NCBI GenBank assembly: GCA_002368355.1 | Contig: AP018281.1 | Location: forward strand, 1,674,001 to 1,738,000 | DNA: 64,000 bases | Source: Chondrocystis sp. NIES-4102 | Lineage (GTDB): Bacteria; Cyanobacteriota; Cyanobacteriia; Cyanobacteriales; Xenococcaceae | Reading direction: 5' to 3' | Shown: one piece after another, positions 1 to 64,000 of the stretch | How the letters are laid out: every line of letters begins with the position of its first letter | Numbering within the stretch: the first letter of the stretch is position 1 | Program-made: the position numbers and the translations under genes | Notes under the pieces: generated by a model | Databases searched by the model: none | What the model saw: the letters and a program-made list of their open reading frames with translations, nothing else | What the model was told of the DNA's origin: nothing

Positions 1-519
1 AACCATGCGACTTTCAATATCTAAACCGACAGTCGGCTCATCTAGTACTAATACTTCAGGCTGATGTAGTAGTCCAGCAGCAAGATCTAGGCGTTTGCGA
101 ATTCCACCAGAATAAGTTCCTGTTTTTTGATCAGCATATTCGCTCAAACCCAAGACTGTAATTAATTGTTCAAGGCGATCGCCAATGGTTTTTTTTGGTA
201 AATGATATAGTGCTGCTTGTAACTTTAATAATTCTCTACCAGTCAACACCTTATCTAATGCGACCTCTTGAGCAACATAACCTAATCTTTGCCTTACTGC
301 TTTCGGGTTGGTGATGGCATTTATTCCCCCAACCTCAATTTTGCCCCCATCAGGTTTTGCTAGGGTACATAAACAGCGAATGGTAGTGGTTTTCCCTGCA
401 CCATTAGGGCCTAAAAGACCAAATATTTCTCCTGGTTGTACAGTGAAAGATATGTCTTTGACGGCTGGGGTATCGCCATAGCTTTTGCGTAGATTTTCAA
501 TTAAAACGGCAGCAGCCAT
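1..519 (-). CDS. ABC transporter ATP-binding protein (partial, N-terminal part)
   Basis: This is the N-terminal 173 codons of an ABC ATPase; the C-terminal part lies beyond the left edge. It resembles the DrrA/CcmA group, which power ABC-2 type membrane exporters. Translation begins MAAAVLIENLRKSYGD. A Walker A motif (GPNGAGKTT), a signature loop (SGGIRKR) and a Walker B segment ending LDEPTVGLD are all readable. The ATG at 517-519 is the first start after an upstream non-coding stretch. A permease partner would be expected off the left edge. The substrate cannot be inferred. Confidence 0.85.
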   Translation of the reverse strand, partial: MAAAVLIENLRKSYGDTPAVKDISFTVQPGEIFGLLGPNGAGKTTTIRCLCTLAKPDGGKIEVGGINAITNPKAVRQRLGYVAQEVALDKVLTGRELLKLQAALYHLPKKTIGDRLEQLITVLGLSEYADQKTGTYSGGIRKRLDLAAGLLHQPEVLVLDEPTVGLDIESRMV

Positions 520-605
520 AGTATCTAGTTCAAAAATATTTCTTATTAATTTCTTTTCTTATAGTTATTGTAGTAGTTCGATCCCAAATAAAAAGGAACT
601 GTTTA

Positions 606-1379
606 CTAAATCTTGCTATTTAAATCCTTAAGCTTCTCTCCAGGGGCAACACAATTTAGATATTCCTGAATTACATCTTTAGTTTTACCAAACATTTTAA
701 TTTGTCCTCGCTCCATCCATAGGGTTTTATGACAGTTTTGATGAATCATTTCCATAGAATGGGAAACCAGCAGCACGGTTACATGATCTTGCCAGAATTC
801 CTCCATTCTTTCCTTACATTTATTTTTAAAGCTGACATCTCCCACGGATAAAACTTCATCCAAAATTAAGATATCTGGCTTAACATCTGTGGCGATCGCA
901 AATCCTAATCTAGCCGTCATCCCTGAAGATAAACCCTTAACAGGTACTAGTGCATAGTTTTCTAATTCGGCAAATTCTAAAATTGATTTGGTTCTATCTC
1001 TCATTTCGGCTTGAGAATAGCCTAACATCACCCCATAAAGAATAATATTATCCATAACCGCAAGTTCTGGGTCAAATCCCGCCCCCAATTCAATTAGGGG
1101 AGCAACCTTACCTTTTGCCCTAACTATGCCAGAGGTTGGGGTTAAAATGCCTGAAATTAGCTTAAGCATAGTTGATTTACCCGAACCATTCGCCCCAATG
1201 ATGCCAATTTTCTCACCACACCCAATGGTTAAATTGATGTTATCTAAAACAATCTTTTTGGCTGGCTGACGATATTTGCCTTCTAAGAAAGATAAAATTG
1301 TTCTCTTGAGATCGTAGGAAAATTCTTCTTGTGTTCTACGCCAGAGAGATACACTATCTAATCTGATTGATTCATCCAT
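606..1379 (-). CDS. ABC transporter ATP-binding protein for polysaccharide/polyol-phosphate export
   Basis: This 257-residue ATPase is of the KpsT/Wzt/TagH type, which energises export of lipid-linked polysaccharides or teichoic-acid-like polymers across the inner membrane. Visible motifs are Walker A GANGSGKST (about residues 62-70), the signature LSSGMTARLG, and Walker B ILILDEVLSVGD followed by a switch histidine (VSHSM). It lacks the long C-terminal carbohydrate-binding domain of some Wzt proteins. The cognate permease lies upstream at 1673-2488 on the same strand, but about 290 bp of non-coding or decayed sequence separates them, which is longer than usual for this pair. The polymer exported is unknown. 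Confidence 0.88.
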   Translation of the reverse strand: MDESIRLDSVSLWRRTQEEFSYDLKRTILSFLEGKYRQPAKKIVLDNINLTIGCGEKIGIIGANGSGKSTMLKLISGILTPTSGIVRAKGKVAPLIELGAGFDPELAVMDNIILYGVMLGYSQAEMRDRTKSILEFAELENYALVPVKGLSSGMTARLGFAIATDVKPDILILDEVLSVGDVSFKNKCKERMEEFWQDHVTVLLVSHSMEMIHQNCHKTLWMERGQIKMFGKTKDVIQEYLNCVAPGEKLKDLNSKI

Positions 1380-1489
1380 ATATTATTTTCAAGCTCAAAT
1401 TTCTACAGTTAAAAATTACTTTAAAAGCCAGCAACGCAATATTGTATTGATTTCAATATTTTTATCTTCCTACAATTTGTGTTCATTAG

Positions 1490-1678
1490 GGTTACTCGGA
1501 TCTAGATAAAAGAGCAAGTTTGCATCTTAACTTAAAGAAACTACCCACAAAAATATCATTATTTTTATCACATCCTTCTGCTCGATTAGTGGCAATTAAT
1601 CTCATCCAAACAGAAGAGCAAATTATGATTATCCAAAGCTTGCTTGATTTTGCTTTAGGGAGAAAAACTTCCTTATAG
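1490..1678 (+). pseudogene. Possible gene remnant between the export ATPase and permease
   Basis: An open plus-strand stretch of about 62 codons, without a good start, runs to a TAG at 1676-1678. Its composition looks like protein rather than noise (for example LSHPSARLVAINLIQTEEQ). It lies antiparallel in the gap between the two ABC genes and its last bases touch the 3' end of the permease. I do not recognise the family. It could be the tail of a gene otherwise lost, or a chance open frame. Confidence 0.25.
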
Positions 1679-2488
1679 TAAATCCATAAATTGCGATCGC
1701 CAATGGGAAAAAGCCAGCGCACCGATAGTTACCACGACTAAACCACTAATTAAACTATGGGTAATTAGCATTAAATCTGGCAGACTATTTGAGATAGCAA
1801 TCTGACGAATACTTTCAATAATCGGTAGGATCGGATTGAGGATTAAAAATTGCTTAACAGCTTGGGGTACGATATCTGGGGGATAAAAGATAGGTGAGCT
1901 TATCCACAATAAGAAAGTCAATAGTTCATAAAAATAGGATAAATCACGGAAAAATACATATAAAGCACTCATTAACATACCAATGCCTGTACAAACTAAA
2001 ATTAAGCCAGTAATTGGTAGGAATAAAGCTAAAACATTAATCAAACTGTGAGAAATATCATTCCTCAGTAAAGTAACTATTACCAGTAAAGGAAACGCTC
2101 CTAATAATAATTGAAAAACATTTGCCCCAATAGTAGACAGGGGAAAAATAAATAAAGGTAAACGTATTTTATTAACCATCCCACCATTTTCAACTACACT
2201 AGCTAAGGCTTGAGCAGTAGAAGAAGAAAAGAAATTAATCACTACTAAACCCGTAAAAGCTGCCAAAACATAGTTGAGGGAAGAATTATCATAATATTGG
2301 GCAAAAGTTGCACCAAAAATAGCTGTGTATAAACCTGTCATTGCTAAAGGATTAAGTAAAGACCAGTAAATACCTAAAAAAGATCCCCGATATCTTCTCT
2401 TTAAATTACGTCTGATCAACACTAATAATAGTTCTCGATACCAAAGTAATTCCTTGTGTCGTTGCTTGTTAACAATAGATGTAACCAT
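1673..2488 (-). CDS. ABC-2 type permease for polysaccharide/polyol-phosphate export
   Basis: This integral membrane protein is of the KpsM/Wzm/TagG family, partner of the ATPase at 606-1379. The amphipathic N-terminus (RELLLVLIRRNLKRRYRGS) and the phrase LGIYWSLLNPL are typical. About six hydrophobic segments follow, then a conserved WISSPIFYPPDIVP loop near residue 205. The frame extends 10 codons further upstream to a TTG, but the ATG at 2486-2488 is preferred because family members start close to this point (271 residues). Together the two proteins should form a complete half-transporter pair. The substrate is not evident, and no glycosyltransferase genes lie immediately nearby. Confidence 0.87.
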   Translation of the reverse strand: MVTSIVNKQRHKELLWYRELLLVLIRRNLKRRYRGSFLGIYWSLLNPLAMTGLYTAIFGATFAQYYDNSSLNYVLAAFTGLVVINFFSSSTAQALASVVENGGMVNKIRLPLFIFPLSTIGANVFQLLLGAFPLLVIVTLLRNDISHSLINVLALFLPITGLILVCTGIGMLMSALYVFFRDLSYFYELLTFLLWISSPIFYPPDIVPQAVKQFLILNPILPIIESIRQIAISNSLPDLMLITHSLISGLVVVTIGALAFSHWRSQFMDLL

Positions 2489-2835
2489 ACAGTAATTTAG
2501 ATAACTATTTAAGTACAAGAGATATTGTAGGCAAAAGTAGCAAAAACCATGATAATTTAAACTAATTTTGATGCTTATAACCTGGTTTAATTCAAGATTA
2601 TAAGTGTGATAGCTAAAGCTCGATAAAACTGGGGAAAAGAACCAGACGCGCTTGTAAGTTTTAAGGTGAGGCGATTTTTAGTTTCTCCATCACGAATTTT
2701 AGATACAAAGATCCCAATTTAAGACCAGATACGTCCAAATAGCAATCAACAACTAAAGATTGATGACTTTAAAGAGGACTGATTTTGCTTTAAACTGTGA
2801 AGTGGCTCATTAAAATTCGGAATAAAATAATTGCA
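2489..2835. other. Intergenic region between ABC permease and DUF2862 gene
   Basis: About 350 bp without a convincing gene. It must hold the divergent promoters of the permease gene (minus) and the small DUF2862 gene (plus). An open minus-strand frame that covers the DUF2862 gene is judged a shadow. No repeat or RNA structure was recognised. Confidence 0.5.
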
Positions 2836-3030
2836 ATGGAAATCGGGCAAAAAGTAAAAGTATATAGAATCAAAGATAGAGTTAACGGTAGTGTTGCTAG
2901 TAAACTTGGCAAAGTGGGAACGGTTAAAGAATATAAAATGACCGATGGTAGTGGTGTGGGAGTAGTTGTTCAATTTGACGATCGCTCAAACATTTGGTTT
3001 TTTGAGGATGAAATTAAGTCCTTAGACTAG
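2836..3030 (+). CDS. DUF2862 small protein
   Basis: A 64-residue protein beginning MEIGQKVKVYRIKDRV, which matches the cyanobacterial DUF2862 family, a small beta-rich domain of unknown function found across cyanobacteria and chloroplast-bearing lineages. The open frame extends 13 codons upstream to 2797, but the internal ATG is chosen because the family begins at this motif and the upstream residues look random. It ends with a WFFEDEIKSLD-like tail. It precedes the get3d/chlG pair by under 50 bp, so co-transcription with these genes is possible. Confidence 0.8.
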   Translation: MEIGQKVKVYRIKDRVNGSVASKLGKVGTVKEYKMTDGSGVGVVVQFDDRSNIWFFEDEIKSLD

Positions 3031-3076
3031 TCATAATAATAAGAACTATCTATATAAAACTTATTTTTTTTAACCT

Positions 3077-4174
3077 ATGCCCTTAATCATCACCTTCTTA
3101 GGTAAAGGCGGGACAGGTCGCACCACCAGCGCGATCGCAACTGCAAAAAAACTAGCTACGGAAGGGAAAAAAGTTCTGTTACTCGGACAAGATCCTAGCC
3201 CTGCTTGGGGAATGACAGTAGGGATAACTCCTACATCTCAACCACAAGAAATTGGTGCTAATTTGTCAGTAATGCAGCTAAATTCCACTGTTTTACTAGA
3301 AAATAGCTGGGAACAAGTAAAAAAACTAGAAGCCCAATATTTGCGATCGCCAATTCTTAAGCAGGTATATGGTCAGGAGTTGGGTATCCTTCCTGGTATG
3401 GATCGAGCCTTAGCTCTTAATGTACTGCGTGAACACTATGAAAGTAATTTATATGATGTACTGATTTACGATGGTACAGGGGGCATTGATACTTTAAGAA
3501 TGTTAGGGATGCCAGATATTTTAAGCTGGTATTTTCGGCGTTTTGGCGAAATTTTTACTGAATCAGATATTGTAAAAACTCTCTCGCCTTTTGTGCAACC
3601 AATCACTAGTGCGGTATTAAATACTTCCTGGACAGCCAACGACATTAATAGCACCAATAATCCTGCTACACAAATGCTTAACCAGGGGACAGAAGTCCTC
3701 AATCAAGGGAAGGTTTTAGCTTATCTAGTAACTACCCCAAATCCGACTGCGGTAGCTACAGCAAAATATCTTTGGGGAAGCGCGCAACAAATTGGCTTAT
3801 CAGTAGGAGGGGTATTAGTAAATCAAGGGGAAATTACAGACGTAGTGGCTTCTGAATTTGCACCTTTAAAGATTACTAATTTACCTGCTGCAGGTGAGGG
3901 GGATAATTGGCAGAATTTAATCGAGGCATTACCTAGTATGAGTGTAGGTAGTGATATTCCAAAACCCACAGAAGTTATCTTATCTGAGCGCAAAATAAAA
4001 GTATTTTTGCCAGGATTTGAGAAAAAAGAGGTCAAATTAACGCAATATGGCCCAGAAATAACCATCGAAGCTGGAGATCAAAGACGTAATATCACGTTAC
4101 CTCCTGCTTGGCGCGGTAATTCTGTGGCAGGTGCAAAGTTTCAAAACGGCTATTTAGAAATTACTATCGGTTAA
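3077..4174 (+). CDS. Get3d-type anion-transporting ATPase with C-terminal alpha-crystallin-like domain
   Basis: A 365-residue ArsA/Get3-family P-loop ATPase. The N-terminal deviant Walker A reads GKGGTGRTT at residues 9-17: the signature lysine K10 is present, but the usual Walker lysine is arginine (R15). The last ~60 residues (VFLPGFEKKEVKLTQ to GYLEITIG) form a small Hsp20/alpha-crystallin-like beta domain, the hallmark of the Get3d group of cyanobacteria and plastids. No client is known with certainty; roles in tail-anchored protein or tetrapyrrole-related handling have been considered for relatives. It lies 26 bp upstream of chlG, so an operon with chlorophyll synthase is likely. The methionine of MPLIITFLG is a firm start. 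Confidence 0.85.
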   Translation: MPLIITFLGKGGTGRTTSAIATAKKLATEGKKVLLLGQDPSPAWGMTVGITPTSQPQEIGANLSVMQLNSTVLLENSWEQVKKLEAQYLRSPILKQVYGQELGILPGMDRALALNVLREHYESNLYDVLIYDGTGGIDTLRMLGMPDILSWYFRRFGEIFTESDIVKTLSPFVQPITSAVLNTSWTANDINSTNNPATQMLNQGTEVLNQGKVLAYLVTTPNPTAVATAKYLWGSAQQIGLSVGGVLVNQGEITDVVASEFAPLKITNLPAAGEGDNWQNLIEALPSMSVGSDIPKPTEVILSERKIKVFLPGFEKKEVKLTQYGPEITIEAGDQRRNITLPPAWRGNSVAGAKFQNGYLEITIG

Positions 4175-4200
4175 ATAACTAAGCAATCAACAATTTATCC

Positions 4201-5190
4201 ATGTCCGAATCTCCAACTAATACAGAAAAAGCAGACAATTCAGGCAATTCCAAAACCCGCCAACTACTGGGTATGAAAGGCGCAGCGTCAGGAGAAACCT
4301 CTATTTGGAAAATTAGGCTGCAATTAATGAAACCCATCACCTGGATTCCTTTGATGTGGGGTGTTATTTGTGGTGCAGCATCTTCTGGTAACTATACATG
4401 GACACTGGAAAATGTTTTACTTTCGTCCGCCTGTATGTTGCTTTCTGGCCCATTATTAACTGGTTATACTCAGACTGTTAATGAACTATATGATCGCGAG
4501 ATTGATGCGATTAATGAACCCTATCGTCCTATTCCTTCGGGGGCTATTTCCTTACCACAAGTAAAGACGCAAATTATTCTACTATTGCTAGCAGGTTTAG
4601 CATTGGCTTATGGTTTGGATGTAGCGGTAGGTCATGATTTCCCCACAATTTTGGCAATTGCGCTTGGTGGATCATTAATTGCTTATATCTATTCAGCACC
4701 ACCCTTAAAACTCAAGCAAAATGGCTGGTTAGGTACTTATGCCCTAGGTTCTAGCTATATTGCTTTACCTTGGTGGACAGGTCATGCTTTGTTTGGTGAT
4801 TTAAATTGGACAATTGTGATCTTAACTTTGATCTATAGCTTTGCAGGGTTGGGTATTGCGATCGTTAACGATTTCAAAAGTGTCGAAGGCGATCGCGCTT
4901 TGGGTTTAAAATCTTTACCTGTAATGTTTGGGGTAACTACCGCAGCCTGGATTTGCGTAATTGCGATCGATGTATTTCAAATTGGTATTGCAGGTTATTT
5001 AGTGGCAATTCATGAAAACCTGTACGCCACTATTGTTATGTTGCTAGTTATTCCCCAAATCGTTTTCCAGGATATGTATTTTTTACGTAACCCTCTAGAA
5101 AATGATGTGAAATATCAAGCCAGCGCACAACCGTTTTTAGTCTTTGGAATGTTATTTACAGGTATTGCTTTAGGACACGCAGGTATTTAA
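4201..5190 (+). CDS. chlG: Chlorophyll a synthase
   Basis: ChlG is the membrane prenyltransferase that esterifies chlorophyllide a with phytyl or geranylgeranyl diphosphate, the last step of chlorophyll a synthesis, in thylakoid or plasma membranes. The 329 residues contain a soluble N-terminal tail, then about eight transmembrane segments. The first UbiA-type Asp-rich motif reads NELYDREIDAINEPYRP (about residues 95-112) and the second, NDFKSVEGDRALGLKSLPV, lies near residues 223-242. Length and motifs match cyanobacterial ChlG closely. It follows get3d by 26 bp. The downstream DUF6391 gene converges on it with only 10 bp between stops. Confidence 0.96.
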   Translation: MSESPTNTEKADNSGNSKTRQLLGMKGAASGETSIWKIRLQLMKPITWIPLMWGVICGAASSGNYTWTLENVLLSSACMLLSGPLLTGYTQTVNELYDREIDAINEPYRPIPSGAISLPQVKTQIILLLLAGLALAYGLDVAVGHDFPTILAIALGGSLIAYIYSAPPLKLKQNGWLGTYALGSSYIALPWWTGHALFGDLNWTIVILTLIYSFAGLGIAIVNDFKSVEGDRALGLKSLPVMFGVTTAAWICVIAIDVFQIGIAGYLVAIHENLYATIVMLLVIPQIVFQDMYFLRNPLENDVKYQASAQPFLVFGMLFTGIALGHAGI

Positions 5191-5200
5191 ACTTGCTGTC

Positions 5201-5830
5201 TTAATTAGATATCCAATCTAAACGTACAAAATAGCCAGGATTACCAGATTGATCGACAATTTTGGCTATATCATTGAGTTTAAGATTAAAAGGGATCCCT
5301 GTAGTAATATACCTCTGTACATACATCCCAAATTCAGGCGCAAGATAATTAGCAGCTATAGTAGCAAAGCCCAAACCCAATAATTGAGGAATTGGCGATC
5401 GCGGTAAGCTAAAATGTACTGCCATTGCCATACTCGCGGTCAGCATCATTGCCACAGAAGAGTTTGTCCCACAACGGGGGTGTAAGGCTAAATTCCATTC
5501 CCCTTGTTGTAAACGAGTTAAGGCACGTTTAACCGCATTTCTCAATTTTACAGGGTCAATCTCACCATAAAGATAAAAACCTTTTTCCGTTGACAACCCC
5601 CCAATAGTCTCATTATCGGCAGATAAATAATTAATCGAAAACTTTTTGTAGGAGGAGGCAGGGTTACTTAACATCCACACAGTAGCGTGTTCTAAAGCGT
5701 GAATCTGACGTATCATTAAAAACTCTTTTAACCCTGGTAAAAATCCTAACTGTTCAATTAATTCAGTATCTTGATGAGGATGGAAATAGGGAGTATCGAA
5801 TCCTGGGGGGGCATAGATAGCTTCACTCAT
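5201..5830 (-). CDS. DUF6391-like cyanobacterial protein
   Basis: A 209-residue protein resembling a cyanobacterial family of unknown function (DUF6391). Residues around 40-50 read RQIHALEHATVWML. A mid-protein segment has ALHPRCGTNSSVAMML followed by a hydrophobic stretch (about residues 120-165) that could be one or two membrane helices. The conserved His/Glu in HALEHA and the Cys in RCGTN could suggest metal binding, but this is speculation. It converges with chlG, and the ATG at 5828-5830 is the only good start. Confidence 0.7.
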   Translation of the reverse strand: MSEAIYAPPGFDTPYFHPHQDTELIEQLGFLPGLKEFLMIRQIHALEHATVWMLSNPASSYKKFSINYLSADNETIGGLSTEKGFYLYGEIDPVKLRNAVKRALTRLQQGEWNLALHPRCGTNSSVAMMLTASMAMAVHFSLPRSPIPQLLGLGFATIAANYLAPEFGMYVQRYITTGIPFNLKLNDIAKIVDQSGNPGYFVRLDWISN

Positions 5831-6423
5831 AATTAACAGAGTATTATTGCTCTTTGGGGGTTAATCACGCCAGAATCCAGCGCGATATCGCGTAAAGTTG
5901 TAGCTATAAAAACAAGTATCATCGTAATGCAGGAGCTACACACATTTTTATTTAATGCCTCCACTTCCTGCATCGTTAATACACAGTAGAAGTAATGGTA
6001 ATAAATATGTCAGCTTATAGCTATGATAATTATTCTAGCTTCTGTCTAATGCCAATTTTTACCTACTTTAATTAATTGAAACTGTTATGGCGTAACCATT
6101 AGAGGCTTTTGTATCTATCAACACAATGTTTATTATTTATTAGCTATTGAGAGACAGGAGACAGTTAGGTAGTAGGTAGTAGGTAGTGGGGAAGTAGTAA
6201 TCCCACAAGGGGACAATGAGAGTAACGAGTCTGGTAGTAGGAATAGTAGTTAAAGCTAAAAGCTAAGAAGCTCAAAATTAAGGGTATACCTACCAACATT
6301 TATTAAGAAACTTTACTATTTGATAAATATCTTATTATTAGTTCGTCCTGTGGCTGGTGAGACAACACCGAATCGAGATAATCTGAGTGAAGCAGTTTTT
6401 TTATCTAATTTTTAATATCCATA
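5831..6423. other. Gene-free region upstream of hemF
   Basis: About 590 bp without a convincing gene. It contains a 12-bp perfect palindrome CGCGATATCGCG at 5881-5892, an inverted repeat with TGCAGGA/TCCTGCA arms at 5928-5934 and 5966-5972 (31-base loop), and the repeat block listed at 6149-6275. The hemF promoter must lie in the last ~150 bp. No known RNA was recognised. Confidence 0.5.
6149..6275 (+). repeat. Dispersed composite repeat (GGTAGTA heptamers plus 20-mer)
   Basis: The block has an AGGAGACAG-type tract, three GGTAGTA heptamers, the 20-mer AATCCCACAAGGGGACAATG (6199-6218), an ACGAGTCTGGTAGTAGGAATAG segment and an AAAGCTAAAAGCTAAGAAGCT tail. The same modules in the same order occur, reverse-complemented, at 18205-18400, and in part at 24933-25170 and 30090-30265. 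Confidence 0.8.
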
Positions 6424-7458
6424 ATGACCGCTATAAATACCAACTCAACTAAAAAATCCCAACCGTCTATCCCTCCTACTGACTCAAAAACTAGAGTTAG
6501 TCAGTTTATGCAGCAGTTACAGGATGAAATTTGTGCAGGCTTGGAAGCAGCAGATGGGGGTGGCAAATTTAAAGAAGAAAGTTGGCAAAGAGAAGAAGGC
6601 GGTGGGGGGCGATCGCGCGTTTTAGCAAATGGAGGAGTATTAGAACAAGGAGGGGTTAATTTTTCTGAGGTTTGGGGCAGCCATTTACCTCCTTCGATTC
6701 TACAGCAACGTCCAGAAGCAGCAGGACATGGATTTTATGCCACAGGTACATCAATGGTGTTGCATCCTCGCAATCCTTATATTCCTACAGTTCACTTGAA
6801 CTATCGCTATTTTGAGGCGGGTCCTGTATGGTGGTTTGGGGGTGGTGCAGATTTAACTCCCTATTATCCTTTTGCAGAAGATGCAGCCCACTTTCATCGT
6901 AGTTATCAAGCAACTTGCGATCGCCATAATTCTGAATATTATCCAGTTTTTAAACGTTGGTGTGATGAATATTTTTATCTTAAGCATCGTCAAGAGACTA
7001 GAGGTGTAGGAGGGTTATTTTTCGATTATCAAGATGGTACAGGGGAATTATATAAAGGGCCACACCCAGATAAAGCAGCATCAATGTATAGTCAAGATGT
7101 GGGCGAAGTTGCTCACCGTACGTGGGATGATATATTTAATTTTGTACAAGATTGTGGACGTACCTTTTTACCTGCTTATTTGCCCATTATAGAAAAACGT
7201 CGCAACATCGAATATGGTGAAAGACAAAGAAACTTCCAACTATATCGTCGTGGACGTTATGTAGAATTTAATTTAGTCTACGATCGCGGTACAATTTTTG
7301 GACTGCAAACCAATGGACGGACAGAATCAATTTTGATGTCTTTACCACCTTTAGTGCGTTGGGAATATAATTATCATCCTGAACCTAATACCCCTGAAGC
7401 AGAATTATATGAAACTTTCCTTAAGCCTCAAGATTGGTCTAATTGGCAACCTTCTTAA
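6424..7458 (+). CDS. hemF: Oxygen-dependent coproporphyrinogen III oxidase
   Basis: HemF converts coproporphyrinogen III to protoporphyrinogen IX with O2, a step shared by heme and chlorophyll synthesis in the cytosol. The 344-residue product carries the family's landmarks: [20 protein letters not shown] (about residues 117-136), [12 protein letters not shown] and a C-terminal [15 protein letters not shown](I)FGL segment. The length fits cyanobacterial HemF, which has a longer N-terminus than the E. coli enzyme. A stretch near residue 55 is unusually rich in Gly/Glu. The gene stands alone with long upstream DNA, so it probably has its own promoter. Confidence 0.97.
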
Positions 7459-7479
7459 TTGATAATTGATAATTGATAA
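7459..7479 (+). repeat. Three tandem TTGATAA heptamers
   Basis: Immediately after hemF there are three perfect copies of the 7-mer TTGATAA. Related TTGATAA or TCAATTG heptamers recur after the rhomboid gene (about 11718-11735) and at 12680-12702, so this belongs to a heptanucleotide repeat class found throughout the window. Confidence 0.7.
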
Positions 7480-7559
7480 TGGAGAACTAGCTAATATAAG
7501 TTGAAGATGTCTTGATTTATCAAAAGGCAAACATTATTAATTGTTGAATGAAGATCTAA

Positions 7560-8498
7560 ATGTATATAAGTGTAGTAATTCCAACTTATAATCGTTTACC
7601 AATTCTGCAAAAAAGTCTTACTGCCTTAGAAGCACAGATAATAAGCGATCGCACAATAGAAGGGTATGAAATAGTTTTAGTTGATGATGGTTCAACTGAT
7701 CAAACAATAACTTGGTTGCAAGAAAATCAGACACAACTACCTCATCTAAAACTATACCAACAGGAGCATCAAGGAGCAGCAGCAGCCCGAAACTTGGGTG
7801 TAACTAAAGCTAGAGGGGACACTATAATTTTTATAGATAGTGATTTAGTAGTTACTGAAAGTTTTTTACAAGCCCATGTTACTGCTTTACTCCAAGCCCA
7901 ACAACAGTTAAATAGCGATCGCGTCTTTACTTATGGGGCGGTGATTAATACCAATAATTTTGCTAACCCCACCGAAGAACCTTATAAAATAACCGATTTC
8001 TCTGCTGCTTATTTTGCCACAGGCAATGTAGCGATCGCTCGTAAATGGTTAGAAGCGGTGGGCTTATTCGATACTGGTTTTAAGCTTTATGGTTGGGAAG
8101 ATCTAGAATTAGGGGTGCGCCTAAAAAAATTAGGTTTAAAACTGATTAAATGTCCTGAAGCGGTGGGCTATCATTGGCATCCTGCTTTTAATTTAGAGCA
8201 AATTCCCCAGTTAATAGAACAGGAAATTCAACGGGGAAAAATGGGGGTAGTTTTCTATCAAAAACATCCGACTTTCGATGTCAAAATGATGATTCAGATG
8301 ACTATTTTACACCGTATACTCTGGGGGACATTATCATTAGGAGGCAGACTTAATGAACACACCCTCAAGCCATTACTACAGTGGTTAATTAATCGTCAGC
8401 AGCCCCAGTTAGCAGAACAAATTGCTCGTATTTTTCTCAATTGGTATAACGTCCAAGGGGTTTATACCGCCTACAATCAATATAAAAATAATATCTAA
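7560..8498 (+). CDS. Family 2 glycosyltransferase
   Basis: A 312-residue GT-A fold transferase that moves a sugar from a nucleotide-sugar donor to an unknown acceptor. The N-terminus has VVIPTYNR (residues 5-12), then VDDGSTD near residue 42, the metal-binding DxD-like FIDSD near residue 90, and the acceptor-site motif GWEDLELGVRL near residue 180. No transmembrane segments follow the catalytic domain, so it is probably cytosolic or peripherally bound. It is followed by map after 15 bp and may be co-transcribed with it, although the two functions are not obviously linked. Confidence 0.88.
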   Translation: MYISVVIPTYNRLPILQKSLTALEAQIISDRTIEGYEIVLVDDGSTDQTITWLQENQTQLPHLKLYQQEHQGAAAARNLGVTKARGDTIIFIDSDLVVTESFLQAHVTALLQAQQQLNSDRVFTYGAVINTNNFANPTEEPYKITDFSAAYFATGNVAIARKWLEAVGLFDTGFKLYGWEDLELGVRLKKLGLKLIKCPEAVGYHWHPAFNLEQIPQLIEQEIQRGKMGVVFYQKHPTFDVKMMIQMTILHRILWGTLSLGGRLNEHTLKPLLQWLINRQQPQLAEQIARIFLNWYNVQGVYTAYNQYKNNI

Positions 8499-8513
8499 AA
8501 ATTAATTTATTTA

Positions 8514-9368
8514 ATGAATATTTTAACCGATCTTCTATTTCCCAAATCCAAGAGTAATGCCAATACTAAATCCGAGGGGCTACCAGCATCTAATCATACT
8601 CCACGGGGAATTAAGCTAAAATCTCCGCCAGAAATCGCCAAAATGAGAAATTCAGCTAAGATTGTTGCCACAGTCTTAAAAGAAATTCAAGCAATGGTAG
8701 AGCCTGGAATGACTACCGCAGATCTAGATGAATATGCAGAAAAACGTATTCGCGAAATGGGAGCAACCCCTAGTTTCAAAGGATATTATGGATTTCCTGG
8801 ATCAATTTGTGCCAGCATCAACAATGAAGTAGTACATGGTATTCCTAGTACTAAAAAAGTAATTCGTCGTGGCGATGTTTTAAAAGTAGATACAGGGGCA
8901 TATTGTGAGGGTTTTCATGGCGACTCTTGCATTACGATCGCTGTGGGTAAAGTATCTCAGGATGCAGCAAAACTTATTGAGGTAGCAGAAGCAGCTTTAT
9001 ATAAAGGTATTGATCAGGTAAAAGCAGGTAATCATCTATTAGATATTGCAGGGGCGATCGAAGATTATGTCAAAGCTAATGGCTACAGTATAGTAGAAGA
9101 GTATACAGGACATGGTGTAGGTAGAGATTTACATGAATCACCATCAGTATTCAATTTTCGGACAAATTGGCTACCCAATGTCAAACTTAAGGCAGGGATG
9201 ACTTTAGCAATTGAACCCATACTCAATGCAGGGTCAAAACATACCAGAATTTTACGCGATCGCTGGACAGTTGTAACTACAGATAATAATTTGTCGGCTC
9301 AATTTGAACATACTGTGTTAGTTACTAAAGATGGGTATGAAATATTAACAGATCGGGATCTTGTTTAG
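8514..9368 (+). CDS. map: Methionine aminopeptidase type I
   Basis: MetAP removes the initiator methionine from nascent proteins using two divalent metal ions. The metal ligands are visible: two Asp in [12 protein letters not shown], His in [10 protein letters not shown], Glu in AIEPILNAG and Glu in QFEHTVLV. The 284 residues include about 35 extra N-terminal residues (Lys/Ser/Asn-rich) before the catalytic domain starts at [15 protein letters not shown]. Cyanobacteria often carry several map paralogues; this one has a short linker rather than a zinc-finger extension. The downstream DNA holds repeat and pseudogene material. Confidence 0.95.
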
Positions 9369-9429
9369 AATTTAGCTTGTAGCTTTGGGCTTCTCCTGAC
9401 TTCTGTCTCCAAACTCGTTACTTGCTATT

Positions 9430-9579
9430 GGAAGCAAGTTAACCCAAGCAGCTATAGATTATTTACAAGATTTAAACTGTACGAAAGTTGTGCTTCATGC
9501 TTCACCTTATGGTAAACCAGTTTATGAACAATTGGGTTTTATAGCAGGAAATGAAATGGTTTTAAATATAGAACAATAG
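9430..9579 (+). pseudogene. GNAT acetyltransferase remnant (C-terminal fragment)
   Basis: Fifty codons ending in TAG (9577-9579) read as the C-terminal third of a GNAT N-acetyltransferase: an acetyl-CoA-binding helix start (GSKLTQAAIDYLQ), a beta strand and the typical YGKPVYEQLGFIAGNEMVL tail. The N-terminal two thirds are missing. The upstream junction (about 9375-9429) is made of the dispersed repeat modules (TCTGTCTCCAAACTCGTTAC), so a repeat seems to have replaced the front of the gene. Confidence 0.7.
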
Positions 9580-9815
9580 TTACAGGAATTTAGCAATATA
9601 GATTTAAACTAAGTAAGAATAAAACTGCGTAAACCTTTGTCCCTGCTTATATATCCTGCTAAGTAGTGCGATTGCATTTATGGTTCTGGATCAATTAAGT
9701 ATATTTGTAGCTATTTTATTTTAGGTCGAACGTTGCATCATTGATCATTAATCATTCATACTGACCAGCAGACCAATTAATCTAACTTGTTTAATTTAAA
9801 TTAGTACGAATATCT
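9580..9815. other. Intergenic region upstream of the D-lactate dehydrogenase gene
   Basis: About 235 bp after the GNAT remnant without an open frame of note. It presumably carries the promoter of the dehydrogenase gene. No clear repeat or hairpin was recognised. Confidence 0.4.
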
Positions 9816-10811
9816 ATGAAAGTTGCAGTATTCAATACCAAACCCTACGATCAGAAGTTTTTAGAACAAGTTAACGAAGAATATAATCACGAATTAGAAT
9901 TTCTCAAATCGCGTTTAGAATTACAAACAGTATCCTTAGCAGCAGGATTTGAAGCCGTTTGTGTCTTTGTCAACGATCGCCTGGATCGTAAGGTGATTGA
10001 AAAGTTAGATAAACAAGGTATTAAGTTAATTGCTCTACGTTGTGCAGGGTATAATAACGTAGATTTAGAAGCAGCAGCCGAATATGGGATTAAAGTAGTA
10101 AGAGTTCCTGCTTATTCACCCCATGCTGTAGCTGAACATACAGTAGCTTTAATTTTAAGCCTTAATCGTCAGATTCATCGGGCGTATTCCCGTGTACGTG
10201 ATGGTAATTTCTCTTTAGATGGGCTATTAGGATTTGATTTATATGGTCGCACTGTGGGGATTATTGGTACTGGTAGAATTGGTTGTATAACAGGACAAAT
10301 TTTACATGGTTTTGGTTGTAAAATACTCGCCTACGATTTACGCCCTGAATCTGAATTTGCGGAAAAATATGCAGAATATGTGTCTTTAGATGATTTATTG
10401 GCGCAGTCGGATATCATTAGTTTGCATTGTCCTTTAACCCCCGAAACCGATCACATAATTAACAAAGAAGCGATCGCCAAAATGAAGCCTGGAGTGATGT
10501 TAGTAAATACTAGTCGGGGTGCATTGGTAGATACTAAAGCCGTGATTAAAGGTTTAAAATCTAAGCAAATTGGACATTTAGCCTTGGATGTTTATGAACA
10601 GGAAAGTAATATGTTTTTCCAAGATTTATCAACGGAAATTATTCAAGATGATGTCTTCCAAAGATTGCTAACTTTTCCTAATGTAATTATTACAGGACAC
10701 CAAGCTTTCTTTACTGAAGAAGCATTACAGAATATCGTTGAAACCACTTTAAAAAATATTACCGCGATCGCCAATAATGAGGAATGTCCTAACGAAATTA
10801 AGGAGGAATAA
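9816..10811 (+). CDS. ldhA: D-lactate dehydrogenase family 2-hydroxyacid dehydrogenase
   Basis: A 331-residue NAD-dependent D-2-hydroxyacid dehydrogenase that most resembles fermentative D-lactate dehydrogenase (pyruvate to D-lactate). The Rossmann motif is [10 protein letters not shown] (about residues 147-156). The substrate-binding region has [11 protein letters not shown], the arginine loop reads [10 protein letters not shown], and the catalytic His lies in TGHQAFFT near residue 295. The N-terminal [11 protein letters not shown] pattern is typical of the Ldh/Ddh subgroup. It stands as a single gene. Reduction of other 2-oxoacids cannot be excluded. Confidence 0.9.
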
Positions 10812-11000
10812 GTAAGTACTGTAGCGAGTCTCAACTTAGCAACTAATAAATTTACTTGTCCTACATACTAGTTTAAGGGTAAAGTCTAAGGATAATAGGG
10901 AATTGTCTATATCTTTTCCTTTATCCCTTGAGTAGTCCATAATAATGCTGGTGCAAAAACTACAATTATATTCCCCAATTCCTAATTACTAATTAAATAC

Positions 11001-11720
11001 ATGGTTCCTATTAAAGACGAAAACCCAATTAAAATTACGCCCTATGTTACCTATATTTTAATTGCCATTAATATTTTAGTTTTTATCTACGAATTAAATC
11101 TAAATCCAACTCAATTAAACGTTTTTTTCCATTCCTTTGCTGTTGTCCCCAGGGAGTTAACTACAACCATTAGAGGAGTTGGCATACCCCAAGGTATCCC
11201 AGAAGTTCTTACACCTATCACATCGCAGTTTTTGCACGCAGGATTTGCACATTTAGGCTTTAATATGCTATTTCTGTGGATATTTGGTAATAATATAGAA
11301 GAACAGTTAGGTAGAGTCAAATATATAGTTTTTTATCTAAGTTGCGGTGTTGTAGCGGTGCTAGCGCAATGGTTCTTTTCCGCATTATCAGATGTACCAT
11401 CTTTAGGGGCGAGTGGAGCGATCGCTGGAGTGATGGGGGCTTATATTCTCAAGTTTCCCCAAGCAAGAATTGTTACTGTTTTACCTTTAGGTATCTTCTT
11501 TCCTTTATTTAGAATACCTGCGGTATATTTTTTAGGTTTTTGGTTTCTAGAACAAGCTTTAAACGGTATTTCTTCTTTAGAAGTTACTACTTCTGTGGGA
11601 ATGGAAACTGGTGGGGTTGCTTATTGGGCGCACGCTGGCGGATTTATTGCTGGTGCAGTCTTAGGCCCTGTTTTAGGATTATTTTCAAGCAAGTCCGACA
11701 CACCAGAAGTTATTGGATAA
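11001..11720 (+). CDS. Rhomboid family intramembrane serine protease
   Basis: A 239-residue polytopic membrane protease that would cut transmembrane substrates. The catalytic serine lies in GASGAIAGVMG (about residue 134) and the catalytic histidine in AHAGGFIAGA near residue 213. The L1-loop landmark appears as TSQFLHAGFAHLGFNMLFLWIFG. Six transmembrane segments are likely. The start is MVPIKDENP, a conserved opening in this subgroup. A YdcF gene follows after 44 bp of heptamer-like TTGATAA sequence. Confidence 0.93.
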   Translation: MVPIKDENPIKITPYVTYILIAINILVFIYELNLNPTQLNVFFHSFAVVPRELTTTIRGVGIPQGIPEVLTPITSQFLHAGFAHLGFNMLFLWIFGNNIEEQLGRVKYIVFYLSCGVVAVLAQWFFSALSDVPSLGASGAIAGVMGAYILKFPQARIVTVLPLGIFFPLFRIPAVYFLGFWFLEQALNGISSLEVTTSVGMETGGVAYWAHAGGFIAGAVLGPVLGLFSSKSDTPEVIG

Positions 11721-11764
11721 TTGATAATTGATAACTATTTACTGAGCAATAATCACTGCTTAAG

Positions 11765-12559
11765 ATGAGTTTTCTATTTTTATCGAAATTATTACCTTTA
11801 TTTCTTTATCCTTTAGGACTATCTTGTTTACTATTATTGACCGCTTTATGGTTGTGCTATAAGCGATCGCGCTGGACTTTTATACCAATTTTATTAGTTT
11901 TCTTTATCCTAGTAATTGCTGGTAACACCCAATTTAGTAATAATTTAGTCCGCTCCTTAGAAGGACAATATTTACCTCAAGAAAACATCCCTTCAGCAGA
12001 AGCAATTGTAGTCTTAGGTGGGGCAACTCGTAATCATGAACCACCTAGAATAATGCCAGATATGAGCGATCGCGGAGATCGTTTATTGTATGCAGCTAAA
12101 CTCTATCAGCAAGGAGTCGCACCATTACTTATCTTGACGGGTGGACGTATCGAATGGTTTGGGGGAGAATCATCGGAAGCAGAAAGTATGGCAACGATTT
12201 TAGAATTGATGGGTATTCCCCGCCAGGCGATGTTATTGGAATCTAAGGCTCTAAATACCTACGAAAATGCAATTTATACTAAAGAGATTTTAAAACAACG
12301 TCAGATTAAAAATATTATACTGGTTACTTCTGCTGCCCATATGCCCAGATCTCTAGCTATTTTCAAAAAACAAGGAATTAAGGCTATCCCAGCACCAGCA
12401 GATATTCTAATTAGCGATCGCAATCTTATTGAAAATCAATTTAGTACCGAGTCTCGGATTTTAAGTTTTATTCCCGATACTGAAAGTCTCGATCGCACCA
12501 CTCAAATTTTAAAAGAATATATTGGTACTTTTATTTACTATCTCAAGGGATGGTTGTAG
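11765..12559 (+). CDS. YdcF/ElyC family membrane protein (DUF218)
   Basis: A 264-residue protein with two N-terminal transmembrane segments (about residues 7-27 and 36-55), then a DUF218 domain with the motifs AIVVLGGA, LLILTGG, ESSEAESM and LVTSAAHMPRS. Relatives include E. coli ElyC and SanA, linked to cell-envelope integrity and lipid-carrier metabolism; the exact reaction is unknown. It follows the rhomboid gene on the same strand. The stop is followed by GGTAGTA heptamer repeats. Confidence 0.88.
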   Translation: MSFLFLSKLLPLFLYPLGLSCLLLLTALWLCYKRSRWTFIPILLVFFILVIAGNTQFSNNLVRSLEGQYLPQENIPSAEAIVVLGGATRNHEPPRIMPDMSDRGDRLLYAAKLYQQGVAPLLILTGGRIEWFGGESSEAESMATILELMGIPRQAMLLESKALNTYENAIYTKEILKQRQIKNIILVTSAAHMPRSLAIFKKQGIKAIPAPADILISDRNLIENQFSTESRILSFIPDTESLDRTTQILKEYIGTFIYYLKGWL

Positions 12560-12565
12560 GAGTTA

Positions 12566-12590
12566 GGTAGTAGGTAGTAGGTAGTAGGTA
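12566..12590 (+). repeat. GGTAGTA heptamer tandem repeat
   Basis: Three and a half perfect GGTAGTA heptamers occur just after the YdcF gene. The following 220 bp before the LysR gene also contain tandem TCAATTG heptamers (about 12680-12702) and two copies of AGCGTATTGCTAA (near 12711 and 12734). Confidence 0.75.
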
Positions 12591-12812
12591 ATATTCACGC
12601 TATTGATAATTAAGAATGGATAATTGATAGTTACCCCTGCCTTTCGCTCCAGAGGTCAAGCGACCAAATTAATTAATTATCAATTGTCAATTGTCAATTA
12701 TCCATGTTTAAGCGTATTGCTAAGAAGCTAAAAAGCGTATTGCTAAAAACTAATTAATTGGCAACGGAGTCTATTCAACAAGAATAATATCCAGCTAAAA
12801 ACTATAGATGGT

Positions 12813-13706
12813 TTAGACAGAATGGCTAAATCTTTGTTGAAAGAATTGAGTAAACAAGCGAATTTTAGTATTTAAATGGCGATTTGAAGCATAAACCAAG
12901 CAAAGAGACAGAGTGGATGGTTGATATTCGCTTAAGACAATGGTTAGGGTTTCGGTGGTTAACTGCTGTTGAATAATAAATGTCGGTAACATAGCAATTC
13001 CTAACCCTTTAACTGCTGCATCTTTTAATACTTCACCATTATTAGAACATATCAATCCTTTAACTGTTACTTGGTATTCTTGTTCTTGCTTAAATAATTG
13101 CCATTGATTACCTGTAACCAAATGTCCATAATGTAAACAGGAATGTTGCTTTAACTGTTGAGGATGTTCAGGCACACCATATCTATCAATGTAACTGGGA
13201 GCAGCACAAAGTACCCTGGGTATAGGGGCGATCGCATGGCAGATTAAATTAGCAGAGGTTTCTGGTTGAGCAATTCTGATGGTTAGATCATACCCTTCGG
13301 TTATCGGATCGATAAAGCGATCATCAAGGGTTAATTGGATTTGTAATTGCGGATATAAAGCAACAAAATCAGCGATCGCCTGACTTAAATGTATTGTGCC
13401 GAAAGACATGGGCGCATTAATTCTCAGTGTTCCCTTGGGTTCGCTTTCCAATTGGGATACTTCTAATTCTGCCGTTTCCACTTCTGCCAAAATATTAACG
13501 CACCGTTCATAAAAAGTTAATCCTACTGGGGTGGTTTTAACCTGTCTAGTACTTCGTTGCAAAAGTTGGACGTTTAATTCTGTTTCTAAATTAATTACAA
13601 GTTTATTCACTGCTGAACGAGATATCCCCATTTTTCTAGCAGCAGCAGCAAATCCTCCTGATTGAACTACCTGAGTAAAGGCTCGCATACTGGCGAATTT
13701 ATCCAT
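12813..13706 (-). CDS. LysR family transcriptional regulator
   Basis: A 297-residue LysR-type regulator. The N-terminal winged helix-turn-helix spans about residues 1-60 (GGFAAAARKMGISRSAVNKL), and the rest is a periplasmic-binding-like effector domain (APMSFGTIHLSQAIADF and so on). The frame extends three codons upstream to a TTG; the ATG at 13704-13706 is chosen because the family starts with MDKFASMRAF. It is divergent from a pirin gene 111 bp away, a common arrangement in which the regulator controls its neighbour. The effector is unknown. Confidence 0.93.
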   Translation of the reverse strand: MDKFASMRAFTQVVQSGGFAAAARKMGISRSAVNKLVINLETELNVQLLQRSTRQVKTTPVGLTFYERCVNILAEVETAELEVSQLESEPKGTLRINAPMSFGTIHLSQAIADFVALYPQLQIQLTLDDRFIDPITEGYDLTIRIAQPETSANLICHAIAPIPRVLCAAPSYIDRYGVPEHPQQLKQHSCLHYGHLVTGNQWQLFKQEQEYQVTVKGLICSNNGEVLKDAAVKGLGIAMLPTFIIQQQLTTETLTIVLSEYQPSTLSLCLVYASNRHLNTKIRLFTQFFQQRFSHSV

Positions 13707-13817
13707 GATTGTCAACTATATGGAAACAATGCTGTTATAAAATAGCATATTGTCTTTTAAATAGATTCAATAGATAATAAATATATAAAATAAATCAAAA
13801 CCAAGGAGGGAAAAAAT
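13707..13817. promoter_or_regulatory. LysR/pirin divergent promoter region with inverted repeat and strong Shine-Dalgarno
   Basis: The 111-bp spacer holds an inverted repeat ATGCT-N10-AGCAT around 13729-13748, a plausible LysR-type binding site, and the tract AAGGAGG (13803-13809) 8 bases before the pirin ATG. This is a much stronger ribosome-binding site than most genes here have. Both assignments come from sequence pattern only. Confidence 0.45.
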
Positions 13818-14522
13818 ATGATCACCATTCGTCCGCAAGCAGAAAGAGGTGCTGTCAATCTTGGTTGGTTAGATAGCAAACATACTTTTTCTTTTGGTAG
13901 TTACTACGATCCACGACAAATGGGATTTGCCAGTCTGCGAGTTATTAATGATGATCTAATTCAACCAGCACAAGGTTTTGGTACTCATGGACATCAAGAC
14001 ATGGAAATTATTACTTATGTCCTCTCTGGTGCATTACAACATCGCGATAGTATGGGAAACGGTTCTATAATTCGTGCGGGAGATGTACAAAGAATGTCCG
14101 CAGGTACAGGGGTAAAACATAGTGAATTTAATGCCTCAACCACAGATGCCGTTCATTTATTACAGATTTGGATTTTACCCGCGACAAACGGTATAGAACC
14201 TGGTTATGAAGAGAAAAACTTTCCCAAAGCCGAAAAACAAGGAAAATTAAAACTAATAGGTTCACAACATGGACGCGACAATTCAGTAACTATTCATCAA
14301 GATGTTAATCTTTACGCTGCTAACTTAGAAACCGAAGATCGCCTAACCTATACAATTAGAGATAATCGTGTTGTCTGGCTACAAGTAGCTAAAGGAGATA
14401 TTCTACTCAATCAACGACAACTTGAGGCTGGCGACGGTGCAGCAATCAATCATGAAACTGAAATTACTATTACTGGTAATAGTCAAGATGCTGAAATATT
14501 GTTGTTTGATTTAGCAAAGTAA
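13818..14522 (+). CDS. Pirin family protein
   Basis: A 234-residue bicupin. The N-terminal cupin carries the metal-binding histidines in FGTHGHQDMEIITYVLSG (about residues 54-71) with TGVKHSEFN further on; the C-terminal cupin (from about residue 140) lacks metal ligands, as is normal. Relatives such as E. coli YhhW have quercetinase activity, and others are stress-linked. It is preceded by an optimal ribosome-binding site and is divergent from a LysR regulator that may control it, for instance in response to oxidative or phenolic stress (inference). Confidence 0.93.
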   Translation: MITIRPQAERGAVNLGWLDSKHTFSFGSYYDPRQMGFASLRVINDDLIQPAQGFGTHGHQDMEIITYVLSGALQHRDSMGNGSIIRAGDVQRMSAGTGVKHSEFNASTTDAVHLLQIWILPATNGIEPGYEEKNFPKAEKQGKLKLIGSQHGRDNSVTIHQDVNLYAANLETEDRLTYTIRDNRVVWLQVAKGDILLNQRQLEAGDGAAINHETEITITGNSQDAEILLFDLAK

Positions 14523-14631
14523 GCAGTTACAAAGGCGGTATGGGTTTATTAAGTAATAATGCAATGGTGATTATTCTCACTTTTTAAACCCTTTTCCTAT
14601 AAGCTACCTTAATAAATTGAACTTAAGGCAT

Positions 14632-15531
14632 TTAAGGTAATCCAGATTCATTTCCTGGGGAAACTTGATCATCTTTATCCTCAGAAGCATTAGAGACAAG
14701 TTCTTTCATCTGAGGATCATTAAAAAATTTCCGAGTATCTTCAATTAAGCGTTTTCCCCAAAGATTATCTTCAAGAAACTTAATCTTTCCATAATTGTTA
14801 TCTAATTTTAATGCAGCCTTACCCAATTCAATACCTTTAGCAACCTGACCTTCAGTAAATAAAGCTACAGCAAGAGCTAATTGAGGTTCTGCCTGTTTAC
14901 CATCAACTTTAATAACAGCTTGCCAAGACTTCATAGCTTCCTGGCGATCGCCCTGTTCATATTCTACCAACCCAACATTATTTAAAGCGGGCCAAAACTC
15001 TTTTTCTATAGCATAAGCTTTTTCATAGGATTCGATCGCCTTATCTAATTCTGATAATTTAAAATAAGTATTGCCTAGGGTAAACAGGGCATCAGGAGCA
15101 TCATCTGCTATTTCTAATGTAGCTTCTAATTTCTCTTTAGCTAGTTGATAATCACCCTTTTGAAAATAGGCAGAACCCAACTCAAATAGAATTGCTTCTT
15201 GATCTGGTGCTAAAGATTCAGCTTTTTTTAAAACTTTAATACTTTCGTCAACTTTTTGCTGTTGCAGATAAATACTACCGACAACATACCAAACATTATA
15301 ATTGCCAGGGGCTAGCTGCGTTGCCAATTGGGCCCTAGGTAAAGCCAGATCATATTGTTGAAAACGGCTTAATTGTGCAGCCTCTTGTATTAACTGCAAA
15401 CCTTGCAATTCTAATTTTTCAGAATCTAATTTAGGAATATATGGTAGTACAGCTTGTCCCCTAACTGGCAAAGATATACTAGAAATGCCAGCGCAAGTTA
15501 TCAAAGAAATAAACCAGTTAAGTTTAGGCAC
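14632..15531 (-). CDS. Secreted or membrane-anchored TPR repeat protein
   Basis: A 299-residue protein with an N-terminal hydrophobic signal (about residues 6-25) followed by some five tetratricopeptide units between residues 45 and 240, such as VWYVVGSIYLQQQKVDESI and ALFTLGNTYFKLSELDKAI. The C-terminus is charged and polar. The start is a GTG. It probably works outside the plasma membrane or in the thylakoid lumen as a protein-interaction scaffold. The partner is unknown. It is divergent from recG. Confidence 0.82.
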   Translation of the reverse strand: MPKLNWFISLITCAGISSISLPVRGQAVLPYIPKLDSEKLELQGLQLIQEAAQLSRFQQYDLALPRAQLATQLAPGNYNVWYVVGSIYLQQQKVDESIKVLKKAESLAPDQEAILFELGSAYFQKGDYQLAKEKLEATLEIADDAPDALFTLGNTYFKLSELDKAIESYEKAYAIEKEFWPALNNVGLVEYEQGDRQEAMKSWQAVIKVDGKQAEPQLALAVALFTEGQVAKGIELGKAALKLDNNYGKIKFLEDNLWGKRLIEDTRKFFNDPQMKELVSNASEDKDDQVSPGNESGLP

Positions 15532-15727
15532 GAGTTTGTTCTCAATTATAAATTATTAATATTCACAAGTTACTTCATTGTTTAACTAAACAGCAAATTT
15601 TATGTCAAATTATCTACTTCAGCAACTTATGTAGAGATTGAGAGGAAAAATTTAGAATCTTGATCATTAAAAAGGAGATTTTGCTTAAGATATAAATTCG
15701 GTATCGTTTGATAGCTAAAAAGTGGAC

Positions 15728-18187
15728 ATGAGACAGCAGCTAGATTGGTTAAGATTGCAAAAAGCATTATCTGTAGAAGCAGAACGAGGTTATCCAGATT
15801 TAATGGGCAATCAGTACCGTTTTAGTGAGTTTTTGTGTCTAAATTTGGGTAAACCCCCTGAAAATATTCCTAAAGAAGAAAGAATTCAATGGCAGGATCT
15901 CGCCCAAAAGTTTGCAGATTACAGTAATTTAAGCTCCTCTCAAAGAAAACAATTAGTTACTCGCACGCAGAATTTTCTCTATAAACAAAAAGCGATCGCC
16001 GATGCCGACACCCCACCCAAGCCTAAAGTTCCACGCACTGCATCTTTAAAAAGTCCACAAGCTAAAACATATTTTAATCAAACCCTAACTCTAGATCAAC
16101 CGTTAAGTAGAGTGGTTGATGTTGGACGTAGAAGTAGTTATTTGGAGCGTTTGGGACTATATGTAGTTAGAGACTTGTTATTTTATTATCCTCGTGATCA
16201 TCTAGACTATGCACGCCAAGTACAAATTGCCCATCTAGAGCCTGGAGAAACAGTAACAGTCATTGGTACAGTTAAAAGCTCTAAATGTTTTAGTAGCCCC
16301 AAAAACAAAAAACTAACCATCTTTGAATTAGTTTTAACCGATGCTTCAGGAAGACTAAAAATCAATCGTTTTCTCACAGGTACTCGTTACAATAACCCAG
16401 GTACACAAGCTGTTTATAAACGCCAGTATCCTGAAGGCGCAATAGTGGCTGTCTCAGGACTAGTTAAACATAATAAATATGGTGTGACACTTGATAAACC
16501 CGAAATAGAAGTATTAGATAGTGCGGGGGCAAGTATAGAATCATTAAAAATAGGTCGAGTATTACCTGTATATCCTTTAACCGAGGGAGTACCAGCAGAT
16601 ACCGTGAGAAAATCAGTAATTGCTGTTTTACCTGCTGCTGCTCAACTAAAAGATCCTTTACCTAGTCAGATAAGAAATCAATATGGGTTAATCAAATTAA
16701 ATACTGCGATCGCTTGGATTCATTTCCCCCAAAACCGCGAAGAACTTACCCACGCGAGAAGAAGATTAGTATTTGATGAATTTTTCTATCTTCAATTGGG
16801 CTTTTTGCAACGTCGTCAACTATTAAAACAAAATCAAATCAGTGCTAGTTTTGCTCCCCAAGGCGAACTAATCGAGCAATTCAATCAAATTATCCCCTTC
16901 AAACTTACTCAAGCTCAACAAAGAGTTGTCAACGAAATATTTCAAGATTTAAATAAGTCTGACACCCCTATGAATCGTCTTGTACAAGGGGATGTAGGCT
17001 CTGGAAAAACCGTTGTTGCAGTATTTGCTATCCTAGCTGCAATTCAATCTGGTTATCAAGCTGCTTTAATGGCACCGACAGAAGTCTTAGCAGAACAACA
17101 TTATCGTAAATTAGTTAGCTGGTTTAATTTACTCCATCTGCCTGTGGAATTATTAACAGGCTCAACCAAAACCGCTAAACGTCGAGAAATCCATTCCCAA
17201 TTGCAAAACGGAGAATTACCCCTACTAGTTGGAACTCATGCCCTAATTCAAGATACAGTTAATTTTCATAAATTGGGTTTAGCAGTGATCGACGAACAAC
17301 ATCGTTTTGGAGTCCAGCAACGGGCAACTCTTTTAAGTAAAGGCAAATCTCCCCACGTACTCACCATGACGGCTACCCCAATTCCTCGCACCCTCGCTCT
17401 AACTCTCCACGGAGATCTTGATGTTAGTCAGATCGATGAATTACCTCCAGGTAGACAAGCAATTCAGACATTAATTAAGCAAGGTAAAGATCGCAAACAA
17501 GTTTACGATTTAATTCGCCGAGAAGTCGCCCAGGGTAGACAGGCTTATATTATTTTCCCCCTAGTGGAAGAATCAGAAAAGCTCGACCTCAAAGCAGCTA
17601 CTGAGGAACATCAGCGTTTATCAGAAGTAGTTTTTCCTGAGTTAAATATTGCCCTGCTACATGGTCGCATGAGTTCTGTTGAAAAGGATACAGCTTTAAA
17701 TTCATTCCGCGATAATCAAGCTCAAATAATAGTTTCCACAACGGTTATTGAAGTAGGCGTTGACGTACCCAATGCTACAGTTATGCTCATTGAACACGCA
17801 GAACGTTTTGGTTTATCTCAATTACATCAATTACGTGGACGTGTAGGTAGAGGTAACAGTAAATCCTATTGCTTTTTAATGAGTAGTAGCAAAAATCTCG
17901 AAGCCAGACAGCGTTTAACAGTGTTAGAAGAGTCTCAAGATGGTTTTTTCATTTCTGAAGCTGATATGCGGTTTCGTGGGCCAGGAGCAGTATTAGGCAC
18001 TCGTCAGTCAGGTTTACCCGACTTTGCCTTAGCAAGTTTAGTAGAAGATCAAGAAGTACTTAATTTGGCAAGGGAAGCAGCAGAAAAAATTATTACTGGG
18101 GACAAATTATTAGTTAACTTTCCCTCCCTTAAACAGGAATTAGAAATACGTTATCGTCGTTTGATGGGTGGCGATATTTTAACTTGA
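15728..18187 (+). CDS. recG: ATP-dependent DNA helicase RecG
   Basis: RecG remodels stalled replication forks and Holliday junctions. The product of about 819 residues has an N-terminal extension of ~110 residues typical of cyanobacteria. A wedge/OB domain (about residues 130-290) is followed by the helicase core with Walker A QGDVGSGKT, the DEAD-box equivalent VIDEQHRFGVQQR, TMTATPIPRT, and motif VI QLRGRVGRG. The C-terminal RFRGPGAVLGTRQSG segment is RecG-specific. A GTG two codons earlier (15722) is an alternative start. It is transcribed alone. Confidence 0.96.
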   Translation: MRQQLDWLRLQKALSVEAERGYPDLMGNQYRFSEFLCLNLGKPPENIPKEERIQWQDLAQKFADYSNLSSSQRKQLVTRTQNFLYKQKAIADADTPPKPKVPRTASLKSPQAKTYFNQTLTLDQPLSRVVDVGRRSSYLERLGLYVVRDLLFYYPRDHLDYARQVQIAHLEPGETVTVIGTVKSSKCFSSPKNKKLTIFELVLTDASGRLKINRFLTGTRYNNPGTQAVYKRQYPEGAIVAVSGLVKHNKYGVTLDKPEIEVLDSAGASIESLKIGRVLPVYPLTEGVPADTVRKSVIAVLPAAAQLKDPLPSQIRNQYGLIKLNTAIAWIHFPQNREELTHARRRLVFDEFFYLQLGFLQRRQLLKQNQISASFAPQGELIEQFNQIIPFKLTQAQQRVVNEIFQDLNKSDTPMNRLVQGDVGSGKTVVAVFAILAAIQSGYQAALMAPTEVLAEQHYRKLVSWFNLLHLPVELLTGSTKTAKRREIHSQLQNGELPLLVGTHALIQDTVNFHKLGLAVIDEQHRFGVQQRATLLSKGKSPHVLTMTATPIPRTLALTLHGDLDVSQIDELPPGRQAIQTLIKQGKDRKQVYDLIRREVAQGRQAYIIFPLVEESEKLDLKAATEEHQRLSEVVFPELNIALLHGRMSSVEKDTALNSFRDNQAQIIVSTTVIEVGVDVPNATVMLIEHAERFGLSQLHQLRGRVGRGNSKSYCFLMSSSKNLEARQRLTVLEESQDGFFISEADMRFRGPGAVLGTRQSGLPDFALASLVEDQEVLNLAREAAEKIITGDKLLVNFPSLKQELEIRYRRLMGGDILT

Positions 18188-18204
18188 TGTGATGTTAAAT
18201 TATT

Positions 18205-18400
18205 TTCTGAGCATCTTAGCTTTTAGCTCTGAGCTTCTGAGCTTTTAGCTTTTAGCTTTAACTACTATTCCTACTACCAGACTCGTTACTCGTTACTCTC
18301 ATTGTCCCCTTGTGGGATTACTCAAACCCCACTACCTACTACCTACTACCCAAACCCCCACAGCTACTATATACACCCAGGAGACAGGAGAGCGAAAAAT
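18205..18400 (-). repeat. Dispersed composite repeat, inverted copy
   Basis: The same modules as at 6149-6275 appear here in reverse complement: AGCTTTTAGCTTTTAGC tail, CTACTACCAGACTCGTTACTC, the 20-mer complement (18300-18319), CTACTAC heptamers and a CAGGAGACAGGAGAG end. It fills most of the recG-mscL spacer. Confidence 0.8.
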
Positions 18401-18481
18401 CTTTTTACTTCCTAACTCCTGGACTTTATTTTTTAGATAATTTAATTATTCTTGTCCAAGCACTTATTAATTAATTTAATT

Positions 18482-18922
18482 TCATCTAGTTTCCATTACT
18501 TTAGTTAATCTTTCAATTGCTCCTGTTAATCTTTCTTGAGCTACAATTGCTGGCTCAACTACTTGTTCTACTTCTTGTGCTAGTGCTTCTTGACGTGTTA
18601 AGCGTCTTTTTGCCTTTTCAAAAGTTTGAATTAATAAATAAAGACAGAAAGCAATAACTAAAAAGTTAAGTACAGCAGCTAAAAATAAACCATACTTAAT
18701 ACCACCTGCGGATAAATCTGCCAGCCTATCTACTCCAGCAGCTTGCATAGCAGGATTTAAAATTACAGGGGTGATAATATCTGCTACCAAAGAATCAACA
18801 ATTTTACCAAATGCTGCACCGATAATTACTGCAACTGCCAAATCAATTACGTTTCCACGCATAATAAAATCGCGGAAACCTGCTAAAAACCCACCTGCTG
18901 CTTGCGCTCCTTGTCTAACCAT
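18482..18922 (-). CDS. mscL: Large-conductance mechanosensitive channel
   Basis: MscL is a homopentameric membrane channel that opens on severe hypo-osmotic stretch to release solutes. The 146 residues start with an amphipathic N-terminal helix (FLAGFRDFIMRGNVIDLAV). TM1 contains AVIIGAAFGKIVDSLVADI, a periplasmic loop is followed by TM2 (FLAAVLNFLVIAFCLYLLI), and a charged C-terminal helix bundle follows. All are classic. Spacing to neighbours suggests a single gene. Downstream lies only repeat DNA. Confidence 0.95.
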   Translation of the reverse strand: MVRQGAQAAGGFLAGFRDFIMRGNVIDLAVAVIIGAAFGKIVDSLVADIITPVILNPAMQAAGVDRLADLSAGGIKYGLFLAAVLNFLVIAFCLYLLIQTFEKAKRRLTRQEALAQEVEQVVEPAIVAQERLTGAIERLTKVMETR

Positions 18923-19022
18923 AATTTTTCAATCTCTATGTTCTAAATATTTGACTATTTTGATTAGGAAGATTATAAAGGCTTTTGCAGAAATCGCAAG
19001 TTTAGATTTAATAAAGATATTG

Positions 19023-20216
19023 TTAATTTGAGAATGATTGTAATTTACAATTTAGGGCTTCTAATTGTTGCCAACATAAATATAAAGCACGAGGAACATG
19101 AAAGCAGCCTTTCCATTTACCACCTTTTAAATTGAGTAAAATTGCTCCTTTTCGGTCTAAATAGCCAAACCATTCTTGATAATTGGGATCACTAAAGTGT
19201 TTCCAGGTATAATTGTGAATTTGATAAAACCAATCTAAACATTCCTGTCTACCAGTCAGATTAAATCCCATCAATAAAGCTACTAAAGTTTCCAAATGTA
19301 CCCACCAAAGTTTTTGATTCCATTCCAACTGTTGGGGCGGATGACCTTTTAAATCCAGGAAATAATAGATACCTTGATATTCTTTGTCCCAAGCAAAATT
19401 AAGAATATTTAAGACTAAATTAACAGCTTGATTAATTAAATCCAAATTATTTTGGCGATGAGCAATATCCATGATGAACCACATAGCTTCAATGCCATGA
19501 CCAGGATTAAGTAATCTGCCCTCAAAACAATCTAAAAATTTGCCTTCTGGGGTAACATTTTCTAATATTAATCCTGTACTAGAATCTACAAAGTCCTCCA
19601 TAACTTCTTGTACTGTCTGAGCTAGAACAGTTTCCAATTCACTGCTAGAGAGCAACCAATCCATTTCTAAAGAAAGATTTGCCAAAATCATCGGCACAGC
19701 TAAATTTTTGAGCGATCGCGTATTAGGATAAGTTTTGTTATATTTACCCTTGGGATTATTTTGACGACGCAACACATTGTTATATGCTTGTATAGCAATT
19801 AGTTTGGCATCCTCTTGTCCAAAAGCCAGGGCATATTGACTAAAAGCCATTGCAGCAAAGCAATCTGAAAAAATATTGTAAGGTTGTATTAAAGGTTGTC
19901 CTGCGCGATCAAGGGAGAAATACCAATTACCTGTCTCATCTCGACCGTGTTTTGCTAAAAAGTCTGCACCGTTTTGAGCAATTTCTAACCATTCTGAGCG
20001 TTGTTCTAAACGGTTATAAAGCATCGAGTAAGTCCATACCTGACGATTTTGCAACCAGATAAATTTGTCGCTATCGTAAACCTTCCCTTGACGATCTAAA
20101 CAGGTAAAATATCCTCCTTGCTCCCAATCTATAGAATGTTGCGACCAAAAAGGCATGATATTATCTAGCAGGGTTTGTTTATATAGTTGCGCTAATTGCC
20201 CAAAATCTTGATTCAT
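19023..20216 (-). CDS. AGE family epimerase/isomerase (N-acylglucosamine 2-epimerase-like)
   Basis: A protein of about 397 residues with the (alpha/alpha)6-barrel pattern of the AGE family, which includes GlcNAc 2-epimerase (renin-binding protein) and cellobiose 2-epimerase. Recognisable phrases are [21 protein letters not shown] near the start, [16 protein letters not shown] near residue 240 and [13 protein letters not shown] near the end. The frame continues 10 codons upstream to a GTG; the ATG at 20214-20216 is preferred. The actual sugar substrate is unresolved. Confidence 0.85.
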
Positions 20217-20370
20217 TTGTCTACATAAGCGTCGTCCGCTCACCAAAACATCCCTTAAAATCTATCAAAAGTTACAGATAAATACAGTTGCCATTCACCT
20301 AAAAGTAGATGTGCAGCTAAATAAACTTTTCATAGTATTGACTATGTAAAAAAAAGTAAAGAGTAAATAT

Positions 20371-21225
20371 ATGCCCATAGCTTTAAAGGATGATGTAATG
20401 TATATTCTCCTCAAAAAAATTCATGAAGGAGACGGCAATGGGAAACATTCGGTAGATTTTAAGGCTACGGATTTTACAGGGAGAAACTTGACTATATCTG
20501 ATTTTTTGGGTCATTTAGACTATCTTAATCAAAAGCAATATATAGATGCTGATTTTTCAGGTAATGCTTACGCTAATCAAGAAGATGTACCAGATTTAGT
20601 AGATCCCAAAGAGGTAGACTTTCGTATAGCTAATACTTTTGGCGCACCTGATGGCCCTTTACCTCATTTAATTACCTTTAAAAGAGCAAAATTAACTCCT
20701 AAAGGGGAAAGGATGCTGGAGTCAATGAACCAAAAACCACCAGAAGCTTTAAAAATGGGTGGTTCTATACCTATAGTGGATAAATATACACCCTTTTTAG
20801 AAAAAATAGCTCTTAAAGCTGAATTACCAGATATTTTTGATGCGAGAGATTTAACTAATTTGGTCTATCGTACCATGCGTGACTTAATGCCTACTGAAGC
20901 ATCAGAAGCAGTTGCAGCAGAGTTAGACGGGGAAATTGAAGAGGGTGCAACTAATAAACGACTACAGGATGAAATTTCCGACTTGTGGAAAGATGATAAT
21001 CCATTAGTAGCGTGGTTAAGTAAGATTCGTCCACCTCTAAAATTTGATGCTGATACTTTTATTTTCCGCATCGAGCAAGAAGGGGGTTTACCCGCAGGTA
21101 CTAGTGGTGAGCAAGTAATTAATGCTGTTTTTTCTGCTACTAAAGAAGAATTATCTGAGGATATTCAAAAGCAAGTATCTCAGTTTTTACCTGGAAAAAT
21201 TAGGGATATGTGGGAGTCTGCTTAA
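20371..21225 (+). CDS. DUF2267-containing protein
   Basis: A 284-residue soluble protein. The C-terminal half (about residues 135-284) matches DUF2267, with IALKAELPD-type and LVYRTMRDLMPTEASEAVAAEL segments repeated in two related halves (ISDLWKD/IRDMWES). The N-terminal part, beginning ALKDDVMYILLKKIHEG, resembles a winged-helix-like module. DUF2267 proteins are abundant in cyanobacteria but uncharacterised. It ends 38 bp before a clear terminator and stands alone. Confidence 0.75.
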   Translation: MPIALKDDVMYILLKKIHEGDGNGKHSVDFKATDFTGRNLTISDFLGHLDYLNQKQYIDADFSGNAYANQEDVPDLVDPKEVDFRIANTFGAPDGPLPHLITFKRAKLTPKGERMLESMNQKPPEALKMGGSIPIVDKYTPFLEKIALKAELPDIFDARDLTNLVYRTMRDLMPTEASEAVAAELDGEIEEGATNKRLQDEISDLWKDDNPLVAWLSKIRPPLKFDADTFIFRIEQEGGLPAGTSGEQVINAVFSATKEELSEDIQKQVSQFLPGKIRDMWESA

Positions 21226-21263
21226 ATTATTAGTATTAGTAATTTAGTTTAAGATATTAATTG

Positions 21264-21295
21264 GGGCGTTATAATTAGCGTCCTTATTTTTTTTT
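21264..21295 (+). terminator. Rho-independent terminator after the DUF2267 gene
   Basis: A seven-pair stem (GGGCGTT with AGCGTCC, two G-U pairs, six-base ATAATT loop) is followed by CTTATTTTTTTTT, a run of T residues, 38 bp after the stop codon. Confidence 0.75.
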
Positions 21296-21298
21296 AGT

Positions 21299-21592
21299 TA
21301 GTTTTAAATTTATAAATGAGTTAAATATTTTTATTTGAAATATATAACTGTATTGGGACATTTTTAAAATACCAACTATTAGTTATTTAACTGAGAATTA
21401 GTAATTATTATCTTTGGGGTGATTATCTAATATTAGAAGTCAGGAGACATGAGTCAATTATCAATTAATAATCTCTTGTTGAATAAGCAGCTTATTTTAT
21501 ATGTTTATAGTTTATATGCTGTTATTATCCACTCTCGTAATCGAGAATAATTACAATAAATATCGTCAGACTTTTTATAGGATTTCAAATCA
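21299..21592. other. Intergenic region before the TMEM14 gene
   Basis: About 290 bp of very A+T-rich DNA without an open frame. It holds a short GTCAGGAGACATGAGTCA tract near 21440 that resembles the AGGAGTC heptamer repeats elsewhere, and presumably the promoter of the TMEM14-like gene. Confidence 0.4.
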
Positions 21593-21898
21593 ATGTTTAC
21601 ACCCGAATTAATAGCCACAGTATTCTATGGACTTCTGAGTATAGGAGGGGGAATTATTGGTTATATAAAAAGTAACAGCAAGGTATCTCTAATTTCTGGT
21701 GGAGTTAGCGGTATCTTACTATTGATTTTAGCTGTGATTATTAATAGAGGTGAGCAATGGGCGATCGCAGTTGCTGGGCTTATTATTGCTCTTTTGGTTG
21801 TTGTTTTTATGGTTAGATGGTTTAAAACTAAAAAGTTTATGCCTCCAATACCAATGATATTTTTTGGTATACTCTCACTGATTATTATCTTTAGTTAA
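21593..21898 (+). CDS. TMEM14 family small membrane protein
   Basis: A 101-residue protein with four hydrophobic segments. Glycines are concentrated in the first (YGLLSIGGGIIGYIKSNSK), and a positively charged loop (RWFKTKKF) lies near residue 77, as in TMEM14/UPF0136. Plant chloroplast members (FAX proteins) export fatty acids; a cyanobacterial equivalent in lipid movement is possible but inferred. It stands alone. Confidence 0.8.
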   Translation: MFTPELIATVFYGLLSIGGGIIGYIKSNSKVSLISGGVSGILLLILAVIINRGEQWAIAVAGLIIALLVVVFMVRWFKTKKFMPPIPMIFFGILSLIIIFS

Positions 21899-22282
21899 GA
21901 TAGCAAGCGAATAATAAATATAAACATCTTGCGAAATCTCTTTACCTCTTAGCGTGATTTTAATATAGTAATACTAGACAATTAAAGGACATTATTTAGC
22001 TTTTAGCTTTTAGCTTAGGATCGTATTCGCTCACGGATAACGCGATGTACCGCTTTTAGGTTACTACCTATTTGTTTGATCTTATTCTTTAAGACTACCT
22101 AAACCAGATAATCACCCGAATTGTCAAGCAACTAATCATCTACGGCTATATCAATTGTCTTAACCTTTGCAGCCGTCTGCTATAGCTTGCCACAATAACG
22201 CTATAAAACATAAAACGATTAGGAATATTGCTAAATGCCTATTAAATAAAAGCTGATCATTAATAAATTAATACCCTACAAC
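21899..22282. other. Intergenic region between the TMEM14 and tenA genes
   Basis: About 380 bp between convergent genes without a convincing frame. It contains a sequence CATCTTGCGAAAT (about 21935-21947) that is shared with the palindromic element at 27430-27522, and an AGCTTTTAGCTTTTAGC module (about 21998-22016) of the dispersed repeat family. Confidence 0.45.
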
Positions 22283-22948
22283 CTAAATTTTCCATGTTTC
22301 TAAATTGTAAGCACTATCCCAAAACATCCACTCAAACTGAGAAGCACGGTAAAACACTTGATTCATTAATTCTAATTCTTCCGCACCTACTTTGATTGCC
22401 ATTGAATTGGCTACTCTAATTACTTCTTGCACAGCAGTTTCAAAATCTGGATCTATATAGGTGTCTATCCATTTTTGATAGGGATTAACTTGATTTTCAC
22501 AATGCTGATAGATATATTTACCAACCTCAAGATAAATCCAAAAACAAGGGACAACCGCAGCCACACCCACCGCAAAGCTATATTGATAAGCTGTAGCTAA
22601 TAAAAAGTTAGTGTAATTTAAACAGGTAGGAGAAGGCTGACTAGCTAATGCAACCTTGGCAGAAATATTAAATTCCGCAAAAAACTCCTCATGCAAACTT
22701 CGCTCAACCACAAGGGCATCCTGGGAGTTACGGGCAAACTGCAACTGTAGCTCTGGAGTGGGTGCTTTAGCCGAAATGATCGCTAAGGTACGGGAAAATT
22801 CACCCAAATAAATTGCATCTTGGATAATGTACTGTTGAAATAGGTTTGGAGATAGTGAACCTTTTTGAAGTTCTTGGATAAACTCCATTGTCAGGATTGA
22901 ATTATAGATATTATCGATATTTTTCCAGGCGCGAGCGGCAAAATTCAT
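22283..22948 (-). CDS. tenA: TenA family protein (thiaminase II-like)
   Basis: A 221-residue all-helical TenA-family protein. In thiamin salvage TenA hydrolyses aminopyrimidine breakdown products. The catalytic Cys lies in VPCFWIYLEVG near residue 134. Other family marks are the N-terminal FQQYIIQDAIYLGEFSR and a C-terminal FEWMFWDSAY with the acidic and tyrosine residues of the active site. No TPP riboswitch is visible in the short upstream gap. Only 55 bp separate its start from the divergent DUF952 gene, so the two share a promoter region. Confidence 0.9.
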   Translation of the reverse strand: MNFAARAWKNIDNIYNSILTMEFIQELQKGSLSPNLFQQYIIQDAIYLGEFSRTLAIISAKAPTPELQLQFARNSQDALVVERSLHEEFFAEFNISAKVALASQPSPTCLNYTNFLLATAYQYSFAVGVAAVVPCFWIYLEVGKYIYQHCENQVNPYQKWIDTYIDPDFETAVQEVIRVANSMAIKVGAEELELMNQVFYRASQFEWMFWDSAYNLETWKI

Positions 22949-23003
22949 TAGTATTTGGTTTAATTACTAGGTCGGACAGGATTAATTTAACGTAAATAAA
23001 TAT

Positions 23004-23354
23004 ATGCAAATAGTATTCCATATCGTAGCTAGAAAAGAAACTGAAAATCGCAAATCGCGAGCATACTATGAGCCAAGCAGCTTATTGACGGAAGGTTTTA
23101 TTCACTGTTCCTATCTACATCAGGTATGCAGAGTTGCCAACTTATTTTATCAAGGTCAAACAGATTTATTATTAATGGAGATTGATAAAACTAAAATTGG
23201 TTGTCAGGTGATTGATGAAGATCTTTATGATAGTGGCGAAACCTTTCCTCATGTATACGGGAAAATACCTTGGTATGCTGTGATTGCTGTACATGAATTT
23301 CCCACTAACGAGGATGGAACTTTTAATTTACCTAGTAGTGTGGTTGCAAAATAA
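23004..23354 (+). CDS. DUF952 family protein
   Basis: A 116-residue soluble protein matching DUF952, a small fold of uncertain function seen in bacteria. Typical phrases are IVFHIVARKE at the start, LLTEGFIHCSYLHQVCRVAN in the middle and FPHVYGKIPWYAVIAV near the end. It is the first gene of a likely two-gene operon with the GFA protein 23 bp downstream. Confidence 0.85.
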   Translation: MQIVFHIVARKETENRKSRAYYEPSSLLTEGFIHCSYLHQVCRVANLFYQGQTDLLLMEIDKTKIGCQVIDEDLYDSGETFPHVYGKIPWYAVIAVHEFPTNEDGTFNLPSSVVAK

Positions 23355-23377
23355 TAAAATAAAGGGATAAGCGAAAT

Positions 23378-23800
23378 ATGTCTGAGATACAAGGTAGCTG
23401 TCTATGCGGATCTGTAAATCTTTCCACAGCTAAAATTAATCCCCATATAGCAGCCTGTCACTGTAATATGTGTCGCAAATGGGGAGGGGGAGCTTTACTT
23501 GGAGTTGAATGTAACGATGATATTAGTTTTTCTGGGGAAGAAAATATTGCAGTGTATCAATCCTCACAGTGGGCAGAACGGGGATTTTGTAAGCAATGTG
23601 GCTCTCATCTGTTTTATAGACTAAAGGAAAATAATCACTACTTTATACCAGCAGGAATTTTTGATCAGAGTGAAGATTTATTGTTCGATCTTCAAGTGTT
23701 TATTGAAGAAAAGCCCGAATATTATTCCTTTGCTAATCAAACTAAAAACCTGACAGGAGAAGAATTATTGGCACAGTTTTCCTCAGATCGATCACAATAA
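23378..23800 (+). CDS. GFA family zinc-binding protein
   Basis: A 140-residue protein of the Gfa (glutathione-dependent formaldehyde-activating) family, a small zinc-binding fold. Cysteine pairs are seen in GSCLCGSV (residues 6-13), ACHCNMCRKWGGG (about 26-38) and GFCKQCGSHLFY (about 67-78). Many members do not process formaldehyde, so the substrate is open. Its 3' end overlaps by 9 bp the 3' end of the decayed nucleoside transporter on the other strand. Confidence 0.88.
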   Translation: MSEIQGSCLCGSVNLSTAKINPHIAACHCNMCRKWGGGALLGVECNDDISFSGEENIAVYQSSQWAERGFCKQCGSHLFYRLKENNHYFIPAGIFDQSEDLLFDLQVFIEEKPEYYSFANQTKNLTGEELLAQFSSDRSQ

Positions 23801-24831
23801 CATTCCCGTGACACAAGCTGTCATAAAACAAGCCATACCAGCGATCATTGATCTTAAACCTAATATGGCTAAATCCTGCTGTCGAGAAGGAGCGATGACG
23901 CTAATTCCTCCAATTTGAATGCCAATTGAACCGATATTTGAAAAACCGCACAAGGCATATGTAGCGATTATTGTGGTTCTTTCGGAGAGATTGGGAATCA
24001 TTGCTTTTAAATCGAGGTAGGTAATAAATTCATTCAGAATTATTTTTTCCCCAAAACAATTGCGACTTGTGAACAATCAGCCAAAGGTATACCCATCAAC
24101 CAAGCAACAGGAAACATAATATAGGACAAAATACCTTATAAAGATAGCTGTGGAAATCCTAATTGTCCTCCTAACCAACCCAAAACCGTATTAACCAAAG
24201 CCAATAACGCTAAAAAGGCAATTAACATTGCTCCAAGATTTAAGGCTAATTTTAAACCGTCCAACGCACCTGTAGTAATCGCATCGATGCTATTGGTATA
24301 AACCTGGGGGATTTCAAGTTTTAGTTTACCGTAGGTTTGGGGTTTTGCTGTTTCGGAATAAAAAATTTTCGCCATTACTGAAGCTGCAATGAGATGTTCT
24401 GCTGGTATCCTAAAGGCAATATAGGCAGACATAACACCGCCTGCAATGGTGGCAAATCCTCCAGTCATCACAGCATGAAGTTCCGACATGGTTAGATTGC
24501 TTAAATAGGGTTTAATTAATAACGGTGCTTGCGTTTGTCCGACGAAAATATTAGCAGCACAACTGAGAGATTCTGCACCTGATGTTTTCAGAATGCGCAT
24601 CATGATCCAACCTAAGCCACCGACGACTTTGGGTAAAATTTGATGATAGTAAAGTAGAGAAATAAAGGAAGAAAAAAAGATAATCGTTGGTAAAACCTTA
24701 AAAGCAATGAGATGTTCCTCAAATCCCTCCCCAAAGACAAATTTTGCTCCTGCATCAGAAAAATCGAGAAATTGGCGCGTGCGATCGCCGATAAATTGAA
24801 ATAGGATTAAGCCCACTCTTGTCTGGATAAA
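23792..24831 (-). pseudogene. Concentrative nucleoside transporter (NupC/CNT family), broken
   Basis: The N-terminal piece, from FIQTRVGLILFQFIGDR, continues through GGFATIAGGVMSAYIAFRIP and ends in an in-frame TAA (24136-24138). The same frame then still reads GILSYIMFPVAWLMGIPLAD, after which one base appears to be missing in a GGGG/AAAAAA run near 24050-24056. The +1 frame resumes with GEKIILNEFITYLDLKA and runs to the stop. About the first 60 residues are also missing: a stop directly precedes FIQTR and no NWR-type segment is found. The gene thus has a 5' truncation, a nonsense codon and a frameshift. CNT proteins import nucleosides with Na+ or H+. Confidence 0.85.
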
Positions 24832-24932
24832 TTAACCTTGATTTTCCATTTAAACCTAAACTAAAGCATTCAGCAAATTCGGCAGTTTTCCTATTTGATA
24901 TTTAGACAAAATCTACATAATATTTTTAATTG

Positions 24933-25170
24933 AGGAGAGGGGAGTCAGGAGTCAGCAGGTAGTAGGTAGTAGGTAGCCCTAAAGGATAAGCTATGTCTAC
25001 GACAGCTACGCAACCGCAAATCCCACAAGGGGACAATGTAGGTAGTAGGTAGTAGGTATTAGGTAGTAGGTAGTAGGTAGTAGGTAGTAGTTAGAAGGAT
25101 TTTAGAACAGCTACGAGCTAAAAGCTAATAATAAATAGCTAATAGCTAATAACAAGAAGCTAAAAAACTA
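24933..25170 (+). repeat. Dispersed composite repeat with long GGTAGTA array
   Basis: The block contains AGGAGTC heptamers, three GGTAGTA units, the conserved segment GATAAGCTATGTCTACGACA and following GCTACGCAACCGCA, the 20-mer AATCCCACAAGGGGACAATG (25019-25038), then a further series of GGTAGTA heptamers and an AGCTAAAAGCTAATA tail. The GATAAGCTATG segment recurs only at 30141-30180. Confidence 0.85.
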
Positions 25171-25184
25171 AAATCAAATAAAGA

Positions 25185-26000
25185 TTAAGATTTCCAACTA
25201 GAAAGGGCAGGAGTTGCTAGTAAAGCCTCACTTAAACTCTGGTGAATTAAACCATTAGTTGCCAGAATTCGCCCTGAATTAATATCAAGAGGACTACCAT
25301 CATAGGCTGTGACTTTACCGCCTGCTTCTTGTAAAATCACAATTCCTGCTGCCATATCCCAAGGTTGAATACCCCTTTCCCAATAACCATCCAATCTCCC
25401 ACAAGCAACTGCTGCCAAATCAAAGGAAGCACAACCAAGACGACGAACTCCTTGGGTAAGGTGAGTTAGATGACAAAACTCTGCATAATTATTATCTGTT
25501 GTTTCACGGCGATCGTAAGCAAAACCAGTAACCAATAAACTTTTAGCTAATTCCTGAGTTTGAGAAACGCGAATAGGAATACGATTACAAGTTGCCCCCA
25601 ACCCAACAGCAGCGCGAAATAGTTCGTTAGTAAAGGGATTATAAACCGCCCCTACGGAGGGAACACCATCAATGATTAACCCTACAGAAGTAGCTGCGAT
25701 CGGTAGCCCATGAGCATAATTAGTTGTACCATCCAAAGGATCGATCGCCCAAAGATATTGACTATCTGCATTACCTAAACTTCCCGACTCTTCAGCTAAG
25801 ATTTGATGTTCTGGTAAGTGTCGATGAAGAACTTCTAATACTGCTGCTTCCGCCAATTTATCTGCCTCTGTAACCAAATCTCCAGGACGACCTTTTTCTT
25901 GAATATTATTTAATTTACCCCAGCGATCCTTTAAAATTGCCCCCGCAGCTAGCACTGATTCAGTAGCGACATCTAAAAATATTTGTAGTTGTTGAGTCAT
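25185..26000 (-). CDS. Inositol monophosphatase family protein
   Basis: A 271-residue Mg2+-dependent sugar-phosphate phosphatase. Metal-binding motifs are EESG (about residues 71-74), DPLDGTTNYAHG (about 88-99) and the C-terminal QPWDMAAGIVILQEAGG. It could act on inositol phosphates, on other sugar phosphates or on nucleotide bisphosphates (the family is hard to tell apart), most probably as a SuhB-like inositol-1-phosphatase. It sits 12 bp upstream of the strand-matched nuclease gene's 3' end, so transcription may run through from that gene. Confidence 0.9.
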   Translation of the reverse strand: MTQQLQIFLDVATESVLAAGAILKDRWGKLNNIQEKGRPGDLVTEADKLAEAAVLEVLHRHLPEHQILAEESGSLGNADSQYLWAIDPLDGTTNYAHGLPIAATSVGLIIDGVPSVGAVYNPFTNELFRAAVGLGATCNRIPIRVSQTQELAKSLLVTGFAYDRRETTDNNYAEFCHLTHLTQGVRRLGCASFDLAAVACGRLDGYWERGIQPWDMAAGIVILQEAGGKVTAYDGSPLDINSGRILATNGLIHQSLSEALLATPALSSWKS

Positions 26001-26011
26001 TCTAGAATTGA

Positions 26012-26536
26012 TTAATTTTTATTGTTTAAACGAAATTGATTAGGAGGATAGCGCATGGGATTTTGAGGATTCCAGATTCCATAACCCATTAAGCGAGCAT
26101 ATTCCTGACTATCTATTAGCAGCTTACTATAGGTATGGTCGTAACCCGTGTTTGCCAAAACACAACCTTCCTTAACTAGTTGTTGACTTACTAGGGTATC
26201 CAACACCCATAGATGAGCATTAAGACGCTGATAGCGATCAGTATTTAGGGTTTGTAGGGTTAGTTTGATGGGCTGATTCATAACTAATTCACTCAATCTT
26301 TGTTTGGCTGCTTTTCCCCAAGGAGATTGACGTAAATCTGGCGCATCAATACCAATGATCCTGACTTTTACAACTTGGGATGTTTGAGTCGAGTTTGTCA
26401 AAATCACTTCTACAGTCTGACCACTGATAACTTTTGTAACTGTACCAGAAATAGAGTCTAGCTGACTTGATTGAGAACTACAGCTAAAGAGGCAAATTAC
26501 ACAACAGCAGATAATTATTGCTTTTATTTTGTTCAT
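26012..26536 (-). CDS. Thermonuclease-family (SNase-like) lipoprotein
   Basis: A 174-residue exported nuclease. The N-terminus (CCCVICLFSCSSQ) is a signal peptide with a lipobox-like LFSC, so the mature protein is probably lipid-anchored outside the cytoplasmic membrane. The SNase fold is seen from VTKVISGQTVEV through VRIIGIDAPDLRQ to TDRYQRLNAHLWV. The residue equivalent to the catalytic Glu43 of staphylococcal nuclease (in DTPE) is Asp here (DAPD), which may lower or change activity. The gene is followed by the IMPase-like gene on the same strand. Confidence 0.85.
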   Translation of the reverse strand: MNKIKAIIICCCVICLFSCSSQSSQLDSISGTVTKVISGQTVEVILTNSTQTSQVVKVRIIGIDAPDLRQSPWGKAAKQRLSELVMNQPIKLTLQTLNTDRYQRLNAHLWVLDTLVSQQLVKEGCVLANTGYDHTYSKLLIDSQEYARLMGYGIWNPQNPMRYPPNQFRLNNKN

Positions 26537-26635
26537 CGATTCTATAGATAACTAGAACGACGATTAACAAGATAAATTTTTAGTTCTCAATTGTCAGTAA
26601 TCAGATTAAAAATATTGTTGATATATCTTTTTAGT

Positions 26636-27004
26636 TTAATCCTCATCTAAAGGCAAGCCAAAGCGCACTCTACCCCTAGCAAAATAACGACCAAATTGCA
26701 TTTGATATACTTCGTCTTCCTCTTGAGTTTCCACTTCCAAATCTGAACGAGGGTAGCTGACACAAAGCAAAGCATAACCCTGATCTTTTAACTTAGGAGA
26801 TAACCCCATTGCTTCTGGTTGGTATAATTCTCCAGAAATAACCTTAACCGCACAACTAGTACAAGCACCGTTACGACAGAGGAAGGGTAATTTAGCGTCT
26901 TGTTGTTCTGCAGTTTGCAAAATATACTGATCTTCAGGAACTTCGACAATATATTGTTTATTTGTAGTGCGATCGCAAACCTTAACAATATGGATTTTAC
27001 TCAT
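26636..27004 (-). CDS. [2Fe-2S] ferredoxin with C-terminal extension (FdC2-like)
   Basis: A 122-residue plant-type ferredoxin. Cluster ligands are Cys43, Cys48, Cys51 and Cys81 (CRNGACTSC and LLC). Beyond the normal fold there is a tail of about 25 residues (QFGRYFARGRVRFGLPLDED), the feature that separates FdC2-type proteins from photosynthetic PetF. FdC2 relatives are tied to leaf chlorophyll or iron-sulfur functions in plants; the cyanobacterial role is unclear. It is divergent from tRNA-Ser. Confidence 0.88.
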   Translation of the reverse strand: MSKIHIVKVCDRTTNKQYIVEVPEDQYILQTAEQQDAKLPFLCRNGACTSCAVKVISGELYQPEAMGLSPKLKDQGYALLCVSYPRSDLEVETQEEDEVYQMQFGRYFARGRVRFGLPLDED

Positions 27005-27085
27005 TGATTCTACTATAAGCTGCTGTTTTTAATAATTTCAATCACTTATTGTGTAGTCTACAGCAAAAAAGAAATACTCAAAACT

Positions 27086-27113
27086 TTGACAAGAAGAATT
27101 AACCATGTATAAT
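27086..27113 (+). promoter_or_regulatory. Sigma-70 type promoter of tRNA-Ser
   Basis: A perfect -35 TTGACA (27086-27091) and -10 TATAAT (27108-27113) are 16 bp apart. They are placed so that transcription would start about 10 bases before the tRNA's first base at 27133. Confidence 0.7.
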
Positions 27114-27132
27114 TATAATTCGTATGTCACCT

Positions 27133-27219
27133 GGAGAGGTGGCCGAGTGGTCGAAGGCGCAGCACTGGAAATGCTGTAACGGGGTGACTTGTTCGAGGGT
27201 TCGAATCCCTCCCTCTCCG
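27133..27219 (+). tRNA. tRNA-Ser (anticodon GGA)
   Basis: An 87-nt class II tRNA. The acceptor stem GGAGAGG pairs with CCTCTCC (27212-27218), followed by discriminator G. The anticodon loop CTGGAAA gives GGA, reading UCC/UCU serine codons. A long variable arm lies at about 27177-27195, and the T-arm reads GAGGG TTCGAAT CCCTC. The CCA end is not encoded. Confidence 0.96.
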
Positions 27220-27429
27220 TATAGGATTTATAGTTGTTTTGATGGATAATCGGTAGCAAGTAGGCTATTATTCCATCCTTACTTACTTGTTGGCTTGATT
27301 TAAAACTATTACGAAATCGATCGCCCTGGTATTTGAGCCTATATTTATTAACCGAGGCTTTTTGTAAACTTTCGTAACTAATCTGGTAATTATAATCTTT
27401 ACTCACTTGTTTCTAAAACATTAGGAAGT

Positions 27430-27522
27430 AAATATAGCAACTGAATGATAGATATAGGACATCTTGCGAAATTTTGTGTAAGATGAAAATCAATTGTCCT
27501 AATCACTTCAACTGCTATATTT
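27430..27522. repeat. MITE-like palindromic element
   Basis: A 93-bp element with terminal inverted repeats AAATATAGCA / TGCTATATTT. Nested arms lie inside it: AGGACA/TGTCCT and, within those, CATCTT/AAGATG around a ~14-base loop. The shape is that of a non-autonomous IS-derived element. A core piece, CATCTTGCGAAAT, also occurs near 21935. Confidence 0.6.
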
Positions 27523-27565
27523 GAGCCTAGATTATTGTGTAAAGAAGATTTTATCTAGGGGATTA

Positions 27566-27583
27566 AATCCCTCCCTCAGCGTT
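27566..27583 (+). repeat. Partial copy of the tRNA-Ser 3' end
   Basis: The sequence AATCCCTCCCTC repeats 13-14 bases of the T-arm and acceptor stem of tRNA-Ser at 27204-27216, followed by a similar end (AGCGT versus TCCGT). Between the two copies are 360 bp without a gene, holding the MITE-like element. It may be a decayed attachment site or a chance match. Confidence 0.4.
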
Positions 27584-27599
27584 TTCTCATACTAAATAA

Positions 27600-30014
27600 T
27601 TATTCCCAATCAGTTAAAACCCCGTAAATCCCCCAAATAGCCATAGCTCTAAGATAATGACTTGCTCTAAAAGTTCCCACCGCAGTTATTGCTTCAGGAG
27701 TTCTAAATTGTAAGCCGTTTTCGTATATTTGCTTGACTACAGTTTCAGTAAGTTTAAAAGCTTCTTCCTGCATTCCCATCTGCAACATAAAAGCAGCTAA
27801 ACCAAAATTGATTCCTGTCCAGACTTCCAAAGGATGGGTATCATTGGGGTTAACAGGACTACCATCGGGTAAAACTCCATTGGCTGCACCATATTTACCA
27901 TGATGAAACTTGAGGAAACAGGCATCATAAACTTTATTTAAAGTGGATTTAGTATATTCTTCTGCCACAACATCGGGTAAACCTAATAAACGTGCATAAA
28001 ACTGTCCACAGAGTTGATCTGCCATCACCACATTCGACCCACTTTCCGTATCAAGACGATAATATTCGCCATTCCAAAGAGTATCATGATAGAGCGATCG
28101 CGCTTGATGTAGCCAAGCTAGATAGTTATTGAGGCAATTTTCGATACCTACGGGAAAATCTGCTGGTTGTAAGTTAGGATTCATGGGGGGATTAGCAATT
28201 AATATCTCGCCTATCTTTAAGGCTGCTTCTAAAGCTGCAATCCATAAACCTCCACAGTAGGTACTGATTCCTTTAAGTCTCCAATCATCAAAGGTTTGAT
28301 CGGGTGCGCCAGAGTTTTCAGGAATACCATCGTGATCACGGTCAAATTTTTTGAGATATTCTAACGTCAGAGTAATACTTTCCCAGCATTCCCACAGAAA
28401 GTTGATATCTTTAGCACCAGTCAAAAGGTAATCACGGTATACTTGCAGCACAAAATCACTAGGTAAGTCTTTCCACTGGTTACAATCTTGATAGGAAGTA
28501 TAATTAGTTTCCTCCCAAGGATGTTCATTAGGTGCGCCTAAGTCGTGGGGAGTTGCACCACCTGCTTTTCTAATGGCATGGGAGTTATCGTAACCTACAA
28601 TACGCGGTGTATCATCATGGTGAGGAATAGCTCTGGCAAAGGCTTCCAAGATGGATTTATCCAACTTTGACCACAACATCATTAATCCAAATGAGCCATA
28701 GAGACGAACATCAAGACTTTCATACCAGCGATAATCCATACATTCTAAGACTGCAAACTGTCCTACGGGGTCATTTTCTGATGCAGCCGTCCAAAGAGTC
28801 CCACCATCTACAAGTAGATATAATTCATTAAACAGTGCCATCTTAAACCAATCAGGCAAATCCTGCCGTTGTAGAATTGGTTGTTGCCAAGCGATGATTT
28901 TCTCTCGCCACCAGTCACTATGTTTGAGGGAAGTTCTAACCATACTCCAGGCATTTCTACCATTGCGCCCAAAAAAGTCTGTATAGCGACGATAATAATT
29001 AATTCCTTGTTTAAATTCCGTAACGGGTAAATCCCAGCATAGGGTAAAGGGAATCTGCTTAGTTTGACCTGGTTTAATAGTAAAACGAATCGCGATCGCA
29101 CAGGCTATTTGTTCTCCAGGTTGGGCTGGGGTTTCATCTTGATGATCCTTTAAAGATCCATCTGCTGCAAAATAATCCCAAATTTCTGCACCATCGCCAT
29201 CAGGATTCCAGCGAGTTTGATAAAATACTTCCACACTGGGATTATAAACAGAAGCGATCGCAATTTGTCCTTCTCCTTCTTGTACTTGCTCATCTATATG
29301 CACTCTATCTAGCAAGCAACCAACTCGATAATTATCCTGTATCCACTGGTTATAATTACCTGTACTATCGCGCCATTTGGGTTGATATTCATATTCTGGG
29401 CTACCGTCGTCTCTTACCCTAACTGTCGGTGATTTTATGGCGTTAGTAAACCAACCCACGGTATTTTGCCACGTGAGCATAATACTTAAGGTTATAGGCT
29501 CAAGACTAGGGTTATGTATTGTCCAGTTGAAATTAACCAAAGGATAACTAGCTTCTTGATAATTTTCTGCCCAAATTGGCGAAAACTGTTCACAGGTTAT
29601 CTCTGTGGTAAATACATTCTCATACTTATACCAACTGCGAGGATACAGCGCACTATATACACCTTTTTCCTTGGGATACCAAGACCAACGGGCTAAACTA
29701 TTATCTTCTGGGCGATCGGTACACAGGGCATAGGCTTGGGTTGTATCTGTTGTAGCTTCAAAAATACTAAACTGACAAGCTGGTAGAGACTTGAAAATAT
29801 GCTCTCCTCCATCTAAATGCCAGAGGTTGAAATCTCCCTTACTTGATCTGCCTATACATCCTGCCCCCATTCCTCCTAAAGGCATTCCATGCCAAGGGCC
29901 ATTATCTAAATTACTGGCATAGCGTACAGTGTAAGGGTTATCCCATCCTTTACCTATAGGACGTTGCCAGGCACAAGAGGGAATCTGAGGACTAGGCTGT
30001 TGGTTGGGTGTCAT
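27600..30014 (-). CDS. GH116 beta-glucosidase (non-lysosomal glucosylceramidase family)
   Basis: An 804-residue GH116 glycoside hydrolase related to human GBA2 and bacterial TxGH116. It has an N-terminal beta-sandwich (PLGGMGAGCIGRSSKGDFNLW near residue 41) and a C-terminal (alpha/alpha)6 domain. The nucleophile is likely the Glu of YESLDVRLYGS (near residue 430) and the acid/base the Asp in TFDDW (near residue 575), before YCGGLWIAALEAA. There is no signal peptide, so it is probably cytosolic. Substrates may be glucosyl lipids or beta-glucosides. It is a single gene flanked by repeats. Confidence 0.92.
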   Translation of the reverse strand: MTPNQQPSPQIPSCAWQRPIGKGWDNPYTVRYASNLDNGPWHGMPLGGMGAGCIGRSSKGDFNLWHLDGGEHIFKSLPACQFSIFEATTDTTQAYALCTDRPEDNSLARWSWYPKEKGVYSALYPRSWYKYENVFTTEITCEQFSPIWAENYQEASYPLVNFNWTIHNPSLEPITLSIMLTWQNTVGWFTNAIKSPTVRVRDDGSPEYEYQPKWRDSTGNYNQWIQDNYRVGCLLDRVHIDEQVQEGEGQIAIASVYNPSVEVFYQTRWNPDGDGAEIWDYFAADGSLKDHQDETPAQPGEQIACAIAIRFTIKPGQTKQIPFTLCWDLPVTEFKQGINYYRRYTDFFGRNGRNAWSMVRTSLKHSDWWREKIIAWQQPILQRQDLPDWFKMALFNELYLLVDGGTLWTAASENDPVGQFAVLECMDYRWYESLDVRLYGSFGLMMLWSKLDKSILEAFARAIPHHDDTPRIVGYDNSHAIRKAGGATPHDLGAPNEHPWEETNYTSYQDCNQWKDLPSDFVLQVYRDYLLTGAKDINFLWECWESITLTLEYLKKFDRDHDGIPENSGAPDQTFDDWRLKGISTYCGGLWIAALEAALKIGEILIANPPMNPNLQPADFPVGIENCLNNYLAWLHQARSLYHDTLWNGEYYRLDTESGSNVVMADQLCGQFYARLLGLPDVVAEEYTKSTLNKVYDACFLKFHHGKYGAANGVLPDGSPVNPNDTHPLEVWTGINFGLAAFMLQMGMQEEAFKLTETVVKQIYENGLQFRTPEAITAVGTFRASHYLRAMAIWGIYGVLTDWE

Positions 30015-30089
30015 AGACGCAAATTATTAGTTAGGCAGAATTTAGGATAACAATTAAATCTTGAATTCACCAGAATGTCTAAATATTGG

Positions 30090-30265
30090 AGACAGGAGTC
30101 AGGTAATCCCACAAGGGGACAATGTAGGTAGTAGGTAGTCAAACAAGGATAAGCTATGTCTACGACAGCTATGCAACCGCAAATCCCACAAGGGGACAAT
30201 GTAGGTAGTAGGTAGTAAGTAGGGGGTATTATTAGAAGGCTAAAAGCTAAGAGCTAACATATAAA
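30090..30265 (+). repeat. Dispersed composite repeat with two 20-mer copies
   Basis: It holds GGAGACAGGAGTCAGG, the 20-mer AATCCCACAAGGGGACAATG twice (30105-30124, 30182-30201), GGTAGTA heptamers after each, the GATAAGCTATGTCTACGACA segment and an AAGGCTAAAAGCTAAGAGCT tail. It fills the gap between the GH116 gene and the DUF1611 remnant. Confidence 0.85.
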
Positions 30266-30289
30266 AACTCTTAAGCGTTTCTCCCTTAT

Positions 30290-30440
30290 CTATGTATTAA
30301 TCGCGTCAATTAAAGATTCTCCACCAAATCTGACTACATCATTACAGGGGAGTCCTGTTAATTGGCTAGTAGATTCAATGGCTTGTTGGGCGGTGGCTGT
30401 ATCCATACCCACAGTATTAAGAGCGATCGCTTTGACTTTT
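30290..30440 (-). pseudogene. Duplicated 3' end of the DUF1611 (dgcN-like) gene
   Basis: The 129 bp at 30312-30440 match 36768-36896 with only three differences. Read on the minus strand it encodes the C-terminus of the DUF1611 protein (ALNTVGMDTATAQQAIEST and so on), with different last residues (LIDAINT) and its own TAG at 30290-30292. The front of the gene is missing. The fragment overlaps the last ~24 bp of the GrpE-like gene, whose stop codon lies inside the duplicated DNA. Confidence 0.85.
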
Positions 30441-30920
30441 TTTAGACGTAATAACTTCGATAGGACGTAGTACTTTATCTTCTAAGCGAAATCCTTGACG
30501 AACTACTCTCGTAATCGTTTGTTCTTCTAAATCTTCTCGTTCTTCGCGATCAACTACTTGGCAAACACTATAATCAGGTTTTGTATCTTGAAACTCAATA
30601 GGCTCTACTTGTCTTCGCTCTAGAATATTCAATAACTTTTTTTCAATAGTACCTAAAGACTTGGGGAGACGCTTAAAAAATTTGGGATTGGGGTCGGGAT
30701 TTTCTGCAATGTAATTAAGGAAAGATTCTAGTGCATCGAATAATTCTAGCAATTCTAAAAATAGTTCTTCTTTTTCTGCGGTGGCTTTCTGCCCTTGCTG
30801 CTGTAAAGCTTGCTTGAGAGACATTCTGTCTTTGAGCAAAGTTCCTAGTTCATACTGAAGTTGATTTCTTTGTTCTTCGTTTAGTTTTAGAATCGGCAAT
30901 TGATTATTAATTATGTTCAT
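30417..30920 (-). CDS. GrpE-like nucleotide exchange factor
   Basis: A 167-residue GrpE-type protein, expected to release ADP from the Hsp70 encoded at the head of this operon. An N-terminal coiled helix (about residues 14-50) precedes a GrpE beta-domain: VEPIEFQDTKPDYSVCQVVD, then TITRVVRQGFRLEDKVLRPIEVI. The family's usual xGxxxDPxxHEA is altered. The last seven codons (from KSQSDRS) and the stop are read from the duplicated DUF1611 3' end, so the original C-terminus was probably replaced. It is the last gene of a five-gene operon. Confidence 0.85.
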   Translation of the reverse strand: MNIINNQLPILKLNEEQRNQLQYELGTLLKDRMSLKQALQQQGQKATAEKEELFLELLELFDALESFLNYIAENPDPNPKFFKRLPKSLGTIEKKLLNILERRQVEPIEFQDTKPDYSVCQVVDREEREDLEEQTITRVVRQGFRLEDKVLRPIEVITSKKSQSDRS

Positions 30921-30971
30921 TATAAGTAAGGCTTGCTATTTTTTATGGAATTGAGATTTAATGGGGGAGGA

Positions 30972-31328
30972 TCAAAAGAGCATTGTTCCCAATCTTTGAT
31001 CAATTTCAGAAACCTGCTTAAGATCGGCGATCGCATTATCTAAACCATTAAATTCTGATAAAAATTCTAGTTTTGGTGCAGGGGTATTTAAAACAGAAAA
31101 GTCGCTGCGCCGAAAACGTTTAACTGGAGGGATTACAGGACGCAAATAATCTGCAATGATTCTCTCTTCAGGATTCATTAGACTTTTACGAGCTAGAGCG
31201 ATCGCATCAGGAGGATATTTACGACGCTTCATTGCCATTGTAAAGGCTAAAGTAATTTCTTTATTAGATGCTTCAGGTGAAACCTCTAAAACATCATAGG
31301 GATTAGCTGTGATTGATTTTTGATTCAT
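30972..31328 (-). CDS. Degenerate J-domain-like protein without HPD motif
   Basis: A 118-residue protein whose first ~65 residues follow the J-domain pattern: NPYDVLEVSPEASNKEITLAF, a basic helix (MKRRKYPPDA) and SLMNPEERIIADYLRP, similar to DnaJ SDPEKRAEYD. The HPD tripeptide between helices II and III, required to stimulate Hsp70 ATPase in canonical DnaJ, is missing (KYPPD stands in its place). The C-terminal ~50 residues are unassigned. It lies 10 bp after the long helical-repeat gene and 51 bp before the GrpE-like gene. Confidence 0.75.
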   Translation of the reverse strand: MNQKSITANPYDVLEVSPEASNKEITLAFTMAMKRRKYPPDAIALARKSLMNPEERIIADYLRPVIPPVKRFRRSDFSVLNTPAPKLEFLSEFNGLDNAIADLKQVSEIDQRLGTMLF

Positions 31329-31338
31329 TGATTTTCTC

Positions 31339-33603
31339 CTAACGGTATATTCTTAAACTGCTGTAAATCTCTTGAAATGCTGGCTCACGTGGACAAAGTT
31401 CGTAAGCCCAGTTTCCGAGTTTGAGCATTAAATCAACGGGTAAACTATTATTTTTCGCTCCTGTGAGTAATATATCTATACAAATTTCGGCAACCATAAA
31501 GCGGATTGATTCATGATGCGATTTTTTGGCTTGTCTAACAGCTTCTTCAAATCGATCTTGCCTGATTAAATGCTTAATATTTTCCTCTTCTTGAATTGTT
31601 TCGGCTTTCTCAACTAAATCGAGTGTATAAGGATTGTTTGGATCGATATTTTGAATTTCTTTTAGTTCTTTTAATCCTTGCTGAATACTAATTTCTTCAT
31701 CTGCTATTTTTTGAGCAACTTTTCTGGCTTTACACTCAGCAAAATTGCTTCTGGCTGCTTGACTAGCTATAAGTTCATACCAGAATTTACTAAATTGTAG
31801 ATGTTCGTCAAAATCATTTATTTCTTCACGCTGCAATTGACAAAGTCTATCTATTTCCTTGCGCCAGTCCAACTTAGCTTTGATTTCATCATAAGCATAC
31901 CTAAGAGGCTTAATTGCTTTACGCCATTTTAGATTTTGAAGATAATAACAACCTTCGTGATAGGAAACAAAATTATAGGCAAAGCGTTCTGCTTCAGAAG
32001 ATGGATTTCTGCTAGGTTTAATATTAATAGCACGGGCTGTATCTCCTTCGTGACAAGCTGCAACGGCTTTTCCCCAATCTGTATATAATGAACCCCAAAC
32101 TTCAGCAGGGAATTTTATTGCAGGAAAATAATCACGGAAGCGGTGATAGCAACCAGCAAGAATAAACAATTGCTGCTTAATTGTCATCCCACAATGACTT
32201 TGCTGCATTAAAGATAATGCCACCATTTCTCGACGATAGATATCCCGTAATATTAAATATTCCTCAATATTGTTATCTTTTACTAGATCAATTGTCTTTT
32301 CTATTATTTGCTTCAGTTTGCTAGAAACCTCTTTTATATCTATATCATTACTTCCCAACCAGGGAACATTTTGTAGTCTAGGATTATGTTCGATATTTGC
32401 TAAAGCTGTTGACCAAGCGATGATAAAATCAGCTAACTTATCAGGATTAATTTGAGCTTGATGATAAGTGGCAATAGCCCAGTTATGTAAAGAATTAGTA
32501 TCTTGTTGTTCTAACCAATTTCGTTCTGTTTTTACAGCTATTTCTTGCCAATTTTCAGACTCCCAGATCTGACGTTCTAAAAAAGGTTGAATATGATTTT
32601 CTAAGTTTTTTTGTACTATGGGTTCTAAACCAAATTTATTGATAAATTCTAAACTAAGTCTTTTAGCTTCGTCGATTTTATGATGATCAATTGCTGACTC
32701 AATTGTTTTAATCTGTATAGTGCGCTCGCGTTCTGCTAAACTTATAATAATTTCACGTTGAGAATTAATAATATCATTATCAATAGAACGCCATTCACGA
32801 TTAGCTTGCTGCCAATTTCCAAGTTGAGCATGAGCAAAACCCCGAATATAGGCTGCTTGCTCTCCCTTGATCTCTTTAAGATAAGTAATTGTTTGTTGGG
32901 GGCTATGTTGAACACTAATAATACCAATTCTAATTTGGCACTCAATAAATTCTGGTAATAAGTTTAATGCTTGCTGATACAGAGTAAATGCGTCATAAAA
33001 TTTATGATCACTTTCTGCAATTAATCCAGATTTATATAATTCTTTTGCTAATCTTATTTGTTTTAATTTACTTAATACCTTTTGTCCATCTTCACAATAA
33101 AATTCATTTATTATAGGTTCAAGCAAGTCAATTGCTTCTTGAAATCTACCTGTTTTAGCTATTTGAATAGATTCTTTTAACCCTCTTTCATAATTTTCTT
33201 GCTGCTTAATACTTTCCTGGCATTCAAATATTTCAGCTTCTAGTTCCTCAGTAACAAAAAGTTTTTGGGCTTGGGTAAAATTATCTAATGCTCCTTTAAA
33301 ATATTTGTACTCAATTCTTTTTCTACCTTTAGATACTAAATCTTCAAATTCAAAGATCTTGTCTATTTGCTTCTGACATCGATTAGCAGCTTTAATATAC
33401 TCAGAATTATTAGTTAATTGGCTACATTGTTTATATAATGTGAGAGCTTGGTTAAGTTGTTCTAGATCATCAGGATTATTAATATCTTTTTTTTCTAATT
33501 TTATGGCTTGCAGATATAAATTTTGAGCTTTTTTAAGCTTTTGAGACTGTAAAAAAATATAAATACCTAATCCTAGGAAAATGAGTAAAAGTAAAAGTAG
33601 CAT
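31339..33603 (-). CDS. Membrane-anchored helical-repeat (TPR-like) protein
   Basis: A 754-residue protein with a single N-terminal transmembrane anchor (residues 1-17, LLLLLLIFLGLGIYIFL) followed by long alpha-helical repeats. TPR-like units are recognisable at about residues 25-260 (LNQALTLYKQCSQL, FKGALDNFTQAQKLF, FYDAFTLYQQALNLLPEF) and again toward the end (about 620-740). No enzyme motif is visible. It is the third gene of the Hsp70 operon and could act as a membrane platform for clients or partners (inference). I know of no characterised homologue. Confidence 0.75.
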   Translation of the reverse strand: MLLLLLLIFLGLGIYIFLQSQKLKKAQNLYLQAIKLEKKDINNPDDLEQLNQALTLYKQCSQLTNNSEYIKAANRCQKQIDKIFEFEDLVSKGRKRIEYKYFKGALDNFTQAQKLFVTEELEAEIFECQESIKQQENYERGLKESIQIAKTGRFQEAIDLLEPIINEFYCEDGQKVLSKLKQIRLAKELYKSGLIAESDHKFYDAFTLYQQALNLLPEFIECQIRIGIISVQHSPQQTITYLKEIKGEQAAYIRGFAHAQLGNWQQANREWRSIDNDIINSQREIIISLAERERTIQIKTIESAIDHHKIDEAKRLSLEFINKFGLEPIVQKNLENHIQPFLERQIWESENWQEIAVKTERNWLEQQDTNSLHNWAIATYHQAQINPDKLADFIIAWSTALANIEHNPRLQNVPWLGSNDIDIKEVSSKLKQIIEKTIDLVKDNNIEEYLILRDIYRREMVALSLMQQSHCGMTIKQQLFILAGCYHRFRDYFPAIKFPAEVWGSLYTDWGKAVAACHEGDTARAINIKPSRNPSSEAERFAYNFVSYHEGCYYLQNLKWRKAIKPLRYAYDEIKAKLDWRKEIDRLCQLQREEINDFDEHLQFSKFWYELIASQAARSNFAECKARKVAQKIADEEISIQQGLKELKEIQNIDPNNPYTLDLVEKAETIQEEENIKHLIRQDRFEEAVRQAKKSHHESIRFMVAEICIDILLTGAKNNSLPVDLMLKLGNWAYELCPREPAFQEIYSSLRIYR

Positions 33604-33691
33604 ATGCTTAATTCATAAATTGATTTTACATTTAATAAAAATGTATTGTTGTCAAATAAAATACCAATGAGATGACAATTAGAAGGGGATA

Positions 33692-34231
33692 CTAATGGTT
33701 AAAATGATAAGTTTTACGATTAGGAACGAGTAAGATTTCATCTATTTTTATAAAACTTTCTCTACCTTGCAATTTGGGATTAGCATCTGTAATCCATGAC
33801 CAAGAGTTACTATCTCCATAAAAATTAGAGGCAATTAAAGACAAAGAATCCCCTTTTTGTACGACATAATTAAACCCATCACAGGCTTGAGATTTCTCTG
33901 TTTCTTGAGACTTATTTAAAGCAGTAGAAGATACAGTTTCTGATATTGGATTAGGAGGAGTAGAAGAAGTTGATGTATTTTGTGATTGTTGTTGAGCAAT
34001 AAATGAATTACTACCAAACCCTAAGCCAATACCTAATAACAGAAATAAGATTGCTATACTAACAGGTAGCCATAGGGGAATATTTTGTTTTGCTTCCTTG
34101 ACTGTTATAGATGTTTCTAGTGGCAATTGAGCCAACATTCGGTAAGTAGAAAGATCGGTTTCGCAATTAGGACAAATATTAGTCTCGATCTGCGAGCGAT
34201 CGCAAACTGGACAAGTTAACTTTACTAACAT
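33692..34231 (-). CDS. Zinc-ribbon, transmembrane, LysM-domain protein
   Basis: A 179-residue protein of three parts. An N-terminal zinc ribbon has Cys7, Cys10, Cys20 and Cys23 (CPVC and CPNC). One transmembrane helix lies at about residues 52-75 (LWLPVSIAILFLLLGIGLGF). After a Ser/Thr-rich linker comes a C-terminal LysM domain (YVVQKGDSLSLIASNFYGD, about residues 126-174), normally a peptidoglycan binder. This topology would join a cytosolic zinc ribbon to the cell wall. It is the second gene of the Hsp70 operon, 79 bp after the Hsp70 stop. Confidence 0.85.
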   Translation of the reverse strand: MLVKLTCPVCDRSQIETNICPNCETDLSTYRMLAQLPLETSITVKEAKQNIPLWLPVSIAILFLLLGIGLGFGSNSFIAQQQSQNTSTSSTPPNPISETVSSTALNKSQETEKSQACDGFNYVVQKGDSLSLIASNFYGDSNSWSWITDANPKLQGRESFIKIDEILLVPNRKTYHFNH

Positions 34232-34310
34232 AATTTTTAAAAGATATATAGAACAAACATTTATCTAAGTCCCCCAAAATTTGACCATTCTGGGGGTAAT
34301 CTTTATTTGT

Positions 34311-36515
34311 CTATCTAGTTATTCCTGTAGCAATACTGTTATTAGTTGTAGGAAGTTGTCGATCAAGATAATGGCTAACATCCTCGGCTAATTCTCTAAA
34401 CAGTCTTTCTGCTTCATAGCCGTCTTCATGTTTCATCGCCTCAATCATCTGGGATAATTTACCAGCCATGACTCTTGCTTTGTTTGGTTCAATCTGATGC
34501 GCTCTAAAAACTCCATCACGACAAGCTAAAATTAAACTAACTTTTTCAGGAAGATTGTCCAACTCACGTTTAGCATCTTCGCAAAGCTTTTGCATTTCTC
34601 CTTTACAGTGATTAGCGATCGCATTTTTTAAATTTTGATGTAATGTTTGGAGTCGTATTTTTTGACTTGAAGGGAGTAGGAAATCGCAGTCGTCTATAAT
34701 AAACTCAAAATATCTAATAAAGAATTTCGCTGTATCATAGTCATCATCAGCAAAGCGTTTTAACTCCTGTGATTTGGCTTTGGCTACACTTGCTCGATCT
34801 TGGTGTATATTTCCGTCTTGGGTTTTAATTTGATTAGCAGCTTTAACTGTTTCTCCAGCAATACGATAGGCTTCTTGAACTCCACTTTCGGTCAAATTAC
34901 CTTCTCTATTCAATTGCTGAATAATTTCTTCTACTTCACGAGAAATGCTTTCATCTTGTCCACCTGTTGATAAGGAACAACTAACTTTTACGGAAGGATC
35001 GTTTTTTAAAATAGCTGTAGTTTGAAGTGAGCCATTTTTTTCATCCAACTCTGCTGTTACTAAAATCTCTGTTCCTTTTGGATATGCTTTGTCGAGTGCT
35101 AACCACATATCCCCAATTCTTTCATCATCTCGCTTATTGACATCATCGGGGCTATAAAACTTGAAGTGAATCAAGCTTTGTCCATCTGCTTCTGTTTTAA
35201 AAGTATGAGTAGTTTTTACAGGCAGAATATCTCCTTGTTTAATCAGTTTATGTCGAGGATCGTTAACCAATTCAATACAATAGTCGCGAGAAACTGTACC
35301 GACTTTTTCAATTAAGCCAGCAGCAACAATTGCAGCACCTTCGGCTACAGCGTACATTGGACGAGGATGAACCACTACTTTGTCTGCACCAAAAGCCTCT
35401 GTAACTTTACGCTGTACTAAAGGAATTTGTGATGAACCACCTACTAGTAAAACCACATCAATCATTTCTTCTGGATAGTCAGAATATTTAATTGCGTCCT
35501 TACAAACAGCAATAGAGCGATCAACCAGAGGTATAATTAGGTTCTCGAACTGTTGACGAGTAATCTCCACTTCAATAGATATTGTCATCCCCATGTCATC
35601 TATCAAAGGGGTAGAAGGTAGAATAGAGGCTTTAGAATTGTTACTGAGTTGAATTTTAGCTTGTTCTACTGCCATTTTAAGATCGCCTAGAAAACGAACT
35701 TTTTGGTAGTGAGGCATTTTAGCAATTAAACCGTCTATATCATCCAAATCCTCTACTTCTTCTACCTGATCTTTGACAAAATCTATCAAGAGCTCGTCAA
35801 GATCATCACCACCAAGCCATAAATCACCTGCTTTACCAGATTCAATAAACTGATTTCCTGTAGATGTAACAATTGAAGAATCAAAAGTACCGCCTCCAAA
35901 GTCATAAACTAAAATTGTTTTTACATCATCGGAATCTGGTTTAAATCCATAAGATATTGCTGCTGCTGTTGGTTCGGGTAATAGTTCCGACCCTGCTAAC
36001 CCTGCTCTAGTTGCTGCTATTTGAGTTGCATTCCTTTGTTTATCATTGAAGTATGCGGGAATAGTGATCACAGCCTTAGTAATCTTTTCTTTTTGTCCTT
36101 GTTGCTCTTGATATGTTTGGGCATTGTGAAGAATTTTCTTAAGAATCTCAGCACTAACATCTTCAGGCTCGTATTCTTTGCCATTGAGCCAGACCGAGAG
36201 GCTATTTTCTGTACCTTTAGTTGACTTGGAAATTTTATAAGCAAAGCGATCTAACTGCTGTTGAATTACAGAATCTCCAAAACCCCTACCAATCAGTCTT
36301 TTAATAGAAATAATTACGTTTTCAGGATCTGCTTTTAGTTTTTGATAAGCTTCGTTGCCTACAATAATTTGATTATTTTCCAACCCAATTACCGAACGAG
36401 TCAGGGTGCGCTCGGGGGGGGGATTATCTATTGCAGTAACTATTTCTGTCTCAGCAAATTTCAAGGCAGCAACTGAATTGGTTGTTCCTAAATCGATTCC
36501 AACTATATTTCCCAT
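34311..36515 (-). CDS. Divergent Hsp70/DnaK-like chaperone
   Basis: A 734-residue Hsp70. The nucleotide-binding domain is standard: GIDLGTTNS at residues 6-14, VYDFGGGTFD near residue 203 and VLLVGGSSQIP near residue 350. After residue ~390 the substrate-binding part differs from DnaK. The usual linker and lid features are hard to find, and it ends in ~200 helical residues (AKAKSQELKRFADDDYDTAK and so on) without the EEVD- or DnaK-like tail. It is longer than housekeeping DnaK (~635). It heads a five-gene operon with four possible partners. Confidence 0.9.
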   Translation of the reverse strand: MGNIVGIDLGTTNSVAALKFAETEIVTAIDNPPPERTLTRSVIGLENNQIIVGNEAYQKLKADPENVIISIKRLIGRGFGDSVIQQQLDRFAYKISKSTKGTENSLSVWLNGKEYEPEDVSAEILKKILHNAQTYQEQQGQKEKITKAVITIPAYFNDKQRNATQIAATRAGLAGSELLPEPTAAAISYGFKPDSDDVKTILVYDFGGGTFDSSIVTSTGNQFIESGKAGDLWLGGDDLDELLIDFVKDQVEEVEDLDDIDGLIAKMPHYQKVRFLGDLKMAVEQAKIQLSNNSKASILPSTPLIDDMGMTISIEVEITRQQFENLIIPLVDRSIAVCKDAIKYSDYPEEMIDVVLLVGGSSQIPLVQRKVTEAFGADKVVVHPRPMYAVAEGAAIVAAGLIEKVGTVSRDYCIELVNDPRHKLIKQGDILPVKTTHTFKTEADGQSLIHFKFYSPDDVNKRDDERIGDMWLALDKAYPKGTEILVTAELDEKNGSLQTTAILKNDPSVKVSCSLSTGGQDESISREVEEIIQQLNREGNLTESGVQEAYRIAGETVKAANQIKTQDGNIHQDRASVAKAKSQELKRFADDDYDTAKFFIRYFEFIIDDCDFLLPSSQKIRLQTLHQNLKNAIANHCKGEMQKLCEDAKRELDNLPEKVSLILACRDGVFRAHQIEPNKARVMAGKLSQMIEAMKHEDGYEAERLFRELAEDVSHYLDRQLPTTNNSIATGITR

Positions 36516-36745
36516 GTAATATTTCCTTTCTATAAAAATTTCTGCGTTAAATTAAAAATCCTTTACAGCAGCTTAATATTTTTATAGTTCCCATGTAATA
36601 AGGAAATATTTAATCAAATTTAAGCTATTTAACATTTGTTTAAACGTTAGATAGTTATTGCTATCTTTTTATAGTAAATACTGCCTAAATCACGCTTAAA
36701 CAGCTAAACACAATAATGTTAAATGAATTAGTAGCCGATAAATAC

Positions 36746-37777
36746 TTACTGATATAAAGCTTTGAGCAAAGATTCTCCACCAAATCTGACTACATCACTA
36801 CAGGGGAGTCCTGTTAATTGGGTAGTAGATTCAATGGCTTGTTGGGCGGTGGCTGTATCCATACCCACAGTATTAAGAGCGATCGCTTTTACTTTTACCT
36901 CTCCAAAAGTACCCCCTGCACTAGCTACTGTTTCGTAGAGATCGATAACTTTAGGTAGCGGAGGAATAGCAATATCAGGTATATCGCGAATATGTTGCGC
37001 CCCTGCACGATGGACTAGGATTAAACCTGTTGGTTGACTACCCCGAATTAAAGGTAAAGTGGCTGTTGATCCTGGATGTAACAGAGATCCTTGTCCTTCA
37101 ATAATAATTAAGTCGTGATCTTTTCCTAATTCTAAAACAGTTTTTTCCACTGCCCCTGCTGCAAAATCAACCCTCACCGCATCTAGAGCAATCCCTGACC
37201 CTGCGATCGCAATTCCTGCTTGTCCTGTGGCTATGAATTTGGCTTTGATTCCCTGTTTACTTGCTGCACGTTGTAATTCTATACTGGTGGACATTTTGCC
37301 TATTGCCATATCAGTCCCAACTGTTAAAATTCTTGATGCATTAAGCGATCGCGCTCTTGCTTTTCCAATACTTAAGTTTTTTGGCTCTTGGCGAATATCC
37401 CAAATCCATTGCCCTGGTTGTAGTTGTTGATATTCGGGTTGTAGCAAGGTATGTAAACCATTAACTATTGATATTCCAGCCTCAATTGCTTTGGCTACCT
37501 CTGTCTTTAGGTTGTCTGGGAGTTGTCCCCCTGAAGGTGCAATGCCTATTAATAATACATCAGGGTTATATTCTAAAGCGTACTCAATATTGGCAACAAT
37601 TGGTACATTGCAATCAATTCCTGTTAATTGGCTTAAAGACTCCCCAGCACTGGCGCGATCAATTACCACCACAATTTCTGTCTGGCTATAACGTAAAAAA
37701 GCCAACCCCGTTTTACCGTGATCACCTTTGATGCCATCTTCTAACAAAATTGCCACACGGTTTTTATCTGTCAGCAC
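36746..37777 (-). CDS. dgcN: DUF1611 protein, D-glutamate N-acetyltransferase DgcN-like
   Basis: A 343-residue DUF1611 protein with a Rossmann-like N-terminal half and a P-loop-type second half (TVGTDMAIGKMSTSIEL, about residues 150-166; IIIEGQGSLLHPG near residue 225). Characterised DgcN works with the racemase DgcA in D-glutamate breakdown. It starts with GTG and overlaps the upstream dgcA-like gene by 14 bp, which supports the pair. The last ~43 codons are duplicated at 30290-30440. The name is by family and context; the true substrate is untested. Confidence 0.82.
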   Translation of the reverse strand: MLTDKNRVAILLEDGIKGDHGKTGLAFLRYSQTEIVVVIDRASAGESLSQLTGIDCNVPIVANIEYALEYNPDVLLIGIAPSGGQLPDNLKTEVAKAIEAGISIVNGLHTLLQPEYQQLQPGQWIWDIRQEPKNLSIGKARARSLNASRILTVGTDMAIGKMSTSIELQRAASKQGIKAKFIATGQAGIAIAGSGIALDAVRVDFAAGAVEKTVLELGKDHDLIIIEGQGSLLHPGSTATLPLIRGSQPTGLILVHRAGAQHIRDIPDIAIPPLPKVIDLYETVASAGGTFGEVKVKAIALNTVGMDTATAQQAIESTTQLTGLPCSDVVRFGGESLLKALYQ

Positions 37778-38816
37778 TGTATTGTACTCCTAGTCCTGGT
37801 TGATTGTTGGGTAATAAACGTCCTGCTTTAATTGTTGCCCCCCGAAAAGGATCGTCTCGCAGATTTAAATGACTATCTAAGTCGAGATAATCTGCCAAAG
37901 GTGCAATCTGACTCATGGCTGTATTGGCTAAACTACTGTCGCTATAGCAACCAAACATAATTTTTAATTTGCAGGCTTGAGCGATTTGGATAGCTGCGAT
38001 CGCCTCAGTTAATCCTCCTGTTTTCATAATTTTAAGGTTAACTCCTGCTACGGAATTAGCTAAACGCAGGATATCTGCACTATTAAAACAACTTTCATCT
38101 ACAAAAATTGGCAAGGGGGAATTATCGCTTAAGGCTGCTAGTTTACTATCGTCTGTCACTGGTAAAGGTTGCTCGATATACTCTACTCCTTGTTTGGCTA
38201 ACCAGTGGGACATATATACTGCATCATTAAATCGCCACCCACCATTAGCATCAACAGTAAGTCTGACTTTGGGATCTACCTGACGAATTGCCTCCACTAA
38301 GGCTTTATCTGCCCCTATACCTTCAGGACTACCTAATTTTAGCTTCACTATTTTGACATTTAATGTATTTTTCCAGTCTTGCAACCGTGCTACTGCTGCT
38401 TCTGGGGTATTAATGCCAATGGTGACAGAAATAGGTACAATGCGATCGCGGTTTAAACCGAAGATTTGCCACAATGGTAAACCAGCTTTTTTTCCTAACC
38501 AGTCGTGGATAGCCATGTCTATAGCTGCTTTGAGGGGGGAAGAAACTTTAATGGTGTGCAGTTTGGCTATAATTTCCTGTCTTTGTAGGGGATGATAAGG
38601 CTCTAGTTGGGGAATTAGATCTGCTAATTCTTGTTGTAGCCTGGCTGTATCTATAGTTTGTGTTGTGGAAATGGCAAACGGAGATCCTTCTCCCCACCCT
38701 TCTATTTCGTCCTGTTGAATACGCAACCAAATATTTGTCGTTTGGGAGGTCGTCCCACGACTTATTTGTAAGGCAAATTTTTTATGGACAGTAAAAGTCT
38801 CAACTGTTAATTTCAT
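37764..38816 (-). CDS. dgcA: Enolase-superfamily dipeptide epimerase (DgcA/YcjG-like)
   Basis: A 350-residue enolase-superfamily enzyme of the muconate-lactonizing group. Catalytic Lys residues are in VKLKLG (about 160-165) and LKIMKTGG (about 262-269). The metal ligands are in TVDANGGW, IEQPLP and FVDESCF. The group includes L-Ala-D/L-Glu epimerases and the N-acetyl-D-glutamate racemase DgcA. The overlap with a DUF1611 gene suggests the latter, though dipeptide epimerization in peptidoglycan recycling remains possible. It is upstream in a two-gene operon. Confidence 0.85.
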   Translation of the reverse strand: MKLTVETFTVHKKFALQISRGTTSQTTNIWLRIQQDEIEGWGEGSPFAISTTQTIDTARLQQELADLIPQLEPYHPLQRQEIIAKLHTIKVSSPLKAAIDMAIHDWLGKKAGLPLWQIFGLNRDRIVPISVTIGINTPEAAVARLQDWKNTLNVKIVKLKLGSPEGIGADKALVEAIRQVDPKVRLTVDANGGWRFNDAVYMSHWLAKQGVEYIEQPLPVTDDSKLAALSDNSPLPIFVDESCFNSADILRLANSVAGVNLKIMKTGGLTEAIAAIQIAQACKLKIMFGCYSDSSLANTAMSQIAPLADYLDLDSHLNLRDDPFRGATIKAGRLLPNNQPGLGVQYSADR

Positions 38817-38817
38817 C

Positions 38818-39465
<648 letters not shown>

Positions 39466-39471
39466 TTAGGT

Positions 39472-39822
39472 TTAGATATCTACTAGAATTTGTCCATCCT
39501 CTACTTTGGTTGCAAAGACAGGTAAGCTTTTTTCAGTAGAAATTTTGCCCAAAACGTTACCCATCACTGGCGGAAAAGGACACCAATTCTTAACGTTACC
39601 AGTTGCTAAATCGAATTCGCTACGATGCCAAGGACAGATAATTGAACTTTGGGAGGTAACCTTAGCCTTTTTCATAGGTAATTTTAAATGAGGACAAATG
39701 TAATCAACCGCGTAGATATTGCCTGCTTCATTTAATAATAATAGCGATCGCTGGTTTAGTTTTACTACCTCTTTTGACCCTGGTGTGAGCTTGTTTACGT
39801 CTAAAGCTTTAGTCCAAGTCAT
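39472..39822 (-). CDS. Rieske [2Fe-2S] protein
   Basis: A 116-residue soluble Rieske protein. The cluster ligands are Cys43/His45 (CPHLKLP) and Cys63/His66 (CPWHRSEF). Length and layout match stand-alone Rieske ferredoxins (NirD/BphA3 type) rather than the membrane cytochrome b6f subunit. It would carry electrons to an oxygenase or reductase, but none is encoded next to it. It is flanked upstream by the sugar permease gene and downstream by the tandem repeat. Confidence 0.9.
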   Translation of the reverse strand: MTWTKALDVNKLTPGSKEVVKLNQRSLLLLNEAGNIYAVDYICPHLKLPMKKAKVTSQSSIICPWHRSEFDLATGNVKNWCPFPPVMGNVLGKISTEKSLPVFATKVEDGQILVDI

Positions 39823-39939
39823 TTTTAATTCTCCTCTATCCTATTAATCTAATTGAAACTTAAATTGCTTCCATAATTATTAAATAATTTGGTACGAGGA
39901 ATTTTTATAGCTTTAGAAATATATATATTCAATTACCGC

Positions 39940-40818
39940 TCATTGATTTCTAGCGGTTAGTTTTAAATTGATGATTGATAAGCCTAATATTGCCAAAAAT
40001 AATACTAAACCAATGGTGCAGGCATAACTAATATCGAGATCTCGGAATGCTCGCTCATAAAGATAATAAACCACGGTTTTTGAGCTATTTCTGGGCCCTC
40101 CTTGAGTCATGATATATATTTCTTCAAATACTTTAGTTGCTGAAATTGCCGAGATTACTGCTACCAAAAAAAGGTAAGGGCGCATCAAAGGAATAGTAAT
40201 ATCAAAATGCTTTTGCCAACCATCAGATCCATCGATCGCTGCTGCTTCGTATAATTCTGGTGAGATGGCTTGTAATCCTGCTAGATAAATTACCATGTAA
40301 TAACCTAATCCTTTCCAAATTGTTACTAGCATCACACTCCAAATAGCTAAATTAGGACTACTTAACCAAGGAATACCCTCACTTATTCCCATCTGTTTGA
40401 GAAATTGATTTAATAAGCCGTTTTGGGTGTAAAGTGCTTTCCAGGCTATACCTGCTACCACCATTGAAATAACTACAGGGGTATAAAAAGCAGTGCGAAA
40501 CCAATTTATCCCTTTAATTTTTTGATTGACAATTATTGCTAATCCTAAAGGTGCAACTACTAAAATTGGCACAACTCCCACTAAATAAAGTAGGGTGTTT
40601 CTAATAGTTTGCCAAAAAACCTGATCTTGCCATAATCTGCGAAAATTTTCTATTCCTATCCATTGCGGAGCTTGGGTAATGTCATAATTGTACTCTGTAA
40701 AACTTAAGGTAAACGCTTGTATAGCAGGTAAAAAGACTGTTAAACCCAATAGAGCGATCGCTGGTAAAAGAAATAGATAAGGTACTATTTTTTGCTGAGT
40801 AATTGTATTCTTTAACAT
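39940..40818 (-). CDS. Carbohydrate ABC transporter permease (MalF/UgpA family)
   Basis: A protein of about 292 residues with six transmembrane segments. The binding-protein-dependent transport (EAA) loop reads EAAAIDGSDGWQKHFDITIPLM (about residues 203-224), giving it the class CUT1 sugar-importer signature. The ATG at 40816-40818 is chosen over an upstream in-frame TTG at 40833. No binding protein, second permease or ATPase lies beside it, so its partners must be elsewhere. The sugar cannot be inferred (glucosylglycerol, trehalose and maltose importers all use this type). Confidence 0.9.
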   Translation of the reverse strand: MLKNTITQQKIVPYLFLLPAIALLGLTVFLPAIQAFTLSFTEYNYDITQAPQWIGIENFRRLWQDQVFWQTIRNTLLYLVGVVPILVVAPLGLAIIVNQKIKGINWFRTAFYTPVVISMVVAGIAWKALYTQNGLLNQFLKQMGISEGIPWLSSPNLAIWSVMLVTIWKGLGYYMVIYLAGLQAISPELYEAAAIDGSDGWQKHFDITIPLMRPYLFLVAVISAISATKVFEEIYIMTQGGPRNSSKTVVYYLYERAFRDLDISYACTIGLVLFLAILGLSIINLKLTARNQ

Positions 40819-40937
40819 TTTTTTTAAGTACAATTGGTAATTATTAGCTAGAGATCCATATAATATAAACTCGACATAATAGTATGTCTAACTTTAGCTA
40901 TAATTAGAGATTGTGGTATAAACTCGGAGGTTATTTT

Positions 40938-41174
40938 ATGGGTCGTAGATGTCAAATAACAGGCAAAAAAGCCAACAACGCTATGGCGGTTTCTCACTCT
41001 CACCGTCGCACTAAAAAACTACAAGGTGTTAATTTGCAGTGGAAAAGGGTTTGGTGGGCAGAAGGCAATCGCTGGGTAAGATTACGTTTATCTACCAAAG
41101 CAATTAAAACCCTTGAAACTAAAGGCATTAGCGCAATGGCAAAAGAAGCAGGTCTTAATTTAAATCATTATTAA
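40938..41174 (+). CDS. rpmB: 50S ribosomal protein L28
   Basis: The 78-residue L28 starts [20 protein letters not shown] and ends with a helical tail ([12 protein letters not shown]). The frame runs nine codons further upstream, but the family start fits ATG 40938 and a Shine-Dalgarno-like CGGAGG (40925-40930) sits 7 bp before it. A TATAAT -10 box at 40899-40904 is well placed for a start about 40911. It is a single gene, as is common in cyanobacteria. Confidence 0.96.
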
Positions 41175-41338
41175 ATTAATTCTGTAATTGCTGGAGTTAG
41201 GAATTAATGACTGAGGACTGGGAAATAAAATTAATTTTCAAGATAAAATTCCAGTTCTATACTTTAACTGGGTAACTTACAATTAAATCTCAATCAAATA
41301 TTTTATTTTCTATTGTGTGGGTGGATATTACTCAATTC

Positions 41339-41713
41339 TCAGTCATCATTTCCTAATCCAATTGACTTAAACCCAGCCAATAATTGCGGTGCTATACCGA
41401 ATTGCCAATTCCCTTCACAACGGCGATCGCTATTTAAAATTAGGCGCAGGCGATAATTATCATAATACCCCTCAACTTCTAGCCATACAAGCTCACTGGA
41501 GGCTTCACAGCTTATTTTTTCAGAGTCCATTAATTCTGCTGCCATCTGTTCCATAGTTTGTACTAACTGATCTAGTAAGCGCAGAAAATCGTCTAATTCT
41601 TCCTTAGTAAGTTCGATCGCCCAATCATCTGAACCTACTAAACCTTGATATTTTAGTCCATGAGGATGCCAACCAACGCGCCAACCATCCCCATGCTTGA
41701 TCAAACGTTCCAA
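41339..41713 (-). CDS. DUF1818 cyanobacterial protein
   Basis: A 124-residue soluble protein of DUF1818, found only in cyanobacteria and relatives. Landmarks are HGDGWRVGWHPHGLKYQGLV at the start and WAIELTKEELDDFLRLLDQL. Function unknown. The start is TTG (41711-41713), as no ATG lies near the conserved first residues. It follows rpoZ with an 8-bp gap, so it is co-transcribed with it. Confidence 0.85.
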   Translation of the reverse strand: MERLIKHGDGWRVGWHPHGLKYQGLVGSDDWAIELTKEELDDFLRLLDQLVQTMEQMAAELMDSEKISCEASSELVWLEVEGYYDNYRLRLILNSDRRCEGNWQFGIAPQLLAGFKSIGLGNDD

Positions 41714-41721
41714 ATTTTATT

Positions 41722-41949
41722 TTAATCCCCAATGATTTCTGGTTGGGTTAATTCGTCAGACATTTCGATAATTGCCCGAATTACAGGTTTCATAGTTGGA
41801 TCGTCAAAGTTCTCTAATTCTTCATAACGACGGCGTTTAGCGCGATTTGCTACTTGAACAGTAATACGATAGCGGTTAGAAGCAGCACTAACTAATTCTT
41901 CCGATCGATACATTATTTGGGAGGAGTTAAAAGAACTTTTTCTTTGCAT
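41722..41949 (-). CDS. rpoZ: DNA-directed RNA polymerase omega subunit
   Basis: A 75-residue cyanobacterial omega subunit, which aids assembly of RNA polymerase. The conserved core reads [20 protein letters not shown] and [15 protein letters not shown]. The open frame extends four codons to a GTG at 41961, but the ATG at 41947-41949 matches the family start. It is followed by the DUF1818 gene, a pairing common in cyanobacteria. Confidence 0.92.
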
Positions 41950-42242
41950 TAATTGCGACACCTTATTATTAAATATTGCTGGATACAGTAGATTAGCTAG
42001 AAGTTTTATCTCAAATTATAGCGATCGCCTCTGCCCAATGGGTTGCTGTTTTAACAGGCAAGGATAGGCGGTTGAGGAAGATTGCCAAGAGAAATTTAGC
42101 TTATAGCTAGTTACCGCAGTCTTATATTGTAGCAAATAGACTCTTTGATCTTTGAGGCTTTTAACTATTTTGGATTTTAAGTTTCTTCTTGGGCAACAGT
42201 TATCTATATTAATGCTGCAATCTTGATGCCTAAAATTTTATT

Positions 42243-42716
42243 TTACTCAGATCTATCATCATGCCTTGTTTGTCTGACTAACCAATAACTAGCAGCTAAA
42301 CAAAGAATTGCTACCCCCAAAGACATCAAATGCCAGCTTGAGTATTCTTTAAAATCAAAGATAATTATTTTGCGCGAGACAGCAATCAGGGCGGTAACTA
42401 CAACTAATTCTAGATGAATTACGTGCTTTTTGAGGTATGCGGTAATATTTTCTAATAGTTCTAAGGCGATTAAAATGTTGAGGAAAGCTCCGAATAATTC
42501 AATCAAACTTGCACTATAGAATCCTAAAGGATCACTAAAAACGTCTTGGATTAAAAAATAAATTAAATCTGCTACAGAAATCAAAATAACAATCGATAAA
42601 GTTAAAGATAACGTCTTAGCTACAAAATTTTCAATCCAATGAATTAAATGTAAATAGCTATCATCACTTGTTACCTCTTGCAGCCACCCAAATACCCCTC
42701 GTCTTGATTTTGCCAT
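42243..42716 (-). CDS. PsiE-like phosphate-starvation-inducible membrane protein
   Basis: A 157-residue protein with four hydrophobic segments from about residue 35 on (LTLSIVILISVADLIYFLI, LIELFGAFLNILIALELLENI and two more). The family motif LFGAFLNILIALELLE and LVVVTALIAVSRKIIIFD match PsiE. Function is unknown beyond induction by phosphate limitation in E. coli. No Pho-box was identified upstream. It is transcribed alone. Confidence 0.85.
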   Translation of the reverse strand: MAKSRRGVFGWLQEVTSDDSYLHLIHWIENFVAKTLSLTLSIVILISVADLIYFLIQDVFSDPLGFYSASLIELFGAFLNILIALELLENITAYLKKHVIHLELVVVTALIAVSRKIIIFDFKEYSSWHLMSLGVAILCLAASYWLVRQTRHDDRSE

Positions 42717-42848
42717 CTAACTAAATAATGACTAACTGATTGATCCTCAATCCATCATACAAAAAAACGACCACTCCAATTATAAGGAGCGATCGCGCTG
42801 GTAAAATTTATTGTTTTAAATGGAAATTGCTAACAACTACAATAATTA

Positions 42849-43382
42849 TTATTTAGATACAACTTCCTCGGTTTTGCTTGATTCGTAACTTTTCTCTAAA
42901 AGCATAATTCTTTTTGCCTGATTCGTTAAAGCAGATTTATCTAACAAGTTGGTAATTAAAGCATCGCTAGAAAATAAACCAGCACCATTAATTAAAAAGA
43001 ATAAGAAACAAGCAGCATAAATAGCAGACAATTCTAAGTAAGGAATACTTAATCCAGCTACTAGTACGTGATGATACATAGCTACGCACATTGTACTAAA
43101 TAAACCTAATGCAGCAGGTCTTGTAAACAGACCAAGAATTAATAGCAATGAGCCTATAAGTTCAGTATAAGCAGCAACATAGCTTAAAAATATGGGAAAA
43201 GGTAATCCCATATAGGCAACATAAGCTTGAGCAAAGCTTTCAATGTTAGATAGTTTATCTAAACCATTGTGAATCATCATAATGCCCACTACGGCTCTAA
43301 ATATAGCCCAGGCTGTTTGCTGCCAAAAGTTAGGTGTTAAGTTGGGTCGGAAAATTGCAGTAACTAGAGAATTGCTAGACAT
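42849..43382 (-). CDS. DoxX family membrane protein
   Basis: A 177-residue protein with four transmembrane helices, of the DoxX family (membrane subunits or homologues linked to quinone/thiol oxidation and redox stress). Typical phrases are AVVGIMMIHNGLDKLSN, AYTELIGSLLLILGLFTRPAALG and FLINGAGLFSSDALI. The C-terminal ~35 residues are charged. Its partner enzyme, if any, is not adjacent. The ATG at 43380-43382 begins MSSNSLVTAIF. Confidence 0.88.
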   Translation of the reverse strand: MSSNSLVTAIFRPNLTPNFWQQTAWAIFRAVVGIMMIHNGLDKLSNIESFAQAYVAYMGLPFPIFLSYVAAYTELIGSLLLILGLFTRPAALGLFSTMCVAMYHHVLVAGLSIPYLELSAIYAACFLFFLINGAGLFSSDALITNLLDKSALTNQAKRIMLLEKSYESSKTEEVVSK

Positions 43383-43727
43383 AAAAGATTACAGAAGTTT
43401 AACTAAGTAAATTACAAAATATTAACAATATGAATTTATCAAAATTGTCATGCTTAGGCTCAAAGACTGTTTTCTCATACAAGCGTCAAGCCATTTGGGG
43501 GAGAGTTTGACAGTCTTCTGTGCGCCATGTTGCACCCTATATATTAAAATTTAGCGCATTTTTGATAAGAAAAGTAATGTTTTATGAATAAATAATGAGA
43601 TTTTTTTCTCAAGTGGTATTAAACACTGCATAAACAACACAAAAATAGCACTTCAGATAATCTAGCCTTAACCCCCCACAAAGTCTTAAACTTAGATTTG
43701 CAAAGAATTTAAGGTATTTTTTAGATT
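43383..43727. other. Divergent promoter region between doxX and tpiA
   Basis: About 345 bp without a gene. It carries the promoters of both divergent genes. A short TGAGA-TTTTTT-TCTCA inverted repeat is present near 43607-43620. No other repeat or RNA was recognised. Confidence 0.45.
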
Positions 43728-44453
43728 GTGCGAAAAATAGTAATAGCTGGTAACTGGAAAATGCACAAAAATCAGGCAGAGTCTTTGAAATTTGTGCAGG
43801 AGTTTAAATCGGAAGTTGAAGATCTCAATGAAGATAGAGAAATAGTCATCTGTGCGCCATTTACTTCTTTGATGGTCATGTCTAAAAGTTTGCATGGCAG
43901 TAGGATAATGTTAGGAGCGCAAAATATCCACTGGGAAGAATCAGGTGCTTATACTGGTGAAATTTCAGGGGAAATGCTGACAGAAATCGGCATCACCTAT
44001 GTAATTATAGGTCATAGTGAAAGAAGACAGTATTTTGGCGAAACAGATGAAACTGTCAATTTAAGGCTTAAAGCTGCTCAAAAATATAGACTCAAGCCTA
44101 TCCTTTGTGTGGGTGAAACAAAGCAACAAAGAGATAGTGGGGAAACAGAAAATATCATTATTAATCAGCTAAAAGAAGATTTAGTAGGAGTAGACCAAAA
44201 TAATCTAGTAATTGCTTATGAGCCTATCTGGGCAATTGGCACGGGAGATACTTGTGAATCTACAGAAGCTAATCGAGTTATCGGTATTATCCGCCAACAA
44301 TTAGATAATCAAAATGTCTCAATTCAATATGGTGGCTCTGTTAAATCAGATAATATTGATGAAATTATGACGCAATCAGAAATCGACGGGGTTTTAGTAG
44401 GGGGGGCAAGTCTAGACGCTGCTAGTTTTGCTCGAATTGTTAATTATCAATAA
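43728..44453 (+). CDS. tpiA: Triosephosphate isomerase
   Basis: TpiA interconverts dihydroxyacetone phosphate and glyceraldehyde 3-phosphate in the Calvin cycle and glycolysis. The 241 residues include GNWKMHK with catalytic Lys, [11 protein letters not shown] with catalytic His, [11 protein letters not shown] with catalytic Glu, and the phosphate-binding GGSVK and VGGASL. It starts with GTG (43728-43730). The gene is followed by a hairpin and a long gene-free region. Confidence 0.97.
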
Positions 44454-44464
44454 TTAATAGCTTT

Positions 44465-44488
44465 GAGGTAGTTAATATTAATTGCCTC
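44465..44488 (+). terminator. Palindromic hairpin after tpiA
   Basis: A 24-base inverted repeat (GAGGTAGTTA, four-base ATAT loop, TAATTGCCTC; two G-U pairs) lies 11 bp after the tpiA stop. No uninterrupted T-run follows, so termination or RNA stabilisation are both possible. Confidence 0.45.
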
Positions 44489-45251
44489 TCTAATACCTTT
44501 ATTTTCTCTATTAAAAAAATAGTAAAAGGTAGTAAATATTTTTAGGAAGTTATCAAACAATTATTAGATCATGTAATATTATTACTAAGTAATTTCTATA
44601 AAATATTATTTTATACTACCGTTATAGTACCTGGTTATAGTAATATCAAGCACTTAATCAAAACGCTTCAGAATAATTACTGAAATTACTTGGCTACTTT
44701 ATTAGTTTTATTTCTAACAAATAGCTAATAATTAAATTATTAAATGATTTATCTAATACTGAAGTTAAAAATTTTAAGATTATTAAATTTCGGTATTTTC
44801 GCGAATAGTGTTAAATTTTTTTTTTGTTAGTATAGGACAAAATTGAGCGGATAGATCAAGCGGATAAATCTCTTATATTAAGCGGATAATATGCTCGGTG
44901 TCTATTTTGTCATTTTTAAAAAGGCAAATAAGTTTACTCCCTCAAGATCATTGTTAATTTATATTTTCTAATCCATTAATTGCTGATATTTGCTTTAAAC
45001 AGAATGCGACCATAGGTTCTTGGCTGATAAAGTTTTAGTTAAAAATAGCTAAAATTTATTGGTTGATTACTAAAATTAAATTAATGAAATATATGTAATT
45101 GGGTGTTGTAACTTTCTATCTAAGTAAGACATTATTTCTTAGCTGATGGATAGAGAAAACAGCACCAAAATTAAATTTCAATAATACTTGGTTTAGCTGT
45201 AAAAGCAGTACTGTACTTTTTCTTTTGTAATTAATCATTCTCTTAAGTGTT
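44489..45251. other. Long gene-free A+T-rich region before the HTH regulator
   Basis: About 760 bp with no credible open frame on either strand and few recognisable features other than the AGCGGATA repeats at 44846-44888. The base composition is strongly A+T-rich. It could carry a long leader for the following regulator gene, or an unlisted RNA. Confidence 0.45.
44846..44888 (+). promoter_or_regulatory. Three direct repeats AGCGGATA
   Basis: The octamer AGCGGATA occurs at 44846, 44859 and 44881 (spacings 13 and 22 bp) within a stretch otherwise of low complexity. It could be a cluster of binding sites for a regulator, perhaps the HTH gene 360 bp downstream. This is seen from sequence only. 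Confidence 0.3.
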
Positions 45252-45521
45252 ATGACTAGACCCAAAAAATCACAGCGTCAAGAAACTAATTCGCCATTCA
45301 AAAGATTGAGATTGAACGTTAAACTTTCTCAGGAACAATTAGCTAGGGAAATAGGTGTTGCAGTGTCCACAATTAGACGTTGGGAAAAAGGGCAAGCTGA
45401 ACCTACTATGACAGTTGCCCAAATGAAGGAATTTTGTAAAGCAGTCAAGAAAAATTTTGAAGATTTACCAAGTTCCCTTTTACCATCAGCTAATAGCAAT
45501 AGTGCAAGTAATGGGGTGTAA
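45252..45521 (+). CDS. Xre-type helix-turn-helix regulator
   Basis: An 89-residue protein with a Cro/C1-type HTH at about residues 17-70 (FKRLRLNVKLSQEQLAREIG then VSTIRRWEKGQAEPTMT). The N-terminus is basic and the C-terminus is Ser/Asn-rich. It has no sensory domain. The long upstream region with three AGCGGATA repeats may be its control region. It converges with trpA, 11 bp between stops. Confidence 0.88.
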   Translation: MTRPKKSQRQETNSPFKRLRLNVKLSQEQLAREIGVAVSTIRRWEKGQAEPTMTVAQMKEFCKAVKKNFEDLPSSLLPSANSNSASNGV

Positions 45522-45532
45522 TAAACTTGTAA

Positions 45533-46327
45533 TTATAAGATTGCTTGTTTGAGGGAAAAACAGAAGTCAGCGATCGCTTTTAATCCAGTTTCAGGAGTCC
45601 CATCTGCCAAGCGTTTGACTACTGCACTACCGACAATTACGGCATCTGCCCCCCATTCTTTAACTTGTTTTGCCTGTTCGGGGCCTGAAATACCAAAACC
45701 AACCCCGATGGGTTTATCGGTTATATGATGCAGATCTGCCAGTAGATCTTGAACATTCGTTGCCATTTCTTGACGTATACCTGTTACGCCTGTGACAGAA
45801 ACCAAATAAATAAATCCTTGAGATTGATTAGCGATCGCGCCAATTCTGGCTTTTGAACTAGTGGGGGCTACTAATAAAATTACCTCAATACCCATAGCTG
45901 CTGCTGGGGAAAGTAATACTTCCGCTTCTTCTAAAGGCAGATCAGGAACTACTAAACCACTAACTCCAGCCTCTTTTACTTGCTGGAGAAAGGTTTCTAT
46001 CCCACGATAATAAATAGGATTGTAATAAGTAAATAAAACAATAGGAATTTCTATTTTGGGTACAACTTGTTTAACAACTGTCAAAACATCTTCTAGTTGT
46101 ACTCCTTTTTGTAAAGCTCTAGTAGCTGCTGCTTGAATTACGGGTCCATCAGCTAAAGGATCTGAATAGGGAACACCCAATTCGATGATGTCTGCGCCAT
46201 TTTGAGCAAGAATTTCGATCGCTTTGGCTGTTGTTGCTAAATCTGGATCTCCTGCTGTAATGAAAGGAATTAAAGCACATTGGGAATTTTCTTTAAGTTG
46301 TTGAAAGCGTTTAGCAACGGAGTTCAT
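45533..46327 (-). CDS. trpA: Tryptophan synthase alpha subunit
   Basis: TrpA cleaves indole-3-glycerol phosphate to indole, which is passed to TrpB. The 264-residue TIM barrel shows FITAGDPDL near residue 22, the catalytic Glu and Asp in [27 protein letters not shown], and the phosphate-binding GFGISGPEQ and IVGSAVV. It lies downstream of ndhL and the DUF3007 gene on the same strand, a neighbourhood conserved in cyanobacteria, but a 175-bp gap suggests a separate promoter. Confidence 0.97.
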
Positions 46328-46444
46328 AGGATAATATTAATATCTAAATAAATAATGTTAGGTCGGTAAAACTCTGAATTAGCCAACAGAGTATTTAAAA
46401 AATAAATATATTTCTCACAGTTTTTGTGCTGCGAAGGTATAGTC

Positions 46445-46473
46445 AGGAATAGCTTAGTTAAAATCGTATTCCT
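46445..46473. repeat. Inverted repeat in the DUF3007-trpA gap
   Basis: AGGAATA (46445-46451) and TATTCCT (46467-46473) form a hairpin with a 15-base loop. Surrounding bases (GGTATAGTC... ...GGTTATAGTTA) hint at the ends of a small IS-like element. It may also act as a transcription stop after the DUF3007 gene. Confidence 0.35.
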
Positions 46474-46502
46474 AACCCTAACTGAGGTTATAGTTAGATC
46501 AA

Positions 46503-46811
46503 CTATTTAAGTTTTTTCTCCTGCTCAATTTCTTGTTGGAGTTGGGCTAACTCTTCTGGAGACATTTCTTCTAAGCGTTTTTGCAGTACTGCTTCTTCAT
46601 AGTCTTTTAGTTGTTGATTGTAGGTCATATTTTTTGTTCCTACTCGTACTAAATAGGTAATTGACCAACCAATTAACCCTACTACTAATAAAGTTTGTGT
46701 CCAAATTCCCGCCTGAATGCCATCTATCCCAATTAACTGTAAAACAACATAAATTAGCCCTGCTGCCACAAACACAGCAAGACCAATACCGAGGGCATCG
46801 ATTCTGCGCAT
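46503..46811 (-). CDS. DUF3007 membrane protein
   Basis: A 102-residue protein with two transmembrane helices (ALGIGLAVFVAAGLIYVVLQL; TQTLLVVGLIGWSITYLV) and a Glu-rich C-terminal helix (AVLQKRLEEMSPEELAQLQQ). DUF3007 accompanies ndhL in cyanobacteria, suggesting a link to NDH-1 or thylakoid membranes; the role is unknown. The ATG at 46809-46811 (MRRIDALGIG) fits the family better than the TTG at 46826, which overlaps the ndhL stop. Confidence 0.87.
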   Translation of the reverse strand: MRRIDALGIGLAVFVAAGLIYVVLQLIGIDGIQAGIWTQTLLVVGLIGWSITYLVRVGTKNMTYNQQLKDYEEAVLQKRLEEMSPEELAQLQQEIEQEKKLK

Positions 46812-46822
46812 ATTATTATTGA

Positions 46823-47056
46823 TCAATTAGTTTTTAATTGACGACGTTTAGGACGAAAATTTAGAAAAGGGCTAAATAGTAACATCCCTGGAAAACTTAG
46901 AAACACAAAAAGATACATAAACAAACGTTCAATAGAGCTTGCTACATACCAACGATTTTTTAGATAAAAATATACAAATGCTGGTAACACTATTAGATAT
47001 GTGCCACTTAAACCCAGATACAATAAGGCAACTAAATTAGTCTCTGTAACTAGCAT
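46823..47056 (-). CDS. ndhL: NAD(P)H-quinone oxidoreductase subunit L
   Basis: NdhL is a small cyanobacteria/plastid-specific membrane subunit of the NDH-1 complex, which drives cyclic electron flow and CO2 uptake at the thylakoid. The 77 residues have two or three transmembrane helices ([57 protein letters not shown]) and a basic C-terminus. The YFYLKNRW phrase is diagnostic. The DUF3007 gene follows within 12 bp. Confidence 0.92.
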
Positions 47057-47129
47057 AACTACTTTTAATCAATGATTAATTTTATACATTGTTATTTTAA
47101 CAGGGCAATGTACAGCTAATTAGTCTTTC

Positions 47130-50100
47130 TCACACTACATAGCAATCAAATATATGTTGATAAATCTGCTGGCACTTTTGCTGATATAGTTCATTAGAAT
47201 AGGATTGGGGTAACTTTTCTAACATATCTCCAATTGCCACTTCAACACTCGCTCTTGTCTGTTGGCGTTTCTTCCAATCAATTACTAATTTCTCTTGCTT
47301 GAGGGTGTTTAATAGTTCTTGGGCTATTTGCTTAACTTGCTTTTCTTCTTGCTGGCTGAGATTAACATTACATTTAGTTAATAGATCGAATATGGCTAAC
47401 TCCTCTTGAGTCAGATGTTCGGTTATAGCTCTCGTTTCTTCTTCCTTTAACTGTTGGGCTAATTTTACTAGTTGATTAAAGAACCAGTCTACATTACGAG
47501 CATCGGAATTATATTCTTCGATCATCTTCTGATATTTCTCAAAATAGTTAAGACGGGTTTTATTAAATTCCAGCATTTGCTCTAGCTGGCATTCAATTGT
47601 ACCTTTGAGTTTGGCTGCTGCTGTATGTTTGTAACCAGTTTGGAATTGATGTTGTAATTGTTCTAAATCTATTAACTGTCTGGGATATTCGGGAATGATA
47701 AATTCCCCTGCAACAATTGATGCGTCTAATAAATTCTCAACCTCATCTATTACCCCTGAGATATCAGTTTCAGGTATTTCCTGACGGATTTTAAGAGCTA
47801 ATTTTTCTAGTAACATTTGAGTTGTAGAAAACTCGTTAGCCAGCTTATCTGGGAGAATAGCTTTATAAAGACGGGTTACATTAGCACAAAGGGCAAAATA
47901 CAGCTTTTTAGTTTCTTCCTTAACTAATATTGCTTCTACTGCTTCATCCCATACTTTAGCTCTTTCAAAAGCATCCTGGGTTGTGTTTAATTTATTAAGA
48001 TCTATTCCTTGTTGTCTACAGAAGTCTTGAGTTGCGGTAACTGCTTTGCTTAATTCTTCCAGCAAGACATTCTTAGGTTTGACTGGAGTATCTCCTGCTT
48101 CTATTCCACCACCAGCACCCGAACCATAAATAGCTAAAGCAGCCTGTAAATTACGAAATACGCCGATATAGTCTACTATTAGCCCGTTTACTTTATCTTT
48201 AAAGACCCGATTAGCTCTAGCTATAGTTTGCATCAGAGTATGATTTTTCATTGGTTTGTCGAGGTACACCGTAGAGCAACTTGGAGCATCAAATCCTGTT
48301 ATCCACATAGCACAGACAAATACTATTCTGAGGGGATTTTTAGGATCTTTGAATTTGTCATCTAACCCTGGTGACTCGTTAACTAATCTATAGCGGTGAG
48401 GTGTAATATCTAAACCTTTATGCTGGAAATCATCTACTTCATTTTGGGAAGCAGAAATAATTACCGCCATGTCTGTTTCTTTGAGATATTGAATTTTTTT
48501 CTGTAGCTGTTTTAATTCAAACTCAGTAAGGTTAGGTTGTTGTAGTTGTGTTTCAAGTTCCTTTAGCTGTTGCTGCCAATAATAATTTACTTTGTCATAC
48601 ATTTTAACCGTGGTAAAGCGATCAATAGAAATTACCATTGCTTTACCCCCAAAACCTCTAGAGAGAAAATGAGTTACGATATCGACAGCAATCTTATCTA
48701 AACGATCTTCTCTAACAATTAAGTTATATTCTCTGCTACATTGACGTTCGAGTAAGCTTTCCTGGGTTTGATCCAACAGGGAATTCTCAATAATCTGCTG
48801 CATCTTATCATTAAGCTGATCGTTAGTAAGCTGTAGTTCAGGAATGCGATTTTCGTAGTATAGAGGCACGGTTGCTTTATCTTCTACAGACTGACGGAAG
48901 TTATAAATACTGACATAATCCCCAAATACTTCTCTGGTTTTTTCCTCACCAGCCATTAAAGGAGTGCCAGTAAAGCCGATAAAAGCAGCATTGGGTAAGG
49001 CATTCCTCAGATTAAGAGCGAAGGTGTCGTACTGACTACGGTGTGCTTCATCTACAACTACGATAATGTTAGAACGAGGAGATAGTTGAGGATAGGTTTG
49101 TCCTTTTTCCACACGGAATTTCTGAATTAGGGTAAAGATATAACGATGATCTTCTTTTAATAATTGCTTGAGGTGTTCAGCACTACTCGCCCTGACATTC
49201 TTTTCAGGTTCAGTAACCGCGCCAACATAAGCAAAGTTTTGATATATTTGTTTATCTAAATCTTCTCTGTCTGTAATTATTAAAAATGTCCAATTACCAG
49301 GTATTTTGCGGAGGATCTTCTGAGCGAAGAACACCATACTATAGGATTTACCGCTACCTTGAGTGTGCCAAAAAACCCCTAATTTACCTTGATTGTCTTT
49401 TATCTTACTAACTGCTGTAACAGCTTGATTGACTCCTAAAAACTGATGATTTTTGCCAAATATTTTAATTAATTCCCCTTTAGCTGTGTAAAAGAAAGTA
49501 AAGTTTTCAATAATGTCGAGCGATCGCTCTTGGTTACAAGTACCCTTAATAATTGTTTCGAGAGAGATAATTCCTTCTTCCCCTTCGGAGTTGATCTTTT
49601 TCCAGTTGCTAAAATGTTCCCAAGTCGAGGTGATGCTACCAATTCTGCTTTTGCTACCATTGGAGAGAATAATAAAAGCGTTGTACCAGAATAGTTGAGG
49701 GATAGTTTGTTTATAATCTCGTAGATTGTTTTTATAGGCTAATTCTAAGCGTTGGTGGTGGCGTTTGAGTTCGATAAATATTAAAGGTAAACCGTTGATA
49801 AATCCTAATAAGTCAGTGCGTTTAGTATATATTTCCCCACAAATCCAGAATTGAGAGGCGAGAAAGAAGCTATTGTTACTGGGGTTATTCCAATCTATAA
49901 CCTTAACTGTTTCTATTATTTCTTGATCGTGGCGATCTTGAAAGCTGACTTTAACCCCATCCTTTAATAGTTGGTAAATCTCGCGGTTAGCATTTTCCAA
50001 ACTTAAAGTGCTGCGACTGCGGGTTAATTCCTCTATAGCCAGGTTAATTGCTGCTGCTGGTAAATCAGGATTTAATTTAGTTAATGCTGTTTTTAACTGG

Positions 50101-50258
50101 GGAATTAAAACAACCTCTTGCCTGCTAGTTCTGCCTAATGTACTATTTTCCCCTACTCGTTCGTCATAACAATTAGCTACCGTCCAGTCTAATGTTTTAA
50201 ATAGTTCAATTGTACGGAGTTCTAAAGCATTTTCAGAGTCAGGGTGCGGTTGGTTCAT
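47130..50258 (-). CDS. hsdR: Type I restriction enzyme R subunit
   Basis: HsdR is the nuclease and DNA translocase of a type I R-M complex. The 1042 residues begin with an N-terminal PD-(D/E)xK nuclease region (RTDLLGFINGLPLIFIELKR near residues 136-155). An SF2 motor core follows, with HTQGSGKSYSM (about 295), VVVDEAHRS, FIGFTGTPLM and QTIARANRV (motif VI), and then a C-terminal helical domain. No frameshift is visible. It lies at the 3' side of the locus, separated from hsdS by a transposase gene and a decayed TA pair. Confidence 0.95.
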   Translation of the reverse strand: MNQPHPDSENALELRTIELFKTLDWTVANCYDERVGENSTLGRTSRQEVVLIPQLKTALTKLNPDLPAAAINLAIEELTRSRSTLSLENANREIYQLLKDGVKVSFQDRHDQEIIETVKVIDWNNPSNNSFFLASQFWICGEIYTKRTDLLGFINGLPLIFIELKRHHQRLELAYKNNLRDYKQTIPQLFWYNAFIILSNGSKSRIGSITSTWEHFSNWKKINSEGEEGIISLETIIKGTCNQERSLDIIENFTFFYTAKGELIKIFGKNHQFLGVNQAVTAVSKIKDNQGKLGVFWHTQGSGKSYSMVFFAQKILRKIPGNWTFLIITDREDLDKQIYQNFAYVGAVTEPEKNVRASSAEHLKQLLKEDHRYIFTLIQKFRVEKGQTYPQLSPRSNIIVVVDEAHRSQYDTFALNLRNALPNAAFIGFTGTPLMAGEEKTREVFGDYVSIYNFRQSVEDKATVPLYYENRIPELQLTNDQLNDKMQQIIENSLLDQTQESLLERQCSREYNLIVREDRLDKIAVDIVTHFLSRGFGGKAMVISIDRFTTVKMYDKVNYYWQQQLKELETQLQQPNLTEFELKQLQKKIQYLKETDMAVIISASQNEVDDFQHKGLDITPHRYRLVNESPGLDDKFKDPKNPLRIVFVCAMWITGFDAPSCSTVYLDKPMKNHTLMQTIARANRVFKDKVNGLIVDYIGVFRNLQAALAIYGSGAGGGIEAGDTPVKPKNVLLEELSKAVTATQDFCRQQGIDLNKLNTTQDAFERAKVWDEAVEAILVKEETKKLYFALCANVTRLYKAILPDKLANEFSTTQMLLEKLALKIRQEIPETDISGVIDEVENLLDASIVAGEFIIPEYPRQLIDLEQLQHQFQTGYKHTAAAKLKGTIECQLEQMLEFNKTRLNYFEKYQKMIEEYNSDARNVDWFFNQLVKLAQQLKEEETRAITEHLTQEELAIFDLLTKCNVNLSQQEEKQVKQIAQELLNTLKQEKLVIDWKKRQQTRASVEVAIGDMLEKLPQSYSNELYQQKCQQIYQHIFDCYVV

Positions 50259-50293
50259 AAAACGACAAGATTGTGTTCGATTTATATTTTTAG

Positions 50294-50321
50294 GTAGAGA
50301 CGTTTAGCTCAAACGTGTTTA
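50294..50321. repeat. REP-like palindrome next to the RAYT gene
   Basis: GTAGAGACGTTT-AGCTC-AAACGTGTTTA contains the palindrome ACGTTT/AAACGT. It lies immediately at the 3' end of the transposase gene, and resembles palindromes at 50567-50595 and 54893-54910. Such palindromes are the substrates of RAYT transposases. Confidence 0.6.
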
Positions 50322-50858
50322 AAAATTTTTTTGAGGATTATTTCTATCTAGTTCCCATTTAGCAGGATTATTAACAATATATTGACGAATTCGAGATAAA
50401 GATTTTTCATCTCTAATAATATGGTCGTGAAATCTAGGTTGCCAGCGAAAATCATTAAATCCCATTTTCCAAATTTGTTTAGTACAGACGGATTTGAATT
50501 GACCGATAATTGAACCGAGGGAATCGGATTTTAATCGCGATTTATTTCCATTGTCGGTAGACACGTTTCGGCGAAACGTCTTTACGGGGTTTTTGATAAT
50601 AATAATTCCGTGTAAATGATTGGGCATTACAACCCATTCATCCAATTGAACATTAGGTCTAATTTGCGGTGTTTTCTGCCATTCCTGGGCAATTATTAAT
50701 CCAATATCGGACAGTTGCATTATTCCATTATTTACGTTGCCAAAGAAACACTGGCGATTGAGAGTACAAATGGTAATAAAATAATAGCCTTCAGAAGTAT
50801 AGTCCCAATTTGGACAACGTGCTGATTCGATACGATATTTGTTTTTATATAAAGTCAT
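50319..50858 (-). CDS. REP-associated tyrosine transposase (RAYT, Y1/IS200-like)
   Basis: A 179-residue single-domain HUH transposase of the RAYT type, which acts on REP palindromes. N-terminal residues read YRIESARCPNWDYTSEGYYF. The metal-binding HUH motif is VVMPNHLHGIIII near residue 75, and the catalytic Tyr lies in RIRQYIVNNPAKWELD near the C-terminus. A REP-like palindrome is embedded in the coding sequence (50567-50595, about residues 88-97), and another flanks the stop. The frame is intact. It lies inside the type I R-M locus. Confidence 0.9.
   Translation of the reverse strand: MTLYKNKYRIESARCPNWDYTSEGYYFITICTLNRQCFFGNVNNGIMQLSDIGLIIAQEWQKTPQIRPNVQLDEWVVMPNHLHGIIIIKNPVKTFRRNVSTDNGNKSRLKSDSLGSIIGQFKSVCTKQIWKMGFNDFRWQPRFHDHIIRDEKSLSRIRQYIVNNPAKWELDRNNPQKNF
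50567..50595. repeat. REP-like palindrome inside the RAYT coding sequence
   Basis: A 29-bp near-perfect palindrome with arms GTAGACACGTTTCG and CGAAACGTCTTTAC (12 of 14 pairs) is read through in frame as part of the transposase (about residues 88-97). It resembles the palindrome at the gene's 3' end. Confidence 0.7.
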
Positions 50859-50885
50859 TAATCAAGGAAAAATCTTTAATATTTA

Positions 50886-51058
50886 CTATTTTTCCCAATT
50901 AGCGAGTTTTTCTATAGTCGCCGTAAATTCTTTGCTACCCACCATTTTTGATTGAGTTAGGGCGGTTTGGGCTAATGAACCTAATTTTAAATCTTCTAAT
51001 TCTTCGAGTCTGTTGCTCGACTATGAGCGACGTATTGATATAGTTCGAGTTTTTCCAT
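50886..51058 (-). pseudogene. Frameshifted short gene remnant in the R-M locus
   Basis: From an ATG at 51056-51058 a frame reads MEKLELYQYVAHSRAT and then shifts; another frame continues EELEDLKLGSLAQTALTQSK through GSKEFTATIEKLANWEK to a TAG at 50886-50888. The total of 173 bp is not a multiple of three, consistent with a single indel near 51010-51020. I do not recognise the family; the peptide is helical and charged. Confidence 0.5.
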
Positions 51059-51133
51059 AATTGATTTTTTTTTATAATTATCTCAAAATAGTAATCAGAC
51101 TAAAGCAATAAATCATAAGATAGCTAAGTTATT

Positions 51134-51373
51134 ATGCAACTCAAAATCAATTTACCCGATACTTTAACAGCAGAAAAAACATCTCAAATAATCAAAAAAA
51201 TAGAAAATATTCTTGAGGAAGTAGGTGTAAATTTAGATGTTGAAAATAATTTAGAAAAAGATATCGAACCTTGGGATGAGTTAGATATTGAAAATATAGC
51301 TATAGATACAGAGATAGAAGATTTTACTATAAATCATGACTACTATTTATATGGAAATCCTAAACAATCATGA
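51134..51373 (+). CDS. Probable antitoxin of a PIN-domain toxin pair
   Basis: A 79-residue acidic protein (MQLKINLPDTLTAEKTSQI and so on; C-terminus ITIEDFTINHDYYLYGN-like). It overlaps the PIN-domain ORF by four bases (ATGA at 51370-51373), the normal arrangement for a toxin-antitoxin operon with the antitoxin first. No known antitoxin DNA-binding fold is evident, so the call is from position and size. Its partner is broken. Confidence 0.6.
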   Translation: MQLKINLPDTLTAEKTSQIIKKIENILEEVGVNLDVENNLEKDIEPWDELDIENIAIDTEIEDFTINHDYYLYGNPKQS

Positions 51374-51780
51374 CTACTATTTTTGTTGATACTTCTGCTT
51401 TAATTGCTTTAGAAAATAAAAAAGATTCATTTCATCAACAAGCTATTGAAATTAGAAATCAATTATAAATATAAAATCGTAATTTTATTACTACAAATGC
51501 TGTTATTTTAGAATTTGGTAATGCTTTTAGTCGTATTTATTTAAAACCAGTTGCTATATCTATAATCAAAGCTATTAAAATGTCGCCCAAATGGGAATTT
51601 GTATTAATAGATGAATTGATTTTTGAACGAGCGTTTACACTTTATCAGAAAATGAACGATAAAGAATGGGGTCTAGTTGATTGTAGTAGTATTATTGTTG
51701 CTTAAGAAAGAGAAATAACAGAAGTATTTAGTACAGATCGTCATTTAAAACAAGCTGGTTTTATTATTGTTTTAGAGTGA
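51370..51780 (+). pseudogene. PIN-domain (VapC-like) toxin with three in-frame stops
   Basis: One frame of 137 codons reads as a PIN ribonuclease: MTTIFVDTSALIALENKKD at the start, FITTNAVILEFGNAFSRIYL, a middle helix region, and EWGLVDCSSIIVA followed by TDRHLKQAGF. Three TAA codons interrupt it without frameshift: two near residues 33-35 (after RNQL) and one after SSIIVA. The likely ancestral codons at some of these are CAA or AAA, single-base changes. It ends two bases from the hsdS stop on the opposite strand. Confidence 0.85.
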
Positions 51781-51782
51781 AT

Positions 51783-52901
51783 TTAGGCTGCTATTTCTCC
51801 TGTATCTATATCTAGGTTTTCTACATCTATTTGTCCTGATATCAGTTTAGGTAATAGTAAGTCACGGGTTTTTTCAAGGTTATTGTTTTTCTGATTTAAT
51901 TGTTTTATTTGATTAAATATTAAAGATACAAAAGGTTGGAATTTATTTAATAAATCTTTGTTGGGTAATAGGAAAGATAAGGAATATGCTTGATTTCTAT
52001 TTAATCCAGGTACTGCAGCATCATTGTTAATAAAATTTTGATTTTGAAGATTGAAATAAACATAATATAAACAAACCCGTGTTTGAACATAATAAACTGT
52101 ATCAATTGGATAAAAGTTTGTATCAGACCAAAAAACTTTACCTACATTTCCTTTGCGACCTACTATAATTCCAGGTGCTTTTACCAAATATTGACTGTGA
52201 TAACCAATAACACCACTTGAACCGTAGACAGCTATTTCTCCTCCTTGTCTGTCTTTAGCTTTTAAGGACTTCCCATAAGCTAATTCAACTACATCACCTA
52301 ACTTTTTCACTTCCCAACCTTCAGGAATTAAACCCAATTCAGACTCAACCATTTTTACCTGTTCGTGACCAGGAAAACGGAATTTAACAAACCATTCTTG
52401 ATAGAGAGTTTGTGCCATTTCTTCTAATATTTTGATGCGTCTATTATTGTTTTCGATTAGGTCATCGTAGGCTGAAAGTATAGAAGCAATTTTCTTTTGT
52501 GTGGGTAGAGGAGGATAAGAAACTGGTAATGAATGAATATGATTTCTATTTAGAGTAGGATTTGCAGAACCACAATCATATTGTTCTAGATTCATTGTAT
52601 GTAGAAAGTAGTAAGCAAACTTTTCATTATTACCATGAAAATCTTTTACCCATAAAGTAGTATCAGTAGCCCAAAAGTTTTTCTCTGCAAAAAAAACCTT
52701 TCCTAATGTTCCTTTTCTTCCAATGACAACACCTGGAGCTTTAACTTTATAATCATTATGTTTTCCTCCAAATCCTGATGAAAAAATAACGTCATATTTT
52801 CCATGCCTTAACTGTTTTTTAGTTATATCAAACCCTCTTTTAAAAGTTAATACTTCTCCCAAAATAGTATTGTTCCATCCTCTTCTGATAGATTTATTCA
52901 T
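51783..52901 (-). CDS. hsdS: Type I restriction-modification specificity subunit
   Basis: HsdS gives the R-M complex its bipartite target recognition. The 372 residues contain two target-recognition domains (about residues 1-140 and 185-330) with the phrase PGVVIGRKGTLGKVF in the first and PGIIVGRKGNVGKVF in the second, each followed by a helical spacer (LPTQKKIASILSAYDDLIEN). It overlaps the upstream parE-like gene by 8 bp, so it is translationally coupled. The ATG at 52899-52901 begins MNKSIRRGW. Confidence 0.94.
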   Translation of the reverse strand: MNKSIRRGWNNTILGEVLTFKRGFDITKKQLRHGKYDVIFSSGFGGKHNDYKVKAPGVVIGRKGTLGKVFFAEKNFWATDTTLWVKDFHGNNEKFAYYFLHTMNLEQYDCGSANPTLNRNHIHSLPVSYPPLPTQKKIASILSAYDDLIENNNRRIKILEEMAQTLYQEWFVKFRFPGHEQVKMVESELGLIPEGWEVKKLGDVVELAYGKSLKAKDRQGGEIAVYGSSGVIGYHSQYLVKAPGIIVGRKGNVGKVFWSDTNFYPIDTVYYVQTRVCLYYVYFNLQNQNFINNDAAVPGLNRNQAYSLSFLLPNKDLLNKFQPFVSLIFNQIKQLNQKNNNLEKTRDLLLPKLISGQIDVENLDIDTGEIAA

Positions 52902-53193
52902 CTTCTAAAAACAAAGACTCCAAATCACGATAACCACTAACTACCCTAGCAATATCAATTCCATCTTCTCTGGGATAATAAAAAATAATATAATCCTCAA
53001 CTACAAAGCCTCGTAAATTAGGAGCAAGTCTACTGTAACTTTTACCCATATTAGGAAAACCAGCAACTAACTTACATTTTTTACGAATAGCATCAAAAAG
53101 CTGACTAGCTGCTTTAGCATTTTGAAGAGCTAAATATTCACAAATATCATCGATATCTTTTATTGCTTCATCAGAAAAAGAATAGCTACTCAT
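52894..53193 (-). CDS. RelE/ParE family toxin
   Basis: A 99-residue toxin of the ParE type, with a typical N-terminal helical hairpin (DEAIKDIDDICEYLALQNAKAA) and C-terminal strands (NLRGFVVEDYIIFYYPREDG, IDIARVVSGYRD). ParE toxins target DNA gyrase. It follows the antitoxin gene with a one-base stop/start overlap (TAATG) and overlaps hsdS by 8 bp. It may be a functional toxin tied to the R-M locus. Confidence 0.88.
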   Translation of the reverse strand: MSSYSFSDEAIKDIDDICEYLALQNAKAASQLFDAIRKKCKLVAGFPNMGKSYSRLAPNLRGFVVEDYIIFYYPREDGIDIARVVSGYRDLESLFLEDE

Positions 53194-53447
53194 TAATTTT
53201 GTTCTTCAGCAATTTGATTTATTTTCTCTTGTAACCTCTCAAAAACTATTTCTCCATTTCTTACTTGTCCTTTAGCAATTTGTTCTGTACCAACAGCAAT
53301 TTTATCTTTTAGTTCTTTAATTTTTCTTTCTCTTGCTTCTAGTAGTTTGAAGGCTTGTGAAATAACATCATCAGCATCGCTATATTCACCACTAGCAATC
53401 TTTTCTTGAATAAATTTCTCTTGTTCTGGTTTTAATTGAATTGTCAT
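53193..53447 (-). CDS. ParD-like antitoxin
   Basis: An 84-residue protein with a ribbon-helix-helix N-terminus (MTIQLKPEQEKFIQEKIASG) followed by EYSDADDVISQAFKLLEARE, typical of ParD antitoxins, and a disordered C-terminal helix that would bind the toxin. It precedes the ParE gene, sharing one base between stop and start. It lies 54 bp after hsdM in the same direction. Confidence 0.9.
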   Translation of the reverse strand: MTIQLKPEQEKFIQEKIASGEYSDADDVISQAFKLLEARERKIKELKDKIAVGTEQIAKGQVRNGEIVFERLQEKINQIAEEQN

Positions 53448-53501
53448 TACTTTAATCCTCTATTTTTTACTTATAATTGATTTAATTTCTAATACTAGCC
53501 C

Positions 53502-55076
53502 CTAGTCCCTAGCCTCCAACAACTTAACTACATTCTCTGCAATTCTTTCTTCCAATTCCCTCGCTTCACTATTTAACATTTCTAATTCTTCATTCAATTC
53601 TTCCAACCTTTCGGTAAAGTTAAAATCTTCCTCTTCTTTTTCTGCAACCCCTACATATCTTCCTGGGTTTAAACTCCATCCTTGCTCTTTTATCTGCTCG
53701 ATAGTAGCTACATTACACAAACCAGCAACATCTATATATTGTCCTTGGGGGAAAGTCTCTTGCAGTAAAGCGCAATCATAAACAGTTTCTATATCTTCCT
53801 CGCGATATAACCTAACAATATTAGAGATAAACTGAATATGTTCTGGGGTAAACTCTCGATGCGCTCTATCTATCTGTTGGTAAATATGCCGAGCATCGAT
53901 AAATAAAACCTTGTCTTTCCTTGTGGTATTAGTTTTACCTTTATCTAAAAACCAAAGAGTACAGGGTAAAGTTACTGTATAAAAGAAGTTAGAACCTACA
54001 GCAATCATTACATCTACTATTCCAGCCTCAATTAGCTTTTGTCTAATTTCCAATTCCGAACTTCTAGCATCACTAGCAGAATTAGCCATAACAAACCCTG
54101 CTCTACCCTGATCATTCAAAGCACTATAAAAGAAATGTATCCAGAGATAATTAGCATTATCCGCCCTCGGCATTCCAAATTGTTCTACTCGGATATCCCC
54201 TTTAATTCTTTCCTTATCTACTTTATCTACATTGAAAGGAGGGTTAGCCATCACAAAGTCAAACTTATTTATCCCCTTGTGGATATCTTCATAGTAAGTA
54301 TTCGCCTCCTTAATATCTCCCGATAACCCGTGTACTGCCAAGTTCATCTTACATAGCCGTACTGTTTCCGTTACCCTTTCCTGTCCGTAAATACTAATTT
54401 CAGCATTAGGATTTTTTTGATGTCTGGCGATAAAAGAAGCACTTTGTACAAACATACCACCAGAACCACAAGCAGGGTCATATATCCTCCCGTGATAGGG
54501 TTCTAAGATTTCGACAATTAACTTAACAATAGAGGTAGGGGTAAAAAATTCTCCTCCCTTTTGCCCCTCACTCATGGCAAATTTACCGAGGAAGTATTCG
54601 TATATCTTCCCGAAGGCATCCCCTTCTAAATCTGTATCAATATCTATCTGGTTAAAATTCTTGAGCAATTCAACTAATAATCTATTCTCAAAGCGGTTAT
54701 AAGTCTGAGGCAGAATGTTACTTAATTCTTCATTTTCAGCCTCAATAGCTTTCATTGCTTCGTTTATTGCTTTGCCTGTATCCTCACTCTCTGGCAGGTT
54801 AACTAGATAGGAAAAACGGGCAACTGCGGGTAAATACATTACTCCTCTAGCTTGATAATCTGCTTTCGATACACCCCGTCTTCTAAAACCTTCGAGCGAA
54901 ACGTTTCTACCGTTGATTTCTAATTCTGCCTTGGTAAAGCGATAATCTGCATAGCGCAAAAATATTAAACCCAAAACAGGTACAGAATATTCAGAAGACT
55001 TAAGTTTAGAATTTGCCCTCAATTCATCGGCTGCATCCCATAAACGTCTTTCTAAGTCGGTTGTATTAGCTGGCAT
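53502..55076 (-). CDS. hsdM: Type I restriction-modification methyltransferase subunit
   Basis: HsdM adds a methyl group to adenine at the N6 position in the R-M target. The ~524-residue product has the SAM-binding motif [14 protein letters not shown] (about residue 200) and the catalytic NPPFNV motif ([10 protein letters not shown] near 283), with [11 protein letters not shown]-type helices nearby. The frame extends 26 codons upstream to 55154, but [20 protein letters not shown] at 55076 is the normal start. A short REP-like half-site lies inside the coding sequence at 54893-54910. It heads the locus. Confidence 0.95.
54893..54910. repeat. REP half-site within hsdM
   Basis: CGAGCGAAACGTTTCTAC is, in reverse complement, GTAGAAACGTTTCGCTCG, which matches the arm of the palindromes at 50294 and 50567. 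It is read in frame as part of HsdM (residues about 55-61), so it may be a fixed insertion or a chance resemblance. Confidence 0.45.
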
Positions 55077-55400
55077 AAAGCATTTACTACGGTAGAATAG
55101 GCTTTCTATTGTAGGTCTTAATTTAGAGCTTATAAATACACCAAACCACGGCAATTTTTCCCCAAAATCAAGACTGTACAGTTTTTACCAACTTATGTTA
55201 CAAATTGGCATCATTAATAACGCTCAGAAGTTTATAAAATAATTAATGACGTTAAACTAATGTTAAGACATATGATTATATGTAAATGGTGAAAACATAA
55301 CCTTTAACTTAGTAAGTAGTCATTTAAGCCTTGCTATACTAAGCTCTATAGACATTAATCAAGATCAGAAAAATCCTGTTTACCAAAATTATTCTAAAAT
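55077..55400. other. Divergent promoter region of hsdM and clpB
   Basis: About 320 bp without a gene. It holds an inverted repeat CATTAAT...ATTAATG at about 55212-55246, and the promoters of both genes. No CIRCE-type element (TTAGCACTC-N9-GAGTGCTAA) was seen. Confidence 0.45.
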
Positions 55401-58130
55401 ATGCAGCCTACCGATCAAAGTAAGTTTACTGAACAAGCCTGGGATGCGATCGTTAAATCCCAAGATGTTGCCAAATTATTTCAGAATCAAAACTTAGAGG
55501 TAGAACATTTGATCTTGGCAGCTTTAGAGCAGGAAGGATTAATCCAGACTATTTTAGAAAAAGCGAGTATAGATTCACTACGGCTCAAACAGCAGTTAGA
55601 GATGTTCACTAAAAGACAGCCGAGAATAGGCTCATCTCAACTATATTTGGGTCCTGGGTTAGACCGTTTGCTGGATAGGGCGGAAGATTGCCGTGTTAGC
55701 TGGGGGGATAATTTTATTTCCATTGAGCATATGTTGATGGGTTTTGCCGAAGATGCTCGTATAGGGAAAAAAACATTACGTGGCTTTAATTTAGATCCGC
55801 AAGATTTAGAACAGGTAATTAAAACCATTCGAGGATCACAAAAAGTTACCAAGCAAAACCAAGAAGAACAATATCAAGCCTTAGAGAAATTTGGGCGAGA
55901 CTTAACCGAACAGGCAAAAGCAGGCAAACTCGATCCTGTAATTGGTAGGGACGAAGAAATTAGAAGAGTAATACAAGTGCTTTCTCGTCGTTCCAAAAAT
56001 AACCCTGTACTAATTGGTGAACCTGGAGTTGGTAAAACTGCGATCGCTGAGGGATTAGCTCAACGTATTGTCAATGGAGATGTGCCTGAGTCTTTAAAAA
56101 ATCGTCAATTAATCTCCCTAGATATGGGTAGTTTGATTGCAGGGGCAAAATATCGCGGAGAATTTGAAGAGCGTTTACGAGCAGTATTAAAAGAAGTAAC
56201 CGAATCTAGCGGACAAGTAGTATTATTTATCGATGAAGTCCATACGGTTGTGGGGGCAGGTGCTAGGGAAGGATCAGGATCAATGGATGCTGGTAATTTA
56301 CTAAAACCAATGCTAGCCAGGGGTGAATTACGCTGTATTGGGGCGACTACTCTCGATGAATATCGCAAACATATAGAAAAAGATCCAGCCCTAGAGCGAC
56401 GTTTTCAGCAGGTATACGTTAAACAACCATCTGTAGAAGATACCATTTCAATTTTACGTGGACTAAAAGAAAGATATGAAGTTCATCATGGTGTAACTAT
56501 TACAGACTCAGCTTTAGTAGCAGCAGCCACCTTATCCCAACGCTATATTACCGAACGTTTCTTACCAGATAAAGCGATCGATTTAATCGATGAAGCAGCA
56601 GCCAAATTAAAAATGGAAATCACTTCTAAACCGAGTGAATTAGAAGATATTGATCGCCGTATTATGCAGTTGGAGATGGAAAAGGTATCTTTAACAGGAG
56701 AAAGTCAACGTCCAGGCATCTTAACTGTTGATCGGGCTGCTAAACAAAGATTAGGTAAAATCAAAGCAGAGATTGAGGCTCTCAAAGATAAACAAACTGG
56801 GCTTGCTTCTCAATGGCAATCTGAAAAACAATTACTCGATGAAATTAAAACCCTCAAAGAAGAAGAAGAAAAAATCCGTCTGCAATTGGATCAAGCAGAA
56901 AGAGTTTTCGACCATGAAAAGGCTGCACAACTAAAATATGGCAGGTTAGAAGCCCTCCAAAGAGAACTAGAAGCCAAAGAAACCAAGCTACTTGATACTC
57001 AATCTCAGGGAACAACTCTTTTAAGAGAACAGGTGACAGAATCAGATATTGCTGAAATTGTTGCTAACTGGACAGGAGTACCAATAAATCGGTTATTAGA
57101 ATCAGAAAGACAAAAACTACTACAACTAGAAGGACATCTTCATCAACGGGTGATCGGACAACAAGAACCTGTAGCTGCTGTGGCTGCTGCTATTCGTCGA
57201 GCTAGGGCTGGTATGAAAGATCCAGGTAGACCGATTGGTTCTTTCTTGTTTATGGGCCCTACTGGAGTTGGTAAAACCGAATTAGCCAGAGCTTTAGCAG
57301 CCTTCCTCTTTGATAGCGAGGATGCAATGGTACGGATTGATATGTCTGAATATATGGAAAAACACGCCGTATCTCGTTTAGTAGGTGCGCCTCCAGGATA
57401 TATCGGTTTTGAGGAAGGGGGGCAATTAACAGAAGCGGTGCGTCGTCGTCCCTATTGTGTGGTGCTACTAGATGAAGTGGAAAAAGCCCATAAGGACGTA
57501 TTTAATATTTTGTTGCAAGTTTTAGATGATGGTCGAATTACCGACTCTCAAGGTCGCGTTGTAGACTTTCGTAACGCTATTATTGTGATGACTAGTAATG
57601 TCGGCAGCGAACACATTTTAAATGTTCAGGGGGAAGATCAAGACTATGAAGAAATTTATAAGCAAGTTAATCAAGCTTTGAGAAATCATTTTCGTCCCGA
57701 ATTTTTAAACCGTATTGACGATTTAATTATCTTCCACGGGTTGAAAAAATCTGAACTAAAACAAATCGTTACAATTCAGATTCAAGGTATCCAACGCTTA
57801 CTAAGTGAACAAAAAATAACTATTGAGCTATCTAATGCAGCCCAAGATCGCATTGTTAATATTGGTTATGATCCAGCTTATGGAGCGCGTCCACTAAAAA
57901 GAGCAATTCAAAGGGAATTACAAAACCCGATCGCTACGATGATTTTAGATAACACTTATACCGCAGGCGATACAATTTTTGTAGATTGTGTAGACGAGTC
58001 TTTGGTATTTGGTAAGCAAGGGGAGCAAGTAGAAAAAGAAATGCCTATATTACCCCCAAGTAAAGATTCTCTTTTGCAAACATTACCTACCCTCGATGAA
58101 CACCCGCAAGTGACATCATCAGAAAAGTAA
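55401..58130 (+). CDS. clpB: ATP-dependent chaperone ClpB (ClpB2-like)
   Basis: ClpB extracts proteins from aggregates together with Hsp70. The 909 residues show an N-domain ([20 protein letters not shown]), NBD1 with Walker A GEPGVGKT (about 208), a coiled middle domain (about 410-530), NBD2 with GPTGVGKT (about 616) and Walker [11 protein letters not shown], and a C-terminal sensor 2 [12 protein letters not shown]. It has ~35 extra C-terminal residues ([16 protein letters not shown]). It resembles the ClpB2 paralogue of cyanobacteria more than the heat-inducible ClpB1, though this is a judgement from memory. Confidence 0.93.
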
Positions 58131-58334
58131 GAGAATCAGGGCAAATTGAGCGAGATTATTAAATCATCATTTAGTAACAATTGATACTTAAGTTGGGGAG
58201 ATTTACAGGTAATTTAGAACTACATATGTCCATAAAGTGGTAAAAGATAGCAGGGATTAATAAAAATCAAGCCAACCTGTTAACATACCGCAATCGGACA
58301 GGTCAACCTCTACTCAATAAAGGTCTAATCATCA

Positions 58335-59327
58335 ATGGTAGCGATGGGTGTGTTTCCAGCTATCTACTCTACTCTCTCTCCTCAAGCCCTGATAGAGGGA
58401 GTTCTTACTAGATACAATCTAGGAACAATTGATCAATGTTTGTTTTGGCATCGTGGTTTAAGTGACATATATCTAATCAATGCTGGCAAACAGTCCTATA
58501 TTTTAAAAGTATCCCATCATCACTGGCGATCGCGATCAGATATCCAGTTTGAATTGGAATTTTTAGATTTTCTACATCAAGAAAATATTCCCGTCGCTCA
58601 TCCTTTTAAAACCGAAGATGGTAAGCTATTTGTAACAATTAATGCAGTAGAGGGCGATCGCTATGCAGCCTTATTTCCCTATGCCCCAGGAACAATACCT
58701 CAAGGGGATTTAAGTGTTGCTCAGAGTACAATTATGGGTCGAATTTTGGGCAAAATTCATCAAGTATCCCTCAAATTTGACAATCAAACCCCACGCAAAC
58801 CTTTAGATCTTAAATATCTTTTAGACGACTCGATAGAAGTAATTACGCCTTATTTACGTCAACGCCATAACGATTTAAGCTACTTGCTCGATACTGTTAA
58901 TGGAATCAAACAACAACTAAGGGATTTTGAGCAGACAGCCCCACTGTGGAGTGTTTGCTGGGGTGATCCACACAGTGGTAATGTTCACTTTACAACAGAC
59001 AATCAAATTACTCTGTTTGACTTTGATCAATGTGGATATGGCTGGCGTGTCTTCGACTTAGCAAAGTTTCTCCAGGTATCATTGAGTGCAGGTATCAATC
59101 GTTTAGTGCGAGATGCCTTTTTAGAAAGTTATCAAACTGTAATTCAACTTAGTGAAGCAGAAATAGCTTCAATGCAAAATTTAACCCAAATGGCTCATAT
59201 TTGGGCATGGGCAATTAATATTAATGCAACAGCAATTCATAATTGGTCGAGGTTAGATGATTTTTATGTCAAAAAATATTTAAATCAGTTAAGAAGACTA
59301 TCGAGCAAGGAATGGCAATTATTTTAA
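58335..59327 (+). CDS. APH/SrkA-like phosphotransferase
   Basis: A 330-residue kinase-fold protein of the APH (aminoglycoside phosphotransferase/ChoK/SrkA) superfamily. The catalytic loop WGDPHSGNVHF near residue 215 replaces the usual HGD with WGD, but keeps the catalytic Asp and the Asn; the metal-binding LFDFDQCGYG follows. The N-terminal ATP-binding part has YILKVSHHHW. Its substrate could be a small molecule or a Ser residue of a protein; resemblance to SrkA (YihE) is strongest. It stands between clpB and ruvB. Confidence 0.85.
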   Translation: MVAMGVFPAIYSTLSPQALIEGVLTRYNLGTIDQCLFWHRGLSDIYLINAGKQSYILKVSHHHWRSRSDIQFELEFLDFLHQENIPVAHPFKTEDGKLFVTINAVEGDRYAALFPYAPGTIPQGDLSVAQSTIMGRILGKIHQVSLKFDNQTPRKPLDLKYLLDDSIEVITPYLRQRHNDLSYLLDTVNGIKQQLRDFEQTAPLWSVCWGDPHSGNVHFTTDNQITLFDFDQCGYGWRVFDLAKFLQVSLSAGINRLVRDAFLESYQTVIQLSEAEIASMQNLTQMAHIWAWAININATAIHNWSRLDDFYVKKYLNQLRRLSSKEWQLF

Positions 59328-59427
59328 TTAAATTTATTGGCTTTTAGTTGGCAGTAAGCAGGTTGAAGAATAAATCTAGTATATTCAAGATATAGAGTTT
59401 ACTAGATTTGTCTACTAATAAGTGGCG

Positions 59428-60525
59428 ATGGCAATAAAAAGATCCTCCGATGCTGACAACTATCAACCTCAACAGTCTCGCCAACCAAAGAGACAACCGA
59501 GAGAAGTAGACTTAATGTCTGCACAAGCAAATTCAGAAGAAATCGAACAAAATGAAGAAAAAATTCGCCCCCAAAGATTAGCAGACTATATCGGACAAAA
59601 AGACTTAAAAGGAATTCTCAATATAGCGATCGCTGCTGCCAAAGGGAGAAAAGATCCCCTAGATCACCTTCTATTATATGGGCCCCCTGGTTTAGGTAAA
59701 ACCACCATGTCGTTAATTTTGGCTGCAGAAATGGGAGTTAATTGTAAAATCACTTCCGCACCAGCTTTAGAGCGTCCCAGAGATATTACAGGGTTATTAG
59801 TAAACCTTCAACCAGGCGATATTCTTTTTGTAGATGAAATTCACCGTTTAAATCGCATGACGGAGGAATTACTCTATCCAGCAATGGAAGACTTTCGTTT
59901 AGATATTACAGTTGGCAAAGGTCAAACTGCTAAAATTCGTAGTCTACCCTTACCACCTTTTACTTTGGTCGGGGCTACCACCAAAGCTGGATCTTTATCC
60001 TCCCCTTTACGCGATCGCTTTGGGATAATTCAACGACTACGTTTTTATGAAATAGACGAACTTACGGCGATAGTTCAACGTACAGCCGAGATTCTTAATA
60101 CTTCAATTACACCAACTGGGGCGAGCGAAATTGCGCGTCGATCTCGTGGGACACCCCGTATAGCTAATCGTTTGTTGCGTAGAGTCAGAGATTATGTAGA
60201 AGTGCAGCAGGAAGAAACAATTACCGAAGAATTAGCAGCAACCGCTTTAAATTTATTTGATGTTGATGCTCAAGGTTTAGATTGGACAGATCGTTTAGTA
60301 TTAAATACTATTATTGAACAATTTAATGGTGGGCCAGTAGGCTTAGAGGCGATCGCTGCTGCCACAGGAGAAGATCGTAAAACTATCGAAGAAGTTTATG
60401 AGCCATATTTATTACAAATTGGTTATCTTAGCCGTACTCACCGAGGTAGAATGATTACACCCAAAGCCTATCAGCATCTAGGTTATGAAACCGAGCGATC
60501 GATCACCCACCCTAAACTGTTTTAA
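59428..60525 (+). CDS. ruvB: Holliday junction branch migration helicase RuvB
   Basis: RuvB is the AAA+ motor of the RuvAB complex, which moves Holliday junctions. The product (~365 residues) has an N-terminal tail of ~45 residues typical of cyanobacteria, then [18 protein letters not shown], Walker [12 protein letters not shown] (about residues 85-95), Walker [26 protein letters not shown] (sensor 1) and the winged helix DNA-binding C-terminus. A GTG two codons upstream (59422) is an alternative start. Confidence 0.97.
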
Positions 60526-60624
60526 TTGTAATTGTTGACTATAATAATATAGAGTTATTTATCGATAAACTAATAAATCTAAATTACTAAAAGTAAGGTA
60601 ATATCTAAATAGCTTTTAAGATAA

Positions 60625-60697
60625 GGGTGCGTAGCTCAGGGGATAGAGCGACAGGTTCCGGTCCTGTAGGTCGTAGGTTCGATTCCTACCGCGCTCG
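60625..60697 (+). tRNA. tRNA-Arg (anticodon CCG)
   Basis: A 73-nt tRNA. The acceptor arms GGGTGCG and CGCGCTC pair (one G-T), with discriminator G at 60697. The D-arm is GTAGCTCAGGGGATAGAGC, the anticodon stem/loop ACAGG TTCCGGT CCTGT gives CCG (reading CGG), and the T-arm GTAGG TTCGATT CCTAC is standard. CCA is not encoded. Confidence 0.95.
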
Positions 60698-60768
60698 TTC
60701 ATACTAGGTTGTATCAGTTTTTGGGATTATCTGTTGATGACAATTATTACCTATAAACTGAAATATCA

Positions 60769-61191
60769 ATGCTTAAAAATTTTAAAAATATCAATTCCTG
60801 GAGAAAACTAAAAGGTTTAATCCTGGTGGGCTTGGGCTTTTTATTATCCCCCTTATCCTGGTGGAACGATTTATTTTTTAATTTACCACTTGCTTACTTA
60901 TTTGGTTATCTTTGTAGTTATTTTTCTGCCAATTTATTCTTACCAGGTACAATTGCAGGGTATTGGCTTTCTAATATCTTGGGAATTTTATTAATGCAGT
61001 TTGGAGTGATTGATGTATTGCAGGAAAAACCCCAAGAGCATAATCTCAAAAAAGAATTATTGATAGGGTTTATTTCTTCTACGGTTTACACTCTAATTAT
61101 TTTGCTGCTACTACAATTAAATATCTTTAAAACCCCAGACTTATTTACTCAACAACCATCCTTGAGTATTAAATCATTTCTACCACTTTAA
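60769..61191 (+). CDS. Small hypothetical membrane protein
   Basis: A 140-residue protein with about three hydrophobic segments (LKGLILVGLGFLLSPLSWW, FGYLCSYFSANLFLPGTIAG with the following ILLMQFGV, and LIGFISSTVYTLIILLLLQ). No family was recognised. It starts 71 bp after tRNA-Arg on the same strand and converges with the DUF202 gene, 14 bp between stops. It could be tied to cell-envelope functions, but no evidence shows this. Confidence 0.6.
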   Translation: MLKNFKNINSWRKLKGLILVGLGFLLSPLSWWNDLFFNLPLAYLFGYLCSYFSANLFLPGTIAGYWLSNILGILLMQFGVIDVLQEKPQEHNLKKELLIGFISSTVYTLIILLLLQLNIFKTPDLFTQQPSLSIKSFLPL

Positions 61192-61205
61192 AATAATTAT
61201 AATAA

Positions 61206-61643
61206 TCACTCAAACACGAGCGTATTAACTGAATTCAACGGTAGAGTAAACACATAGTAAATAATGCCTGCACCTAAAAACATTACAGCTATACTAAACA
61301 ATAGTACCCAACGATCTGGTGGTTCATAGGTGTCTTCGTCAATGTCGTGACGCACAGCGAAGTAATGTAAGGTTGAAAGCAATACTGTTACTAACCCAAC
61401 CAAAGAAAAGATTAACCCTAACTTCCAGCCATTACCAGGAGTAGTACTTACAGGTGGTTTAAAGAATCTCAAACGTACAATAACAACACCAAAACCCATT
61501 AAAGAAATTGCTGTTCGCATCCAAGCGAGATAAGTACGTTCATTGGCTAAATGATCTCTTACACGGGAGGGGTTTCTGCGCTGCGATTGTTCTAAATTTT
61601 TTGGATCTTTTACTAGATTAAGCGATTTGAGTAGTGATAGCAT
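61206..61643 (-). CDS. DUF202 (YidH-like) membrane protein
   Basis: A 145-residue protein with three transmembrane helices and the DUF202 signature DHLANERTYLAWMRTAISLM (residues 31-50), then GFGVVIVRLRFF, a second helix WKLGLIFSLVGLVTVLLST and a third near the C-terminus. Family function is unknown. The ATG at 61641-61643 is preferred over the TTG one codon upstream. Confidence 0.9.
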   Translation of the reverse strand: MLSLLKSLNLVKDPKNLEQSQRRNPSRVRDHLANERTYLAWMRTAISLMGFGVVIVRLRFFKPPVSTTPGNGWKLGLIFSLVGLVTVLLSTLHYFAVRHDIDEDTYEPPDRWVLLFSIAVMFLGAGIIYYVFTLPLNSVNTLVFE

Positions 61644-62082
61644 CAATAAAACGTTTCAAGTTTAAATGCAGAAATTTATTAGCTTTTAATAGGTAGGGTT
61701 ATTCTGTTGTTAACCTAAGTCGCTAAAATTAGTTTTTAATTAATGCTTTCGGGTATTGAATATTATGCCTTGGTTGAGCTTGATCAGGAATATCTTGATT
61801 TTCACTATCTTAGCTAGAGAGATCTTAGACATTTTTTTAAACAATTAAGTCGGTATTTATTTGGAATTTAGTACTGATTATAATTCATCTTGAATTTAAA
61901 TAAAATTTAATTAGCATTAATTTAAATATAAATTTAACTTAGATTGTCATGCAGAAAAATTAATCCAAGAAAAATCCGCAAGCTTACCTTAATCGACTAA
62001 TATTCTTAACTCAACATCAGTTTTGGTTAATTCCATTCTATTAAGATCTAACAAACAAATTATCTTACAATCAACCTACAAC
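61644..62082. other. Gene-free region between the DUF202 and hsp20 genes
   Basis: About 440 bp of A+T-rich DNA without open frames, ending at the hsp20 terminator. It must contain the DUF202 promoter. No repeat or RNA was recognised. Confidence 0.45.
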
Positions 62083-62119
62083 AAAAAACCCAGCCACCGC
62101 ATGAGCAACTGGGCTGAGT
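62083..62119 (-). terminator. Rho-independent terminator of hsp20
   Basis: On the minus strand the sequence CAGCCCAG, a loop with TTGCTCATGCGG, then CTGGGTTTTTTG forms a G+C-rich stem (AGCCCAG with CTGGGTT) followed directly by a run of six T. It lies 39 bp after the hsp20 stop. Confidence 0.85.
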
Positions 62120-62157
62120 TATTAATCAATGACTATTTATTCCTTATCGTTGTCAAA

Positions 62158-62607
62158 CTATTGAGCAGCTTCTGCACCTAGAAGATTAACTTTCACTACT
62201 TTATTTTTCTCTTCTTCAGACTTGGGTAGAGTTAAGTTTAAGATACCGTCTTTATAGTCTGCGGTAACGTTAGTATTTTGAATACGTACTGGTAGAGGAA
62301 TTACTCTAGAAAATTTACCGTATCTAAATTCAGAGTGAGTTTTATCGTTAATTTCCGATTTTCTTTCACCAGAAATAGCTACTTTGTTTACCATTACTTG
62401 AACATCTAAGTCTTTTGCCTCCATTCCAGGAACTTCTAGCTTTAGATGTAAAGCTTCTTGGGTTTCAGTAAGTTCTGCTGCTGGTGTGAACGCTAAATTG
62501 TTAAATCCTTCCCAACTATTAGGAGTTATATTTTCATCGAACAAACGATTTAATTGTCTTTGTAAAGAATTCATTTCAGACCAGGGATTGTATCTTATGA
62601 TTGTCAT
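62158..62607 (-). CDS. hspA: Hsp20 family small heat-shock protein
   Basis: A 149-residue small heat-shock protein that holds unfolding proteins in a soluble state. N-terminal WSEMNSLQRQLNRLFDE is followed by the alpha-crystallin domain (about residues 43-135) with LHLKLEVPGMEAKDLDVQVM, the GxLxLxxPK-type loop (DGILNLTLPKSEEE) and a short tail. A clear terminator ends it. The promoter lies in the 410-bp gap upstream; no CIRCE element was found there. Confidence 0.94.
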   Translation of the reverse strand: MTIIRYNPWSEMNSLQRQLNRLFDENITPNSWEGFNNLAFTPAAELTETQEALHLKLEVPGMEAKDLDVQVMVNKVAISGERKSEINDKTHSEFRYGKFSRVIPLPVRIQNTNVTADYKDGILNLTLPKSEEEKNKVVKVNLLGAEAAQ

Positions 62608-63018
62608 AATTGGTTTTCTTGGATTTAGAGTTTAATAATTGATTAATTTAGAGTTTCGGTATATTTCTGTTTCTTAGAACAGTTGCGTTATTTATATATT
62701 AATCAGTTACTAAAAACTAAAGAAGTGTTGCTTATATCCCATATATGGTAGTGGTTTTATCCCGAACAAATATAAGTAAAATAGGTTGGGAAAACTATAC
62801 TTGTAAATGTTCGGTTTGGATATATCAATCCTAAAGCAAGTCTATGTAGCTTAAATATTTAGTAGTGCAGTTTTTGCAGTATCTTATCTTAAAGATCTCT
62901 ATTATTAATCTGAAATTGTCTTTGAGTATTATTTAATCTATCAGCCCCAAAAGATGTACAAGATAGTAAACAAAGCTCTTAACATAGAGATAAAAAAGGT
63001 CAAAGTTGTAATTGGGTA
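62608..63018. other. Gene-free region between hsp20 and the HNH gene
   Basis: About 410 bp of A+T-rich DNA upstream of hsp20 (minus strand) with no open frame. It contains the short repeated GATTTAGAGTTT motif (62623-62656) and should hold the hsp20 promoter and leader; a thermosensor leader is possible but not demonstrated. Confidence 0.4.
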
Positions 63019-63300
63019 TTAAACATTAAGACGACGTACTGTAATTCTTTTTTGCGGATTTTGCTTTCTTACCCAAACCAAGAATTTACGCATCTGTGGT
63101 TCATCTTTCAAAGCTTCAATTGTGTTTAATTCCCTAGCTAAACGCTTATTATCGAATAATACATGAATCTGTCGGTGGCAAGGGGAGCAAATATCTATAG
63201 TTGGACTTGTTTCTAGTTTTTTTCGCTTAGTATATTGTCTAGGTATTAAATGATGAACTGTAAGATTGTTCATCTCGCGATCGCATAATTTGCATTCCAT
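63019..63300 (-). CDS. HNH endonuclease domain protein
   Basis: A 93-residue protein with the HNH fold: MECKLCDREMNNLTVHHLIP gives a Cys pair (C3, C6) and the HH of the first HNH strand, then DICSPCHRQIH gives the second Cys pair and the final His. A basic C-terminus (KNPQKRITVRRL) may bind DNA. It is a stand-alone HNH domain with no adjacent intron or restriction methylase, so its function is unknown. It starts at ATG 63298-63300. Confidence 0.85.
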   Translation of the reverse strand: MECKLCDREMNNLTVHHLIPRQYTKRKKLETSPTIDICSPCHRQIHVLFDNKRLARELNTIEALKDEPQMRKFLVWVRKQNPQKRITVRRLNV

Positions 63301-63730
63301 ATATTAAAAAGTCTTTTTGCTCAAATTATAACGATTATTGATCTGTCTAAAATACAAAACCAATATTGCTGCGGATCTTGCTTGTTATTTATCTGATATA
63401 GGAATTCTAAGCGTAGTGTTATCGGGTGAATTAAATAGGGTGCTTTTCCCTGTAATAGTAGTAAACTGAATGGAAACTGTTAATAGGGCTGCCCGTCATA
63501 AGGTGATAAATATCATATCTTACTAATAATGGCTGATCTTAAACCCGTCGAGATAGCAAAAACAGTGAGACTTCCAAAATAAAACGTTGCATCCCATAAC
63601 GTAAATAAAAGGCATGACACCAGGTTTGTTTTATTTATTTCTTCCAATATCTGATCTTGGCTTATTCAAACATAATATGTCGCCCAACGAGCAATTATGG
63701 TGAAAGTCACAAAAATCTAGCTAAAAAAAT
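63301..63730. other. Gene-free region before the MFS transporter gene
   Basis: About 430 bp without a gene. It contains a 17-codon open frame from ATG 63529 (MADLKPVEIAKTVRLPK, plus strand) that could be a decayed gene start. It should hold the divergent promoters of the HNH and MFS genes. Confidence 0.4.
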
Positions 63731-64000
63731 ATGAAAGCATCAACTTTTTGGTTAATGGCAATTATCTGTGCTTTCGCAGTTGCTAATCTCTACTATAATC
63801 AACCAATTTTGGCTGAGATTGCTACAAGTTTTGATGCTAGTGCTGCTGTTGTTGGTTGGATTCCTACCCAAACTCAGATAGGGTATGCTCTTGGACTGCT
63901 TTTATTTGTGCCATTAGGGGATTGCTTAGAAAGACGTAGGCTGGTGGTAATTATGCTGTCAATTACTGCGGTTATGCTATTTATCGCTGCCTTATCTCCA
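63731..64000 (+). CDS. MFS transporter (partial, N-terminal part)
   Basis: The first 90 residues of a Major Facilitator Superfamily protein. TM1 reads FWLMAIICAFAVANLYYNQP; then VVGWIPTQTQIGYALGLLLF (TM2), with a MFS motif-A-like loop GDCLERRRLVV, and TM3 begins. The substrate is not evident. The rest lies beyond the right edge. Confidence 0.85.
   Translation, partial: MKASTFWLMAIICAFAVANLYYNQPILAEIATSFDASAAVVGWIPTQTQIGYALGLLLFVPLGDCLERRRLVVIMLSITAVMLFIAALSP

Follow-up and report, generated by a model that had tools for sequence, protein, structure and literature searches.

The window, by which we mean the whole 64,000-nucleotide stretch of Chondrocystis sp. NIES-4102 DNA analysed here, contains an operon of five minus-strand genes encoding a divergent Hsp70, a zinc-ribbon/TM/LysM protein, a TPR-type helical-repeat protein, a J-like protein and a GrpE-like protein (Table 1). 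The gaps between them from ORF calling, in that order, are 79, 88, 10 and 51 bp, exactly as given in a preliminary description of this DNA. No CIRCE-type operator was found in the window at up to three mismatches, and heat-shock control of the operon through CIRCE was rejected on this ground; the best match within 400 bp upstream of the Hsp70 gene in the 58 complete loci described below carried four mismatches (L059). A promoter and terminator scan of positions 30000-37000 gave a number of sites not above that in shuffled sequences.

Table 1. Genes of the operon and the adjoining upstream region, with positions in the window.
Feature	Position	Strand	Description	Basis
Hsp70 gene	34311-36515	minus	734 aa, signature KAGDLWLGG	ORF list, Pfam HSP70
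Zinc-ribbon/TM/LysM gene	33692-34231	minus	179 aa; N-terminal zinc-ribbon, single predicted TM, LysM	
TPR-type alpha-helical repeat gene	31339-33603	minus	754 aa, predicted N-terminal TM	
J-like gene	30972-31328	minus	118 aa; J fold predicted, HPD lacking, helix III short	
GrpE-like gene	30417-30920	minus	167 aa, presumed nucleotide exchange factor	
Intergenic region upstream of Hsp70 gene	36516-36745	minus	presumed promoter region	

When 84,980 prokaryote species were scanned in a pattern-led search, 69 loci were found, every one with a cyanobacterial title. All five genes are present in one order and on one strand in 58 of these, with hits below 50 bits dropped and each set of split ORFs taken as a single gene (Hsp70 in L075, L094 and L126; TPR in L078); eight loci are cut by contig ends and three are broken or rearranged (L073, L090 and L122). 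The co-occurrence and order that had been proposed as a check were thus found across genomes. Of 291 genomes sampled from the phylum, 21 had strong TPR matches and these same 21 had the strong J-like matches, where "strong" was defined after the results were seen and meant a J-like match covering the J domain (19 of 40 matching genomes dropped) or a long TPR match (three of 24 dropped; G029, G191 and G231). Across 59 sets, the five proteins have correlated pairwise distances (r=0.76-0.91). A pseudogene-like or decayed Hsp70, the outcome named beforehand as counting against a dedicated machine, is ruled out by dN/dS values of 0.12-0.37 for the operon genes against the nearest relative, L059, together with the near-invariant Hsp70 catalytic residues. 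By these comparisons the five genes form a real conserved unit, and no earlier description of the set was recognised among the open-licence PMC papers listed. Around the unit, no flanking gene family is common to more than 11 of the 69 loci; the family most often found beside it, identified by eye as signal peptidase-like, occurs in just those 11, and flanking genes were therefore dropped as a functional clue.

The window Hsp70 matches Pfam HSP70 with E=6e-98 and has a long C-terminal part. The family was aligned in 81 rows, corresponding to 73 distinct sequences as some genomes were entered twice, and the named loci contributed only Hsp70 ORFs longer than 700 aa. It has an actin-type ATPase domain with the catalytic D8, K70, E171, D194 and T199; K70 is kept in 80 of the 81 rows and the other four, as well as T11, in all. 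The "standard ATPase half" of the preliminary description accordingly holds for the catalytic residues and fails for the J-binding surface, where the R167 position carries E in 74/81 rows and R in none, and the Q378 position V in all 81 and Q in none. N170, E217 and V218, which we take to be J contacts of DnaK, are also altered. The LLLD linker is found in 0/81 rows, the interdomain linker being about six residues shorter. E. coli DnaK, HscA and HscC all retain R167 and Q378, and a VLLLD-type hydrophobic linker is kept in E. coli DnaK, HscA and the three canonical DnaKs of the same genome, with VILTD in HscC. The substrate pocket is partly retained, with V436 replaced by I in 78/81 rows and P419 invariant. 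In a quick tree, calculated without a mixture model, with long branches flagged and used for the family/outgroup split alone, the operon Hsp70s are split from housekeeping DnaKs by a branch with an SH-aLRT of 99 and also group apart from HscA and HscC. As the genome also encodes canonical proteins outside the operon (three DnaKs and one GrpE), the operon set is additional.

None of the 78 aligned J-like rows (70 distinct, some genomes again being entered twice) contains an HPD motif, nor do three fused copies; the window protein has KYPPD at the II/III loop. Its Pfam DnaJ score of 18.2 bits is below the cut-off of 27.8, and 19 of 20 family members match Pfam DnaJ at E<=0.1 (best 4.7e-6). The predicted model contains helices II and III of a J fold, helix III being short, and J domains make up most of the 50 structural matches listed. 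Among these 50, the best labelled J domain is 2och (Z 8.1, 58 residues, rmsd 2.4), the three top matches (Z 8.4-8.8) are respiratory subunits of Tetrahymena without a J-domain label, and 2guz_A, a chain of the Tim14-Tim16 structure, matches weakly (Z 5.0), all in a range (Z below about 13 for helical models) that according to the tool may mean merely a common arrangement. The earlier J-like label is thus supported as regards the predicted fold; the absence of HPD had gone unremarked. In three genomes the J-like protein continues into a TM and SPOR-like repeats, the latter sub-threshold in Pfam. ZipN/ARC6 was rejected as the origin of the domain, since the J-like family model scores E. coli DnaJ higher (15.8 bits) than the ZipN of the same genome (-0.7 bits). 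The GrpE-like factor was correctly named (Pfam GrpE 72.1 bits, cut-off 25.8). Its step in the cycle is unsure because Hsp70 positions such as R56 and M259, which we presume to be GrpE contacts, have changed (N in 67/81 and Y in 74/81 rows, respectively).

The membrane link is drawn from the zinc-ribbon protein, which has a predicted TM in 58/58 complete named operons (threshold 1.6) and LysM in 56/65 proteins (53 by motif, three by eye; absent in nine). In L057 the TM score is 1.595, just below threshold. The window protein bears out the architecture proposed for it, with a predicted TM and a Pfam LysM match of 24.3 bits (cut-off 20.9); the LysM domain would lie outside the membrane. The TPR protein, described earlier as a TM-anchored helical-repeat protein, does have a predicted N-terminal TM (residues 1-19) in the window genome, but the anchor is found in just 17/58 complete named operons and is, by this distribution, lineage-specific. 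Its Pfam TPR match is weak in the window and clearer among relatives, with TPR_2 found in 16/19 at E<=0.01. The predicted model (mean pLDDT 89.5, pTM 0.54) is nearly all helix, and the 50 Foldseek matches listed are generic helical-repeat superhelices with TM-scores <=0.32 that give no functional clue. The suggestion of a dedicated machine at the membrane or wall is therefore upheld in part: as regards the separation from housekeeping DnaKs and the predicted membrane protein, and not as regards the TPR anchor.

According to the part of PMC8215388 drawn on here, H33 of the HPD motif contacts linker residue L391 in DnaK, and D35 contacts R167 and Q378. Both faces of this canonical interface are gone in the aligned operon proteins, HPD on one side and R167, Q378 and LLLD on the other. 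The rule that an Hsp70 works with a J protein, which the preliminary description had applied to the operon, therefore cannot be transferred to it, and the machine probably works through some other, as yet undescribed contact. The two proteins nevertheless remain linked, by their gene order and by a small number of natural Hsp70-J-like fusions (L052, L118 and L122). As working pairs the fusions may be doubtful. In L122 the J-like protein is fused to the ATPase domain, the SBD, zinc-ribbon and TPR are missing and the genome has no TPR match, so that this fusion may be a deletion remnant; in the L052 fusion, K70 of the Hsp70 has been lost. A finding against the proposed pairing comes from plant CJD1, whose J-like domain also lacks HPD and, according to an excerpt of PMC3196505, did not bind Hsp70.

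On balance, we lean towards a conserved, membrane-tethered Hsp70 module of cyanobacteria with an HPD-independent J-like subunit and a rewired form of the usual J-protein/Hsp70 switch. The J-like protein would bind Hsp70 by a different, more permanent contact, serving as a fixed subunit or adaptor and not stimulating the ATPase in the HPD manner, and the GrpE-like protein would reset the nucleotide on Hsp70. The TPR protein may be a scaffold in the cytosol, presenting a dedicated client or recruiting Hsp70, and the zinc-ribbon/TM/LysM protein may tether the assembly at the inner face of the plasma membrane, its LysM, where present, reading or gripping peptidoglycan outside. Such a module would most likely use ATP to hold or remodel a complex associated with the envelope during stress and would not serve general folding. 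Points against it are the nine proteins without LysM, the sub-threshold TM of L057, the altered presumed GrpE contacts, the unlabelled top structural matches of the J-like model, the broken unit in L073, L090 and L122 and the restriction to 21 of 291 genomes.

An ordinary stress chaperone set, that is, a fourth DnaK paralogue with divergent helpers still engaged in general refolding, would fit the partly kept substrate pocket (V436, P419) and stress induction. In two strains, gamma radiation induces Limnospira dnaK5 (737 aa), by its size probably the operon Hsp70 gene, 6.05- and 4.28-fold, and in the portion of that report considered none of the other three intact dnaK genes was scored as changed (PMC8400943); dnaK1, dnaK4 and dnaK5 were all induced according to part of an earlier study (PMC4398503). 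We regard this set as unlikely, as CIRCE is absent from the window, the Hsp70 lacks the linker through which ATP and substrate release are coupled in DnaK, and each of the 58 complete named operons encodes a membrane protein as well as a large TPR partner.

Marginally less probable is an arrangement comparable to Pam16/Pam18 and mitochondrial Hsp70, in which the HPD-less J-like protein would pair with an HPD-bearing J protein encoded elsewhere that stimulates Hsp70 at the membrane. The parts list is alike (membrane-linked Hsp70, GrpE, HPD-less J-like protein, scaffold), 2guz_A is among the structural matches, if weakly, and J-like Tim16 pairs with the J protein Tim14 (PMC3196505, in part). An HPD-type J domain should, however, not stimulate an Hsp70 without R167, Q378 and LLLD in the known way, and the operon has no second J gene. 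Most improbable is a role of the divergent Hsp70 as an Hsp110-like cofactor or holdase for the housekeeping DnaKs, with no client cycling; the altered linker and SBD and the canonical DnaKs in the same genome would agree with it, whereas the adjoining GrpE-like gene in 58 complete loci and the near-invariant catalytic residues argue otherwise.

To our knowledge, HPD and the Hsp70 linker are regarded as near-universal for J/Hsp70 function. The operon Hsp70, which is under purifying selection, keeps its J-like partner across a broad set of cyanobacterial genera with the switch lost on both sides. The operon thus offers a natural test of what the Hsp70 cycle truly requires, and it is a candidate for a membrane- and wall-linked Hsp70 machine in bacteria. 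Conceivable, if somewhat short of an even chance, is a further prokaryotic Hsp70 class beside DnaK, HscA and HscC, with HPD-free ATPase control, the J-like partner, docking surface and linker having changed together, and a membrane-spanning machine coupling the state of peptidoglycan outside to Hsp70 action inside.

Compared with known systems, the operon resembles DnaK-DnaJ-GrpE in its catalytic-residue Hsp70 ATPase domain, J fold and GrpE family member and differs in lacking HPD, R167, Q378 and LLLD and in its extra zinc-ribbon/TM and TPR partners. HscA and HscC, which with DnaK make up the three prokaryotic Hsp70 types named in the relevant part of PMC8215388, are likewise specialised paralogues with dedicated partners, and the co-chaperone gene djlC and a Sel1-repeat gene near hscC form a loose parallel; unlike the operon Hsp70, both keep R167, N170, E217, V218 and Q378, and the E. 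coli hscA and hscC stretches examined contain no grpE gene. In the DnaK1/DnaJ3/GrpE system of cyanobacteria, which has been connected with type IV pili and in which dnaK1 lies between grpE and dnaJ11 (PMC9239167, in part), the Hsp70 is dedicated to an envelope machine, as the operon Hsp70 may be. Its gene arrangement differs: the operon has no grpE directly upstream of a canonical dnaK, its GrpE gene being last, and a grpE-dnaK pair of that kind lies elsewhere in the genome (C1:3314056-3316532). AtcJABC of Shewanella cold adaptation shares a small J protein operon-linked to partners of unknown function, but AtcJ carries a working HPD and acts with the housekeeping DnaK, as stated in part of PMC6715715. 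ARC6/ZipN and CJD1/CPP1 are plastid or cyanobacterial J-like domains in membrane-linked proteins, CJD1 lacking HPD (PMC3196505), and differ in being described, in the excerpts used, as working without Hsp70 (PMC6391411, PMC3196505). The ZipN of the same genome also lacks HPD (by eye), and its -0.7 bits set it apart from the J-like family. The mitochondrial import motor (Pam16/Pam18/Tim44/mtHsp70/Mge1) resembles the proposed module by working analogy alone: its Hsp70 is held at the membrane together with a GrpE and a J-like subunit that lacks HPD, and mtHsp70, unlike the operon Hsp70, has retained the standard J interface.

Five minus-strand open reading frames, separated by gaps of 79, 88, 10 and 51 bp, were listed where a preliminary description had placed a membrane-linked Hsp70 operon. 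The Hsp70, GrpE-like and zinc-ribbon products exceeded the Pfam cut-offs for HSP70 (E = 6e-98), GrpE (72.1 bits) and LysM (24.3 bits), respectively. The J-like product scored 18.2 bits against DnaJ, under the cut-off of 27.8, but 19 of the 20 aligned J-like sequences match that family at E ≤ 0.1, the strongest with 4.7e-6. The sequence family of the helical-repeat protein marks it as TPR-like, with 16/19 alignment members matching TPR_2 at E ≤ 0.01, and the model of the protein is nearly all helix (mean pLDDT 89.5, pTM 0.54). The genome otherwise encodes three canonical DnaKs (open frames of 640–775 aa), two partial Hsp70-like proteins and one canonical GrpE; given these canonical DnaKs and GrpE, the operon set is therefore additional. 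The closest named relatives of the operon Hsp70 in a tree were from Xenococcaceae and Pleurocapsaceae. A 540-aa open reading frame in the same genome (L005) encodes another very divergent Hsp70-like protein, without the standard linker and Q378 and with R167 kept (E. coli DnaK numbering throughout).

The five-gene unit is conserved. At E ≤ 0.001, the TPR protein had matches in 24 of the 291 genomes sampled from the phylum, and the J-like alignment had matches in 40. Discarding 3 TPR and 19 J-like matches as weak or partial, the latter spanning just the TPR extension or small fragments of the model, left both in the same 21/291 genomes. This overlap depends on a cut chosen post hoc, with the results already known, and on genomes non-independent because of shared ancestry, so we give no weight to a chance probability for it. 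Sixteen of 20 stretches from these genomes carried all five genes in a single order; in the other four, the J-like protein was fused to a second Hsp70 (L052), the zinc-ribbon gene came first (L057, whose genome belongs to a different class within the phylum), or the stretch was cut (two). When 84,980 species were scanned by peptide pattern, an approach that misses relatives without either exact peptide, 69 loci were returned, every title being cyanobacterial and two loci (L118 and L125) belonging to one genome. The preliminary description had proposed looking for the genes together elsewhere, and in 58/69 loci all five indeed shared one strand and an identical order; of the remaining 11, eight were cut by contig ends and three were real exceptions.

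Positions of the operon and its neighbors in the window, and loci departing from the common arrangement or carrying an hrcA-like gene
Position or locus	Strand	Feature
Window 30417-36515	-	Five-gene operon
Window 36746-38816	-	Adjoining DUF1611/DgcN-like and enolase-superfamily DgcA/epimerase-like genes, immediately upstream of the operon
Window 27600-30014	-	Glycosyl-hydrolase family 116 protein, downstream of the operon
L060, L068, L100, L109, L113, L115, L118, L125		Cut by contig ends
L073 (Prochloron)		Exception: J-like on a separate contig
L090 (Calothrix)		Exception: TPR truncated; genome without J-like match
L122 (Aliterella)		Exception: ATPase domain joined to J-like, beside GrpE; genome without TPR match
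L080, L091, L093, L096, L099, L108, L112 (Nostoc)	opposite	hrcA-like gene (heat-shock repressor, by eye), ~3 kb upstream of Hsp70

Median gaps across loci, taken from the first start codon of each frame, were -4, -4, 13.5 and 2 bp, a spacing suggestive of translational coupling; the gaps in the window are larger. Gaps of >200 bp occurred in 13/58 complete loci, owing to a split gene in two (L075, L078) and to an inserted gene pair in four of the Pseudanabaena group (L094, L102, L105, L116), where ~700 bp between the TPR and J-like genes, within the operon, hold two small frames resembling by eye a DUF433/DUF5615 toxin-antitoxin-type pair. At L059, 1.4 kb separate the J-like and GrpE genes, and a frame resembling by eye an IS605-type TnpB lies ~0.6 kb downstream of GrpE. 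No flanking gene family was common to more than 11/69 loci. In Planktothrix and Arthrospira (L070, L074, L075), a gene for a 495–550 aa protein lies 85–95 bp upstream of Hsp70 on the same strand; the protein has hydrophobic stretches by eye, a weak TPR match in L070 and a related frame in L069, and is a possible sixth operon member in that lineage. L069 itself is an 8.5 kb Planktothrix contig that opens partway through one Hsp70 gene and closes within the beginning of an Hsp70 gene, reflecting either duplication of the operon or wrapping of the contig. Divergence is correlated among the five proteins (r = 0.76–0.91 for pairwise distances, 59 sets), which are under purifying selection (dN/dS 0.12–0.37, window versus L059).

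The central result, read from the aligned sequences, is a matched loss: HPD, the tripeptide with which J proteins dock on Hsp70, is missing from the J-like protein, and the J-docking residues and the LLLD core of the interdomain linker are missing from the Hsp70. We aligned 81 Hsp70 rows (73 distinct, with an unchanged residue picture) against E. coli DnaK, HscA, HscC and the three canonical DnaKs of the same genome. The catalytic residues D8, T11, E171, D194 and T199 were invariant in 81/81 rows and K70 in 80/81. Position R167 was occupied by E (74), I (4), V (2) or K (1), Q378 was V in 81/81, and LLLD was found in 0/81 rows, the linker being about 6 residues shorter; the linker alignment is uncertain by a few residues, the shortening and the missing LLLD being independent of it. 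Changes also affected N170 (P 67, S 9, A 5), E217 (I in 78/81) and V218 (E in 81/81), which we take to be further J contacts. The GrpE contact positions are partly changed as well, so the nucleotide-exchange contact may have been rebuilt too. HscA and HscC retained R167, N170, E217, V218 and Q378. By its ATPase domain the operon protein is an Hsp70, yet it lacks two features of the DnaK/HscA/HscC type. HPD is reported to contact DnaK through H33-L391 (linker), P34-P419, and D35-R167 and Q378 (PMC8215388); of these four points on DnaK, P419 is the sole survivor in the operon Hsp70. The isolated ATPase domain reportedly works 40-fold faster once the linker is attached (PMC8215388).

The J-like model reached a pLDDT of ~90 across residues 11–60, and J domains made up most of the 50 structural matches listed. 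The best labelled J domain among these was 2och (Z 8.1, 58 residues, rmsd 2.4), ranked below three Tetrahymena respiratory subunits without a J domain label (Z 8.4–8.8); the search tool itself urges caution over a Z of ~8 for helical folds. HPD was found in 0/78 J-like rows (70 distinct), the loop mostly reading Y-P/S-x-D and helix III being short. By the HPD criterion, the J-like protein falls outside the J-domain proteins.

Gene order and natural fusions tie the J-like protein to the operon Hsp70. At L052 it is fused to the C-terminal end of a second Hsp70 copy carrying K70R and G198N, changes that probably impair this copy as an ATPase. The 3' portion of a comparable fusion adjoins GrpE in Geminocystis L118, and in L125, from the same genome, a second Hsp70 copy begins after TPR. 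The Aliterella fusion may be a deletion remnant, as its genome lacks a TPR match. Such fusions suggest association, not function.

With topology inferred from hydropathy alone, a transmembrane segment was predicted in the zinc-ribbon protein in 58/58 complete named operons, in 65/65 matches in the named loci, and in 19 of the 20 first-set rows, with L057 falling just below the threshold (1.595 against 1.6). LysM followed it in 56/65 proteins, 53 of them recognized by motif and 3 by eye; the other 9 lack it. The J-like protein had a predicted segment in 4/58 complete operons, three of which (L061, L066, L067) showed SPOR-like repeats beyond it, sub-threshold in Pfam (17.3–18.5 bits versus 21). 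The membrane anchor earlier ascribed to the TPR protein was borne out by an N-terminal segment predicted in the window, but in just 17/58 complete operons. From these counts, the zinc-ribbon tether seems to be a general feature, wall binding to be common though replaceable, and the TPR anchor to be local.

In Limnospira indica PCC 8005, gamma radiation is reported to induce dnaK5, encoding a 737-aa DnaK, 6.05- and 4.28-fold, with no change scored for the other three intact dnaK genes (PMC8400943); an earlier study reported induction of dnaK1, dnaK4 and dnaK5 (PMC4398503). The operon Hsp70 of Arthrospira PCC 9108 spans 2213 bp, split into two frames, and no second Hsp70 match with an open frame of that size was found in this genome. 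From this agreement in size, dnaK5 is therefore probably the operon gene. The main text of that study does not mention six locus numbers around dnaK5.

From this anatomy we infer a machine in which the J-like protein would be a fixed subunit of the Hsp70, the TPR protein a scaffold, the zinc-ribbon protein a membrane tether, and the GrpE-like protein the factor that resets the Hsp70. No prior description of the five-gene set was found in the open-licence literature searched. J-like domains without HPD are already known from CJD1 and ARC6/ZipN, which differ in that they are described as working without Hsp70 (PMC3196505, PMC6391411). The DnaK1/DnaJ3/GrpE pilus system differs in gene arrangement (PMC9239167), and a grpE-dnaK pair like that of the pilus system lies elsewhere in the Chondrocystis genome, apart from the operon.
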